From Phycisphaerae bacterium (GTDB lineage Bacteria > Planctomycetota > Phycisphaerae > UBA1845): a stretch of DNA of 64,000 bases. Location of the stretch: assembly GCA_029260235.1 (NCBI GenBank), contig JAJDDP010000009.1, positions 33,711 to 97,710 of the forward strand, in the 5' to 3' direction. Both the position numbers and the translations under genes were made by a program. The notes under the pieces were generated by a model. That model made no database searches, had not been told where the DNA came from, and was given only the letters and a program-made list of their open reading frames with translations. The first letter of the stretch is position 1, and each line of letters begins with the position of its first letter. Of this stretch, positions 1 to 64,000 are shown piece by piece.

Positions 1-841
1 CGTAAAACTGAGCTTTGCGGGGAACTTCCTCAACTTCGTCGCCCCCGGGACCACTGGCGGCGACGTTATCAAGGCCTACTACATCACCCTGCACACGCAC
101 CAAAAAACCGAGGCGGTCACTACGGTATTCCTGGATCGAATTGCCGGCTTAGCCGGCATCCTGGGCCTGGTTTCCATCGTAATTTTTGCGACCACCGGCG
201 ACGCGGAGCTGCGCGGCATTGGCTATATCGTTTTGGCGATGCTCTTAGCCTTGGGTTTGGGCTGCTTGCTGCTGCTATCGGAGGGGCTGCGACGGTGGGT
301 GGCCTCGCGCCGGTTGGCTACGCGGGTCATGGCCTTGGCTGGGCGAGAGCAGGCGTTGCCCGCAGACAGCGCGCCGAGCACCTCGAAACATCGCCTCAAG
401 ATCCTGGCGGGGACCATCATCCGGCAAGCACAGCGGGCAGACCAGGCGACGCAGCGACTCTTGAAGCACCGCAAGATGGTGCTGGGCGCCCTGGCAGCGA
501 CGCTGGTTCTGCAGTTCTTTGCGGTCAGCGCCTTCGTGTTGATCTGTCGGGCGGTCGGTATGAACTTTACCGATTACCCGGCTGGGGACTACTACGCGGT
601 CACCGCAACTGGAAACATCGTGGCAGCCATCCCCATCTCCCCGCAGGGGCTTGGGACGACTGAGGCTGTGTTCAAACATTTTCTTGAGGGCAGCCATGCG
701 AATCTATCACAGGTCTTATGCATGGCTATGGGTATCCGCCTGATGCAATTGAGCTGGGCCTTGCCTGGGATTCTGGTCACGATGACGGGGGCGTACACGC
801 CCAAGATGGACTCCCCTGAATCCCAAGACAGCCAAGCCTAA
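1..841 (+). CDS. Lysylphosphatidylglycerol synthase TM-region / flippase-like (UPF0104) membrane protein, 5' truncated
   Basis: Frame 2 is open from the window edge (VKLSFAGNFLNFVAPGTTGGDVIKAYY...FLDRIAGLAGILGL...) into ORF 233..841; PGTTGGD...DR motifs and multiple TM segments. Confidence 0.85.
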   Translation, partial: VKLSFAGNFLNFVAPGTTGGDVIKAYYITLHTHQKTEAVTTVFLDRIAGLAGILGLVSIVIFATTGDAELRGIGYIVLAMLLALGLGCLLLLSEGLRRWVASRRLATRVMALAGREQALPADSAPSTSKHRLKILAGTIIRQAQRADQATQRLLKHRKMVLGALAATLVLQFFAVSAFVLICRAVGMNFTDYPAGDYYAVTATGNIVAAIPISPQGLGTTEAVFKHFLEGSHANLSQVLCMAMGIRLMQLSWALPGILVTMTGAYTPKMDSPESQDSQA

Positions 842-1031
842 ATCCCTGGCCATCACTGGCCAAGCTTGTGATATGTTGTCGCTGTTCATTTTCTTGGCAA
901 TTGCGGTCTTGAATCCATAGCGATCCGGTTTATCCTTCATTCATCGGCGCAAGCGACGGCAGCTTGGCGAAGAAGTTGTCGTCTCGAATCGACTATCAAG
1001 CCCTTCCACCGACCCGCAAGGAGGCGAACCC

Positions 1032-2024
1032 GTGGCCCGACGGCGCAGAAACGCTCCCAATCCGTTTACCATATTCCTGGTGCTAGCCGTTGTCTGTTCG
1101 GGCGGCTATTGGTTCCTGGGCATCGAAGACGATCCAGCCGCCAAGCCGGCAGAACAAGCGGCTGTGCCGTTGACGTCAGATCGTCCGGAGTCTACTCCGC
1201 TGGATGGCGGTCCCAACGGCGACCTGCCCGAACGCGGAGAAAGTCCGGATTCAAACCCCGCCCAATCGGCTGAGGAGCTGGGTCGGGCTAGGGCGCTGGT
1301 TGCGTCAGGAAGAAAGGCCCTAGGTGCCGGCGAATTGGTTACCGCCCGAGCCCAGCTTAGTGAAGCGCTCCGCTACAACCTGCCGCTCCAAGAAACCGTA
1401 TCCCTACGGGCAGATCTGAGTCGGTTGGGTCGTCAGACCATCTTCTCGAACACCATCCTGAAGGACGACCCCTTCACCGAAGCCTATCTGGTCCAGTCGG
1501 GCGATACGCTAGGCAAGATCGCCAAGAAATTCAGCATCACCGAGAACTTTATCGCCGAGATCAACGGGCTAGCCAACAAGAACATCATCCGCGTGGGACA
1601 GCGTCTCAAGGTCGTTCGGGGGCCTTTCCATGCCGTTGTATCCAGGGCGAACTTCACCATGGACATCTACCTCGACCAGACCTTCGTACAGCGATTCCCT
1701 GTGGGTCTGGGGGCTGAAGGCAGCACGCCGTCCGGCAAATGGAAGATCACCAACAAGCTGGAGAACCCAACCTACTATCCTCCACGCGGCGGGCAGATCG
1801 TCGCAGCCGATGACCCGGAGAACCCGCTCGGCGAACGCTGGATTGGTTTGGAAGGAATATCCGGCGACGCGGTCGGCCAATTACGCTACGGCGTGCATGG
1901 CACGATTGATCCAGACAGCATCGGAAAGAACGTCTCGCTAGGCTGTGTTCGACTGCACAACCAAGACGTTGAGCAGTTGTATACACTGCTTGTAGTAGCC
2001 AAATCAACCGTAACCATTCGCTGA
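1032..2024 (+). CDS. LysM domain + L,D-transpeptidase (YkuD) protein
   Basis: N-terminal TM, LysM (YLVQSGDTLGKIAKKFSITENFIAEINGL), YkuD motif HGTIDPDSIGKNVSLGCVRLHN. Confidence 0.93.
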   Translation: MARRRRNAPNPFTIFLVLAVVCSGGYWFLGIEDDPAAKPAEQAAVPLTSDRPESTPLDGGPNGDLPERGESPDSNPAQSAEELGRARALVASGRKALGAGELVTARAQLSEALRYNLPLQETVSLRADLSRLGRQTIFSNTILKDDPFTEAYLVQSGDTLGKIAKKFSITENFIAEINGLANKNIIRVGQRLKVVRGPFHAVVSRANFTMDIYLDQTFVQRFPVGLGAEGSTPSGKWKITNKLENPTYYPPRGGQIVAADDPENPLGERWIGLEGISGDAVGQLRYGVHGTIDPDSIGKNVSLGCVRLHNQDVEQLYTLLVVAKSTVTIR

Positions 2025-2057
2025 GGTGATGTCGGGCCGCACTTGTCGAATGCAGCC

Positions 2058-2279
2058 CTAGTCTTCGTTGGCGTCTTGGTATTCCTCTAGCCAGGCCATC
2101 TGAATAGCCTCCAGCTTGGCTTCGTTCGAACTGGCTGAATCGTCCTTGAATTCAGGCAAGGCGCACACCCAGGAATGCAAGTCGGTGAATCGGACCGTGA
2201 GCGGATCCAGCTCGGGGTACTTCTCTTGCAGTAGGATGCCGATGTCTTCGCTGTCGATCCACTTCAATTCGTGCGGCAT
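2058..2279 (-). CDS. iscX: Fe-S cluster assembly protein IscX
   Basis: 73 aa, LKWIDSEDIGILLQEKYPELDPLTVRFTDLHSWV...; adjacent to fdx/hscA. Confidence 0.9.
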   Translation of the reverse strand: MPHELKWIDSEDIGILLQEKYPELDPLTVRFTDLHSWVCALPEFKDDSASSNEAKLEAIQMAWLEEYQDANED

Positions 2280-2302
2280 GGGATGATCTCTCTTTACGCG
2301 GA

Positions 2303-2398
2303 CTTAGAGATTGTTTCAATTCCCTCTGTGGCACCGGCTTCTAGCCGGTGGGCGTGCTGTAGGATGCAGATTCTTTGGGTATTGAAACAGTCTCTTAG
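2303..2398. repeat. MITE-like element copy 1 (~96 bp) with ~18-bp terminal inverted repeats
   Basis: CTTAGAGATTGTTTCAAT...ATTGAAACAGTCTCTTAG ends; internal CACCGGCTTCTAGCCGGTG palindrome; near-identical inverted copy at 51518..51611. Confidence 0.8.
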
Positions 2399-2805
2399 TG
2401 CTCCGGCTCTTTGGCGAGGTTGCGATTCCACTCGGGCACCTCGACCACCAGATCACAGCTGCCATCGGGGACCGCTTGGCAAGCGAGACGGCTCGTCGGC
2501 TTGATCGAGGGTGCATTCTCCAACTGATCATCTTCCTCTTCGGAGGCTTCGCTCAGACTATCGAATCCTTCTTTGACCACCACATGGCAGGTCGAGCAAG
2601 CACAGACACCGCCGCAGGCATGGTCGATTCCGATAGCGACCTTGCGAGAAATATCCAGCAGGCTGCCCGGCAATCCCTCGTGATCGTAAGGAAATTCCTT
2701 GGGATCCACGTCAATGGTCACGTCCATCGGCATAAAGGTGACCTTGAACGGCTTGGTCGCCGGCTTAGCTGCCTGCGTCTTCAGGTAAGGATTATCACCA
2801 CCCAT
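2395..2805 (-). CDS. fdx: ISC-type [2Fe-2S] ferredoxin
   Basis: HACGGVCACSTCHVVVKEGFDSL...SRLACQAVPDG; located between hscA and iscX. Confidence 0.92.
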   Translation of the reverse strand: MGGDNPYLKTQAAKPATKPFKVTFMPMDVTIDVDPKEFPYDHEGLPGSLLDISRKVAIGIDHACGGVCACSTCHVVVKEGFDSLSEASEEEDDQLENAPSIKPTSRLACQAVPDGSCDLVVEVPEWNRNLAKEPEH

Positions 2806-2945
2806 TTGACTACTCCACTAGCGGATGCAGGCCAAGAATCGGATACTCGATCCTGGCCCATCCATCGACTCATGACTAAAATATTCTTCTACAGTATAGG
2901 TGCAACTCCTCAAAATTCCCGGCCAATCAGGCGCAAGATCGCGAC

Positions 2946-4790
2946 TCATGATTCGCCCTGGCGCAGCGTCGACGACATGGCTGCGTTGGCTAGGGGGATG
3001 GTCATCCGGTTAAACTTCTCGAGCTGCCGGTAGATCAAATCCGCATCTTGCGAGCTGTTAGCCAATTCACGGAGCGCTTTCAACGCCTCCTCCAACCGAT
3101 GGAGCTCATCTGCCGCCAGTTGGTCTCCGTGCTTGTCGATGACCTGCACGGCTTTGGCGGTGTCGAACAAGACCTGATTCCTCAAGTCGATCAGCCGGTG
3201 GGCGATCATGTCCTCCCGGGCGAAGATGATGCTATCTTGCTCCATCTTCTTGACCTCGTCGCGCGTCAAGCCATGGGCAGGAACGACTTGGATGCCGGCT
3301 TTAGCGCCGCTGCGCTGCTCTAGCGCCTGAACGTTCAAGATGCCGTTCTGATCGATCAGGAAGGTGACATCGATCTTAGGCAAGCCCGCGGGCATCGGCG
3401 GAACGCCGATCAATTCAAAAGTCCCCAATGAGCGACAATCCTGGGCTAGCTCGCGTTCACCTTGAAGCACGTTGATCTTCACTGCGGTTTGGCCATCCTG
3501 AAATGTGGTGAACATTTCGGTCACCTGGCAGGGAACTTTTGTGTTGGCCCGGATCAACTTGCCCATCGCTCCACCCAGCGTTTCGATCCCTAGCGAGAGG
3601 GGCGTTACATCCAGCAGCAGGGTGTCCCGCCGAACGCCGGCCAAGACAGATGCCTGCACAGCCGCTCCCATGGCTACTACTTGCTCAGGATTCAAGGCGG
3701 TATAGGGACGACTCCCAAACAACTCGCCAACGCGCTGACGCACATAGGGCACCCGGGTTGATCCGCCGACCATGATCACACTATCGATATCTTCAGGTTT
3801 CAACCGGGCAGCCCGAAGCGCTTGGCCGCACGATTCGAGGGTTCGTTCCACCTGCGGTTTGATCATCTGCTCGAATTCCGCCTGCTCGATCACCCGCTCG
3901 TATTGACGTCCTTGGCCCAGATCGATTTGCAGCAGTTTCTGTGGTTCGTTCGATAACCCAACCTTGACTGCCTCAGCAAACAACCGCAATGCCTGCCGCG
4001 TGGCAGGGGCGCGTATCTCTACCCCAAACTGCTTGCTCACCTCACGGACAGCCAAGTCCATGATGCACATGTCGAAGTCGTCGCCGCCTAGATGCGTGTC
4101 GCCGTGTGTAGCGACCACCTCGAACACGCCATCTTGCAGCTTGAGAATCGAAACGTCGAAGGTACCGCCACCAAGATCATAAATGGCGATGGTAGCTGCC
4201 TCTTTGCGATCCAATCCATAGGCCAGCGCGGCTGCGGTCGGTTCATTGACGATCCGCACAACCTCCAGCCCGGCGATCTGGCCCGCATCCCGCGTCGCCT
4301 GGCGCTGGGCATCGTCGAAGTAGGCTGGCACGGTGATGACCGCTTTGGTCACCTCTTGGCCAAAATGTTTCTCTGCTCGGCGCTTCAACTCTCCCAAGAC
4401 CAGTGCAGAAATATGAGGGGGGGCGTACTGCTTGCTGCCAACGTTGATCACGGCCAAGTCCTGGCCCTCGACGTCCGACTCGCGCCGCTCGACCGCATAC
4501 GCCAACTTGGAAGCCTCGTCCTCAACATCTGAGAACCCCTTGCCCATCAACCGTTTGACCGAATACACGGTGGTCAAGGGATACTCCACCGCATGGTCGC
4601 GGGCTTTGGCACCCACCGTCACTTGACCTGTGTTCAAGTCGAAGGAAACTACCGACGGCATCACCCCGGCGTCATCGACATCCGCATCAACCAGCAGGCG
4701 CGGGCCTTTCTCGTCGGCGTGGGCGACGAGAGAATTCGTCGTGCCCAGGTCGATTCCGATGATGATGGGGATGGAAGCGTCCTTAGTCAT
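2946..4790 (-). CDS. hscA: Fe-S assembly Hsp70-type chaperone HscA
   Basis: IIIGIDLGTTNSLVA, DLGGGTFDVSIL, full-length Hsp70 of 614 aa, next to hscB and fdx. Confidence 0.94.
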   Translation of the reverse strand: MTKDASIPIIIGIDLGTTNSLVAHADEKGPRLLVDADVDDAGVMPSVVSFDLNTGQVTVGAKARDHAVEYPLTTVYSVKRLMGKGFSDVEDEASKLAYAVERRESDVEGQDLAVINVGSKQYAPPHISALVLGELKRRAEKHFGQEVTKAVITVPAYFDDAQRQATRDAGQIAGLEVVRIVNEPTAAALAYGLDRKEAATIAIYDLGGGTFDVSILKLQDGVFEVVATHGDTHLGGDDFDMCIMDLAVREVSKQFGVEIRAPATRQALRLFAEAVKVGLSNEPQKLLQIDLGQGRQYERVIEQAEFEQMIKPQVERTLESCGQALRAARLKPEDIDSVIMVGGSTRVPYVRQRVGELFGSRPYTALNPEQVVAMGAAVQASVLAGVRRDTLLLDVTPLSLGIETLGGAMGKLIRANTKVPCQVTEMFTTFQDGQTAVKINVLQGERELAQDCRSLGTFELIGVPPMPAGLPKIDVTFLIDQNGILNVQALEQRSGAKAGIQVVPAHGLTRDEVKKMEQDSIIFAREDMIAHRLIDLRNQVLFDTAKAVQVIDKHGDQLAADELHRLEEALKALRELANSSQDADLIYRQLEKFNRMTIPLANAAMSSTLRQGES

Positions 4791-4809
4791 TCAGCCCAAA
4801 TGCATTCAT

Positions 4810-5424
4810 TCAACCTGCCGGCAAGTCGGCTAGGAGGTTATCAAAGTACTTGACCGAGTTGATGAGCTGCCGAAGCTGAACCTGTGTCGCTTCAGCGCCA
4901 TCGTCCAGCTTCTCAGCCGCGTCACCAATTGCAGCCAGCAGCGCATTACGGCGCCGATCCACCGCTTCCTTGATACTTGCAAGCACTACTGGATCAGGAC
5001 TGCTCTCTTCAAGCTGCTCGCGCAGTTCCATCGCATCCATGAGCACGTCCTGGGGCACGCTGCGATCTTGGGAGGCGCTCGTGCCGCCACTCAACTCCAA
5101 TAGATAGCCGGCCCGCATGACCGGGTCTATTAGGACGCGCAAGGCTTCATTCAGCTCGGCTGACAGGTGAACCGAAAGATCCTTCATGTCGTCCGATGCT
5201 GCCCCGAAGAAGTCCGGGTGAACATTGCGGCTGATGGACAAGAACTTGTGTCTCAACTCGCCCACGTCAATTCGGTACCGCCGCGGGATTTGAAACAAGG
5301 AAAAGTAATCCATGTCCATCGACAGCGGGTAAAGCTTATGGCATCCCGTGCAGACAATCGGCGTTTCCAGCTCGCACCGGCAATCGAGACACTTCACAGG
5401 AACTGAAATATCTTGTGAACTCAT
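4810..5424 (-). CDS. hscB: Fe-S assembly co-chaperone HscB with N-terminal tetracysteine zinc-finger-like motif
   Basis: CLDCRCELETPIVCTGC then DYFSLFQIPRRYRIDVGELRHKFLSISRNVHPDFF (J domain with HPD); start taken at MSSQDIS; the ORF track extends to 5457. Confidence 0.9.
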   Translation of the reverse strand: MSSQDISVPVKCLDCRCELETPIVCTGCHKLYPLSMDMDYFSLFQIPRRYRIDVGELRHKFLSISRNVHPDFFGAASDDMKDLSVHLSAELNEALRVLIDPVMRAGYLLELSGGTSASQDRSVPQDVLMDAMELREQLEESSPDPVVLASIKEAVDRRRNALLAAIGDAAEKLDDGAEATQVQLRQLINSVKYFDNLLADLPAG

Positions 5425-5462
5425 TTGGGCTACGCTTCTCAGGGCCGTGCTGTCCAAGGCGA

Positions 5463-5488
5463 CAAAAAATGGGCGCCGAAGCGCCCAT
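5463..5488 (-). terminator. Rho-independent terminator between iscA and hscB
   Basis: Minus-strand RNA AUGGGCGC-UUCG-GCGCCCAU followed by UUUUUGUC: perfect 8-bp GC-rich stem, UUCG tetraloop, U tract. Confidence 0.8.
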
Positions 5489-5523
5489 CAATACCATTTG
5501 TTGCCGCCCCAGTAAATGAGGGT

Positions 5524-5889
5524 TTACGCGGAGAAGCTTGATCCGCACCCGCATTGGCCTGTGGCCATGGGAATGTCAAATACGAAGCCGCTACCCATGG
5601 TGGTGGTCTTGAAATCGACCTTCGCACCGTCCAGATAGATATGGCTCTTTGTATCACACACCACCGATACGCCATGATGCTCGAACACCTCGTCGTTATC
5701 AGTTTTGGTCTCGGTCAAGTCGAGCGTCTGCTTGAAACCGCTGCATCCGCCGCCGGTAACGCCAACCCGTAGGAACATCTCCTTGGTTGCCGTAGCAGTT
5801 GAGGCCCCTTCGTCGTCAGGCTGGTTTTGCTGGTGCTGTTCGACAATCTTGAGCACCTCTTTGGCCGCAGCTTCAGTCAAGCTAATCAT
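5524..5889 (-). CDS. iscA: Fe-S cluster assembly protein IscA (A-type carrier)
   Basis: MISLTEAAAKEVLKIV...GGCSGF...CGCGSSF. Confidence 0.93.
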   Translation of the reverse strand: MISLTEAAAKEVLKIVEQHQQNQPDDEGASTATATKEMFLRVGVTGGGCSGFKQTLDLTETKTDNDEVFEHHGVSVVCDTKSHIYLDGAKVDFKTTTMGSGFVFDIPMATGQCGCGSSFSA

Positions 5890-5982
5890 TTTCTACACGC
5901 TCCATTTTGTTCTAGGATTCGCAAGCCCAAGACAGCTGGCGAATCATCCATTGGACCTCAATACCGACCCAACAGGGCGCAA

Positions 5983-6381
5983 CTAGGATGCCTCAACTTT
6001 GGCGTCCCGCTTAGCTGTGACGTCGGCGACCGCGGCGCGGATGGCATCCTCAGCCAACACGCTACAGTGGATCTTCACCGGCGGCAAAGCCAGTTCCTTG
6101 ACAATGTCAGTATTCTTGATTTCCAGGGCTTCGTCCAGCTTGCGGCCTTTGATCCATTCGGTCGCTAGTGAACTGCTGGCAATGGCGCTGCCGCAACCAA
6201 ACGTCTTGAACTTGGCATCGACGATGTTGTTGGCGTCGTCAACCTGGATCTGCAGCTTCATCACGTCGCCGCATTCAGGAGCGCCCACAATTCCCGTGCC
6301 GACATTCACTGCGGCTTTGTCCAACGAACCCACGTTCCGCGGGTGTTCAAAATGATCCACTACTTTGTTGCTATATGCCAC
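5983..6381 (-). CDS. iscU: Fe-S scaffold IscU
   Basis: MAYSNKVVDHFEHPRNVGSL...GAPECGDVMKLQI...FGCGSAIASSS...IHCSVLAEDAI. Confidence 0.96.
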   Translation of the reverse strand: MAYSNKVVDHFEHPRNVGSLDKAAVNVGTGIVGAPECGDVMKLQIQVDDANNIVDAKFKTFGCGSAIASSSLATEWIKGRKLDEALEIKNTDIVKELALPPVKIHCSVLAEDAIRAAVADVTAKRDAKVEAS

Positions 6382-6449
6382 AATAAGACTCCTATCATTA
6401 TTCTAGGCAACGATCTGGAAAAACTCCAAACACCGCCTGAAATGCAAAC

Positions 6450-7661
6450 TCAATGTGCTGCCCAAACCACCTTAGATAGGTCGATGCCTTCCTTGGCCAT
6501 CTCGTACAGCGGGCTCATTTCACGCAGCTTGTTGACCGTCTCTACCATCTTATCCACAGTAAAATCGATGTCTTCCTGGGTTGTGAACCGCCCCATAGAG
6601 AAACGGATCGAACTATGGGCTAGGTCATCCCCAAGCCCCAGCGCCTTAAGCACATAGCTCGGCTCTAGCGAGGCGCTGGTGCATGCACTGCCGCTGCTGA
6701 CCGCCACCGTGCTGATGCCCATCATCAACGACTCGCCTTCGACGTACAGGAAGCTGACGTTGAGGATATTAGGAAGGCATTGATCAGGATCACCATTGCG
6801 GAAGATCTCATCTAGGTTACTACTTAGCCCCTTCCACATCCGATCCCGCAACCCTGAGAGTCGTTTCGATTCCGTATCCATCTCCCGGAGGGCAATCTCA
6901 GCCGCAGCGCCTAGGCCTACAATGCCTGGGACGTTCAACGTGCCTGAGCGCATGCCACGTTCGTGTCCGCCACCATGAAGCACCGGCTCACAGCGAACCC
7001 GAGGCCTTTTCCGCCTGACATACAAGGCGCCGACACCCTTTGGGCCGTAGACCTTGTGGGCCGATAGACTGAACAGGTCGATCCCCATGGCTTCGACATC
7101 TACCGGAATCTTTCCAAAGGCCTGCGTACCATCGGTATGGAAGAGAACGCCCTTCTCTTTGCAGACCTTGCCAATCTCCGCCATGGGCTGAATCGTGCCG
7201 GTCTCGTTGTTGGCGAACATGATGGACACAAGAATGGTGTCGTCGCAAATCGCTTCTCTGACCTGCTCCGCGCTAACCAAACCAGCCTTGGTCACCGGAA
7301 GAAATGTCACCCGGTAGCCCTCTTGCTCCAAGTACTTGCAGGGGTCGATCACCGCTTTGTGTTCGGTTTCCTGGGCAATAATGTGCTTGCCCTTCTCGCC
7401 GTACATCCGAGCAACGCCCTTGATGGCGATGTTGTTGCTTTCGGTAGAGCCGCTGGTCCAGATGACCTCCTTGGGAGAGCATCCCAACACCTTGGCCACT
7501 TGGTTGCGGGCAGTGTCTACTGCTTCTTCAGCCCGCCATCCATAACTGTGGTTGCGGCTGGCTGCATTGCCAAACTCCTCGCGGAGGTAGGGCAACATCT
7601 CGTCGAGTACGCGTGGATCCACCGGTGTGGTGGCTGCGTTATCCAGATACACTTGTCTCAT
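6450..7661 (-). CDS. iscS: Cysteine desulfurase IscS
   Basis: [26 protein letters not shown]...[16 protein letters not shown]...[21 protein letters not shown]. Confidence 0.97.
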
Positions 7662-8124
7662 TGTTGTTGTTCCTGACGCATTCTTCGGTACATTGGGTTA
7701 GCGGGGTTTGGCCAGGCTCGGGGCCGATCACGTCCGCCAGAGACAACCCAGCCAATAAACCCTCCAAGCGGTGTTGGAGGCGGATTAGCGGTCCTTGTAT
7801 GGGACAGTGGTTCACAATTTCACATCGATTCTCGCTGGCTTCATCGGCGCACTGAACAAGGTGAATTTCCCCTTCCATCGCCCGGATCAGATCCCCCAAG
7901 ATAATCTTGCCAGGGTCGGCCACCAGGCTATATCCGCCACGTGCGCCCCTTGTGCTCTCGATGAGGCCAATCTTGGCCAACCTCTTGAGCACGTTCATCA
8001 GCACCGGAAGCGGCAGCTGATAGGCGTCGCTAATTTCGCGTGCACTGCATAGGCCGCCTGCCGGCCGAGAGAGGTGCGATAGCGAAAGAAGGGCATATTC
8101 CGTCTTTTTTGTCAGCGAAAGCAT
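7639..8124 (-). CDS. iscR: Rrf2-family Fe-S regulator, IscR-like
   Basis: [18 protein letters not shown]...RGARGGYSL...three conserved Cys ([18 protein letters not shown]); start at MLSLTKK preferred over the upstream M at 8142; overlaps iscS by ~23 bp. Confidence 0.9.
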
Positions 8125-8170
8125 AGTCTTTAGCGCACGCAAAGCCCGCGCCCTGTTCCTCGGTAAAGAT

Positions 8171-8191
8171 ATAGCACCAAGTTGGTACTAT
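8171..8191. promoter_or_regulatory. Candidate Rrf2/IscR operator in the iscR-ygfZ divergent intergenic region
   Basis: ATAGCACCAAGTTGGTACTAT: 10-bp arms with one mismatch around a central G; similar palindrome upstream of the radical SAM gene at 14130..14148. Confidence 0.55.
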
Positions 8192-8330
8192 TTCAAGGGT
8201 TTTCCTACTAAACTCCAACTGAGGGTTGTCCAGCTTTGACGGGCCGACGCACGCTGATAAGCTCTGAACATGCCCCCCAGGGCAAAACAGTAGTATATCG
8301 GTACCAGATGCCACTCTCAAGGAAACAAAT

Positions 8331-9395
8331 ATGACTACGTCGCCAACACTCGCTGATGCCCAGGCATCTCGCTCAGCCCGATTCGCCGAATATGCCGGAG
8401 CTCAAACGCCGCTCCATTTCGGCTCGCCGGTTGAGGAATATGCTGCCATTCAGTCTGGGGTGGGATTGTGCGACCGTTCTTATCGGGCGACCATCGAGCT
8501 TAGAGGGGATGACCGTAAATCCTGGCTTCATAATTTGACGACAAACCATGTCAGCGAGGTTCCCGCTGGCCAAGCCCGATACATGTTCGTTTGCAACGTG
8601 AAGGGCCGCGTTCTCTTTGACCTGGTTGCCCTGATTCGCGAGGACACCATCCTGCTGGACCTCGACCGCCGGCATGTAGAGACGGCGCTTGGCCACCTCG
8701 ATAGGTATCACATTTCAGAAGATGTTCATCTGGCTGACCATTCGCAGGATTGGTCGCGGCTCGCCTTGATGGGTCGAGGAGATCACGAACTCCTGGAAGG
8801 CGACGGGCATGGGCCTGAGTTGGCCTTTCGGGCGACCGTCATCGGTGGGACGGAGGTGCTGGCTTTGCGGCATGATTTCGGCGGCCTTCCGGGCCTCGAG
8901 CTGTTCGTGCCGGCCCCAACTGCCGGCGCGGTGTGGTCTGCGCTCTGCGATGAAGGCTTCAGGCCGGCCGGGTTGGAGGCGATTCAAATGGGTCGCATTG
9001 AGGCGGGCATGCCTTGGCCTGTTGAGGATATTGATGAGCAGGTATTGCCGGCTGAGACCAACCTGATGGACCGGGCGGTCTCGTTCACCAAGGGCTGCTA
9101 CCTGGGCCAAGAGGTGGTCGAACGCATGCGGGCACATGGCTCGCTTGCCCGCAAATTTGTTGGATTGCAGGCAACCTCGACCGGCTCGATGGCGGCTGGG
9201 GCAACTTTGGAGGTTGACAGAAAGCAGGTAGGTCGGGTTACCTCAGCCTGCGTCTCGGCGGCGATGGAGGGGACTATCGCCCTGGGTTACCTCAAGGTTG
9301 CCCATGCCAAGCCCGATACGGCGATCTTGGCCAAGATGGAGGACGGCGAAACAGAGGTGATCGTCACGGAATTGCCGTTCCGCCCAGCCAACTAA
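8331..9395 (+). CDS. ygfZ: YgfZ/GcvT-like folate-binding protein (Fe-S cluster repair/assembly)
   Basis: KGCYLGQEVVERMRAHG signature, GcvT-like fold; divergent from the isc locus. Confidence 0.9.
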   Translation: MTTSPTLADAQASRSARFAEYAGAQTPLHFGSPVEEYAAIQSGVGLCDRSYRATIELRGDDRKSWLHNLTTNHVSEVPAGQARYMFVCNVKGRVLFDLVALIREDTILLDLDRRHVETALGHLDRYHISEDVHLADHSQDWSRLALMGRGDHELLEGDGHGPELAFRATVIGGTEVLALRHDFGGLPGLELFVPAPTAGAVWSALCDEGFRPAGLEAIQMGRIEAGMPWPVEDIDEQVLPAETNLMDRAVSFTKGCYLGQEVVERMRAHGSLARKFVGLQATSTGSMAAGATLEVDRKQVGRVTSACVSAAMEGTIALGYLKVAHAKPDTAILAKMEDGETEVIVTELPFRPAN

Positions 9396-9466
9396 GCCTC
9401 TACGTCGAAGCAGCCCTTCTTCTGACAGTTTGGCATGTCCGGGCCTTGTTGCTAGGCTGGCGCCCT

Positions 9467-10054
9467 ATGAAGGTTGGCACCAATCCTCGACAGCAGCATG
9501 CAAACCCTGCCCAATTGGTTCTGATTGGCTTGGTCATTCTGGCTGGCATGGGTTTCGGTTGTTTGCCTGCGCCGCACATGGAGTTAGCCACGAAACTGGA
9601 GCCTGCTCCTTCTAAGGGAGTGTGGTGGGTAGCCATCGACGAACCGGCCGTCAACGGCCCGATCGTGGGGGTCGAGCAATACATCTCCCCGTCACAAACT
9701 CGCCAATGGCTAATCGACAACCGGGGCGTTCGTTTCTTCGATTACGATGGGAAGACTGTCTCAAACTCGAGTGCGCCGCTCAGCACGGTGGCATTGGACG
9801 GTGATTTTGACGTTGTTCCCTCGTTGGTGCGTTCTCAGTTTGGACATCCGCAGCCATCGGCTTGGCCTGGGCCTCGTCTTCCCCAGGAAGAGGTCGATCA
9901 GATGCAGTGTTCCGCCGACCTGGTCGCCCTGCTCTCACAGCATTGGGCTGACTCCCAGACCATGCCGCCGCGAAGCTTGGCTGGGCACACTATTTCCAAC
10001 GCCATGGAATTCGCAAAGTTTACCATCTCAGATCTGATGAAATCAGGGATGTAG
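9467..10054 (+). CDS. Hypothetical lipoprotein
   Basis: Hydrophobic N-terminus LVLIGLVILAGMGFGC with lipobox-like GFGC; no recognised domain. Confidence 0.55.
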   Translation: MKVGTNPRQQHANPAQLVLIGLVILAGMGFGCLPAPHMELATKLEPAPSKGVWWVAIDEPAVNGPIVGVEQYISPSQTRQWLIDNRGVRFFDYDGKTVSNSSAPLSTVALDGDFDVVPSLVRSQFGHPQPSAWPGPRLPQEEVDQMQCSADLVALLSQHWADSQTMPPRSLAGHTISNAMEFAKFTISDLMKSGM

Positions 10055-10189
10055 CCACTCAGGCAAGGTTTGCCAAGCTTCAAATCTGCCCAATTCCGCC
10101 CTGCTGGCTGCTGTCGCGGGATTGGGCTATTCTAAATCGCGGGACACGACACGACCGTATCCATAAAGCGAGCGCGAGGAGATTCCTGG

Positions 10190-11668
10190 ATGACTTCTAA
10201 TCAGGCCGGGCCTGTAGACGGCTCATTGTTACCGAACGGATCAAGCGGCGAATGGTTTGGCCATCCCAAGGGCTTGTTCGTACTCTTCTTCGCTGAAATG
10301 TGGGAACGGTTCAGCTACTACGGCATGCGCGGGCTGCTGATTCTCTACATGGTCGATTCCCTGAAGTATGCGGATGGTCGAGCCAGTGGGATTTATGGCG
10401 CCTACATCGGGTTCGTTTATGCGACTCCTCTGATAGGCGGCATGTTGGCTGACCGATTCTTGGGCTACAGCAAGGCGATCTACCTGGGCGGCATACTGAT
10501 GGTGTTGGGTCACTTTGCAATGGCCATTGAAGTGCCAATCTTCTTCTATGGCGCCATGGGCATGATCATTGTGGGGAACGGGTTCTTCAAACCCAACATT
10601 TCAACCATGGTGGGAAAACTGTACGCAAAAGAAGATCCTCGACGAGACGGGGCATTCACAATCTTCTATATGGGCATCAACTCGGGTGCGTTTCTTTCTG
10701 GTTTGGTCTGCGGAACCGTCGGCGAGAAAATCGGCTGGCACTATGGCTTCGGCCTGGCGGGTATCGGCATGGTGGCCGGTTTGATTGTCTTTTGGCTGGG
10801 CCAAAAACACCTGGGCGACTACGGCAAACCACCTCGAACAGAGGCACTCCAAGAAACGTGGGCAGGCATTCCAAAGATGACCGTACTGTATGCCTCCATC
10901 GCCCTGTTCATTCCCTTCGCGGGATACATGCTGACCCAGCCCGAATGGGTACAGAACGGCGTGTATGTCATTGGCCCACTGTTTGTCCTTTATGTCATTG
11001 TCGAGGCGTTTCGATGCCCCGCAGAAGAACGCGGGGGGTTGTTCCTCATTCTCGTGCTGGTTCTCTTTTCGATCACATTCTGGGCCTGCTTCGAACAGGC
11101 AGGCAGCTCAATGAACCTGTTCGCCAAGCGGCATGTGGACCGCCACATTTGGGGCTGGGAGATGCCCACCACCTGGTTCCAGTCGGTCAATCCCCTCTTC
11201 ATTATATTTCTGGCGATCCCATTCTCTGGATTATGGCTTCGACTGGGCAAAGCCCATCGCAACCCATCGTCGCCGGCGAAGTTCGGATTTGCGCTGCTCC
11301 AATTGGCGGCTGGGTTCATGGCTATGGTCATCGCGGCTAAGAAGGTCGATGATGGAAGCCAAGCCCATCTACTCTGGATCATCTTGGCCTACTTCCTGCA
11401 TACCAGCGGCGAACTCTGTCTCTCGCCGGTGGGGCTATCGACAGTGACTAAACTATCCCCAGCCCGACTCACCGGATTGATGATGGGCATCTGGTTCCTG
11501 TCGAATGCTTTTGCGGGCGTGCTCTCAGGTCAAATCGCAGCCCGGACCGGAGAAGGGGCGGGCTATACCGAGACGTTCCAGATGATTGTCTACTTCGCCG
11601 GCGGATGCGGGATTCTATTGCTGCTCATAACGCCGCTACTGAAGAAGCTGGCCCACGAGCCGCAATAA
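10190..11668 (+). CDS. POT/PTR-family peptide MFS transporter
   Basis: HPKGLFVLFFAEMWERFSYYGMRGLLILYM, GGMLADRFLGYSKAIYLGG, FYMGINSGAF. Confidence 0.95.
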   Translation: MTSNQAGPVDGSLLPNGSSGEWFGHPKGLFVLFFAEMWERFSYYGMRGLLILYMVDSLKYADGRASGIYGAYIGFVYATPLIGGMLADRFLGYSKAIYLGGILMVLGHFAMAIEVPIFFYGAMGMIIVGNGFFKPNISTMVGKLYAKEDPRRDGAFTIFYMGINSGAFLSGLVCGTVGEKIGWHYGFGLAGIGMVAGLIVFWLGQKHLGDYGKPPRTEALQETWAGIPKMTVLYASIALFIPFAGYMLTQPEWVQNGVYVIGPLFVLYVIVEAFRCPAEERGGLFLILVLVLFSITFWACFEQAGSSMNLFAKRHVDRHIWGWEMPTTWFQSVNPLFIIFLAIPFSGLWLRLGKAHRNPSSPAKFGFALLQLAAGFMAMVIAAKKVDDGSQAHLLWIILAYFLHTSGELCLSPVGLSTVTKLSPARLTGLMMGIWFLSNAFAGVLSGQIAARTGEGAGYTETFQMIVYFAGGCGILLLLITPLLKKLAHEPQ

Positions 11669-11705
11669 AGGCAGTTGGATGGGTGACGGAGGCTGAGGGG
11701 TTTCC

Positions 11706-12557
11706 ATGCCCACATCATCCGAAGTCGTGACCACGATAGAGCCGCGCTGCCCAACGTGTGGATACTCCCTTCGGGGGTTGCCTGAGCTTCGCTGCCCCGA
11801 ATGTGGCGCCCCCTTTGACCGGGAGTATGTCGAGAATGTTGAAGTACGCGCCCGCTTGCTTCCATGGGAGCGGTGCGAACTCGGCGGCCGAGTTAAGCGG
11901 GCCCTGCAGACAACCCTCAATGCGTTACTGCATCCAGGCCAGTTCTTTGAAGACTTAGGCCGGCGCAGAGTCTATCCGATCAAGAACGCCAGCGGTTTTG
12001 TTGGAGCATGCGTGCTTGTTGGAATCTGTCTGCACTTAGCGGGCCTTCTACTTCACTGTCTCATCTTCTGTGGCCGGATTGCTTGGGCGCGCGGCTCGCT
12101 GCAGGTGGCCATTGACTCTCTTCTTAGAACTGCCAGAGCAAGCGGTTGGCTGGAGTGGTTGCTGCCGTGCATGCTAATTTTGCCGATGCTGCTCTCTGTT
12201 CTGGTTATGGGGGGAGTGCTGTCACTCTCGTTTCGGCGCCGATGTTCATCTCTCCGGATGACAGATTTTGCGGCAGTGCTCAGCCCGGCTATTGTTTTCG
12301 GGTTGTTCGTTTCCGTTTGCATCCGAATTCTATTTTCCGTTTGGTTATCATTCCTTGTTATGCGCTCACTGGAAATTATTCAGTGGAGTCAAGGGGTTTT
12401 CTTGACGTGGCTGGTTTGGCATCTGGCGCGCAAATCGCTGGGGCTCAGCATTGCAAGGTCTGCCGCAACGCTTGCCGCTTGCGGGGCCATTCAATATGGC
12501 TGCGAATTATTGGTCAGCCTGTTCCTTGGAGAATTGCTGAGCCTCATGATTGTTTAA
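11706..12557 (+). CDS. Zinc-ribbon membrane protein
   Basis: CPTCGYSLRGLPELRCPECGAPFDREYV followed by multiple TM segments. Confidence 0.75.
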   Translation: MPTSSEVVTTIEPRCPTCGYSLRGLPELRCPECGAPFDREYVENVEVRARLLPWERCELGGRVKRALQTTLNALLHPGQFFEDLGRRRVYPIKNASGFVGACVLVGICLHLAGLLLHCLIFCGRIAWARGSLQVAIDSLLRTARASGWLEWLLPCMLILPMLLSVLVMGGVLSLSFRRRCSSLRMTDFAAVLSPAIVFGLFVSVCIRILFSVWLSFLVMRSLEIIQWSQGVFLTWLVWHLARKSLGLSIARSAATLAACGAIQYGCELLVSLFLGELLSLMIV

Positions 12558-12562
12558 CTGCG

Positions 12563-14065
12563 CTACCCTTCAACCTTGGTGCGTAGTGGCACGTTGCTGA
12601 GGGTCTTGAACTGCGTCACCGCTTGTTTGGCGCCGGGTACCCAGTTGCCGCAGAAGCTTCGCAGTAGGATTCCCACGCGGTAGGCATGCCTCGACCAATC
12701 GAATTGGCCGCTGATCATCATGAAGAACGCTTTGGACACGATCCCGCCGCGCAGTAGCCACATGCGCTTGCGCTCGGAGATGCCTAGCTTGCGCAGGTCG
12801 ATCCCCAGGTAGTCCTTGTTGCGGTCCCAGTTGTCCAGCACTTGCTCGGTGTTGTCGAGTTTGTTCTTCTTGACGATGTCGAAGAGCGGTGCTCCGGGCA
12901 TCGGCGTAGCTATTGACCAGGTCATGTAGGCGATGCGGCGCAGCAGGAACTGCTTCCATACCCATTGAAGCGAGCGGAATACTTCGCGCGGCTTCTCCCA
13001 CTGGAGTTTGCCGTCGTCTTCCCAAAGCTGGAAGGCCATCATGAAGAGCAGACAGCGGATGTTGTGCTTTTTGAGGAATTTGAGGCATCGTTCTGTTTGG
13101 GCGACGGTGATGTGCTTCTCGATGCCCTTGAGTACGCGATCATTGGCACTCTCGACGCCCAAGTGCACCAGCCACATGTTCATCCGGTTGAACAGGAAGG
13201 CTAACTCATCGTCGATCTTGTCAGCCCGCAGGTTGGACTGGAAGAACAAGTCCTTGTAGCCGAGGTCGCCAATCGCCCGGCAGACATCCTTAGCCCAGGG
13301 GAGGGTGACGTTGATCTCGTCGGATACGATCTTGATTTCCCGAACGCCGAGGCGGTAGAGCCAATCCACTTCGCGGGCGATGTTCTCGGGACTCCGCATA
13401 CGCACATAAGGTTTAGATGCCCGCGAGACCGGCAGCGAACAGAACGTACACTTGTACGGGCACCCACGAGAAATCACGATGCAGGATTGCTTGTGCGACT
13501 TGCAATAATGCTGCCCGACGAATTTCTTGAAATCGATGCGATCCCAGGCCAAGTAGGGCAGGCTGTCGAGATCTTCGATGGCTTTACGGGCGCCGGTCTC
13601 TTGAATCTTGCCGTCCACCCATTGGCTTAGACCGGGCATCTTGGTGAAATCGCGGTCACCCGCCTGCAACTTGTTGACCGCTTCTGCCATGAAAGTTTCG
13701 CCCTCACCGACACAAACGATGTCAGCCTTGGTTTGCTCTAGGACATCCCTGGGCACCGAGGTCGGGTGCGGCCCGCCGGCGATGACTAACAACTCGGGGA
13801 AGCGTTCCTTGACCATGTTGATGGTGTGGTAAGCCAATCGCTGGGTGAGGAAGGCAAAGCTGATGCCGTATATTTCCGGCTGGTGCTTCTCGATGGCAGC
13901 AATGTGGTCTTCGACGGTGTGGAACTGATCCAGAAAGACAATATCGTCGCCCTTTAGGGGCGTGTGCTTCTCAAGATAGGAGATCAGTTGGAGAATACCC
14001 AGGTTCGGATAAGCCTTGTCGTAATCGTCCGTCTGGGCGGGCGGATCTGCCAGCATGATCTTCAT
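12563..14065 (-). CDS. B12-binding-domain radical SAM protein
   Basis: N-terminal B12-binding-like region (MKIMLADPPAQ...PNLGILQLISYLEKH), radical SAM SRGCPYKCTFCSLP (CxxxCxxC). Confidence 0.93.
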   Translation of the reverse strand: MKIMLADPPAQTDDYDKAYPNLGILQLISYLEKHTPLKGDDIVFLDQFHTVEDHIAAIEKHQPEIYGISFAFLTQRLAYHTINMVKERFPELLVIAGGPHPTSVPRDVLEQTKADIVCVGEGETFMAEAVNKLQAGDRDFTKMPGLSQWVDGKIQETGARKAIEDLDSLPYLAWDRIDFKKFVGQHYCKSHKQSCIVISRGCPYKCTFCSLPVSRASKPYVRMRSPENIAREVDWLYRLGVREIKIVSDEINVTLPWAKDVCRAIGDLGYKDLFFQSNLRADKIDDELAFLFNRMNMWLVHLGVESANDRVLKGIEKHITVAQTERCLKFLKKHNIRCLLFMMAFQLWEDDGKLQWEKPREVFRSLQWVWKQFLLRRIAYMTWSIATPMPGAPLFDIVKKNKLDNTEQVLDNWDRNKDYLGIDLRKLGISERKRMWLLRGGIVSKAFFMMISGQFDWSRHAYRVGILLRSFCGNWVPGAKQAVTQFKTLSNVPLRTKVEG

Positions 14066-14129
14066 AGTTCACTCAGCCTCGATTTTGATTAGCTAAGATA
14101 TTTCAATCTCAGCGCAACCTAGGTGGAAT

Positions 14130-14148
14130 TAGTACCATCTTGGTACAC
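14130..14148. promoter_or_regulatory. Palindromic operator candidate upstream of the radical SAM gene
   Basis: TAGTACCATCTTGGTACAC with perfect GTACCA-N3-TGGTAC core; 14/19 identical to the iscR/ygfZ palindrome. Confidence 0.45.
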
Positions 14149-14408
14149 ATCGGATTCATCGGAGAATCGCGGGGGCAACTGAACTGTGGGACACTTGAGG
14201 GCTGATTTTCTCGGCCCCTTAGGTCAACCTTCGATAACTGGCGCTCTCGGGCCAGATGCGAACCGTCTTGGCTGGATAAGCTGCGGTATCAGTATTAGAA
14301 TGGATGTTCGGCCTGCACAACGGCCCAAGTGAGCACCTCAAAGCAGTGAAGCCTCTAGGCATCTTCTCGTGATCTGAAGGATGACGCCTTGGAAGACACA
14401 CATTCGCC

Positions 14409-16214
14409 ATGATTTCGGTTCGCTGTGGCTGTGGAAAACGAATCGAAGTACCCAAGAAGCTAATCGGCAAGATGCTCTCCTGCCGAAGCTGCAAGGGATC
14501 TCTCCGGCTGGTGGCCAGCGATCCATCCGCCGCCGCCAGCCCGCCCGGCAACGCCTTGTTGGTGCTAGATGGGCCTCACCGCGTCGGTGAGCAACTTTTT
14601 CTGGTCGGTGACGAGCCTCTACAACTTGGAAAACTTCCGGGTAGCGAGGTCCTGCTCAAGGGGAACCGTGTATCGCGAAGCCACTGCCGCCTGGTGCCCG
14701 AACAAGGCGGATGGCGCATCGAGGACGAGACAAGCACCAATGGAACCTTTGTCAACGGGCAACGCGTAGCCAACCGCCGGCTGCGGCACGGCGATCGACT
14801 AGCGGTTGGGGATTTTAAGTTTCGATTCGTGAGCACCAGCGGTGAAGCATTACCCGCCAAACACAAGAAGAAACCAAGACCAGAAGCCCCCGCAACCCAA
14901 CCGGCCAAAGAGGAAGAGATCTTTGCGGTAGCTATCCCGGTTGAAGACGATGAGCTTGATCCGGCTGGCTCGTTCGGCATTGCTGACGACGAGTGGGATT
15001 CGTTGGCTAGTGCGGGTGAAATAGTAGAAACCGGATCAAGCACAGCCATCGCTGACGACGAGGCGAGCGGCTCTCACATGACAGCCACCGGCGGCGGGTT
15101 CGTCGAGCGGCATACAGGCCCTGGTCCAGAGTGCCCTTGCTGCGAACAAATGCTGGCAGCCAATGCCAAACTTTGCGTCCAGTGCGGCATCAGTGTGAAG
15201 ACTGGGCGGTCCATCCTTACATCGCACGGCAGCGACTTGGATCAAGTTTACATCAATGCCGAGAACATCATCCGGGTCATCAGCTGGGTTTTCTGGTTTG
15301 GGATCTACCCCTTCGCGTCTGAGGCTTTTGGGACAAAGAAGCCGCACGTCATCCGAGCGGTCGCGGTGTTGACCATCCTCACCAGTGTCTGGTTCTTGGC
15401 TTACGAATGGTCGGCGTCGCCGCGAATGCAAGAAATGAAAAACCTCATGCTCTGGGTCGGAGAAGAAATGCCCGACGCGGATGAAATCGCGGCGTTCTAC
15501 TTCATGACTTCATACGGAGATTCCGACGCTTTCTTCGCTAACTTGGAGGAGCTTGACTGGGATAATCCAGAACTGGATGAGAACCAAGCTATCCTTGCCG
15601 CCCACACCAGCCTCTCCCGCGAGCAACAATATCACGGGCAATACGGTTCGTCCCAGTTGATCACCCACGCATTCCTGCATGGAGACTTGCTGCACTTGGC
15701 TGGCAACCTACTCTTCCTTCTCGTGTTCGGATCTCGGGTTAACGCCATAATCGGGAACCTCTTCACCTTACTGGCCTACCCTATCCTGGCTGTCGGAGCA
15801 GCCGTTGTGTTCATGATCAGCGCATCAACCAGCTCGCCGACACCTATGCTGGGGGCTTCGGGAGCGATCATGGGCTTGGCGGGAATGTATTTTGTCCTGG
15901 CACCAGTGCACCAAGTGCATGTCGCAGCCTGGACGCGGTGGGGCATAATCGCTTGGTTCCATCTGTCCCTCCGGCTGTGGTCGTTGCGTGGGTTCTGGGT
16001 GGTTCTTTTCTACATCGCTTTTGATGTGGCGTTCACCGCGATGGGCATCGAAGAAGGGACAGCCCACTGGGCGCACCTGGGTGGATTCCTGGTAGGAATG
16101 CTGCTGGCGCTGATCTTGTTGTTTAGCCGGCTAGTCAATTGCCGGGGGGCGGACTTGGTAACAGCCATTCTGGGCAAACCTGCCTGGGCACTAGTGGGCA
16201 AGCCAAACCGCTAG
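14409..16214 (+). CDS. Zinc-ribbon/FHA-domain/rhomboid-family intramembrane serine protease fusion
   Basis: RCGCGKRIEVP...CRSCKG; FHA NRVSRSHCRLV...DETSTNGTFVNGQRV; CPCCEQML...LCVQCG; rhomboid HAFLHGDLLHLAGNLLFLLVFG, GASGAIMG, AHWAHLGGFLVG. Confidence 0.92.
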   Translation: MISVRCGCGKRIEVPKKLIGKMLSCRSCKGSLRLVASDPSAAASPPGNALLVLDGPHRVGEQLFLVGDEPLQLGKLPGSEVLLKGNRVSRSHCRLVPEQGGWRIEDETSTNGTFVNGQRVANRRLRHGDRLAVGDFKFRFVSTSGEALPAKHKKKPRPEAPATQPAKEEEIFAVAIPVEDDELDPAGSFGIADDEWDSLASAGEIVETGSSTAIADDEASGSHMTATGGGFVERHTGPGPECPCCEQMLAANAKLCVQCGISVKTGRSILTSHGSDLDQVYINAENIIRVISWVFWFGIYPFASEAFGTKKPHVIRAVAVLTILTSVWFLAYEWSASPRMQEMKNLMLWVGEEMPDADEIAAFYFMTSYGDSDAFFANLEELDWDNPELDENQAILAAHTSLSREQQYHGQYGSSQLITHAFLHGDLLHLAGNLLFLLVFGSRVNAIIGNLFTLLAYPILAVGAAVVFMISASTSSPTPMLGASGAIMGLAGMYFVLAPVHQVHVAAWTRWGIIAWFHLSLRLWSLRGFWVVLFYIAFDVAFTAMGIEEGTAHWAHLGGFLVGMLLALILLFSRLVNCRGADLVTAILGKPAWALVGKPNR

Positions 16215-16233
16215 GACAATCTAAGAGCTTGCA

Positions 16234-16770
16234 TTACTCCGGCTCAGGATCAACCCCCAGACCATCTGCGATCCGGTTGATGTAGTTGAAGTACGCACAA
16301 ACCTGAGCGGCATCGTGGATTGCCCGATCAGACCATCCTAGATCGCGCAAACTCTCGATGTCGGCTTCAACCATCGAAGCCGGTGCCCGGGTCAGCTTCT
16401 GGGCATACTCAAGCAATCCCATTGTCGCTGCATCCAGGTCTGCCTTCCGAAAGTCTCGCTTGACTGCCTCGACCAAACCTTCGTCCTCGACCTCAGCCCG
16501 GAGGTCATTTGCATGGGCTTCCACTCAGTAGTGACACATATTGGTATTGGATACGGCCACCGCAATCATCTCTCGCTGAGCGCGCGATAGGGGCGATTCT
16601 CCAAACATGAGTTCGCGGTAGGTCCCCAGCCCTGATCGCAAGACCGGCGGATTGATGCTTTGAATCCGGAGGATGTTGAACACCTTGCCCGCTCGCTGGA
16701 GAGCAGACTTATAGATAGTCGCCAAAAGCCCGGTGGCGTCCTCAATACCGACCATCGTAATCCAGGCCAT
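16234..16770 (-). CDS. AhpD/carboxymuconolactone decarboxylase-like peroxidase-related protein, probable selenoprotein (TGA 16525..16527 read as Sec)
   Basis: Same-frame ORFs 16525..16851 and 16234..16524 split only by TGA: ...EMIAVAVSNTNMCHY[TGA]VEAHAND..., TGA at the second Cys of the family CxxC motif; start MAWITMV preceded by GGAGAAGAAGA. Confidence 0.85.
16488..16507 (-). promoter_or_regulatory. Bacterial SECIS-like hairpin
   Basis: RNA UGACCUC-CGGGCU-GAGGUCG: 6-bp perfect stem plus U.G pair, 6-nt loop with G at loop position 2, loop starts 24 nt after the UGA. Confidence 0.65.
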
Positions 16771-16853
16771 TCTTCTTCTCCGTGGGTGACCCTGCTTCAA
16801 TCGTTCTTGGATGCACAGTATACTCTCAACGCAGATAACAGGCAGGTGCAAGC

Positions 16854-17615
16854 ATGATCACATTTTCGTTGCAATCTGGGTCGAACGGAAACTCCGTCTA
16901 CGTCGAAGCAGGAGGCCAACGCCTGCTGTTCGATGCGGGGATCAGCGGGGCGTGTGCCAAGAATCGAATGGCTGACCACGGCAGAGACATCTGCAATGTG
17001 GATGCCCTGATCATCTCGCATCACCATGCAGACCATGTTCGATGTGCGGGCATCTTCCAGCGAAAATTTGGCCTGCCCATCTACATGACCCGCACCACCC
17101 ACAAGCATGCCTACCCGCCCCTGGGCGACCTAAGCGACGTTCGCTATTTTCGCTCGGGCTCTTCGCTTTCATTCGGGCCTGTGACCGTCCACACGCTGCG
17201 TACACCGCACGATGCCGCCGATGCGGTAGCCTTCGTCGTCGAGTACGAACAGAAGCGTTTGGGGATCCTGACTGATCTGGGGCATCCGTTTGTGGGCCTA
17301 GCCAATCTGCTCGACGACCTCGACGCTGCCTACCTGGAGAGCAACTACGATCCGGGCATGCTCGAGACAGGCCCATACCCTCCCCACCTCCAAGCAAGAA
17401 TCAGAGGCGTGGGAGGCCACCTCTCGAACGAAGAATCGGCTGAGCTGGTCTGTGGCTGTCGATCGGGACGGCTTAAGTGGGTAGCCCTTGCACATCTTAG
17501 CGAGTCAAACAATGACCCAGAACTCGCCCTAGAGGCTCACCGCCAACAAATGGGGGAGAGCTATCCGTACCATGTAGCTCCGCGTGACCAGGTTTCAAGC
17601 CTCATGCTCGTTTGA
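16854..17615 (+). CDS. MBL-fold metallo-hydrolase (YycJ-like)
   Basis: FSLQSGSNGNSVYVEAGGQRLLFDAG...LIISHHHADHVRCAG (HxHxDH). Confidence 0.92.
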   Translation: MITFSLQSGSNGNSVYVEAGGQRLLFDAGISGACAKNRMADHGRDICNVDALIISHHHADHVRCAGIFQRKFGLPIYMTRTTHKHAYPPLGDLSDVRYFRSGSSLSFGPVTVHTLRTPHDAADAVAFVVEYEQKRLGILTDLGHPFVGLANLLDDLDAAYLESNYDPGMLETGPYPPHLQARIRGVGGHLSNEESAELVCGCRSGRLKWVALAHLSESNNDPELALEAHRQQMGESYPYHVAPRDQVSSLMLV

Positions 17616-18140
17616 GTGGGGAAGCTCTGCTAAACTCGTACCCAATCGCCAGGCACAGCCACACTCTGGACATACGGTTGCGCCATCTTCGGCGTCTATG
17701 GGTAATTCTCGAAGATTGTAACCACAGCCGGGGCAGTGGCGATATTGTAGCATCACCGCGGTGACACCCTTGATGTACTTGGCTCTTGCCGACCAGAAGA
17801 CAATTAAGGGTCCGGCGATAATCACGATGAGTTGAATTGCGTTGATCGTCAGGCTGACCGGATCAAATCCCGTCCAGGTACTGAAGTAATGAAAATAGAG
17901 GGCCGTTCCGCCGGCAACAAAGACAACCGTGAAGGCAGCGCTTAGCACTGAGATGAGCCTCTGCTGTCTGACACGAGGCACGAGCTGATCAGCCATCGAC
18001 CGCAAGGTTTCGGCCGGAATGATCGACCATTGGTTCAGCAGGTACAGCTTGACCGGGTCAATTTGGTCAACCCTGCACCCGCGAGCATCCACGATTTGCC
18101 CAATCCGTTTAGGCAGGGATGAATGGGATTCAGCCATCAT
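17595..18140 (-). CDS. Zinc-ribbon membrane protein
   Basis: Two TM segments and CPGCGYNLRELPIDAEDGATVCPECGCAW. Confidence 0.7.
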   Translation of the reverse strand: MMAESHSSLPKRIGQIVDARGCRVDQIDPVKLYLLNQWSIIPAETLRSMADQLVPRVRQQRLISVLSAAFTVVFVAGGTALYFHYFSTWTGFDPVSLTINAIQLIVIIAGPLIVFWSARAKYIKGVTAVMLQYRHCPGCGYNLRELPIDAEDGATVCPECGCAWRLGTSLAELPHSNEHEA

Positions 18141-18799
18141 AGTCTCGGTGTCGAAGTGCCCTCGGAATTGGCACGAACGGGCGCAGAAGATTCCTCGGTC
18201 GCGGCGGCTGCTTCCCGGCGCCGGTTGACCTCATTTACGAATCGCTCGACATCGGCACGGTGTGGAAACAGGTTGGCGAATCCTCCTAGACAAACTTGTT
18301 TGTTCTTGCTTCGTAGAAACATGAGGGCGACCTGAGATTTACCTGTGGGACGATCCTTGACCGACGCAGAACCAATATCGCACCACGGAATGAGATCACC
18401 CTTGAATCCAGGCAAGTGTACGATGAGACCGTCGGTCATGATGGCGATGTCGAGACCACGGCGGTATTGCCTCACAATGAACCAGGTACCAATCACAGCA
18501 ATGATGCCCCAGGTCACACCGGCGATGGCGCCGAGCTTCTGCCATCCTGAAGCAGCACCCAGGTTGCCGAAGTGCTGAAGATTCTGCAGGCTCGTCCAGC
18601 CCCCGCCGAAAATCATGAGCCAGATGAGAAGCATCTGTTTCGGATTCGTGACGCGATATAGGGCACATCGCTCGTCGAATCGCACGCCACACTCTGGACA
18701 AAGGTGGTTGGCTGGGAGCCCCTTCAGGGAATACCCACAGCCCGCACATTTCTTGAAAACGGGCACAACGATTGGCTTGTCTGTGCTTGTGGAGGTCAC
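18137..18799 (-). CDS. Zinc-ribbon membrane protein
   Basis: CAGCGYSLKGLPANHLCPECGVRFDERC then two TM segments; 4-bp overlap with the neighbouring ORF. Confidence 0.75.
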   Translation of the reverse strand: MTSTSTDKPIVVPVFKKCAGCGYSLKGLPANHLCPECGVRFDERCALYRVTNPKQMLLIWLMIFGGGWTSLQNLQHFGNLGAASGWQKLGAIAGVTWGIIAVIGTWFIVRQYRRGLDIAIMTDGLIVHLPGFKGDLIPWCDIGSASVKDRPTGKSQVALMFLRSKNKQVCLGGFANLFPHRADVERFVNEVNRRREAAAATEESSAPVRANSEGTSTPRL

Positions 18800-18823
18800 G
18801 TTATTTCACCAACGGGGAGGGCA

Positions 18824-19408
18824 TCAGTAGTTGCCTTGCGGTGTTGTCGAACTCGGCATGGATGTCGGCACCGCAGCCGCACCTCCCGCCGCTACTCTAG
18901 AAGCATTTCGATAGACCAACATTCCGGCTGCGACTCCCAAGGCGAGGATCACCACGACGAGCGGTGCGACCCAGCGGTACTTCCGTCTCGGTGGCGGTGC
19001 GCTGATTCGGGCGAGGATGCGCTCACGCTCGTCCGGATCGAATTCCAGGTTACATTCAGGGCAGCGCTTCTCTTGCAGCCCATGCAGGTCATAGCCACAC
19101 TGCTTACAGGTGAATGCCCGGCGGTCCAGTAGGGTGACTTTTTCGCAGAGATAGAGCAGCATGAAGAACGTGGCGAGCATCATGCTGTAAGTCCACACCC
19201 GGGCCATGAGGTGAAGCTTCAAGATTTCCATAGTAAAGAGGAGTAGTGCCAGCCAAATCCCGGCGGCGATCATGCGCCTGCCGAAGGATATTCCCAGCAC
19301 GGACCCACAGGTTTTGCAGCGAAACGACCCCCAAGCAGTAGTACGGATCGAACGCAGAAAGGAAACAGATTCGCGACAGTTAGGGCATTCAGGATACATG
19401 ATCAACAA
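18824..19408 (-). CDS. Double zinc-ribbon membrane protein
   Basis: CPNCRESVSFLRSIRTTAWGSFRCKTCGS ... CKQCGYDLHGLQEKRCPECNLEFDPDE, TM segments. Confidence 0.75.
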   Translation of the reverse strand: MLIMYPECPNCRESVSFLRSIRTTAWGSFRCKTCGSVLGISFGRRMIAAGIWLALLLFTMEILKLHLMARVWTYSMMLATFFMLLYLCEKVTLLDRRAFTCKQCGYDLHGLQEKRCPECNLEFDPDERERILARISAPPPRRKYRWVAPLVVVILALGVAAGMLVYRNASRVAAGGAAAVPTSMPSSTTPQGNY

Positions 19409-19772
19409 ATTCCAGGATCGTGATCCGTTCGTCCATCCCCTAGCGCCTTCCCTATGGGCAGGGCAAGAACCGCGGGAGCTACGATCCGGCGGCGGAGGCT
19501 AAACCTCTTATCGAATGATACCACACTCTAATGCGATCCACATGTATAAGAAGCGAGCTTGATCATAATCGACGTTTGGACTTGTTTGTCGTATTCTCTC
19601 TAGGGAGGAGAAGGGATGGTCACAACAAGCCATCACCGACAACTCCGCAGGCCAGCGCCTGCACGATTTGTGGTTTTGTGTCGTTGTTCATTGCAACTGC
19701 ACCGGAGACTGCTGAAAGCAACCAAGGCGTAGCCGGACATGTTGGCTGCGACCACCGACGGGAGTCAGCTGT

Positions 19773-20351
19773 ATGGTGAACGAGTGTCCAGTCTGCCGCC
19801 ACGCGGTCAACGTCTTTCGAACGATGCTTCGCCGCTCTGCATGGACCTGTGCCACCTGCGGTTCGCTCATTGTGATGGATAAGGGCCGGCGTTACCTGGC
19901 TCTGATGCCCTGCACTGCGATCACGTTGCTCGGGGCGATCTATCTGACACGGTCAGGATGGGCAGGGGATTGGGTGGCAGCGCCGTTGTCGGTGGCAGCT
20001 TGGTTCTCCTTCATGCTCTTATTGGATCGCGCCAATGTGCTGGAACGCCGCGGTTTCCGTTGCAGGAAATGCGGCTACGATCTGCGGGGACAAATTGACC
20101 CGCTTTGCCCAGAGTGCGGACGTCAATTCGATTCGAGTGAAACTGTTCAGATGGAGCTGCCGGATCCCACGCAGTTAGTTCAAGGCCAAGAACGCAGGCG
20201 AGGCTATCTCGGATTGGTCTTTGGCGCTGTAGTGTTGCTTGCACTTCTTGTGTTGATGATCAAGTCGATCACTGCTTATGGGAACGTGGCTCCGCGCGGT
20301 CCTACCACGCCACCAGCCACATCATCTTCTGCCGAAGGGAGTCAACCGTAG
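19773..20351 (+). CDS. Double zinc-ribbon membrane protein (paralog of 18824..19408)
   Basis: CPVCRHAVNVFRTMLRRSAWTCATCGSLI ... CRKCGYDLRGQIDPLCPECGRQFDSSE, same layout as 18824..19408. Confidence 0.8.
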   Translation: MVNECPVCRHAVNVFRTMLRRSAWTCATCGSLIVMDKGRRYLALMPCTAITLLGAIYLTRSGWAGDWVAAPLSVAAWFSFMLLLDRANVLERRGFRCRKCGYDLRGQIDPLCPECGRQFDSSETVQMELPDPTQLVQGQERRRGYLGLVFGAVVLLALLVLMIKSITAYGNVAPRGPTTPPATSSSAEGSQP

Positions 20352-20910
20352 AATCAACGTTGTAGGGGCTGCTCGGTAGGTAAGTTTCGCTCGCACGCGG
20401 GGTGATCATCGAGGGGGCTGCTCAAGAAGCGATTCTGAGGTCGGCTGGTTAGGAATAGCGCATAAAGAAGGGGCGCCGACTGAGGGGATAGTCGACACCC
20501 CGGGTACCGGTCATGTCTGATGTACGCATGATACGCTGGCTAAGACTCTTGATGGGGAACTATCAGAAAACATTTATGAAATGCCAAAGGGCGTTTGATG
20601 GCAGCTTGTTCTGGTGCCAGGAAATGGCCCCGGGCTATTTGCCACATCCGACCTGAAACATGGGTTTGTGCCACGTCTTGGACGCTCCTGCCCTGACATG
20701 TATTATAGATAAGGACATCCTTATTTAAATGGCGTAACCTCAACCTACAATAAAACACATGATTGCCGTTCGGAGTTGAGCCGGAACTCCATCATCAAGA
20801 AGGCGCATGGATGCCAAACTGCTGCGGCGAGGGCTTCGGTTCAAGAAGGGTGGGGATGATCGAGAACCGACTCAGTGCCATCAAAATGGGGGGCATCGTG
20901 TTAGTTGAGG

Positions 20911-23930
<3,020 letters not shown>

Positions 23931-23945
23931 GCGGGTCGCCTCTTC

Positions 23946-25046
23946 CTAGGACAGATTGACCGGCATCACCACATACAGGTAATCATCACCGCATTTGATC
24001 ACGCCGGGGCGGTTGGCATCTTTTAGCTCAAAATTGACTTCGTCATCGTGGATCACCTTCAGCACGTCGGTCAGGAAGTTGGGGTTGAACCCAATCTCCA
24101 GGGCTTCGCCCTTGTAAGCCACGGCAAGCTTGACGCTGGCTTCGCCCTCCTGAGGTGCCCGACTCGACAAAGTTAGCTCTGCATCAGCGAAGGCGAAACG
24201 AACCCCGCGAGACTCTTCATTGGTCAAGAGGGCCGCACGGCGAATACCGCTGAGCGTCTCGCCCACCTTCAACTGGGCTGTCTTGTTCGTTTCCTTGGGG
24301 ATGACGTCATGGTAGTTCGGGAAGTGCCCCTCGACCAAGGCAACGCTGACCGTAGCTCGGTTTGAACGCAGCACAATCTGACTCTCGGTCAGCTTGACGC
24401 CTATTTTCTCGTCTTGCTCGGTAAACAACCGTTGAAACAATACCATTGCCTTGCTGGGAACGATCACCTCTGACGGACCGCCATCCTTGCCTCCAGAGAT
24501 CTTGCCGACCGCCTTGGCCAATCGCCGTCCATCGGTGGCCACCATGACCAGCTGCTTATCTTTCCGTTCCCAAAGAACACCGTTGATGGCATAGCGGGTG
24601 TTCTCCCGGGCGGCGGCAAAGATGGTTCGCTCAGCCAGATGTCGCAGCACGTTTGCTTTGATCTCCCAGTCGGGATCACCCGACATTGAAGCTCCGGCGG
24701 GGAATTCCTTGGCATCGCGGATGTAGATCTGGAAGTGGCTTCCTGCGCCCCGCACGTGGCAGTGATTGGCGTCGGTTTCGATGTCCAGCAGCTCATCGTT
24801 CGATTCGCGGACAATGGCTGACAACTTCTCAGCCGAAACCAAGACCACGCCTTTCTTGTTCACTTCCACCTGAGAGACGATGAACCGGATGGAAATCTCA
24901 AGATCGGTGCCTTCCAGCTCGAGGTGATCCGCGGCTGCTCGGAGGAGGACGCACTTGAGAATGTCCTTGGGCGTGCGGGTAGCAGCTACGCTACCGACTA
25001 CGCCTAACGCTTCTGCTAGTTCCTGACGGTTGACTCGTACTTTCAT
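23946..25046 (-). CDS. dnaN: DNA polymerase III beta clamp
   Basis: MKVRVNRQELAEALGVVGSVAATRTPKDILKCVLL...C-terminal YLYVVMPVNL. Confidence 0.96.
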   Translation of the reverse strand: MKVRVNRQELAEALGVVGSVAATRTPKDILKCVLLRAAADHLELEGTDLEISIRFIVSQVEVNKKGVVLVSAEKLSAIVRESNDELLDIETDANHCHVRGAGSHFQIYIRDAKEFPAGASMSGDPDWEIKANVLRHLAERTIFAAARENTRYAINGVLWERKDKQLVMVATDGRRLAKAVGKISGGKDGGPSEVIVPSKAMVLFQRLFTEQDEKIGVKLTESQIVLRSNRATVSVALVEGHFPNYHDVIPKETNKTAQLKVGETLSGIRRAALLTNEESRGVRFAFADAELTLSSRAPQEGEASVKLAVAYKGEALEIGFNPNFLTDVLKVIHDDEVNFELKDANRPGVIKCGDDYLYVVMPVNLS

Positions 25047-25199
25047 CTAAATGCTTGTCCTTGTTTGCCCGGTTCTTGCCCTCAGGTTCGATTCACCTGG
25101 GGGATTCGCCTCGGAGTATTTGGTGTTGTTCTATAGAGGAGTCTTTCTTAAAGAATACTCCCTATTCTTATGTCCTGTGACGAATGTGAAACGATCGAA

Positions 25200-25360
25200 T
25201 TTGCGATCACCAAATTTTTGTTCCACAACAGTTTACGAGATATTTCCCGGCCGTTTGGGCGGTGGATAACCTGGGATATCTTCTGGGGAAGAATCCCTCT
25301 TGTTCCACATGTCTTGGCCTGCTGGGGCTTGGGCACCACTACCCTGTTGAACAACCCCTG
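25200..25360. other. Candidate oriC with DnaA-box-like sites
   Basis: TGTTCCACA at 25219..25227 and 25301..25309, GGTGGATAA (TTATCCACC reverse) at 25261..25269, TGTTGAACA at 25345..25353, AT-rich stretch 25141..25220; dnaA-dnaN intergenic. Confidence 0.5.
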
Positions 25361-25388
25361 ATTGGTCACAACGATTCTCCATCAGAGT

Positions 25389-26711
25389 CTACAGCTTAGA
25401 CAACGAACGTGGGTGACGAAGTTGATCGGAGAGATCTTCGAGCGTCTGATTGAGTCGGCTGTCAGTCTCCCGTTGGGTATTGATTCGCTTGAGGGCATGG
25501 AGGACGGTGGTGTGGTCCCGCCCGCCGAAATAGCCCCCGATTTCCTCCAAACTCAGTTGGGTCAGTTCCCGGGAGAGGTACATGCAGATCTGGCGGGGGA
25601 AAGCCACCGACTTACTCCGCTTCTTGCTCAACAGCTCCGCCCTCTTGACCGCGTATTGCTGGGTAACCACCTCGATGATCTCTGGGATGGCTACGTCGCG
25701 GGTGGAACTGCCGTTCAAGGCCTGGTGAGCGAGATCGAGGGTAATCGTTCCATCGAGCGTATGGCTCATGGCGTCCACCTTGATCAGCGTGCCCTCCAGC
25801 TCCCGGATGTTAGAGTCAACTTTGCCAGCGATGAATCGTACAACCTCCTCGGGCACCTCAACGCAGCGCAGTTTGGCCTTGTTGCGAATGATGGCCATCC
25901 TTGTTTCCAGGCAGGGGCGGTCCATCAGGGCCACCAGCCCGGAATTGAAGCGGCTAACCAGACGATCCTCCAAGCTCGGAATCTGCGAGGGAGAACAATC
26001 GGCTGAGAGGACGATCTGGCGCTGTGACTGGTGCAGCGTGTTGAACGTGTGGAAGAACTCCTCCTGGCTACGCTCACGTTCAGCCAAGAACTGTATATCG
26101 TCGATCACCAACATATCCACATGCCGATAGCGGTAGCGGAACTGGTTCAGCCCGCCTCGTTCAACGGCTTCCATGAAATGGTTGGTGAAGGTTTCACAGG
26201 AAATATACATCACCCGGTTGATCGCCCCGGTGTTGCGAGCTGCCTGGCAGACTGCTTGCAACAGGTGCGACTTGCCCAGGCCCGTGGCCCCGTGGATGAA
26301 CAACGGGTTGTAGGCTTTGCCAGGCGCCTTAGCCACCGCAAGAGAAGCTGCATGGGCCAAGCGGTTGCAAGGGCCGGTGACGAAGTTGTCGAATACATAA
26401 TCGTCATTCAGGGGCAACTCGTTGCTGATTTCAAAGGACAACGGGCCTTGATCCACCGTCTCTGGGGCGTCGGTATCAAAGGCAACAGCCACCAATCGTC
26501 CGGTAGCTGCCTGAGCACTCTCGATAAATGCTTGATGACAGTGCTTATCCAAATAGCGGACTTGGGCATGGTTGGTTGCCCGAATCTTGAGCGTGCCTTG
26601 GTCCAAATCGACGGGCTTGAGGCTGGCGAACCATCCGCGCACCAAGTCAGGGTGATTAACCCGAACCTGCCCGATGACATCCGCCCAAACGCTTTCCTTT
26701 ACAGAACCCAT
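25389..26711 (-). CDS. dnaA: Chromosomal replication initiator DnaA
   Basis: Walker A NPLFIHGATGLGKSHLLQAV, DnaA signature YLSRELTQLSLEEIGGYFGGRDHTTVLHA. Confidence 0.97.
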   Translation of the reverse strand: MGSVKESVWADVIGQVRVNHPDLVRGWFASLKPVDLDQGTLKIRATNHAQVRYLDKHCHQAFIESAQAATGRLVAVAFDTDAPETVDQGPLSFEISNELPLNDDYVFDNFVTGPCNRLAHAASLAVAKAPGKAYNPLFIHGATGLGKSHLLQAVCQAARNTGAINRVMYISCETFTNHFMEAVERGGLNQFRYRYRHVDMLVIDDIQFLAERERSQEEFFHTFNTLHQSQRQIVLSADCSPSQIPSLEDRLVSRFNSGLVALMDRPCLETRMAIIRNKAKLRCVEVPEEVVRFIAGKVDSNIRELEGTLIKVDAMSHTLDGTITLDLAHQALNGSSTRDVAIPEIIEVVTQQYAVKRAELLSKKRSKSVAFPRQICMYLSRELTQLSLEEIGGYFGGRDHTTVLHALKRINTQRETDSRLNQTLEDLSDQLRHPRSLSKL

Positions 26712-26952
26712 AGGAATCGAATATGGTACCTAAACTGAGGACGGTGGGCAATTGGGAATACTCCGATCTCCGACACCAGAGTAGTCGCGTAACCTTATGT
26801 GGTGTGGGGAGTTATGGTAGAGACCCGTTGCCTCGTATCGCCCGCGGCATTATACCCGATCTGGCCGAATTCGCCAGACACTTGAAGGCGCTCTGGCAAG
26901 ATGTTCTTCTAAACGCTGCTGCGACCGTAGCCTCGCGTTTGGACCGCCAGTT

Positions 26953-28884
26953 TTGCAAGATGGAACGCTCGCTGCCAGGATGGCCGGCATGAATACACCC
27001 GCTTCTTCCGCTGCTGCATCACAAAACGAATTCAGCTTCGACGTGCCCGAAACGCCTATGACCCAAGCTGCCCCAGCCAAAGCTCCAAAACGATCAGCTG
27101 GCAAGAAAGACGGCAGACGTGGGCGAGTCAGTGCTGAGACTTTGGCCAAAGACCAGCGCGAGATATCTGTCTCCGAGTTCTTCGCCAAAAATCGCCACCT
27201 GCTTGGATTCGACAACAAACGCAAGAGTTTACTCACCACCGTCAAAGAGGCTGTGGATAACAGCCTCGATGCGTGCGAAGAATCGGGCATCTTGCCGGAC
27301 TTGGAAGTCACCATCCGTCAAACCGACGAAGACCGCTTCGTGGTCATCGTGCAGGACAACGGGCCTGGGGTGGTCAAGAACCAGATACCCAACATCTTTG
27401 GCAAGTTGCTCTACGGATCGAAATTTCATCGGCTGAAAATGTCCCGGGGCCAGCAAGGCATCGGCATCAGTGCAGCCGGCATGTATGGGCTGATCACCAC
27501 CGGGATCCCCATCAGCATCATTAGCCGAACCGGGCCCAAGAACCGTGCCCATCACTATAAGTTGGCTATCGATACCAAGAAAAACCGCCCTGACATCGTT
27601 CACGATGATGAGGTTGATGTCGATTGGCCTCATGGCACGCGCGTCGAACTGAGCTTGGTCGCTTCCTATGTGAAGGGGCGGCAAAGCGTTGATGAATACT
27701 TGGATCTGACGGCTATATCCAACCCGCACGCTGCGATCATCTATAAGAAGCCATCAGGTGAGGTCATCAAGTATGATCGGGTTGTCGATGAGTTGCCCGC
27801 CCAGACCAAAGAAATCAAACCTCACCCGCACGGCATCGAGCTAGGCATCCTCATGAAGATGTTGAAGGAAACCTCAGCCAAGAAGGTTGGGGCCTTTCTT
27901 ACGAGCGATTTTTCGCGGGTCAGCTCGACGGTCGCCAAGGAGGTGTGCAAGAAAGCAGGCATCACCTCCCTGACCTGGGTGACCGCGGTAGAGCCTCATC
28001 AGGTCGAAAAACTCTACAAAGCGCTGCAGGCTGCCAAGCTTCGGGCACCGAGCACCAACTGCCTCGCCCCCATTGGCCCCGAGACTATCCTGGGCGGGTT
28101 GCTCAAAGAGGTGAAAGCTGAATTCTATACCGCCAGCTCACGAAGCCCTGCGGTCTACCGAGGCAACCCGTTTCAAATCGAAGTGGGCATCGCCTACGGC
28201 GGGGCGTTGGGAGGCGATCCGCGCGAGGCAGAGCCTGCCAACGGAAAGAAAAAGGAAACCGTGCAAGCCAGGGTGATTCGTTTTGCCAACCGGGTGCCCC
28301 TGCTCTATCAGCAGAGCTCCTGTTGCATGTTTAAGTCGGTGACCGACACCAAGTGGATCAATTATGGCCTGCTCCAACCGCGCGGCGGTTTGCCATCGGC
28401 TCCGATGATCATTTTAGTACACATGGCCAGTGTGTGGGTGCCGTTTACCTCAGAATCAAAAGAGGCCATCGCCGACTACGACGAGATTCGCAAGGAAATC
28501 AAACTGGCTATCTCGGAGTGTGGGCGCCGGCTAGGACTGCTCATCAAACGCAAGAAGAAGAAGTCCATTTTTGCCAAACGGCGGGATGTTTTCACACGCT
28601 ACATCGGCGAAGTGGTAGCCTCAGTCGGCTCGATGACCAAGATCAACAAGAAGGACCTCCACGGCGCCTTGGTCGAACTCTCCGAGCAGTACACCGCCCA
28701 AGCAGACATGGAATTCGACGATCACGGCGAGATCGTCAAGAAGCGGGCCGGCGGTTCCTCCGACATGGATCATACCGTCGTCATAGACCCTGCCTCAGGC
28801 GGCCAACCTGTTGGAAATTTGTTTTCCACCAACAATCCACAAACCGCCAAAGGCAAGAAGAAGAGCAAGAAGAAAAAACGCTAG
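26953..28884 (+). CDS. top6B: DNA topoisomerase VI subunit B (archaeal-type)
   Basis: GHKL motifs [35 protein letters not shown]; Top6B-like central and C-terminal regions. Confidence 0.93.
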
Positions 28885-28990
28885 ACGTCGTGCTGAGTGA
28901 GCGTTGAGGGCTTGGTTTTACAACCCGGTTCTCTCCTGTATGATGCAGTGCGTCTGGTCTTAAGCCCCTTAGCGCTTCTGAGGTTCGAGC

Positions 28991-29920
28991 ATGCCCGTTC
29001 AGTCCAACTGCGTCCATCGAGAAGACTGCCTCAAAGGCCTAGCCCGTATCGAGCCGGCCAGTGTGGACCTTGCTTTTGCCGATCCTCCGTTCAACATCGG
29101 CTACAAGTACGATGTCTACGATGACCGCAAGGGCTACGACAAGTACCTGGAGTGGTCGAGTGAGTGGATGCAGGCTGTTTCCAAAACGCTCAAGCCCGAC
29201 GGCACGTTTTGGGTGGCGATCGGAGACGAGTACGCAGCCGAGTTGAAGCTGATTCTGCAGAATGATTGCGGCTTGGTTTGTCGTAGTTGGGTGGTCTGGT
29301 ACTACACCTTCGGCGTCAACTGCAAGTACAAGTTCAGCCGATCGCACGTTCACCTGTTTCATTTCGTCAAGGACGCCAAGAACTTCACCTTCAACCACGA
29401 CGACATCCGCGTCCCCTCAGCCCGTCAACTGGTCTACGGCGACAAGCGCGCCCAATCGAACGGCCGGCTGCCGGACGACACTTGGATATTGAGGCCGCAA
29501 GATTTGCCCGAGGGGTTTCAACCTGATGACGATACTTGGTTCTTCTCGCGCGTGTGCGGCACCTTCAAAGAGCGTCAGGGCTGGCACGGCTGTCAGATGC
29601 CCGAGCAACTACTAGGCAGAATCATCAAAGCCTGCTCGAACGAGGGAGAAATGGTGCTCGATCCCTTCACCGGCAGCGGAACCACCCTAGCTGCTGCCAA
29701 AAAGCTAGGCCGAAAATTCATCGGCTTCGAGATGTCGGCTGATTATGCCAAGTATGCCCGCAAGAGGCTTGGCAATATCAACCCAGGCGACCCACTTGAC
29801 GGCAGCGAGGACGCTGTTGCCTCCGCCCCCAGCACTTCCAAGGGCCGACGCCTCAAGGATGTTCGCCCCAAGATCGCCAAACCAAATTCCCAAGAACAGC
29901 TCCGGTTTGACCTAGCCTAG
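28991..29920 (+). CDS. Site-specific DNA methyltransferase (N4/N6 amino-MTase, beta-class order)
   Basis: [17 protein letters not shown] followed by [25 protein letters not shown]. Confidence 0.92.
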
Positions 29921-29970
29921 CGCTCGGCGATATCTGATTCTTCGCGTATTGGGGTGCAGGCTTTCCATGG

Positions 29971-29999
29971 CTGGATTTCCGCGTGCGCGGGAATGACGG
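29971..29999. repeat. REP-like palindrome
   Basis: CTGGATTTCCGCGTGCGCGGGAATGACGG, resembling the widespread GTCATTCCCGCG...CGCGG(G/A)AATCCAG short dispersed repeat class. Confidence 0.5.
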
Positions 30000-30146
30000 G
30001 CGGTGCTTTTGGGGTGAACGGTGGAACGCAAACACGAATCCGCAACTTTTGTCTTGTCGAGCCACTAGCGGTATCGTTGACCATGTAGCCCCGGCATTTC
30101 GCCGGTGCGGACACATAACGAGATGCTCCACTAGGAAACCAAATCA

Positions 30147-30815
30147 ATGAATGCCCAAGAACTCGCCCGCGTGATCGACCACACCCTGCTCAAACCCGAA
30201 GCCAGCGCCGCAGCGGTCGAAGAGCTTTGTAGCCAGGCTAAGGAATACAACTTCATCGCGGTGTGCGTGAATCCGAGTCACGTTTCTTTTTCGGTGACAG
30301 CTCTAGCGGGTACACAAACTGTGGTGGCAACCGTGGCTGGTTTTCCACTTGGTGCGACCACGTCCAATGCTAAGGCGTTCGAGGCGAGGCAGGCCGTCGA
30401 GCAAGGCGCGAAGGAAGTTGACATGGTCATCAACCTCGGTGCGCTGATCACCGGCGAAATCAATCAGGTGACCGACGATATTCGAGCGGTGGCTGAGGCG
30501 ACTCATGCGACTGCATCTAGCAACATCCTCAAGGTGATCCTGGAAACCGCCGCGTTGACGCCCGAACAGATCGCAGCCGGCTGTACTTGCTGCGTAGAAG
30601 CTGGGGCTGACTTTGTAAAAACTTCTACCGGCTTTCATCCGAGCGGGGGTGCGACGATTGAAGCTGTTCGCCTATTGGCCAAGCACGCGCCGGGGTTGGG
30701 CGTCAAAGCTGCCGGCGGCATCCGGGACAAAGAGACCGCCCTGGCGATGCTAGAGGCTGGGGCGACCCGACTGGGCATGAGCGCCGGCATCGCAGTGATG
30801 AAGGCCCTTGCCTGA
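30147..30815 (+). CDS. deoC: Deoxyribose-phosphate aldolase
   Basis: LARVIDHTLLKPEAS...VCVNPSHV...EVDMVINLGAL...FVKTSTGF...GVKAAGGIRD. Confidence 0.96.
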   Translation: MNAQELARVIDHTLLKPEASAAAVEELCSQAKEYNFIAVCVNPSHVSFSVTALAGTQTVVATVAGFPLGATTSNAKAFEARQAVEQGAKEVDMVINLGALITGEINQVTDDIRAVAEATHATASSNILKVILETAALTPEQIAAGCTCCVEAGADFVKTSTGFHPSGGATIEAVRLLAKHAPGLGVKAAGGIRDKETALAMLEAGATRLGMSAGIAVMKALA

Positions 30816-30978
30816 TTATGGTTAGCCGGCCGTCGATTCGCTCTTGGCTAGTAAAATGATGATTGATTGCCGCAGGGCTGCTTGTGCAGAAAACAGGTGA
30901 TATAAGGGTCTGGATGTGGTAAAATCCCGGAGCGCAGAGACTCGGCTTACAGGATCGCGTTGAACGAAGGAGAACATC

Positions 30979-31473
30979 ATGAGCGGCGACGAACCCGATA
31001 TTTGTGAAGAGTGTCACGCGAGCGTATTTCCAGATCACGTTGAATCAGGCCGGGCCGGATTCATTGGCGGTAGGTTGCTCTGCCCGCACTGTCTGGTCGA
31101 AGCCAACAAGAAGGCCAACGCCGATCCTGACGATGAAGCCCTGGCACCTATCGCTATGGATGCAGATGCGGGCGACTCGTCGTCTGGTTCATCGGCGATT
31201 CACGGTATGTCGCGCAACACGCTGACCGAGACCGGCGCGTTTCAGCATGACGTCCAGTTCAATAGGCCGCTCGATCCCAATGCAGCCGGCGCTACCCGTT
31301 GTCGCACCTTCCACGCAAAACTCAATGAAGGCGCCGTCGCCTACATGAACGAACAGCTCAACTCGTGGGCAGACTCCGATCCTGAGGTCACCATCAAATT
31401 CGCCACGTCAACGATAGGCCTATTCGAGAGCAAGCACCCCGATCCACACGTGATCATCACGGTATTCTATTAA
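30979..31473 (+). CDS. Conserved hypothetical protein with N-terminal zinc-ribbon-like CxxC pairs
   Basis: CEECHASVF...LLCPHCL; C-terminal RTFHAKLNEGAVAYMNEQLNSWADSDPEVTIKFATSTIGLFE. Confidence 0.7.
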   Translation: MSGDEPDICEECHASVFPDHVESGRAGFIGGRLLCPHCLVEANKKANADPDDEALAPIAMDADAGDSSSGSSAIHGMSRNTLTETGAFQHDVQFNRPLDPNAAGATRCRTFHAKLNEGAVAYMNEQLNSWADSDPEVTIKFATSTIGLFESKHPDPHVIITVFY

Positions 31474-31555
31474 TCGGTGAGCGACTTGGTCATGGCCAGC
31501 ATGAGTTGGCGCAGCACCCTAAGGCAACGCGAAACGCCTGCCGGGCACCTAAAAA

Positions 31556-32046
31556 TCTTCCTGACACCTTTTACTGACCCAGTAGTCCGCTGCCGGGAGA
31601 GCTGGAACGAAGAGATTCAATTAAGCGAAGGAAATTGATGGCGGATGGCGAATGGTTCGCCGAACTCTTCCCGCTGACTTCCCCACAGGCCAAGGAATCG
31701 GCGCGGGAAGTGCTCAAAGCACTAGCCAGCGAAATTGGCGTCCATTGGACGCAACTGCGCCCTGGAGATACTTTCGAGGAAGATCTGCGCATCGACCCCA
31801 AATATGCACCAGTGGACGACCTTGACGGGGCCGAGTTGAAGCTAGTGGATCTCGCGACCGCACGGGGCATAAGGGAGGTACCGCCGCCCGGCTTCACCGG
31901 GCCACTGTCGGGGTTCCTAAATCAATGGGTTAAATTGAACGGCGCCAATCAAACAGCTACAGAAATGCAGGCGTGAACCGACGCGGTGCGCATCGTGCGC
32001 AAATTCGACGGCCCAAAAAAAGGCCCCAAAAAAGGTGTCAGGAAGA
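31556..32046. repeat. Segment bounded by a perfect 17-bp inverted repeat
   Basis: TCTTCCTGACACCTTTT at 31556..31572 and AAAAGGTGTCAGGAAGA at 32030..32046. Confidence 0.7.
31635..31976 (+). CDS. Hypothetical protein within the inverted-repeat segment
   Basis: 113-aa ORF MMADGEWFAELFPLTSPQAKESAREVLKALASEIGVHW...; coding-like composition, no recognised domain. Confidence 0.55.
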   Translation: MMADGEWFAELFPLTSPQAKESAREVLKALASEIGVHWTQLRPGDTFEEDLRIDPKYAPVDDLDGAELKLVDLATARGIREVPPPGFTGPLSGFLNQWVKLNGANQTATEMQA

Positions 32047-32124
32047 ATTACTGAGCGAATTAGCCGGTGTCGCACCTTGATAGGTGAAACGCCTCTCGCT
32101 TCCTAGGATTTTCTTCGTCCTCCG

Positions 32125-33852
32125 TTAATTGTCGGCTGTCTCGGTCATTGCTGGCAGGAGGCGGTGCTTGTACCAACTGACTAGCGCTCCACTGGTCAGG
32201 GTGACAAAAGCAATCGCCACCGCTCCGGATGCGGCTGGGTGGTCGCCCAACAGGATGGCCACCGCTAGGTGGAAGAAGATCTGCATAATAAACACCGTCA
32301 CCGCCAGCACATGGTATTGTATGTCAGCTCTCCACAGGCCAATCCCACCAAGCAGCAGGACAAGGGCGACTGCGTGTGCTCGGCTAGGCCAACCGAGGAT
32401 CGGATCAGCGTCGAAGAACCAAGGCCAAACGGCCAACACTGCGACGATCAGCGCAAGCAATGCCGATGGGAACTTGTCAAGAATGATGGCCGCGATCAAC
32501 CAGCAACTCCACCCGATGACCAGCCCCGCTACCAGGGTGGTTCCATGCGGCAGATTTTGGGAGAAGGACAGAACAGCCATTCCTGAGGCTATGACAGACA
32601 GAGCTGCATCTACTCGCGAACGCCGAATCAGCGCGCAAACCAAGAAGTAGGAAGCAGCTCCTATGAGACCCATACCGACCCAAAGATAGATCGGCGCCTG
32701 CCCACCCCCCTGAGGCAGCGTCAGCTCCAATACGTTCCCTGGTCGCCAGCAGCGTACTGCGGCCAACGCTACCAATGACGTTCCGCCGTGCAGCAGGCCC
32801 GAGCCACCCATCCAAACGCACCCAGCCCACCAGACCAGGGAGGCTGCCAGCGAGATTCCGATTAACGGATCGGCTAGAAGAGTAGGCAAGTATTCAGCGG
32901 GGAAGCCGGCATCGAATCCTCTGGCAGCCGGCACCAATGCCAAGGTCGAAGAAACGCTAAGCAGTACCCAAAGGGTTGGCCGCTGGCTTGGTGATCTCGC
33001 TAGGCTTTTTCCTATGAAAGCTGAGATGGCGAGAATAAGCGGCGATACATAAAACAATCGCGCATGGCCAAAGAACGCATGGTTCATCGCGATCAAATGA
33101 AAGGCGGTCGCTCCGACGGCAAGGGCAATGAGAATCAAGGATTGACTCTGGCCCTGGTTGCGTCGGTTAGGGATGGGTGTGCCGTGTTCATTGATCCCAT
33201 CTGAAGCGCATAAGCCTCCGAGGGCAAGGGCGGCTAGCACCCACCATGCCGCGTACAAGTACAGTTCGTTGATCGCACTGCCGTCAGCAGGAACAGCCAA
33301 CAAGGGTTGAGCTACTGCGAGCAATACGATGCAGGCAGCCGCAGTCAATTGTGCAGGCCAGCGAATATCCAGATTGATTGCCCGGCAGAGTAGATGCAGT
33401 TCTCCCAAGGCAATGATGCACACTCCGATGGCCAACGAAGCCCCGATCTTGGGATCTTGGGCGGTCAGTTCGATCACCGCAGCCATCGGGCCTGTCCAAA
33501 ACAATCCTGAGACCAGCAACAAGGACGGCCTATCCTCCGGGGATCGCTTCGACCAGCAGAGCAGGACCAGCAACCCTCCGACAAGCCACTCATAGGCCTG
33601 CAGGATGCACAGCGTGAGCATGATCACGCCGATGTCGCCGGCTTCACCGGTCTTGCCGCCAAGATAAAGGCGAGCGCCGGCGGCCATCATCGTGGCACTG
33701 AGTAGGTAAAGCGGATTGCGATTAAGCAACCAGACCGCACAGCGCGCAGCCACTACTCTCTGTCCTTTAGACATGTGCAGTCCTCCAAACAAGATGTCGT
33801 TCTCAACCCACGCAGCGCGCAGAAGAGGTGGCCGCTCAGGATCGAAACCCAA
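32125..33852 (-). CDS. Polytopic membrane protein, unknown function
   Basis: 575 aa, many hydrophobic segments; start uncertain. Confidence 0.65.
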   Translation of the reverse strand: MGFDPERPPLLRAAWVENDILFGGLHMSKGQRVVAARCAVWLLNRNPLYLLSATMMAAGARLYLGGKTGEAGDIGVIMLTLCILQAYEWLVGGLLVLLCWSKRSPEDRPSLLLVSGLFWTGPMAAVIELTAQDPKIGASLAIGVCIIALGELHLLCRAINLDIRWPAQLTAAACIVLLAVAQPLLAVPADGSAINELYLYAAWWVLAALALGGLCASDGINEHGTPIPNRRNQGQSQSLILIALAVGATAFHLIAMNHAFFGHARLFYVSPLILAISAFIGKSLARSPSQRPTLWVLLSVSSTLALVPAARGFDAGFPAEYLPTLLADPLIGISLAASLVWWAGCVWMGGSGLLHGGTSLVALAAVRCWRPGNVLELTLPQGGGQAPIYLWVGMGLIGAASYFLVCALIRRSRVDAALSVIASGMAVLSFSQNLPHGTTLVAGLVIGWSCWLIAAIILDKFPSALLALIVAVLAVWPWFFDADPILGWPSRAHAVALVLLLGGIGLWRADIQYHVLAVTVFIMQIFFHLAVAILLGDHPAASGAVAIAFVTLTSGALVSWYKHRLLPAMTETADN

Positions 33853-34010
33853 CCCTGATGGCGATTTTCGTGTTGCCTTGGCGGAGGGGACCGGCTGGAA
33901 TGAAGATGTCAGAAAATGATAACAATGAGCATGAACGCAGCCGGAGCAAACCGCTTCGCACGCTACGATACTCTTGGCGCCTACCTATACCAAGTCAAGC
34001 GAAATCCGGT

Positions 34011-36188
34011 TCAGTCTGGCTTCTTGTCTGGGGCGCTGCGGCTTTCTTGATGAACAGTGAAGAACAGCTGGGCGTGGCCTTCGATCTCGAAATGCTCCAC
34101 GCGTATTTTGTGCGGGCCTGCTTCCAGCTCAAGGCCCATGCCGGTTTGCTTGGCGGCGTTCCATTTCCAGTCGTCGATGATCTTCTTGTCGTCTACCCAG
34201 ACCCGAACCCCGTCATCATAGATGGCTTCAAAGCGGAAGAGACCTTTGGGGAGGGTCATCGTCGTCTCAGCCACCAAAGCGAAGTTATCCGCAGGAAGAT
34301 TTTCTAGCGGGCTTGATGCACCCCAATAGAACTCAAGGGCTGGCACGCTGACGGTGGCCACCGCTTCTGTATCAAGGAGCTCCTGCCACCTGTCGGCATT
34401 CTTGCGAGGGTCGTGTTCCTTGTCCCAGCCATAGAAGCGCACTTTCCAGCTTGAACGCGACACACTCCCCGAGGCTTTTAGCGTCTTGTCACCGACTTGG
34501 ACAGCGATCTCATAATCGGTGCATCCATCCTGCTGTGCCTCTAGGACAAACGCGCCGGGGACTGGGCCTGTCTTGTTGTCAATCGAAATCCCGTCCGACA
34601 CCTTGGTCACGTTGAATGTTCCCGGCTTGCCCAACACGCGGATCTCGACACGGGATCCCCCGATCAAAGCTTGCGGCACCAAAACGGTCTTGGAAGCATC
34701 GAGCGGCCCCCACTCATTCATCACGATATTCTGCCGGCCGGCTAGGAATCGACGGTCCTTTGAATTCTTCTTCCCTTCGGCTGGATACTTCGGGAGTTCC
34801 CACGGCTCGGCTGAACCGGCCAGCATCTTGGGGGTGCTGCCTGAATCCGCTTTAATTTTCTTCCCCACATCGATCATCGTATTACCAACCATGGTGGTGT
34901 TCTTTGTGCGGTGCAACTCGATGGCTACTTCGTCGCCTCCAAACGTGTTGAAAGCCAACCGGTTATCGGCCGATCCCTTTTCGTTGGCTTTGACCCACGG
35001 CTCTTTGGCTAGGTGACTGTCCTCATCCCACCAAAGATGGATCCCGCAAGCATTTCGCTTGAACGTGTTGTGCGCGATCTCATTACCCCGGCCATGCTCG
35101 ATGTTGATGCCGCCGCGTTCAGCTCCGTAACCAAGCTGGCCATTGCCGATCATGTTGTTGCCGGCCATCAATGTGTCTTGCGAGTAGCCCGCCCAGATAC
35201 CGCAAATAGCGTTATCGATCAGGGTGTTGCCCACGATGTGGTTGTCGAAGCTGAAAGTCATCTCGATGCCATGAGCGGCTGCGTAGGAGAAGTCGTTGTT
35301 TGCGATCAAGTTCTTGTTGTTCCCCGAGCGAGTCGTTCCCGCCAGCGACTCGACCCCTCCGAAGCCAAACAGCCCGTCCCCGCAATGGGTGGCACTGTTC
35401 TCGGCGATCACGTTTTCGTTGCACTGCTCGAACATCAAGATGCCGGCTGAGTCCTGGCCTCGGTTGTAAATGCCGTGGCTATATCCGCGAATGCAGAAAT
35501 CGAATGCGTTCCGGGTGATCAGGTTCCGGCTTGAACGCCACAGCGCTAATCCCCAACCCGAAAGGAAGGAGCAGTCGTTGCCGTAGATCTTCGAGTCGTG
35601 TACCCGATCCAGGATAATTCCGTTCTGACCGCGGTGAGCGCGAACGTTGCGGATAGTGACGTTGTCGGACCTCTCTACATAGATGCCGGCTCCGTAGTTC
35701 TTCATCCATTCGTAGTGATCGTTGTTGTGCGGGCGCAGCCAGTCGCTGCCCACTTCCAATCGCCGGGTCGACTCGAGCTTCTGCTGATAATTCCCCGAGA
35801 CATCGACGTTATCGATGACCAAGCCGGGTGCCTCCACGGCGTGAATCCCCACCTTGTAGCCGCGCACCTTCGCGTTTTTGAGGGTGATGTTTTTTCCGGA
35901 AATGAGGATTCCGGTGCCCAGATATTGGTTGGGTTGCCAAACTTCGGGTGCACCGATCAATGATGCTCCGCCAAAATCGACAGTGATGTCATTGCCCTTG
36001 ATATGTACGACACCATCATTATCAATGTCCAGACAAATGTGTTCGCCCGATTCAACGTGCGAGTTGCCGGTGAGGGTCAGGTTGTCTTTGGGTATGACCT
36101 TCTTGATTTCAGGAGGATCTGCAGCTGGATCAGCCGCCGGTTGAAAGAATAGCCCAGCACAGATCCACAATCCCCAAATAACGATCAT
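34011..36188 (-). CDS. Secreted right-handed parallel beta-helix (NosD-like) protein with PA14 domain
   Basis: Signal peptide-like N-terminus; repeated NVTIRNVRAHRG..NLITRNAF..NVIAENSA..NLIANNDF; C-terminal PA14-like FRFEAIYDDGVRVWVDDKKIIDDW. Confidence 0.88.
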   Translation of the reverse strand: MIVIWGLWICAGLFFQPAADPAADPPEIKKVIPKDNLTLTGNSHVESGEHICLDIDNDGVVHIKGNDITVDFGGASLIGAPEVWQPNQYLGTGILISGKNITLKNAKVRGYKVGIHAVEAPGLVIDNVDVSGNYQQKLESTRRLEVGSDWLRPHNNDHYEWMKNYGAGIYVERSDNVTIRNVRAHRGQNGIILDRVHDSKIYGNDCSFLSGWGLALWRSSRNLITRNAFDFCIRGYSHGIYNRGQDSAGILMFEQCNENVIAENSATHCGDGLFGFGGVESLAGTTRSGNNKNLIANNDFSYAAAHGIEMTFSFDNHIVGNTLIDNAICGIWAGYSQDTLMAGNNMIGNGQLGYGAERGGINIEHGRGNEIAHNTFKRNACGIHLWWDEDSHLAKEPWVKANEKGSADNRLAFNTFGGDEVAIELHRTKNTTMVGNTMIDVGKKIKADSGSTPKMLAGSAEPWELPKYPAEGKKNSKDRRFLAGRQNIVMNEWGPLDASKTVLVPQALIGGSRVEIRVLGKPGTFNVTKVSDGISIDNKTGPVPGAFVLEAQQDGCTDYEIAVQVGDKTLKASGSVSRSSWKVRFYGWDKEHDPRKNADRWQELLDTEAVATVSVPALEFYWGASSPLENLPADNFALVAETTMTLPKGLFRFEAIYDDGVRVWVDDKKIIDDWKWNAAKQTGMGLELEAGPHKIRVEHFEIEGHAQLFFTVHQESRSAPDKKPD

Positions 36189-36325
36189 ACCTTCAACCTT
36201 GCAAAACGAGTTTCGAAGAGATAGAGCCGCATACGTCGATCAAGCACAAGATTCAGGGGCGAAGCGTAACCGCAAATGAACCTCGCCCCAAATCTTGGGC
36301 CAAGCCTCGAACGATCCGCTCTTGG

Positions 36326-37060
36326 TTAGGTGGTTGATCGCCGCAGCCAGACTTTCTGGAGGTGTTTCGCGTCGATGTCCTCCAGCCCCGGGACGACCCG
36401 ATCAGCCCCGTGCAGCTCAGCAGTTTGGCCTATACCCAGGACAGGCATCCCGGCTTGCCGGGCAGCTTGGATTCCCGCAACCGCATCTTCGATCACCAGG
36501 CAATCCCGCGGTGCCACACCAAGCCTCTTGGCTGCCAGGAGGAATATGTCGGGTGCGGGTTTTGATTTGGCTACCTCATTTCCATCGACTACCACCTGGA
36601 ACGAGCAACTCAAGCCGACTTGCTCCAAGATTCTGCGGGCGTTGCGGCTCGATGAAGCAACCGCAACTTGAATATGGCGATCTTTCAAGTCCGTTAGCAG
36701 CGTGCCTACGCCGGGCAGGACATCACTCGAACTCAAGTGCAGTAGCAGTTCTTGATACGTGTGGTTCTTTCGGTCAGCCAGGGCATGTTTTTCCTGCTGC
36801 GTATAGGTTTTCTTGGCCCGTTCCAGCACGATGTCCAGGCTATCCATTCGCCCGATGCCGCGAAGACGTTCGTTGTCCGACCGCGAAAAAGGTATGTGTT
36901 CAGCCTCGGTAAGCTGCTGCCATGCCTGAAAGTGCAGCTCATCCGTGGTGACTAGCACCCCGTCGAGGTCAAAAATGACGGCTGCGAACTCGGGCGGGCC
37001 TGCTTGGGCGCTCGCCGAGTTTTCCAGGCCATGAGATGTTTCGGTGCTCGAAGATATCAT
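36326..37060 (-). CDS. HAD-superfamily beta-phosphoglucomutase-like
   Basis: AVIFDLDGVLVTTDELHFQAWQQL...GIGRMDSLD...VASSSRNAR...IEDAVAGIQAARQAGM. Confidence 0.88.
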   Translation of the reverse strand: MISSSTETSHGLENSASAQAGPPEFAAVIFDLDGVLVTTDELHFQAWQQLTEAEHIPFSRSDNERLRGIGRMDSLDIVLERAKKTYTQQEKHALADRKNHTYQELLLHLSSSDVLPGVGTLLTDLKDRHIQVAVASSSRNARRILEQVGLSCSFQVVVDGNEVAKSKPAPDIFLLAAKRLGVAPRDCLVIEDAVAGIQAARQAGMPVLGIGQTAELHGADRVVPGLEDIDAKHLQKVWLRRSTT

Positions 37061-37299
37061 CCTGTCTCCGTACTTGGCTCGAATGTCGCTTTCATTTCTC
37101 CCTTCCTCAATATCGGCAGCTGGCCGACTTCGCCCCGCCCCAGATGACGGAATTACTGGGCCTGTGGCGTTCCAAAACTGCTCTTCTTGACACTCTTAAG
37201 GGCTACGCTACGATGCACGGCTCGGAATAACCCCTGATTGGACGATTTCCAGATAGGGTGGCGCGGGCGTCACGGGATTCGCCCGGACCCACAAACTAA

Positions 37300-37383
37300 G
37301 CCCGGGTGGCGGAATTGGCAGACGCGCATGGTTGAGGGCCATGTCTACGCAAGTGGGTGGAGGTTCGAGTCCTCTCCCGGGCA
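37300..37383 (+). tRNA. tRNA-Leu (GAG)
   Basis: GCCCGGG/CCCGGGC acceptor stem, CATGG-TTGAGGG-CCATG anticodon arm (anticodon GAG), long class II variable arm, GGAGG-TTCGAGT-CCTCT T arm. Confidence 0.95.
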
Positions 37384-37440
37384 ATGCTCCCCCCAGTTAC
37401 TCAGACCACGTCGTTGGACAGATGGTCCCCAAATACCCCG

Positions 37441-39219
37441 GTGATCCAAATCGCATCCAAACCTCTTTGGCTCATTTTTCTCTCTGGGATGCCTGCGTTA
37501 ATTTCTTTTCAGATAATGGGTTGCAGCCAGTTTCGGGGGGCGTCCGCTCCGGATGGCAACCAGGCTGATCGTCTCATGGCCGCCTATCCGGATCTTGCTT
37601 CGGGTCGGTTTGCGGTCATTGCCGACTTCGAGCAGTTGGAGCATAACCAGCTGTTCACGGTGGTGTCGCACTCAGGGCGGGCAACCTGTATGCCCAACTC
37701 CCCGGATGGTGCCCCGGGTACGGGAAGCCGATGCCTAAAGGTCACCTTTGCCGATCCCCTCGATGCCTTGGTAGTCAGCAATCAGAATGGCAAGACTTGG
37801 TCTCTGCGACGCGACTGGCGCGATTTTCATCTGCTAGTCGGATCGATCTATTGTCCGGTGGCAGCCGCTGACCTTGAAGTAGCCATCACGGGTGGGCCAA
37901 AGAGTCATTCATCCAAGGTGTATGCCAGAATCAAACTTGAGCAGGGCTGGAACGTCTTGCGGCTGGATTTGTCTGAGGCGGCTACCCGCGTCCCCCTGGA
38001 TGATGTGCGGGAGATGCGATTTAGCCTACCCCTGGTTGAGGAATTGACCACACTCGCCTTCGATGATTTAATCCTGGCAGACAATCAGGAAAACTTGTTC
38101 GGCGAGCCAGACGACGTGAACGAAGGCCTCTACATCCAAAAGAGAGGCCGTCGCTGGCATATCGGTGCTGCCGGTCGGTTCGAGATCGGATTCGCCAACG
38201 CACAGATTGTCCACTGGTATGACCTGCGGACGGACCCATCGCGGCTCAACAACCTCTTGGGTCGCTGCGTCTTGGGGCCTACACCCGTGGTGCTGCCCCC
38301 CAGCGGTAATCCAAACAGCTCGACACCGCCAGATTTCTCCTCACTGGGCGGTACGGTAATCGCCCATCAGGAGGTGACCGAAGCCAGTTCGGCGCGGATC
38401 GTCGTAGTTTGCACGCTTTGGTTCACCGATGGCGGGGACGATCCTAAGTTGCAGGGCCCTTATCAGCGGTGGTCGTACACGATTTTGCCCACCGGACAGA
38501 TCTATGTGCAGTTGACCTGCACCACGAGCGTCGATGCGTGGGCACCAGAGAATATCGGATTGGTGGTCTCGCGGGCGGATAACGGTCAGTTGCTTCCTTT
38601 TGCCCATCGCACGGCCCAGATTGAAGACCTCCCCGCCTTACGCCACCTTGCGTATGGTGGGGCTGCTTCAGCCCAACCGGATGGTCCTGGATTCGCCTTT
38701 GCCGTCCATGACGGCAGAACGGCGCCGATTATGGATCTGATTCCCCAGCCTGAGTTGCGTCAGTTCAACTTGGTCGCCTCGGGCGGGCACATCGATGGAG
38801 ATGAAGAGACTTGGTATTGCCTCTTGAACCTATGGGCCCGGGATTCAATCGACGAAACCTCCGCGGGGGCGATGGCGGTCGACTATTGTGACCCCAAAGT
38901 CTTGGAAATAGGCGTCGGCGAGCTGGTTACAGATTCACTCGGCGATGAGAACGGAGATGGTTACAACGAGCGTTTTGGAACCAGCGTGCTTCAACCGGCT
39001 GGGGATCTAGTTCGCTTCTGGGTTGGGGCCTCTGGCGAGGTTCGGTTTTTTCCCATGTTCACCATTCAAGGGATCGACGGCCGGCAGGCATGGGTTTACG
39101 TCGATAATGTCATTCTTGAAGGATCCGCCCGCGACACGCAGGGTAACTTACTGTTTCAGCTGCCTGGCTTGGTTCGAAGTAAGACCCTGGTAGAGGTCGT
39201 CCTGCGCAAGAATCCCTAA
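37441..39219 (+). CDS. Hypothetical lipoprotein
   Basis: Long ORF; likely GTG start giving signal peptide IQIASKPLWLIFLSGMPALISFQIMGC (lipobox IMGC); the ORF-track start at 37357 overlaps the tRNA. Confidence 0.7.
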   Translation: MIQIASKPLWLIFLSGMPALISFQIMGCSQFRGASAPDGNQADRLMAAYPDLASGRFAVIADFEQLEHNQLFTVVSHSGRATCMPNSPDGAPGTGSRCLKVTFADPLDALVVSNQNGKTWSLRRDWRDFHLLVGSIYCPVAAADLEVAITGGPKSHSSKVYARIKLEQGWNVLRLDLSEAATRVPLDDVREMRFSLPLVEELTTLAFDDLILADNQENLFGEPDDVNEGLYIQKRGRRWHIGAAGRFEIGFANAQIVHWYDLRTDPSRLNNLLGRCVLGPTPVVLPPSGNPNSSTPPDFSSLGGTVIAHQEVTEASSARIVVVCTLWFTDGGDDPKLQGPYQRWSYTILPTGQIYVQLTCTTSVDAWAPENIGLVVSRADNGQLLPFAHRTAQIEDLPALRHLAYGGAASAQPDGPGFAFAVHDGRTAPIMDLIPQPELRQFNLVASGGHIDGDEETWYCLLNLWARDSIDETSAGAMAVDYCDPKVLEIGVGELVTDSLGDENGDGYNERFGTSVLQPAGDLVRFWVGASGEVRFFPMFTIQGIDGRQAWVYVDNVILEGSARDTQGNLLFQLPGLVRSKTLVEVVLRKNP

Positions 39220-39329
39220 ATGCCGGATTCTTGACGAATGAGCCGCTGCGGACTACCTTCCGGGCTTTTTACAACCACGGCTCGGCACCTGAACCAGGTT
39301 AGCCGATTATTGGAGTTGGGGAGGCCTGG

Positions 39330-40094
39330 ATGGCCAAGAAAACGAAATCATCGCCAAAGCGTACCTCGGCGCGAGGTGCTGCAAAGTCTGCCTCAAGCGG
39401 CAAACGGTCCAAGTCGTCGGTCAAGAAATCGACCAAGCGGACTAAATCTGCCAAGAAGGTAGCCCCCAAGAAGAAATCAACCAAGGCTTCCAACCCAAAG
39501 AAAAAAACCGCTAAGGGTTCCAAGCCCAAGAAAAAATCCGCGGCAAAGAAGAAGGTGACGAAGGCTAGTCAAAAGACTGCCCGTCCCGTCAAGTCGGTCA
39601 AAGCCCCCTCCGCAACCCAAAAGGTCAAGAAAACCAAGCCGGCCTCCAAGGCCAAGCGCAGTAGCTCGGAGGAAGTCTACACCCCGGTAAAGGTACGCCC
39701 ACTTCCAAAGACCAGGCTGAAGGACGGCCAACTCCAGGAATTCCGGGCGATGCTGCTAGCCAAACGCAGAGAATTAGTCGGCGACGTTGATAATCTAACC
39801 AACGAAGCCCTGCGCCGAAGTCGGAGCGAAGCTTCGGGCGATCTTTCCAGCATGCCCATCCACATGGCTGACATCGGGACCGACAATTGGGAGCAGGAAT
39901 TCACTCTCGGGCTGATCGACAATGAGCGGGCACTGCTCAAGGAGATCGACGGCGCACTCAATCGCATCGCCGATCGAACGTATGGGGTGTGCGTGGCTAC
40001 CCGGAGGCCGATCAGGCTGGCAAGACTGCGGGCCAAGCCCTGGGCCAAGTTCTGCATCGAGCACGCCCGTCTCGAAGAGCGCGGACAAGCCTGA
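39330..40094 (+). CDS. DksA/TraR-like protein with Lys-rich histone-H1-like N-terminal tail
   Basis: ~110-aa K/S/A-rich tail, then LRDGQLQEFRAMLLAKRRELVGDV-type coiled coil and ALNRIADRTYGVCVATRRPIRLARLRAKPWAKFCIEHARLEE. Confidence 0.85.
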   Translation: MAKKTKSSPKRTSARGAAKSASSGKRSKSSVKKSTKRTKSAKKVAPKKKSTKASNPKKKTAKGSKPKKKSAAKKKVTKASQKTARPVKSVKAPSATQKVKKTKPASKAKRSSSEEVYTPVKVRPLPKTRLKDGQLQEFRAMLLAKRRELVGDVDNLTNEALRRSRSEASGDLSSMPIHMADIGTDNWEQEFTLGLIDNERALLKEIDGALNRIADRTYGVCVATRRPIRLARLRAKPWAKFCIEHARLEERGQA

Positions 40095-40121
40095 GTCAAT
40101 CAACCGAAAGGCTCCGCAGCT

Positions 40122-40865
40122 ATGGTTACTACCGAGAAGTCAGCACGACCGGATCTGGGTTCGATCCCAAGTCATTTGTCAGCCATAGGATCCCCTGCAG
40201 CCCACGCGCGTCTCTGGACTGTCGCGGCCGTCTGCCTTTGGGTGGATCTGGGCACTAAGCAGTGGGCTTTCTCGATATTGGGCCACGAAGGTCGATCTTT
40301 GATCCCCGGCTTCCTTGAAGCCCAGCGATCCCTCAACTCGGGTGCCTTGTTCGGTTCTTTCTCTGGATGGGTAGCAGCCTTCATTGTCGCTTCGTTGCTG
40401 GCACTAGCCTTTGTGCTCTATGTGTTTGCAGCCAGCCACCGCAAGCAGTGGTTTCTGCATCTTGGCCTGGCTTTTATTCTGTCTGGTGCATTGGGCAATC
40501 TCTATGATCGTAGTTTCGTTGCAGCGGATGTGGTCCTCACCAAGGCTGTTGACGGCGGAAAAGCCAGGCAGGACATCGGCTTGGTTGTCTCGTCCGATGG
40601 GGACGACCCGGTTGTGGTTGCCAGCTATCCAGACAAGGCTCGCGAGCGCCGCTACGCAAAATCTGAGATCCAATCCATCGAACGACAGGGCGTCGTGCGC
40701 GATTTCTTGCGGTTTACGCCGATCGGAAAATTCGACTATTGGCCTTGGGTATTCAATGTTGCCGACGCGCTGCTCGTTACCGGGGTGATCATGTTGATGC
40801 TTACCTTCTGGCGCGAACATCAGCTCGTCAAGCAATTAACCAAGCAAGAGGATTCGTCTTCGTGA
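40122..40865 (+). CDS. lspA: Signal peptidase II with internal insertion
   Basis: RSLNSGALFG, LSGALGNLYDR, WVFNVADALLVTG; ~50-aa extra segment between the catalytic motifs. Confidence 0.9.
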   Translation: MVTTEKSARPDLGSIPSHLSAIGSPAAHARLWTVAAVCLWVDLGTKQWAFSILGHEGRSLIPGFLEAQRSLNSGALFGSFSGWVAAFIVASLLALAFVLYVFAASHRKQWFLHLGLAFILSGALGNLYDRSFVAADVVLTKAVDGGKARQDIGLVVSSDGDDPVVVASYPDKARERRYAKSEIQSIERQGVVRDFLRFTPIGKFDYWPWVFNVADALLVTGVIMLMLTFWREHQLVKQLTKQEDSSS

Positions 40866-40919
40866 AGCCGTCGCGCGAAGGCGGCTGAAGCCGGCTAGCG
40901 ACCTTGCGCGGGAGATGGT

Positions 40920-42038
40920 GTGGCTGGTCATTCGCATGCCAACGAATCAGATTTCATGGCTCGGGCCATTCGCCTAGCGCGAAAAGGCCAGGGCTATGCC
41001 GAACCCAACCCCATGGTCGGTTGCGTCTTGGTTAAGCACGGGCGGATCATCTCCGAGGGCTACCATCGCCGGTTCGGGCAGGCCCATGCGGAAGTCAATG
41101 CCCTCAAGCAGGCTTCCAGCGGCGGCAAGGGCGCGACAGCCTACGTTACCCTGGAGCCGTGCAGTCACTTCGGTAAAACCCCTCCCTGCGCAGACGCACT
41201 CATTGAGGCAGGTTTATCCCGTGTTGTCGTGGCCATGAGGGATCCATTCCCCGAGGTCGCAGGCCGAGGGATTCGCCGATTGCGACGGGCGGGCATCCAG
41301 GTAGACGTTGGTCTTGGTCAGTCCGAGGCGAAGGTACTGAATGCTCCATACTTGAGCCTGCTCAACAAAATGAGACCCTATGTGATTCTCAAGTGGGCCC
41401 AGAGCATCGACGGCTGCATTGCTACTCACACTGGCCATTCGCAATGGATTTCCGGGGCAGCGTCCCGCAGAATGGTCCATCGCCTGCGTGCGCGAATGGA
41501 CGGCATCTTGGTGGGCATCAACACAGCCCTGCAGGATGATCCCCTGCTGACCGCCCGAGATGCTCCAACCCGCAGAATCGCGACCCGCATCGTCTTGGAC
41601 ACCCAGCTGAGAATCCGGCTAGGTTGTCAACTGGTCGAATCCGCCAAAGAGGTGCCACTTCTTGTCATGACATCCAAAGCTGCACTGGACCGAAGGGCCA
41701 AAGCCGCAGCTCTACTCGAACGCCGCGGCGTGGAACTTGTTCCTTGTTCGGTGGGCAAGAACAGCATCAGTCTAAAGCGGGCGTTGGCGATCCTAGCCAA
41801 GCGGCGGATGACCAACATTCTCGTCGAAGGCGGAAGTGCTATTCTAGGCAGTTTCCTGGATGGAGGTCTTGCCGACGAAGCCTACGCGTTCGTAGGCCCT
41901 CTGCTTATCGGCGGGACGCAAGCTCCAAAGGCCTACCCGGGTAAGGGTGCAGCTCGCGTCGATGCAGGCATCGCCATCAAGAGTACGCGAATCAGCAAGA
42001 TAGGCCCCGACATCTTGCATCATCTAAGATTCGTCTAG
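40920..42038 (+). CDS. ribD: Bifunctional riboflavin deaminase/reductase RibD
   Basis: MARAIRLARKGQGYAEPNPMVGCVLV, HAEVNAL, TLEPCSHFGKTPPC, C-terminal reductase domain. Confidence 0.95.
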   Translation: MAGHSHANESDFMARAIRLARKGQGYAEPNPMVGCVLVKHGRIISEGYHRRFGQAHAEVNALKQASSGGKGATAYVTLEPCSHFGKTPPCADALIEAGLSRVVVAMRDPFPEVAGRGIRRLRRAGIQVDVGLGQSEAKVLNAPYLSLLNKMRPYVILKWAQSIDGCIATHTGHSQWISGAASRRMVHRLRARMDGILVGINTALQDDPLLTARDAPTRRIATRIVLDTQLRIRLGCQLVESAKEVPLLVMTSKAALDRRAKAAALLERRGVELVPCSVGKNSISLKRALAILAKRRMTNILVEGGSAILGSFLDGGLADEAYAFVGPLLIGGTQAPKAYPGKGAARVDAGIAIKSTRISKIGPDILHHLRFV

Positions 42039-42265
42039 GCTGCTATCCCGAAACTTACAGGCTGGGTGTATCGGGTCTTGGCTCGATCGATGTGCTGTGC
42101 TCGTCGCAGATTCCGGACAAGTCGTACTGGTATGGTAGGCCAACTGGGCATTATTTCCCACACTAACTCGCCTCTTCAGCGGCCTCTTGGATCGCACTAT
42201 AATTTGCCTGGCTGCTGATGGGAAACCAACCAGCCTGGGCGACCCTCTAGAAAACGGAGATCGTA

Positions 42266-43153
42266 ATGATGCAGGCTCAGAAGCATCCGGCTTGGACCGC
42301 ATTTATCGCACTCATGTTACCCTTGGCTCAGTTCCTAGTTGGATGCAACGGACCTGTCCAGGAATCTGGAGCCGGCGGCGACACTAGTTCCGATAGCCCG
42401 CCTGAGATCCCTCCGCTCTCAACACTGAAGATCGATTTCGAGGTCTTCCCCACTCAGGCAAGCAAGTTGATCGATGGCCAAGCCCAACTGATTGACGATG
42501 TCCTCCGGTCGGACTGGATATTTTCTGCTTCAGTGGTTGCCATTTGGAATACGCTGCTGGCTGCTACGCTTACCGTGCCGGTGGCGGCCTACGTCGAGTC
42601 GTTCAATCATCAGCCCGAGCTTCAATCCGATGGGTCATGGGAATGGGCCTACGGATTTGTGGCTGCGGAGTTAGAGCACACCGCGCGACTGCAAGCTAGG
42701 CTTCTTGATGGCGACGTGGAATGGAAGATGCTCATTTCTCAAGAGGACGCGTACACCGATGTTCTCTTGTTTTCCGGGCTTTCCAACCTGGTAGGCACAG
42801 CCGGCACTTGGACGCTGAACACCAATATTGCCGACCTCATGCCTTTCATCGAGGTTGAATGGAGCCGCAACGCCTCCGCAGGAAAACTGGACATCACCTA
42901 CACCAACATTGTGCCAAACGGGCCGGAAAACGGTGGCTTCATTGCTGCGTCGGTTGGTGCGGAAGGGCTTTTTGAATCGACCTACCAAGTCTTCGGAAAG
43001 GTGCAGGACAACCTCACCGAGATCGAATGGAATCCGGCAAGCAAAGATGGCCGAGTCCGAGATCAAGACAAATTCGGCGACGACGAATGGCATTGTTGGG
43101 ATGAATCGCTGCTCAACATCGACTGCCCGACGCGCGATGACCCTGACGCATGA
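42266..43153 (+). CDS. Hypothetical lipoprotein
   Basis: Signal peptide with FLVGCNG lipobox; unknown domain. Confidence 0.65.
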   Translation: MMQAQKHPAWTAFIALMLPLAQFLVGCNGPVQESGAGGDTSSDSPPEIPPLSTLKIDFEVFPTQASKLIDGQAQLIDDVLRSDWIFSASVVAIWNTLLAATLTVPVAAYVESFNHQPELQSDGSWEWAYGFVAAELEHTARLQARLLDGDVEWKMLISQEDAYTDVLLFSGLSNLVGTAGTWTLNTNIADLMPFIEVEWSRNASAGKLDITYTNIVPNGPENGGFIAASVGAEGLFESTYQVFGKVQDNLTEIEWNPASKDGRVRDQDKFGDDEWHCWDESLLNIDCPTRDDPDA

Positions 43154-43269
43154 TGGGCGGTAACGTCAGCGCCGGCGCTGCACTTGCCATTCGAGGGAGA
43201 CGAACACAGAGATGACTTCCACTTCTCAAGAGAACAACCTGTGCGCCGTATCATGATTCATGCCCTGGT

Positions 43270-43542
43270 GTGTGGATTGATCACCCTGGCGACATGGACG
43301 TCTACGTGACCTCTGCCAGCGGTCACCCCAATCGACTGCACGAGAGCGACGGTTTACTGGATCTGTTTGTGGGCCGGTACGACGTTCGCCAGTTATTCTT
43401 TCGCTTCGACAGCTACTTTCCTGATTTTCCAAACGCGTTGCTGCATAACGGCGGCATCGTCGATGGCGTGCCCCAATTTAGCGACATCACCACAAGCGCA
43501 GGTGTAGTTGGGAGACCCAAACCCAGTCTCGCCGCGGGCTAG
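43270..43542 (+). pseudogene. Possible remnant of an FG-GAP/VCBS-repeat (ASPIC/UnbV-like) protein
   Basis: DMDVYVTSASGHPNRLHESDGLLDLFVGRYDVRQLFFRFDSYFP...FSDITTSAGV resembles fused fragments of such repeats in a 90-aa ORF. Confidence 0.4.
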
Positions 43543-43590
43543 GCCTGCGCCCTTGGTGTTGTCCGTCTGTGCGGTTATGGTCACCCGTTC

Positions 43591-44340
43591 ATGCTTGAAC
43601 TCGAACAAGTCTCCAAGTGGTTTGGACTGACCCAGGCGCTAGATGCGGTCACCCTCTCGGTTGTTCCCTGTCAAACGACCGTACTGATCGGCCCGAGTGG
43701 GTGCGGCAAATCTACGCTGCTCCGTATCATGATTGGCTTGATTGATCCAGATGGGGGCACGGTCCAGTTCGAGGGAACCACCATCTCCCCTGAAATCATC
43801 AACGAGCTTCGGCACAAGATGGGTTACGTCATCCAGGAGGGAGGGTTATTCCCCCACCTGACCGCCCAGGCCAACATTACCGTGATGGCCCGCCAGCTGG
43901 GTTGGCCCGAGGATCGAATGCGGGATCGTCTGGCTAACCTGGTGACACTGACCCGCTTCCCATCCGACGGGTTGGATCGCTTTCCTGCCCAACTCTCGGG
44001 AGGGCAGCGGCAGCGCGTAAGCCTCATGCGGGCTTTGATGCTCGATCCTGACTTGCTCCTGCTCGACGAGCCACTCGGGGCACTCGATCCAATGATTCGC
44101 ACCGAACTTCAAGACGACCTGCAATCGATCTTCCGCGAATTAGGCAAGACGGTGGTGTTGGTGACCCACGATCTAGCAGAGGCGGATTTCCTGGGCGATA
44201 CCATCTTGCTAATGAACGAAGGCGTCATTGTTCAGCAAGGAACGATTCAGCAAATGCTCGGCGCCCCGGCTGATCCCTTTGTACGGCGGTTCATAGAGGC
44301 TCAAAGGCGCCCTATCTCCTCCACGGATCCTATCCAGTGA
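43591..44340 (+). CDS. ABC transporter ATP-binding protein, glycine betaine/osmoprotectant (OpuCA-like)
   Basis: Walker A GPSGCGKSTLL, LSGGQRQRVSLMRALMLDPDLLLLDEP; overlaps the next gene by 4 bp. Confidence 0.93.
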   Translation: MLELEQVSKWFGLTQALDAVTLSVVPCQTTVLIGPSGCGKSTLLRIMIGLIDPDGGTVQFEGTTISPEIINELRHKMGYVIQEGGLFPHLTAQANITVMARQLGWPEDRMRDRLANLVTLTRFPSDGLDRFPAQLSGGQRQRVSLMRALMLDPDLLLLDEPLGALDPMIRTELQDDLQSIFRELGKTVVLVTHDLAEADFLGDTILLMNEGVIVQQGTIQQMLGAPADPFVRRFIEAQRRPISSTDPIQ

Positions 44341-45857
44341 CTCGACTTGGCATCTATCTCGTCCTGGCTGTGTTGGCTTCTTCGGCCGTAAGAACCGAGG
44401 CTGATGATCCTGCCGTCGAGGTTCGTATTGGCTCCAAGAAATTTACCGAATCAGTCATCATCGGCGAGATGCTCAGCCATCTAGTCGGCGAAGCCGGCGC
44501 CCAGCCGATTCACCGCCGCGAATTGGGGGGCACGCGGGTGTTGTTCAATGCCTTGCAGGCCGGCGACCTAGACGTCTATCCTGAATACACCGGAACTATT
44601 ACTCAGGAAATACTAGCTGACCGCGACTTTCAAGCTGAGTCTGCCATCCGTAGCGCCTTGGCTGAAATGGGCATCGTGATGGGCAAGCCGTTGGGTTTCA
44701 ACAACACCTACGCCCTTGGCATGCGCAAACCTGACGCCGCAAGGTTCGGCATCAAGACCATCTCGGACTTGAGAAACCAACCACAGCTTCGCTTCGGATT
44801 TACCAACGAATTCATGGACCGAGGGGATGGCTGGCCTAGCCTGCTCCGGCGCTACGGATTGCCCCAAGAAAACGTGCGAGGCCTGGATCATGACTTGGCT
44901 TACCGAGGCTTGCAGGCGGGCGACATTGATCTGATCGACCTCTATTCGACTGATGCGGAGATTCAATACTACGACCTGTTCGTGCTGGTGGATGACCTGC
45001 AACATTTCCCAAGATATGAAGCCGTCTTGTTGTTCCGGGCCGACTTAGCCAATCGAGTGCCAGGTGTGGTCACTGAATGGAACAAGCTCGAGGGGGAGAT
45101 CAGCACGAAGCAGATGATGGCTATGAACGCCCAGGCGAAGCTGGAACGAGTCCACGAATCAGCCGTTGCGGCTGACTTTCTCAATCGTCGATGGAGCTTG
45201 AACCTCAAGAGCGACCAGCAAACACGCCTAGCCATGTTCTGGCAGACCACCTGGGAACACCTTTGCATGGTAGGAATCTCCATGCTAGCTGCGGTGCTGG
45301 TGGCTGTGCCGCTTGGCGTCTGGGCGGCCAAGCAGGCTAGAATTGCCCAGATCGTACTGGGTGGTGTTGGCATCATCCAAACCATCCCCGCCCTCGCCCT
45401 GTTGGTGCTCTTGATCAAGCCACTGAAAATTATCGGCTTGCCGGGCTTGGGCGCGCCCCCAGCCATCGTTGCCTTGTTTCTGTACAGCCTGTTGCCGATC
45501 GTGCGGAACACATACACAGGGCTGGTCGATATTCCCGCTCACATTCGTGAGTCTGCACTCGCCTTGGGGTTGCCTGGCTGGGCGCGATTGCGGTTGGTTG
45601 AACTTCCCCTTGCATCGCGAATGATTCTGGCCGGCATCAAGACGGCTGCGGTGATCAATATTGGCTTTGCCACGTTGGGGGCGCTCATCGGCGCTGGCGG
45701 CTATGGCCAACCCATCTTGACGGGAATTCGATTGGATGATTACGGACTGATCATGATGGGCGCAGTGCCGGCGGCTGGCTTGGCACTGGTTGCCCAAGGA
45801 TTGTTTGAGTGCGCCGAGCGATTGCTGGTGCCCAAAGGGCTGCGCATCAACACTTAA
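44337..45857 (+). CDS. Osmoprotectant ABC transporter, substrate-binding domain fused N-terminal to permease
   Basis: RIGSKKFTESVIIGEMLSHL...DVYPEYTGTITQE (OpuAC-like) then permease AFLV..IIQTIPALALLVLL...ESALALGLPGW. Confidence 0.92.
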   Translation: MTRLGIYLVLAVLASSAVRTEADDPAVEVRIGSKKFTESVIIGEMLSHLVGEAGAQPIHRRELGGTRVLFNALQAGDLDVYPEYTGTITQEILADRDFQAESAIRSALAEMGIVMGKPLGFNNTYALGMRKPDAARFGIKTISDLRNQPQLRFGFTNEFMDRGDGWPSLLRRYGLPQENVRGLDHDLAYRGLQAGDIDLIDLYSTDAEIQYYDLFVLVDDLQHFPRYEAVLLFRADLANRVPGVVTEWNKLEGEISTKQMMAMNAQAKLERVHESAVAADFLNRRWSLNLKSDQQTRLAMFWQTTWEHLCMVGISMLAAVLVAVPLGVWAAKQARIAQIVLGGVGIIQTIPALALLVLLIKPLKIIGLPGLGAPPAIVALFLYSLLPIVRNTYTGLVDIPAHIRESALALGLPGWARLRLVELPLASRMILAGIKTAAVINIGFATLGALIGAGGYGQPILTGIRLDDYGLIMMGAVPAAGLALVAQGLFECAERLLVPKGLRINT

Positions 45858-46011
45858 TCCTTGATTCACAACAAACGCTTGACATCGCGTCTAAAACCGC
45901 GAAAATCGCTTTCATAATCGAGCCAGGGCCTCCGCCGCCTGGCCTTTCCTCTTTCTACTCTGATGCTGAGCGGGCTTTGCGTATACGCAAAGCCGAGCAT
46001 ACGAGGCAAAC

Positions 46012-47319
46012 ATGACCCAATCAGGAACTACAGAAGCAACCACAAAATTCAATGCTGCGCCGCTGGTTGCGGATTGTCATGCCCTGGCAAGGCGTTACCG
46101 GCGAATCCGTAGCTTCACCGAATCGCTTTGCAAGCCGCTGGTCACTGAGGATTATGTCGTCCAAACCATGCCGGACGTTAGCCCGACCAAATGGCATCTC
46201 GCCCATTCGACATGGTTCTTCGAGGCCCTCGTTCTAGCCAAAGCTGATAAAGGCTACTCATGGTGGCAAGAGCAGTACAAATACCTGTTCAATTCTTACT
46301 ACAACAGCATCGGCCCTCATTTTGATCGTCCGCGGCGCGGCGTCTTGTCGAGGCCCACGGTCGAGGATATTTTCAACTATCGCGAAGAGATCGATGCTCG
46401 CTTGGTTGAACTATTGAACCGCATCGATTCTGCCAGCCCGTTGCTGCCGGTGATCACCCTCGGTTTGCACCACGAGATGCAGCACCAAGAGTTGTTGCTG
46501 ACCGACATCAAGCATGTGTTCGCCTCCAACCCGCTCAGGCCCATCTACTGCGAGCAGCTTAGTCGAGCGACGACGACCCAGCTGCCACTTAACTGGAAAG
46601 CCTATGATGCAGGCTTGGTTCGGGTGGGCTATGCCGGGTCGGGTTTTGCTCACGACAACGAACTGCCCAACCATCAGGTTTTCGTTCCCCCATTTTCGCT
46701 GGCGACGCGATTGGTCACCAACGGCGAATACCTCAGCTTCATACTCGACCGCGGCTATGAACGGCCCGAGTTGTGGCTTTCGGATGGCTGGGTTGCCAAG
46801 ACATCGCAAAATTGGACGGCTCCGTTGTATTGGCAACAGCAGGGCGATCAGTGGCAATACATGACCTTGGGCGGCCTGCGCGGTGTCGATGCTTCTGCAC
46901 CGGTCTGCCATGTCAGCTTCTACGAAGCTGATGCCTACGCGCGATGGGCAAGGTTCAAGATTCCTCGGGAAGAAGCGTGGGAATTGGCAGCCAGTGACTT
47001 GAGCATCGAGGGCAATTTCGCAGAAAGCGGCAACTACCATCCGGTACCCGCGAAGGAGCAGACTGGGCCGGATGCGCTGTGTCAGATGTTTGGAGACCTA
47101 TGGGAGTGGACGTCAAGCCCATACGTTGATTATCCAGGCTACCAGCCACCATCCGGCCCGTTGGGAGAGTACAACGCCAAGTTCATGTGCAACCAAATGG
47201 TGTTGCGTGGTGGATCATGTGCCACCCCGCAAAGCCACATTCGTCCTACCTACCGAAATTTCTTTCCGCCCGATACCCGCTGGCAGTTTTCCGGCATTCG
47301 ATTGGCCAACCCCCTATGA
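46012..47319 (+). CDS. egtB: Ergothioneine biosynthesis protein EgtB (DinB + FGE-sulfatase domains)
   Basis: HSTWFFEALVL, HHEMQHQELLLTD, C-terminal GDLWEWTSSPY...VLRGGSCATPQSHIRPTYRNFF. Confidence 0.95.
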   Translation: MTQSGTTEATTKFNAAPLVADCHALARRYRRIRSFTESLCKPLVTEDYVVQTMPDVSPTKWHLAHSTWFFEALVLAKADKGYSWWQEQYKYLFNSYYNSIGPHFDRPRRGVLSRPTVEDIFNYREEIDARLVELLNRIDSASPLLPVITLGLHHEMQHQELLLTDIKHVFASNPLRPIYCEQLSRATTTQLPLNWKAYDAGLVRVGYAGSGFAHDNELPNHQVFVPPFSLATRLVTNGEYLSFILDRGYERPELWLSDGWVAKTSQNWTAPLYWQQQGDQWQYMTLGGLRGVDASAPVCHVSFYEADAYARWARFKIPREEAWELAASDLSIEGNFAESGNYHPVPAKEQTGPDALCQMFGDLWEWTSSPYVDYPGYQPPSGPLGEYNAKFMCNQMVLRGGSCATPQSHIRPTYRNFFPPDTRWQFSGIRLANPL

Positions 47320-48290
47320 ATATTGAACAAACATCCCCTCTCATGCTTCATGATTTTGAACCACCGGCTGATACTTTCCTAGCCGACGTGCTCGAGGGTC
47401 TCGCCGAGCCACAAAAGACCCTACCGTGCAAGTACTTCTATGATGAAGTCGGATCCCAACTCTTCGATGCGATTTGCGAATTGGATGAGTATTATCCAAC
47501 CCGGACTGAGTTGGCCATCATGGAAGAGCACGCCAGCGAGATGGCTACCTTGATTGGCCCGCGATCTTTGCTGATTGAATACGGCAGTGGTAGCAGCGTT
47601 AAGACCCGCTGGTTGTTGGACCATCTTCATGAACCAGCCGCCTACGTCCCCATCGATATTTCCAAAGATCACCTGCTTGCCTCAGCCCAGAAACTGGCGG
47701 CTCTCTATCCCCATATCGAGATCTTGCCGGTCTGTGCCGATTTCCACCAAACATTCTTGATACCTTCATCCAAGAAAAAAGTGGGCTGCAAGCTTGTGTA
47801 CTTCCCTGGATCAACCATCGGCAATTTCATGCCGGATGAAGCTGCGGCGTTCTTGCGCAGCGTAGCCAACAATGTTGGCAGCGGTGGGGCGCTTCTGATC
47901 GGTGTGGATCTCAAGAAAGACCGCGCGATTCTCGAAGCCGCCTACAACGACGCCAAGCGCGTAACTGCCCGATTCAACTTGAACCTGTTGACCCGCATCA
48001 ACCGAGAGCTGGGCGCCGATTTTGAATTGGCTGCCTTTGATCATGTGGCCACCTACAATGAATCGCTGGGTCGCGTCGAGTCCTACCTGGTGAGTAGCTG
48101 CGACCAGTCGGTCAAACTGAATGGGACTTCATTCACCTTCACCAAGGGCGAGCGCATCCACACTGAGAATTCGTACAAGTTCGACGTGCCCCAATTCGAG
48201 GCCTTCGCTCGCGCGGCTGGGTTCGATGTCGAGCGGGTCTGGATCGACGAGAATCGATTGTTCAGCGTGCAATACTTAACCAAGGTATGA
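47316..48290 (+). CDS. egtD: L-histidine N-alpha-methyltransferase EgtD
   Basis: KTLPCKYFYDEVGSQLFDAICELDEYYPTRTE, LIEYGSGSSVKTRWLLDHL; ATG overlaps the egtB stop (ATGA). Confidence 0.95.
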   Translation: MNIEQTSPLMLHDFEPPADTFLADVLEGLAEPQKTLPCKYFYDEVGSQLFDAICELDEYYPTRTELAIMEEHASEMATLIGPRSLLIEYGSGSSVKTRWLLDHLHEPAAYVPIDISKDHLLASAQKLAALYPHIEILPVCADFHQTFLIPSSKKKVGCKLVYFPGSTIGNFMPDEAAAFLRSVANNVGSGGALLIGVDLKKDRAILEAAYNDAKRVTARFNLNLLTRINRELGADFELAAFDHVATYNESLGRVESYLVSSCDQSVKLNGTSFTFTKGERIHTENSYKFDVPQFEAFARAAGFDVERVWIDENRLFSVQYLTKV

Positions 48291-48335
48291 TCGCAGGGCA
48301 GAATGATGACGAGCCATTGCTGACCAAGATTCCCC

Positions 48336-49169
48336 ATGCCAGAAGAGCAGGAAGAATTTACCTTCCGAACTGACAGCCAGTGCCGCCGAATTCTGCTAGG
48401 CCGACGCCTTTACGGGGTCGGCGGGTTCGTCTTGGCCTGCTGTTTTTTTCTGCCGGCAGTCAAGGGCTGCAACTCGCCCCATATTCCTGCCGAGGATGTC
48501 TGGGAAGGCGTCAAATCCGGCGAGATCTGGGACTGGAGCAGCCTGCCCCTCGCTCTTATTGCTTACATCTCCTCCTACCTATTCGGCCTGCTTGTGCTGA
48601 TTACTGCAATCCGGTGCACTCGCGCAGATATCGTGCTTGATAGGCGCGCTGGCTCATCCGTGCTCGTTCTTATGCTCTTCGTATGTATTAGCCTGATTTG
48701 TCTCGTTCTTGAGGATCTCAGATCGTCCTCACGCGCATCTTCCAGCCTGTGGGTTGGAGTGGCTGTAAGCTTCTTCTCCGTGGTCTACTTCATCGAGTTC
48801 TGCCGTCGGGGTGCGTGGGGCTTGATTTGCATTCGACTATGCGCAGCCGTACTTTCGCTCGCTTGGTTTTCCCATTTTCTGATAGAAGATCCCGGCTCCA
48901 CCTTGTATGGCTTGTGGTTTTCCATGATCGGAGGTGTGGCTATCCTTGTGGGAACGGTAATCGAAGCCATGGGTGTCTATCGGGTCGGCGCCCTCACGAT
49001 CCTCAAGAAGGCGTTGATTTGCAGCCGCCCACCACCAACTCCTGGCAACGCCGGTTGCCGAGCATGTGGATACCTTTTGATAGGCTTGACCACACCGCGC
49101 TGCCCGGAATGTGGCCTGCCATTTGACCATCCGATCCCCGAGGCTGGGCTTGAGTCGACTTCGGGATGA
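48336..49169 (+). CDS. Membrane protein with C-terminal zinc ribbon
   Basis: TM segments then CRACGYLLIGLTTPRCPECGLPFDHP. Confidence 0.75.
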   Translation: MPEEQEEFTFRTDSQCRRILLGRRLYGVGGFVLACCFFLPAVKGCNSPHIPAEDVWEGVKSGEIWDWSSLPLALIAYISSYLFGLLVLITAIRCTRADIVLDRRAGSSVLVLMLFVCISLICLVLEDLRSSSRASSSLWVGVAVSFFSVVYFIEFCRRGAWGLICIRLCAAVLSLAWFSHFLIEDPGSTLYGLWFSMIGGVAILVGTVIEAMGVYRVGALTILKKALICSRPPPTPGNAGCRACGYLLIGLTTPRCPECGLPFDHPIPEAGLESTSG

Positions 49170-49232
49170 TGGCTAGCGGTGACAGATATTTTCGTGGCGC
49201 CCTGGTATGATTTTTTTCCGGGCTGATACTGG

Positions 49233-49697
49233 ATGCGAGGCAGGCTCCTCGCTGATGCCCTCCACCGGCAAGATGCCGGTGCCACATTCTTCTTTACGAG
49301 CGGTGGCGAGACCTTGACCAAGCTTATTCTGATTGCCATGTGCGGTGGGCTTGGGGCTGTTACCCGCTATGCGGTCTCGGGCTGGGTGCAGCGGGCGACG
49401 GGTTCGGTTTTCCCTTGGGGCACGTTCGCGGTGAATGCGACGGGCTGCCTGTTGATTGGATTGCTGGCTGCGTTTTTTGCCGGACCTACGTTGGTGCGCG
49501 AAGAGTATCGGGTGGCGATTCTAGTGGGTTTGCTAGGTGGGCTGACTACGTTCTCAAGCTTCGGATGGGAAACATTGGCCCTAGCCACCGATGGGCAGTG
49601 GGGGTGGGCTATCGGCAACGTCTTGCTCAACAATGCCGTTGGCCTTGTCGTCGCCTGGGGTGGCTATCGCATTGGCGGCTTTGTCTGGGGAGGGTAA
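49233..49697 (+). CDS. crcB: Fluoride channel CrcB/Fluc
   Basis: CGGLGAVTRYAVSGWV...FPWGTFAVNATGCLLIGLL...GGLTTFSSFGWE; true start probably near 49310. Confidence 0.93.
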   Translation: MRGRLLADALHRQDAGATFFFTSGGETLTKLILIAMCGGLGAVTRYAVSGWVQRATGSVFPWGTFAVNATGCLLIGLLAAFFAGPTLVREEYRVAILVGLLGGLTTFSSFGWETLALATDGQWGWAIGNVLLNNAVGLVVAWGGYRIGGFVWGG

Positions 49698-49700
49698 CCT

Positions 49701-50045
49701 ATGAAGATTCCTACCGATGGTTGTTTGTTGCGCGTATTCGTCGGCGAGAGTGATCGCTGGCAAGGTCAACCGACTTATGAAGCTATCGTTCGCAAAGCCC
49801 GCGAGCTGCACTTGGCTGGGGCGACCGTACTGCGCGGGTCGATGGGGTTCGGGGCTACTAGCTGCTTGCACACGACCAAGGTGTTGCGACTTTCCGAGGA
49901 CCTGCCCATCGTGGTCGAAATTGTCGATGGCAGGGACAAGATCGACGAACTGTTGCCCCACATCGACGAGATGGTTGGTGAAGGCCTGGTCACCATGGAG
50001 CGCGTCCAAGTGATCCAATACCGGGCATCAACAACTCCCAAGTAG
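49701..50045 (+). CDS. DUF190 family protein
   Basis: LLRVFVGESDRWQGQPTYEAIVRKARELHLAGATVLRGSMGFG; common crcB neighbour. Confidence 0.92.
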   Translation: MKIPTDGCLLRVFVGESDRWQGQPTYEAIVRKARELHLAGATVLRGSMGFGATSCLHTTKVLRLSEDLPIVVEIVDGRDKIDELLPHIDEMVGEGLVTMERVQVIQYRASTTPK

Positions 50046-50249
50046 CCCAGCGCCCCTCCTGAAGCTCCAATGCGCAGCCTAGCCGATAAATCTGTGGCCT
50101 ACCTGCGATCATGGAGTTCTCTTTTCTCCTCTGCAATAACTCGGCGCTGCCACCGTTTAGCATTTTATGGGGCACACAGTTTTGGGCGATGCCGTCAATT
50201 GATGGCATCATGAGAGAATCCCCCTTGTGATCTATGGAGGTGCTTAAAG

Positions 50250-51206
50250 ATGAGAAACCGTATTGCGCGCCGATCGAGCATGCGTATGTCCAACCAGTCG
50301 GGAGATCGAGTCCGGTTCCTGGCGTTCGTTCTTGCCGTGGGGAGCTTGCTGCTGGCAATTCCGTCTGCATGGGCCCAGCCGAGTCCCGGCCCAAGCCCGG
50401 GTCAAGACCAAGTGGGTCCTGGAACTCCACCGGATATGGGTCCCCTCCCGCCGAGACCGAACCAACCCGATATGGGGCCAGTTCTTTCTGGCGATGAGGG
50501 CGGATTCTGCATCCAGGAATGCGAGGACGCTTATGGTCGAGCCTTTGAGAATTGCATGGAAGTAGTTGACAACGAAGTCGTCTGCCGGCGCCGGGCGAAC
50601 CGCGTTCAGGGTGGCTGCGTGCGGCAATGTCGCGTTCGAGGTTGCATAGGCCGGTGCAGCCTGCTGGCTGACGAAGTCTTGGATGAATGCCTAGGTGAGG
50701 ACGACGCCGAGGTTGATTGTGAAGCGCGGTCCGCCGCATTCGAGCGTCACTGCCAAGCCTCCTGCCTGCCGATCAATTGCCGGGAGCGTTGTCATCTCGC
50801 CGCCGGCCGCATCCATTACCATTGCATGGAAAATGGCGGAACCGAGGAAGAGTGTGCAGCCAAGAGCGAAGGCTACTTGCACGCCTGCCTCGAAGCACTT
50901 GGACCAGTGCCTTGCGGTGAGCGCTGTGCCCTGAGGTCTGCCCAAGCCCGACGCTATTGCCTGAGCAATGGCAAGAGCGAAGATGAATGCGATCATGTCG
51001 CTGAGGTATTCGCCAACGACTGCAACCGGGGTTGCCAAGAGTTGCCCTGCGAAGTCCGATGTGAAGTCGGCGCAAGAGTTGTGCGGGATCTTCGCGTCGA
51101 AGCCGGCGGAGAAGCTGCAGTGACCGACCAAGCAGCCCAAGACTTCATCACTGATTGCCAAGCAGGATGTGACGGCCCTGGCGATGAGGGTGAAGATCAG
51201 GGATGA
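50250..51206 (+). CDS. Secreted Cys-rich tandem-repeat protein
   Basis: Signal peptide (FLAFVLAVGSLLLAIPSAWAQ), then about five diverged ~45-aa repeats with CxxxC...C...C...CxxxC spacing. Confidence 0.75.
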   Translation: MRNRIARRSSMRMSNQSGDRVRFLAFVLAVGSLLLAIPSAWAQPSPGPSPGQDQVGPGTPPDMGPLPPRPNQPDMGPVLSGDEGGFCIQECEDAYGRAFENCMEVVDNEVVCRRRANRVQGGCVRQCRVRGCIGRCSLLADEVLDECLGEDDAEVDCEARSAAFERHCQASCLPINCRERCHLAAGRIHYHCMENGGTEEECAAKSEGYLHACLEALGPVPCGERCALRSAQARRYCLSNGKSEDECDHVAEVFANDCNRGCQELPCEVRCEVGARVVRDLRVEAGGEAAVTDQAAQDFITDCQAGCDGPGDEGEDQG

Positions 51207-51517
51207 GGAGACGTAAGTGAACCACAGGGGCGGATAGTTCCGGATTCTGACCTATAGCCGTTCCTAGGAATACCAAGGCCGATTTCGAATTCATCCCCAT
51301 CGGCATTCTGTAACTCCGAGGTCGCCGCCGGTGCAGAGGCGAAAAGCTGAACCACAAAGACTCGAAGACACCTAAGGACAGCCAGTCACAGACGTTTCTA
51401 GCTTCTTGGCTTCTGCCTTTGCGGTTCTTAGTGACTCCTTCAGGCTCCCGATTTGGTCGCCTTCAGCTTTGTGGTTCAGTTTTCACCGGCCCCAGGGACC
51501 GCGGTACCACGATATCA

Positions 51518-51611
51518 CTAAGAGACTGTCAATACCCAAAGGATCTGCATCCTACAGCACGCCCGCCGGCTAGAAGCCGGTGCCACAGAGGGAATTGAAA
51601 CTGCCTCTAAG
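51518..51611. repeat. MITE-like element copy 2 (inverted relative to copy 1)
   Basis: Reverse complement of 2303..2398 with ~5 substitutions and a 2-bp deletion. Confidence 0.8.
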
Positions 51612-51677
51612 AACAGCCAATCTGCGGACGGCAACTTCTTGTTTAACTATCTTCGCGCTACTGATGTTTGGCGCAAC

Positions 51678-53414
51678 CTAGTCCAGATAGCCCAATTCTT
51701 GCAGTCGTTTGTTGATCAGCTCTTCGTCTTCGGTCGCGTAGGTGCGATCTTCGCTCCCAGCAGTCTGCGTGTCGGCTTCGCCGGCAACCAGCGGTCGTTT
51801 GGTTACGAACTCATCATCGATGGCCTTGGTGAGCACCACGCCATCCATATCCTCGGGGACGGGTTCACCCAGCAGGTACATTAATGTGGGGATGACATCC
51901 ATCAGGCGGGCGCCTTCGATGGTCCTACCGGATGGGATCATCGGGCCTTGGGCAGCAAGGATGCCGAACTCGCGGTGAGTCCCGCTCTTGGCGGCGTAGA
52001 ACTTCTCTGCACCCGGCGCATCCAAGGCCAACCGCTCGATGGAAACTGTAGTGGCTGACTGAACCGACGACTTCCCTTGATAGGCATATCCGTTTGGATA
52101 GGTGCAGCGCAGGAGGACGTCTGGGCTTCGCTCTTTGTAGTCGCCCTCGTAGACGTCGTCGCGGTGGATGAATTGGGTGACCACCTTCTCCCCGGTGATC
52201 GGATCGGTCCAGTCCTGCAGCTTCTTCTTCAGCTCTGCCACGACCTGATCGTACTGTGACCCAGCCTCAACGACTCCCGAAGGCTCGCGATCCTTTACGT
52301 TGATCCAAATGGTTTGCAGATAGGGCAGCTCTTCGCTGAACGCCCTGGTCTTGGACCAATCGATTCCTCCGAATCGCAGGTAAGACTCCATCTTGTTGGC
52401 GATGCCCTGCTTGCGGCGGAAGATGTAGGCTTTGACTTTCGGCGGCAAGAAGCGCAATCCCCAGAATTTCGCTTTGTTGATGATCCGCATTTTCAGGCCC
52501 GCCTTAGGCCCGCCGCCCCGGAACGCCAGGAAGCCGTTATCCGCCAGCCACTTGTTCATGTAGAGAACGTGGTCACCCGAACCGCCGAATCCGTGGTCGG
52601 AGCAGATGATCTTGATCGAATCAGCCGGGCACGCTTCTAGGATCTTGGGCAGCCAATCGTCCAGTCGTTTGTAGACCTCGAAGATGGCGTTGGAGACCAT
52701 CCTGCTGCTCGATTTGGTGTAGAGCGGGCTGTTCGGGTCGGTGAAGCGCCAGAAGTGATGTCCGATCAAGTCAGACTCGCCGAATAGAACCATGAATACA
52801 TCCCAGGCTTCGCGGTTCAACAGGTATAGGGCGGTCTTGGCCTTCTGGTCGATGACCGACAGGATTTCCTTGAGGGCTTCCTCGTGCTTGTCCTCGCTCA
52901 TCAGCCCCATGATGTTGGCTGAGGTGATGTACGGGCCGACGTTTTCACGCAGCTCGTTGAGCAACTCGGGCGGGTGCATGCTGGTTTGGTCAGCCTCACT
53001 GGCTGCTCCGGGTGCGTCGAAACCGCAGATGAGCGCCCCGTTGATCGACTCAGGCGGGTAAGAAACCGGAACGCCCATGCAGGCCACCCGCTTGCCAGAG
53101 CTACTGAGCAGACTCCACACCGTCTTGGAACGCACCCGCTTGGCATTGACGAACTGAATGCCATGCGTGCCGGGGACCCGCTCGGTGAAATCGAACACGC
53201 CATGCTTGCCGGGGTTCTTGCCGGTCAAAAAGCTGGTCCAGGCTGGGTAAGTGAAGTAGGGCACAGTTGATTGCAGTTTCCCGCTGGTTCCCTCTTTCAT
53301 AAACCTGGCGATGTTGGGGAGTTTGCCTTCTTTGATCCAGGGATCCATCAGATCAAAGGTGGCTCCATCCCACCCGATGATTACAGCCTTGTGCGCTTTG
53401 GGCGTATCAGACAT
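51678..53414 (-). CDS. Type I phosphodiesterase/nucleotide pyrophosphatase (alkaline phosphatase superfamily)
   Basis: AVIIGWDGATFDLMDPWIKEGKLPNIARFM...PAWTSFLTGKNPGKHGVFDF...SDHGFGGSGDHV. Confidence 0.92.
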   Translation of the reverse strand: MSDTPKAHKAVIIGWDGATFDLMDPWIKEGKLPNIARFMKEGTSGKLQSTVPYFTYPAWTSFLTGKNPGKHGVFDFTERVPGTHGIQFVNAKRVRSKTVWSLLSSSGKRVACMGVPVSYPPESINGALICGFDAPGAASEADQTSMHPPELLNELRENVGPYITSANIMGLMSEDKHEEALKEILSVIDQKAKTALYLLNREAWDVFMVLFGESDLIGHHFWRFTDPNSPLYTKSSSRMVSNAIFEVYKRLDDWLPKILEACPADSIKIICSDHGFGGSGDHVLYMNKWLADNGFLAFRGGGPKAGLKMRIINKAKFWGLRFLPPKVKAYIFRRKQGIANKMESYLRFGGIDWSKTRAFSEELPYLQTIWINVKDREPSGVVEAGSQYDQVVAELKKKLQDWTDPITGEKVVTQFIHRDDVYEGDYKERSPDVLLRCTYPNGYAYQGKSSVQSATTVSIERLALDAPGAEKFYAAKSGTHREFGILAAQGPMIPSGRTIEGARLMDVIPTLMYLLGEPVPEDMDGVVLTKAIDDEFVTKRPLVAGEADTQTAGSEDRTYATEDEELINKRLQELGYLD

Positions 53415-53480
53415 TTTTCTCTTCTCGTCGCAGTAGGAACCAGAGACAACATCGCCTCGGTTCGTGGTTGATCTCTTGCT

Positions 53481-55223
53481 CTATAGGTATCCAAGTCCAG
53501 AGAGGCGGGCTTCGATCGCCTGCTTCTCTTCGTCGGTATATTCACGGTTTTCTTGGTCGTCGCCCTCGTCTGACGGGGCGATGTCTTGCGTTTGTCCTGC
53601 CTCGATTCGTCCGCTGATGATGTCAGAGAGCACTTTACCATCCACATCATCGGGGGGCGTCAGCCCCAACATCGCCAGGGCGGTGGGAACTACATCGATC
53701 AGGTCAGCCTGTTCCTTCTCGCCTTGGGCCAGGCTGATATGAGGGCCGCCGGCGATCAGTACACCGTTTCGGCGATGAATGCCGGTGATGTCACGACCTG
53801 GCACTGCCGGGCCTTCAGGCCAATAGACCGGAGATTCTGAATCGTGTTTTGGGTGGGATTTCCCCATGGTAAAGGTGTTGCCCTCCCACCAATCCAGAAT
53901 CAAGTCGGGGGCCATGGCTACCAGGTCGCCTTTGTAGATGTCGCGTGACCGGTAGGCCTTGGGGATAACTTGTTCCCCCGTCTTGGGGTCCTTCAGGCCT
54001 GTCAGTGCGCTAATAACTTGCTCGCACGCATCGTCGTAGGCGCTGCCATCTTCAACGGTTCCTTGGGCAAAGAGGCTTTTGCGGTTGAGCCAGACGCACG
54101 GCGACAGGGTGAAGCCTTCGTAGACAAATGCAGTTGTCTTGCTCCAATCCACCGCGGGTAAACTCATCGACTCGATGGCGCTTCTCCCGCCGGGGATGAG
54201 GCGCACCAGGGCAGCCTTTTGTTTGGCTGACAGCGTGCGCCGCAGGAAACTGTCTGCCGTCGAAGCCAGTTTCGACTTGAGTCCGCCCTGGGTATTTGCC
54301 CAAGTCAGCAGGCCTGCCTGGGCCAAGGCGTTATTGAGTCGAACTTGAGGCCCGCAGGTCGGACCAGCTCCGTGGTCGGACATAATCATCACGTCCGCTT
54401 CGGGGAATGCCTCCATAAGCCGGGCAAGTTCGAGATCGCAGTGGATGTAGATCTGTTCGATGGCATCCTCAAAGGCCTGGTACTCTGCTGACTCTACACC
54501 CGGGCATTGCGGGTGAGTGGGATCTTGCAGATGCCAAAAATGGTGCTGCACCTGGTCCGTCGCATTATAGATGATGATTAGCGCATCGACTGGCTGCTCA
54601 TCGATCATAGCCAGGGTAATGTCAGTGCGCAGTGATTCGACACGTTTGAATTCTGCGATGGCACCCCGCCGGTCGTCGTCCGTCTTCATGTTGCCCAGGT
54701 GTCGATTATCAATGCGATAGGATCCGACCTTTTGCTGCACGCGCTCGAACAGTTCAGCCGGGTGGGCGATGCCGCTTCGTTCATCCGGCGCATCTAGCCC
54801 GCTGATCATGAATCCGTCGATGGCTTTAGGTGGGTAGGTCATGGGGACATTGACGCAACCGACAGCTAAGCCCGCCCGATTCAATAGCGCGCAGATGTCG
54901 TCATTGCGGTCTCTTCGATGACCACCGTTGGTGTAGTCGAATTGGTACTCCCCGTCCTTGCCCGGGGTTACGAAATCAAACAGCCCATGCTTACCGGCAT
55001 TCTTGCCGCTCAAGAAACTGGGCCAAGCAGTGGCAGTCACTGGCGGAATCGTTGATCGCAAAGGTCTGTAGCTGCCGCGGTCGATCAGCTTCTGCACAGC
55101 CGGGAGCTTTCCAGCGGCTAGGTATCGCTCGAGCAGCTCCGGCGTTGCCCCGTCCCAGCCAATCAACAGCAAAGCAGGATGGCGCGTACCGCTCGATTGG
55201 TTGTCGTTTGTCTCTGCACTCAT
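53481..55223 (-). CDS. Type I phosphodiesterase/nucleotide pyrophosphatase, paralog
   Basis: LLLIGWDGATPELLERYLAAGKLPAVQKL...AWPSFLSGKNAGKHGLFDF...SDHGAGPTCGPQ. Confidence 0.92.
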   Translation of the reverse strand: MSAETNDNQSSGTRHPALLLIGWDGATPELLERYLAAGKLPAVQKLIDRGSYRPLRSTIPPVTATAWPSFLSGKNAGKHGLFDFVTPGKDGEYQFDYTNGGHRRDRNDDICALLNRAGLAVGCVNVPMTYPPKAIDGFMISGLDAPDERSGIAHPAELFERVQQKVGSYRIDNRHLGNMKTDDDRRGAIAEFKRVESLRTDITLAMIDEQPVDALIIIYNATDQVQHHFWHLQDPTHPQCPGVESAEYQAFEDAIEQIYIHCDLELARLMEAFPEADVMIMSDHGAGPTCGPQVRLNNALAQAGLLTWANTQGGLKSKLASTADSFLRRTLSAKQKAALVRLIPGGRSAIESMSLPAVDWSKTTAFVYEGFTLSPCVWLNRKSLFAQGTVEDGSAYDDACEQVISALTGLKDPKTGEQVIPKAYRSRDIYKGDLVAMAPDLILDWWEGNTFTMGKSHPKHDSESPVYWPEGPAVPGRDITGIHRRNGVLIAGGPHISLAQGEKEQADLIDVVPTALAMLGLTPPDDVDGKVLSDIISGRIEAGQTQDIAPSDEGDDQENREYTDEEKQAIEARLSGLGYL

Positions 55224-56812
55224 GCGATACTCGGTTCCTGATTTTCCAAGCTAACACGGTCAATTTTTCCCGTAGACGTCTTGGGAAGTTGTTCGAGGAA
55301 GAATACTTCTTGGGGCAGCATGTATCCTGGAATTCGCTTGGCTAAGTGTCGCTCCAGTTCATTGCGATCCAAGCTAGTTCCCTTGTGGCGCACGACACAT
55401 GCCCGGATGCGGTTGCCGATCTGATCGTCGGGTACAGCCACCACGCAAACTTCATTGACTTGGTCATGGCTATAAGCCGCTGATTCAATTTCGCCCAATT
55501 CGATGCGATAGCCTCGGCTCTTGATCATGTGGTCGCGCCGGCCCTTGAAGGTCAGGTTGCCCGAGTCGTTCCAAATGGCTACGTCGCCTGTGCAGTAGAG
55601 CGTGCGCGTGCTGCCGGTCAGCTTCTCATCAACCACAAAGCGTGCGGCAGTCTGCTGTTCGTCGGCCCAATACCCAAGTGCAACGGTCGGTCCGTCTACC
55701 ACGATTTCGCCTTCAGTATTGATATCGGTGATGGCTACGCCAACATTGTTACGCAGATAAATGGTGTCACCACTTGACCCTGTTCCGATAGAAACCGGCG
55801 CATCTCCACTTGGAGGGGCGGGAACGCGGTAGGCAGTGCAAACATTGGTTTCGGTCGGGCCGTAGAAGTTGAACCAATCAGCGTGGGGCAGCTTTTCCAT
55901 CCAGGAGCGCAAGTATTTCGTGGCGAAGACTTCGCCGGCAAAGATGATCTTGCGCAATTTTGGATAGTTGAATCGATCCACGCGCCCCCGCTCCCACATT
56001 TGGATGAGGATGGACGGCACCGAATACCAAACAGTGATGCCGGCTGAGTCGATCCATTGGGCTAGACTGGGCGGAAACATGGAAGCTCCGTCGGGCACCA
56101 ACACCAACGTCGCCTGCGATCTTGAGGCGACGTATAGATCGAAGATCGACAAGTCAAAGTGAAAAGGGGCGTGGCTGGATAACCGGTCGTTAGGCCCGAC
56201 CTGCACCTCATCGCAGCTCCAGTCAACAAAGGCCAAGGCGTTTCGATGGGAGATCATCACGCCCTTGGGTTGGCCTGTGCTGCCGGAGGTGTAGAGGATG
56301 TAAGCCAGGTCGTCCGGGCCAACCGAAGCGGGATGATCGAGAGGCGAACAGTCCATCACTTCGGCGCGGGTAATCACCGGGAACTCGAAATTGCCTGCTA
56401 GCGACTCGGGCACTTCGTCAGCATCCATCAGGACAAGTTGCTGCACGCCCGAACCATCAAGTTGGCCGATCAGTCGCTTGGCCTGTTGCATGCAGGTGCA
56501 AACGGACTTCATGCCGCAGTTGCGAATCATGTAGGCGAGCCGGGGCGTCGGGGCGCCAATATCCAGCGGCACATAGGCAGCCCCCGAAGCCATGATGCCA
56601 TAGAGGGAGGCCACTGCATCGCTGCTCTTGGGCATCATGACGCCCACGCGATCACTCTGCTGGATGTTGGATTTCTTGAGCTGGGCGGCCAGCCGTCCAG
56701 CCCGATCCGCCAATTCACCATAGCTGAGGCTACCCCGAGCATCTTCGACTGCGGGATGGTCGGGACGAATGCGGGCTGCATCCTCGAGTAGATTGGTTAG
56801 TAGATTAATCAT
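55220..56812 (-). CDS. Stand-alone amino-acid adenylation (NRPS A-domain-like) enzyme
   Basis: AYILYTSGSTGQPKGVMISH, FHFDLSIFD, GYRIELGEIE, LPKTSTGKIDR; 4-bp overlap with downstream phosphodiesterase. Confidence 0.92.
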   Translation of the reverse strand: MINLLTNLLEDAARIRPDHPAVEDARGSLSYGELADRAGRLAAQLKKSNIQQSDRVGVMMPKSSDAVASLYGIMASGAAYVPLDIGAPTPRLAYMIRNCGMKSVCTCMQQAKRLIGQLDGSGVQQLVLMDADEVPESLAGNFEFPVITRAEVMDCSPLDHPASVGPDDLAYILYTSGSTGQPKGVMISHRNALAFVDWSCDEVQVGPNDRLSSHAPFHFDLSIFDLYVASRSQATLVLVPDGASMFPPSLAQWIDSAGITVWYSVPSILIQMWERGRVDRFNYPKLRKIIFAGEVFATKYLRSWMEKLPHADWFNFYGPTETNVCTAYRVPAPPSGDAPVSIGTGSSGDTIYLRNNVGVAITDINTEGEIVVDGPTVALGYWADEQQTAARFVVDEKLTGSTRTLYCTGDVAIWNDSGNLTFKGRRDHMIKSRGYRIELGEIESAAYSHDQVNEVCVVAVPDDQIGNRIRACVVRHKGTSLDRNELERHLAKRIPGYMLPQEVFFLEQLPKTSTGKIDRVSLENQEPSIA

Positions 56813-56818
56813 GTTTGC

Positions 56819-57076
56819 TTAGGAAACCACCTGCTTTTTTTCGACATAGGCAACCAGGGCGTTCATGGTTTCAAAATTCTCCGGCATGATGTCCAAGTCT
56901 TCGACCTTGATGCCAAAATTCGATTCGAGAAACTCGATCAGTTGGTGCAACCCAACCGAATCCACGACGCCGCCTGCCCCCAAGAGAGGATCTTCAGGCC
57001 CTGGGACGCGAGATTCATCGTCGAAAAGGATTTCTTTGCAGATGTAATCGTTCAATGACGCTTGTACGTCGGCCAT
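56819..57076 (-). CDS. Acyl/peptidyl carrier protein
   Basis: 85 aa, GAGGVVDSVGLHQLIEFLESNFGIKVEDLDI with DSxx attachment motif. Confidence 0.9.
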   Translation of the reverse strand: MADVQASLNDYICKEILFDDESRVPGPEDPLLGAGGVVDSVGLHQLIEFLESNFGIKVEDLDIMPENFETMNALVAYVEKKQVVS

Positions 57077-57163
57077 TTGTCCACCTCATTAGATCGTATC
57101 AAAAGATGTCGGTCCCGCTGTCTTGAGGCTGCTCGACTTCAACCCGGCAAGTTCACGAAGTTA

Positions 57164-58213
57164 TCACGGTGCGCTTCCAACCCCGACAGCCTCTCGTTGT
57201 TCGACGGGGCTGGGCGCGTGGTACGTTCCATTCTCGGTGGAAAGGGCTTTTGCTTCAAACCGAATCGTGTCCTGGTTGACGTCCACACTTAGCCGGCGCC
57301 ATGTCCACCACTCCCAGGGATACTTGCGAACGTATTGGTCCAGGACGGCCACACAATCCTCAACACAAGCTTGGACTGCCTGGACTGAATCCTCTTCGCA
57401 GCAAATGGGCGGATGGGCGATCAGGCGATGCCGCGTACCACCATCGGGAATAGCGTAAACCGATATGATTGGTGCCCCGGTATGGGCTGCCAATCGGGCT
57501 GGCCCGGTCGGCAATTGCATGGCGCCGCCCAAGAATGGGACATCCGCAAAGTCGGTGCCCATCATGCCATCGCCATTCATGCCCACAGTCTCTCCTTGCT
57601 CGAGCAATTTGACCATGGTTCGGAAGGTGAAGAAGGGGCGATGGTAAATCACCTTCAACCCGCTGGCCTCTTCTGCGCGGGCCAGGGTATTGACTGCCAG
57701 CTTGGAAACTTGGCCTATAGTCTGCCCGGCATAGGTTTCGCCGCGGAAGACATGGTGATGGTTGTCAAAGCCCTGGGCCTTCATCGCCGGCCAAACCATT
57801 TTGGCCATGCCGAAATGAAAGACCAAGAGGATAACCCCCTTACCCTCTGCCTGGGCGGCTTCCATGTATTCCCGGCCTTCAAGTTGTGGGTAGGCGCGTT
57901 TGACGAAGCGACGGCCTCGCGCTGATGGGTATAGGTACCATTCGATGAAACGCTGATGTTTTGACACCAAGTAGCGCCGCATTGCGGTTTCTACCGGCAG
58001 ATCCGAATTGATTTTCCGCAAGGCTAGGCCCAGTGCGTGGCGAACACGCTTTTGCCCGCCAGCAAGCGACACAAGCCAGTGGAGGCTACCCAGCATCCGA
58101 GTGATGTGGACCGCCCAAACAGGCCCCAGCAGCCGCATGACGGCTAGATGAGGTACATATACATACCAAACGCACAAGCTCTTGATTAGTCGCTGGATCA
58201 TTGTTCTCAGCAA
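57164..58213 (-). CDS. LpxL/HtrB-like lysophospholipid acyltransferase
   Basis: KGVILLVFHFGMAKMVWP, MNGDGMMGTDFADVPFLGGAMQLPTGPARLAAHTGAPIISVYA. Confidence 0.88.
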   Translation of the reverse strand: MLRTMIQRLIKSLCVWYVYVPHLAVMRLLGPVWAVHITRMLGSLHWLVSLAGGQKRVRHALGLALRKINSDLPVETAMRRYLVSKHQRFIEWYLYPSARGRRFVKRAYPQLEGREYMEAAQAEGKGVILLVFHFGMAKMVWPAMKAQGFDNHHHVFRGETYAGQTIGQVSKLAVNTLARAEEASGLKVIYHRPFFTFRTMVKLLEQGETVGMNGDGMMGTDFADVPFLGGAMQLPTGPARLAAHTGAPIISVYAIPDGGTRHRLIAHPPICCEEDSVQAVQACVEDCVAVLDQYVRKYPWEWWTWRRLSVDVNQDTIRFEAKALSTENGTYHAPSPVEQREAVGVGSAP

Positions 58214-58265
58214 TCGCCTCAGTGGTCCTATCTAGGTCGGCTAATCCCCGGGTCACAAACACAAA

Positions 58266-58298
58266 TCCCCCATTGATCATCGACTGACCAATGGGGGA
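58266..58298 (-). terminator. Terminator-like hairpin between glycosyltransferase and acyltransferase genes
   Basis: Perfect 10-bp arms TCCCCCATTG/CAATGGGGGA, 13-nt loop; minus-strand continuation TTTGTGTTTGTG. Confidence 0.55.
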
Positions 58299-58367
58299 GC
58301 ATTGATAATCGTGTTATACCCTGCGTTTGTTCGACTCCTCGGGATGGTTATTGAACCCATGGAGTTT

Positions 58368-59639
58368 CTAGGCGTACCCCAGAATTGCTTCGGCAGGAAG
58401 CTTCCCAGTGGTTTCCATTGCCTTCATATAAGAATCAACCAATTCGCCTGTAGTGGCTAGGCGGTCGTACTTAGCGTAAGCGACTTCCCGGGCTTTGTCG
58501 CCTAGACGCTTGGCCAATTCTTTATCGGTCAACACCTTAAGCAGGGCTTGGCCCATTGCCCGAGCGTCGTGGTCTGCGGTGACCAGGGCTTCGACCCCGT
58601 CACGCAGGCCTTGGCTTGAACCCTCCGTGACCACAACAGGCTTGCCAGCCGCCATGAAATTGAGCAGCTTGACCGGAACGCCTGGGCAATCCGGACGGGG
58701 AACCGCGGAAGTGTCAGCCGCAGCCAAGTACGGAGGTAGCTCAGAAAAAGGGATCACGGGCGGATACAGAACGGCATGGTCAACGCCCTCAGCCCGAGCA
58801 ATCTCGTCGATTTCCTGCCTTTGGGCCTCGTCGTCCAGGGTACGCACAAAGGCGAGCTTGGCATTGGGCAGCTTGGCCAGGACTTCTTTCATGGCTTGGA
58901 GTAAGTAATCGATTCGCTGAAATTTGTTCAATACGCCGGTGTAGACGATCAACGGATCGTCCTGGCCAACGCCCATCCTGGCCCGCGCATCTCCCGGCTC
59001 TACGTCGGCGAACATGGACAAGTCGATGCCGAGCTTGATCATATCAACGCGGTTGCCGGCGACACCGGTATTTAGAAGAAAGTCACGGATCGTCGGAGTG
59101 TAGCACAGCACCCGATCAGCCAGTCGCGGCACACCATGGTCAAGGATGACCGCAAGCATCTTGGCCAACTTTGGAGGCCAAATGAACTTGTAGGTGTGCA
59201 GCTCATCGATCATCGTGTTGACTGCCCCGTAGACCAGGGGCACGCCTGTGGCCCACTTTGTCAAGCAGCCAGCCATGGCGCCTTCGTAGTTGATGCCATG
59301 AATCACATCAAGCTTGTGCTTGCGGGCAATACTAATAGCTTTGAAGGTCAGCAACACATCCCAGTACATCTTGGCGACGCTGGGGCCTACAACGATGTTG
59401 TCCACCGGGCCTACTTTTGGAATGCGATGGATGTTGACGCCGCGAACCGGTTGCGGTTGATGAGATGCGTAGGTGATAACATGGACTTCATGCCCAAGCT
59501 CCACCAAAGCCTCTGCCTTCTCTCGAATGCCGCCGGGCGTTCCGTGGCTTGCCGGAAATGGGCAAGCCGCGATGATCCCAACACGCAATGGACGACTCCC
59601 GTTTGATGGTTGCGGCTGCTCGCCTCTTCGGCTGAACAT
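58368..59639 (-). CDS. Glycosyltransferase family 4
   Basis: IIAACPFPASHGTPGGIREKAEALVELGHEVHVIT...IVYTGVLNKFQRIDYLLQAM...AAGKPVVVTEGSSQGLRDG. Confidence 0.92.
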   Translation of the reverse strand: MFSRRGEQPQPSNGSRPLRVGIIAACPFPASHGTPGGIREKAEALVELGHEVHVITYASHQPQPVRGVNIHRIPKVGPVDNIVVGPSVAKMYWDVLLTFKAISIARKHKLDVIHGINYEGAMAGCLTKWATGVPLVYGAVNTMIDELHTYKFIWPPKLAKMLAVILDHGVPRLADRVLCYTPTIRDFLLNTGVAGNRVDMIKLGIDLSMFADVEPGDARARMGVGQDDPLIVYTGVLNKFQRIDYLLQAMKEVLAKLPNAKLAFVRTLDDEAQRQEIDEIARAEGVDHAVLYPPVIPFSELPPYLAAADTSAVPRPDCPGVPVKLLNFMAAGKPVVVTEGSSQGLRDGVEALVTADHDARAMGQALLKVLTDKELAKRLGDKAREVAYAKYDRLATTGELVDSYMKAMETTGKLPAEAILGYA

Positions 59640-60845
59640 GGTTTTCCCCCTCGACTGTGAATACTGAACCTGGAGTGCCTTCTTACAGCGCCCCCAATGG
59701 ATTTGAAAATCACCTTTCGAAGCGACTCGACTTCGAATCGATGAGACCCCACCTGACGATCAGATTTCCCGGAACTTCCCCCGGCGATCAAACCATGCCA
59801 CGCCCACCCAGCCAAACTGGATCATTGGGGCGACATTATTCGGTCAAGCCACAATATTCCGAAGATTATCGCAAACCGACTGGTGGACCCCACCCATCGC
59901 GATGATCCGCTTTCGAAATGCCTAGTCCTTGGCTCGGAACACGGGTTTGCCCGAATTGTAGCCGCCGCCCGGCCTGGGGACAATCTTCGTCCCCGAAAAA
60001 ACGAAGAAACGCTACAAGGCCCTGGTAAACAGGGCATGACGCCGTCGGTGCGGTTAGCAAAGGCCTGGGCTGCCGAAGATCGGCGCTCGCGTGCATTCCG
60101 GGTGGATGGACACCCGCATAGCCCGATAACCAGCGAGCACATCAGAAAAATCCGATCAAACCCCAAACATGTACGGAATTATGCCCGGGTCTCTCTAGTC
60201 GTCTCTAAGCTTGTTGGTCAATGGTTCTCGGACGCCCCAAAGTGACTCAAAACAAGAGGAAACCGCGAATCCTCTTGCAGTTGGGATTGCACGGTGATAA
60301 GATACGGGGCAAGTTAGCAAGGGGAGTGAAGCACCTAAGCGACCGGATGGATGATCAAATCTCGTAAACTTGTCATTTGGGCCGAGTAGTTACCCCCGCG
60401 TTGCGCAGGTCGCTTTGTAGCAGTTGAAGGGTATCGCGAACAAACGAGGGGCGGCATATCGAGTCAACCCCGCACGACGGAGCTGGCGAGTTGACTTGGG
60501 GAGGCGGAGGCAAGAACACAACAAGACAAATCAACAACGGGTGCTGTGTGCATAAGCAGCTCGACATCGCCCGACAAAAAAACAGGGGTGCGTTTTGTAG
60601 AAGTGGGGAGGGTTTTGTACCGCTAGCCCTTCAGCACTTCGTGGAGCACTTGGGAGGCGGTTTTGAGACGGAGGATTCGGAAAGAAACGTTTATTGTCGT
60701 GCCTTGAGTGCTTCGCCCGTGTGCAGGGCACTCTGGTCCGTTGACGCCCGACGATAAGGGTGGCCAACGGTGATTCCGTACTCAGCTTTTTAGCGGTGTT
60801 TCGGTTTAGTGATTGGGAAGGGTTCCCTAACGGAGGTATTGGATT

Positions 60846-63800
60846 ATGAATGAAGCTACTGGATGCTGTCGCTGGCGCAAAGCCATCGGCGTAGCGGCCA
60901 TTGGTTTTGTGGCGTGTAGCCTTTCGGCATACGCGGCCGTAGAACCAATGGGAAATGGTTCGGGTAGTACACCCGGAACCGACGAGAAATCGGGCGTGAT
61001 GGCCAAGTCGCTCATGCAGTTTGAGCACTTTGGCACAACCAGCCCCGCTTATCTTTACAGCCAGTTCGCCGAGGCCAACGCCCTCCGCGGTACTGGTGTC
61101 TGCACTCCCGACTTGCCTTGCACGGGAACTCCCGAAGGCGAGAGCGGCGTACTTTGCACGGTCACCATTGGCCAACCGGCCCCAGACGACCAATTCAACA
61201 GCGGTTGCAACGCAACTACGCCTGCGTTCAGTCCGATCTCATGTGGCGAGACCGTCTGTGGTGAGGGCTTCTTCCTCACCGATGGCGGCAACCTCGCTCG
61301 TGATACCGACTGGTGGATTTTCCACGTGGACCAGCAGTCACTGATGACTTGGAGCGTTACCTCTGAGTTCATTCAGACCATCGGTATTCTGACCGGCAAT
61401 GACGGTACCTGCCCGGTTACTGGTTTCTTTAATTCCGCTGCCACGGGTGCTTGCACCAACGGCTTTATTCAGGAATGCTTGGCTCCGGGCACCTACATGC
61501 TGTTCGTAGCCCCGAACTTCGGTGCCAACACCGGCCTGACCTTCTCCTGCCTCCAGTACGAGGCTACTCTGACTTGTGCGCCTCCTTGTATCGTGGCCTG
61601 CTGTGTCGGTGAGAGCTGTGTCGAGACTGATTCGTTTGATTGCGTGGATGTTTTGGCTGGTATCAACATCGGCGCCGGCTCTGACTGCACCAATCCCGCG
61701 ATCTGTGCGCTTGGTTGCTCGACCGTAACTCCGATCCTTTGTGATGGGCAAGTTGCTATCGACAACACCACCAACAACGTCGTGCCAAACCCGTTCTTCA
61801 CTTGTGCTGCTGGTTCGGGGCAGATCGGTGTGCTGTGGTATGAGTTCACCGCGACGGATGACTCCGCCTACGTCAACACCTGTGCGAGTATTCCGGCATC
61901 CGGTGGCGACTCGACCATCGCAGTCTACTCCGGTCTTTGCAACGCTGTGGACCTCATCGAAATCGGTTGTGGCGAAGATGAAGGCTGCAGTGATGCAAAC
62001 AGCCCATGGCTGTCAGAGACCCACGTCACTGGCTTGACCGTTGGCAATTCCTACTTCATCCAGTTTGCTGCTTGGGACGCCGCTGCCCGTGGCCAATATG
62101 TCTTGGACGTGGTTTGCCCAAGTCCGGCGTTTGCACCGGGTCCATGCTGTCTGCCCAATGGTAGCTGCGAGATCCTATCAGAGACGAACTGTATCGCCGC
62201 CAGCGGCCAGTATCAGGGCCCAGAAGATCCTGGCGTATTCGACTGCGATAATGGCGATGCCTGTGGTGCTGGTGCCTGTTGCCAGAACACCGGTGCCTGT
62301 TCCGAGACGACCCAAGCCCTTTGCGAAGGCGTCATCGGTAGCACGTTTATCCCAGGTGCGAATTGCACGAGCGACACCGGCTTCACCGCCAACCCGTGTG
62401 ACGGTACCTGTTGCGGTGGGGCACCGTTCTTCGCCTGCACCAACACAGACGAAAACTCATGTCTCACGACCTGGTATGCAGACGAGGCGTGCACCACCAA
62501 CTTCTGGACCTGCCCGCGTCCGCGCTGTGCAACCATCAACGTTCCAGCCAACTGCCAGTCTCCAGCCCTCGAGTCGGTCTTCGGCGTCGATGTAGCTGTT
62601 CCTGGCAACATCATCGCCAGCTCGTCTGACTCGAACCAGGTCTTTGAAGACCCGGCCAACCCAGGCGTGCTTGTTGGTACGGCTGACATGGACGACTTCA
62701 TCCCGGCTTCTACGCCGGTCAGCGAAGTTTGCTGGTGGGGCTTCTACTCCGACTTGAGCACCAATGCTCCAGACGGCGGTAAGTGCCAGGTCAACGACCA
62801 GTTCACCATCACCTTCTTCAACGATGGTGGCGACGCATGCCCAGTGGGCGCGCCAATCGCAAGCGAAACTGTCACTTCACTTCGCGCAACGACCGGCGAC
62901 CGCGTAACGGCTAGCAGTAACTTGACCTACCAGTACAATGCTTCCATTACGCCGGTTGCAGTCATTCCAGGCCAGTGCTACTGGATTGCGATCACCAACA
63001 ACACTGATCCTCTCCAGACCGGCACGCAGACCTGCCGTTGGTTGTGGGTTACCGCACCGTTCGCCGAAGGCAACGGCCGCTCTTTGGGTACTTTCACCAA
63101 TGACCCAACCATCCCACAGAATTGTGCTGATCCGAACAACCGCAACGTTTGGGACTACGCATTCTGCCTCGATGTTGCCATCAGTCCGTGCGACTTCTGC
63201 GGCGGCGACTTCTGCGCCGGCGGCACGCCTGAAGGCGAGCCAATCTGTACCAATGGCTACGTCGATACGTTTAACGATGGCTGTGGTGCCAGTGATGGTA
63301 CGATTACCACCAATGGTAACTTCACCAGCGTTGCTTGTGGCGACACCATCTGTGCGACGAGCGGTAACTACCGTTCTCCGATTCCGTGCCCGAACGGCAC
63401 CGTAGATTGCCCGCTGGGTGAAACTTGCCAGACGAATGGCAATTGCACCGGCGATGATGGCTTCTTCCGTGATGTAGACTGGTACGCAGTGACTGTTCCT
63501 GCCTCTGATACCTACGAGTGGTGTGTTCAGTCCGAGTTCCCGTACACGACGGGCCTCATCAACACCTTCGGCCAGCCTAACTGCCCAATGGGTCTGCCAT
63601 GGCTAACCTTGGCTGTTGGTGCTGCATGCGAAGCCAATTGTGAACCGACGACGTTGGACGCAGGTATTTACTACGCCGTCTATCGTCCTCAGGTCTTCAA
63701 CGGCATCCCGTGCGGCAGCGAGTACACGGTCAGCTTGGTCTGCCCGGGTGTTGCTCCATGCGTTACCACGGCTGCTCGCAGCTGTAACCTCCACGGTGCG

Positions 63801-64000
63801 ACGAACCTCTGCCTCGACATCCTGGCCAACAACATCGAGCCACGGCTCAGTGGTGTGACCAGCGTTGAGATAGACATTGACGCGAGCGTGGCTACCTCTG
63901 CTACGGTCAGTTGCGTCAATGGTGGCGATCTGAGTGCCTCAGCCAGCGTCTCGCAGGCTGGTAGCACGGTTACGGTCACCCTCGCCCCGGCACTGCCGGA
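60846..64000 (+). CDS. Large Cys-rich modular secreted protein, 3' truncated by the window
   Basis: Start MNEATGCCRWRKAIGVAAIGFVACSLSAYAAVEP (signal peptide); frame open to the window end (not in ORF track); GPCCLPNGSCEILSETNCIAASGQYQG / GACCQNTGACSETTQALCEGVIGSTF repeats and two DGGF/DDGFFRDxDWW/Y modules. Confidence 0.85.
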   Translation, partial: MNEATGCCRWRKAIGVAAIGFVACSLSAYAAVEPMGNGSGSTPGTDEKSGVMAKSLMQFEHFGTTSPAYLYSQFAEANALRGTGVCTPDLPCTGTPEGESGVLCTVTIGQPAPDDQFNSGCNATTPAFSPISCGETVCGEGFFLTDGGNLARDTDWWIFHVDQQSLMTWSVTSEFIQTIGILTGNDGTCPVTGFFNSAATGACTNGFIQECLAPGTYMLFVAPNFGANTGLTFSCLQYEATLTCAPPCIVACCVGESCVETDSFDCVDVLAGINIGAGSDCTNPAICALGCSTVTPILCDGQVAIDNTTNNVVPNPFFTCAAGSGQIGVLWYEFTATDDSAYVNTCASIPASGGDSTIAVYSGLCNAVDLIEIGCGEDEGCSDANSPWLSETHVTGLTVGNSYFIQFAAWDAAARGQYVLDVVCPSPAFAPGPCCLPNGSCEILSETNCIAASGQYQGPEDPGVFDCDNGDACGAGACCQNTGACSETTQALCEGVIGSTFIPGANCTSDTGFTANPCDGTCCGGAPFFACTNTDENSCLTTWYADEACTTNFWTCPRPRCATINVPANCQSPALESVFGVDVAVPGNIIASSSDSNQVFEDPANPGVLVGTADMDDFIPASTPVSEVCWWGFYSDLSTNAPDGGKCQVNDQFTITFFNDGGDACPVGAPIASETVTSLRATTGDRVTASSNLTYQYNASITPVAVIPGQCYWIAITNNTDPLQTGTQTCRWLWVTAPFAEGNGRSLGTFTNDPTIPQNCADPNNRNVWDYAFCLDVAISPCDFCGGDFCAGGTPEGEPICTNGYVDTFNDGCGASDGTITTNGNFTSVACGDTICATSGNYRSPIPCPNGTVDCPLGETCQTNGNCTGDDGFFRDVDWYAVTVPASDTYEWCVQSEFPYTTGLINTFGQPNCPMGLPWLTLAVGAACEANCEPTTLDAGIYYAVYRPQVFNGIPCGSEYTVSLVCPGVAPCVTTAARSCNLHGATNLCLDILANNIEPRLSGVTSVEIDIDASVATSATVSCVNGGDLSASASVSQAGSTVTVTLAPALP

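Follow-up and report, generated by a model that had tools for sequence, protein, structure and literature searches.

A probable AhpD-like selenoprotein gene in a Phycisphaerae genome, with a conserved SECIS-like hairpin inside its coding sequence

On the minus strand of the window, the 64,000-nucleotide stretch of Phycisphaerae DNA that we analysed, two open reading frames in the same frame are parted by a TGA at 16525..16527, which raises the question of whether they are the halves of a broken gene or one gene in which TGA encodes selenocysteine (Sec). An earlier note, made from the letters alone, had proposed the latter: an AhpD/CMD-like selenoprotein with TGA on the second Cys of its CxxC motif, followed by a SECIS-like hairpin, in a gene that annotation pipelines would split. 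The two halves do form one frame, running from an ATG at 16770..16768 to a TAA at 16236..16234 with the TGA as its sole interruption, and comprising 178 codons including Sec82, plus the TAA (Table 1). ORF calling under table 11 divides the gene just as the note expected, into 16234..16524 and 16525..16851. With the TGA at codon 82 read as Sec, the 178-residue readthrough protein contains the stretch AVSNTNMCHY-U-VEAHANDLRAEV. Its MAWI-type start is conserved among relatives, and the purine-rich GGAGAAGAAGA immediately 5' of the ATG could be the ribosome-binding site of the gene.

Table 1. Coordinates of the candidate selenoprotein gene, its elements and other features in the window and the genome.
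Feature	Location	Strand	Basis or remark
Predicted AhpD/CMD-fold selenoprotein gene	window 16234..16770	-	TIGR01926, PF02627 and PDB 3c1l matches; MAWI-type start
In-frame TGA, codon 82, second position of CxxC (C79-H80-Y81-U82)	window 16525..16527	-	TGA in homologs, codon alignment
Bacterial SECIS-like hairpin inside the coding sequence	window 16489..16506	-	fold and homolog comparison
Proton-relay motif E67-x11-C79-x-Y81-U82-x3-H86, codons 67 to 86	window 16513..16572	-	motif script; PA0269 spacing
FHA domain fused to rhomboid protease domain	window 14409..16214	+	adjacent to and convergent with the selenoprotein gene
selD with TGA	L018 (G000:C87) 1189..2481	-	profile match, SCAGUAGK
Second paralog, CHYU, 46% identical, one in-frame TGA	L103 (G000:C5:40500-43400) 1156..2421	-	
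Deiodinase-like selenoprotein candidate, GSYTUPPF	L103 (G000:C5:40500-43400) 269..1033	+	PF00837, 97 bits
Third TIGR01926 protein, CRFU, in-frame TGA	L104 (G000:C138:15500-18300) 1073..1660	+	112 bits

The readthrough protein belongs to TIGR01926 (peroxidase-related enzyme): it scores 150.4 bits, with residues 3-178 aligned to profile positions 2-178, and thus exceeds the curated cut-off of 81.8 bits over its full length. It also matches Pfam CMD (PF02627, 40 bits) and the AhpD core domain TIGR00778, and solved structures align across the TGA, the best being Mlr4105 (PDB 3c1l, E=6.7e-33). A scripted motif search found the residues and spacing of the AhpD-type proton relay, namely E67, C79, Y81, U82 and H86, and the TGA does fall on the second Cys of the AhpD/CMD motif (CHYU). 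The corresponding relays are Glu36-Cys48-Tyr50-Cys51-His55 in PA0269 and Glu118-Cys130-His132-Cys133-His137 in M. tuberculosis AhpD (PMC3141380). The window protein shares its fold family and the E-x11-CxxC-x3-H relay with the Cys-containing structures (Mlr4105, 3c1l; PA0269, 2o4d; M. tuberculosis AhpD), whereas these have Cys at the position of its predicted Sec. The profile NF041238, AhpD_rel_CFYUT (seleno)protein, likewise combines an AhpD core with a CxxU-type motif, but it spans 357 positions against 178 residues here, and we rejected membership because the partial match of 65.9 bits falls below its cut-off of 175 bits.

Searches for homologs covered 100 related genomes and 297 genomes of the phylum. 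Among the matches listed, every full-length homolog of at least about 45% identity carries exactly one in-frame TGA, and the TGA-bearing homologs come from many genera; further homologs are present in Planctomycetota records. At the homologous loci that we read directly, the TGA stands at the identical codon in 37 of 37. Cys-coded relatives, with TGC or TGT at the same position, are found only at greater distance (44% identity or less). The UGA is thus in frame at a position conserved as Cys or Sec in homologs, and the TGT or TGC in close homologs that the earlier note had named as fatal to its proposal did not turn up, since these all have TGA. Sec homologs that are 51-57% identical to the window protein and have the same hairpin also occur in Acidimicrobiia records (L051-L054), which suggests either transfer between phyla or an error in assembly binning. 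The record L069 proved to be a false motif hit and was left out of the count of Sec homologs. Between one homolog from a genome of the window's phylum (L080) and another in a record titled Singulisphaera (L055), the 60 nucleotides from the TGA onward are identical.

Decoding of the TGA as Sec would call for selA, selB, selD and a tRNA-Sec, which the note had proposed looking for, and all of them are encoded in the window's own genome (5.28 Mb in 231 contigs). The tRNA-Sec scores 64.9 bits against a cut-off of 47, and ARAGORN also calls a tRNA-SeC with anticodon TCA. On contig C36, selA (462 bits) adjoins selB (364 bits). The selD gene (371 bits) itself has an in-frame TGA as its active-site codon, within the motif SCAGUAGK of a Sec-containing selenophosphate synthetase, so its own selenophosphate synthetase can be made only if TGA is decoded as Sec. 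Within the order, presence of the sel genes says little about presence of the selenoprotein gene: selA occurs in 90 of the 100 relatives, and of the relatives that lack both selA and the selenoprotein gene, most belong to a single family (f5) in which the sel-positive members are also without it.

The hairpin starts 18 nucleotides past the TGA and pairs GACCUC (16506..16501) with GAGGUC (16494..16489) around the loop CGGGCU (16500..16495). It is part of the minimum free energy structure, it lies just downstream of the UGA and its small apical loop contains a G. Taken alone, the hairpin in the window sequence is weak evidence for a SECIS: the 51-nucleotide stretch folded by itself gives a z of -0.83, and 41 of 200 shuffles are as stable. 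Since the stability of this single hairpin is not significant against shuffles, we rested the case on comparison. An Rfam scan of the window gave no match near the selenoprotein gene. All six stem pairs are formed in 46 of 63 distinct TGA homologs, and at least five in 58 of 63. The stem of 6 bp, the spacing of 18 nucleotides and the loop had been described exactly in the earlier note, whereas the extra U.G pair that it added to the stem is not conserved (32/63).

As the stem also encodes Asp-Leu and Glu-Val, some of the pairing could be due to conservation of the protein sequence, and it is the wobble positions that decide. At the hairpin, Leu is encoded by CTC in 58 of 60 cases, compared with 38% elsewhere in the same genes (Fisher p 4e-16). 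Set against the same residue elsewhere in the same genes, codon choice is similarly restricted for Arg (CGG or CGT in 58/61; p 4e-21), Glu (GAG in 54/55; p 2e-8) and Val (GTC or GTT in 44/46; p 4e-8), although none of these Fisher p values is a strict probability, because the homologs are related. The pair between the Asp wobble position and the first position of Val is C-G in 49 of the 63 homologs, T-A in 7 and T-G in 3, with a mismatch in the other 4; among the T-A pairs are those of GAT...ATC, in which Val is changed to Ile together with a synonymous change in Asp. The only GAA codon for Glu sits in a homolog (L070) in which CTC has become TTC, and the pair is kept. The loops are mostly CGGUCG, CGGGCU or CGUGCC, all three with G at position 2, and CGGUCG can form a seventh C-G pair, leaving a GGUC loop. 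Conservation and covariation across the 63 homologs thus argue for the SECIS-like reading of the hairpin. Four distant homologs (L075, L077, L082 and L085) keep the TGA and do not have the conserved hairpin, so their SECIS must differ.

These comparisons bear on what else the TGA could be. It might be a nonsense mutation of a TGC or TGT Cys codon, either real, in a pseudogene, or artefactual: one base change converts either codon to TGA, and an assembly in 231 contigs is fragmented. The same codon is TGA, however, in dozens of independently assembled genomes from more than one phylum, which effectively rules out both a sequencing error and a pseudogene of recent origin, and both halves of the gene are conserved and the hairpin is under synonymous constraint; we regard this explanation as exceedingly improbable. 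Hardly any weight, either, can be given to the idea that TGA has been reassigned throughout the genome, to Trp for instance. An in-frame TGA by itself does not identify the inserted residue, but this one replaces a catalytic Cys and not Trp positions, the genome has all four sel genes, and long neighbouring genes are intact under table 11.

A slightly less remote, still very unlikely alternative accepts Sec decoding and takes it to be partial, with a stop after codon 81 yielding a functional short product or acting as a selenium-dependent regulatory switch. UGA readthrough at Sec codons does compete with termination. A product ending at codon 81, however, would be without the second redox residue and the His86 of the relay, and the C-terminal half is well conserved among homologs.

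The earlier note's selenoprotein interpretation thus withstands comparison on the strength of the sel genes, the TGA in homologs and the conserved, covarying hairpin. We consider it very probable, judging from sequence, that the locus encodes one AhpD-like selenoprotein in a single, functional gene, and Sec decoding of the TGA at codon 82 is a strongly supported prediction. SelB carrying Sec-tRNA(Sec) would bind the hairpin, and selenocysteine would be inserted at codon 82 instead of termination. The protein would adopt the all-helical AhpD/CMD fold, in which the Cys79/Sec82 pair, set within the Glu67-Cys79-Tyr81-Sec82-His86 relay, could form a thiol/selenol redox centre. From homology we infer a peroxidase or redox role, and likewise the physiological substrate and reductant: the centre may reduce hydroperoxides directly, or may regenerate a partner peroxiredoxin via a selenenylsulfide intermediate. 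A more speculative reading, which we think possible and on balance unlikely, is that the Sec form constitutes a separate clade, acts as a direct, AhpC-independent selenol hydroperoxidase and was acquired across phyla as a ready-made unit of gene and SECIS; the clade would be widespread in one phylum and common to Acidimicrobiia, with a near-frozen hairpin, GAYCTCCGK...GAGRTC.

Selenoproteins of this kind are already known, as the earlier note had stated, and the present gene is another example. CxxU AhpD-like selenoproteins were first reported in 2005 from the Sargasso Sea, with 27 sequences in COG2128 (PMC1088965), and the Global Ocean Sampling data proved rich in them, with 299 sequences (PMC2398784). 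A 2026 review names an "AhpD-like protein, TIGR01926, CxxU", with MCB9421940.1 as its example (PMC13188914); as TIGR01926 CxxU proteins are thus already catalogued, the present gene is not new in kind. It agrees with the known CxxU AhpD-like selenoprotein in its TIGR01926 family, its CxxU motif, the predicted replacement of the second Cys by Sec and a SECIS-like hairpin after the UGA, and we found no essential difference, MCB9421940.1 being compared by description only. What is added here is quantitative support for the SECIS, in the form of a covariation test, and evidence of how widely the Sec form occurs, together with the correction of a gene of which ordinary annotation would make two. 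The frozen, covarying hairpin of 18 nucleotides also offers a natural data set for the rules of bacterial SECIS elements within coding sequence.

The same genome encodes two further TIGR01926-type proteins with an in-frame TGA in a CxxU motif (Table 1). With three CxxU paralogs in one genome, the lineage appears to use selenium in several AhpD-like redox proteins, besides a deiodinase-like candidate and the Sec-containing SelD. In L103, the deiodinase-like candidate adjoins the CHYU paralog, which directly follows a nitroreductase-like coding sequence in the same readthrough frame. The window contains other TGA readthrough candidates that have redox-like motifs, but by eye these look like noise from noncoding frames.

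The selenoprotein gene itself seems to stand alone. A metallo-beta-lactamase-fold gene (16854..17615) is divergent from it and the FHA-rhomboid gene lies on its other side; at the homologous loci, the former neighbour was found in none and the latter in one (L022), so the neighbours are not kept and there is no conserved operon. Elsewhere in the window, at 20911..25046 on the minus strand, dnaN-, DUF721- and gyrB-like genes stand in a row, as recognised by eye, and the window may therefore be near a replication origin.
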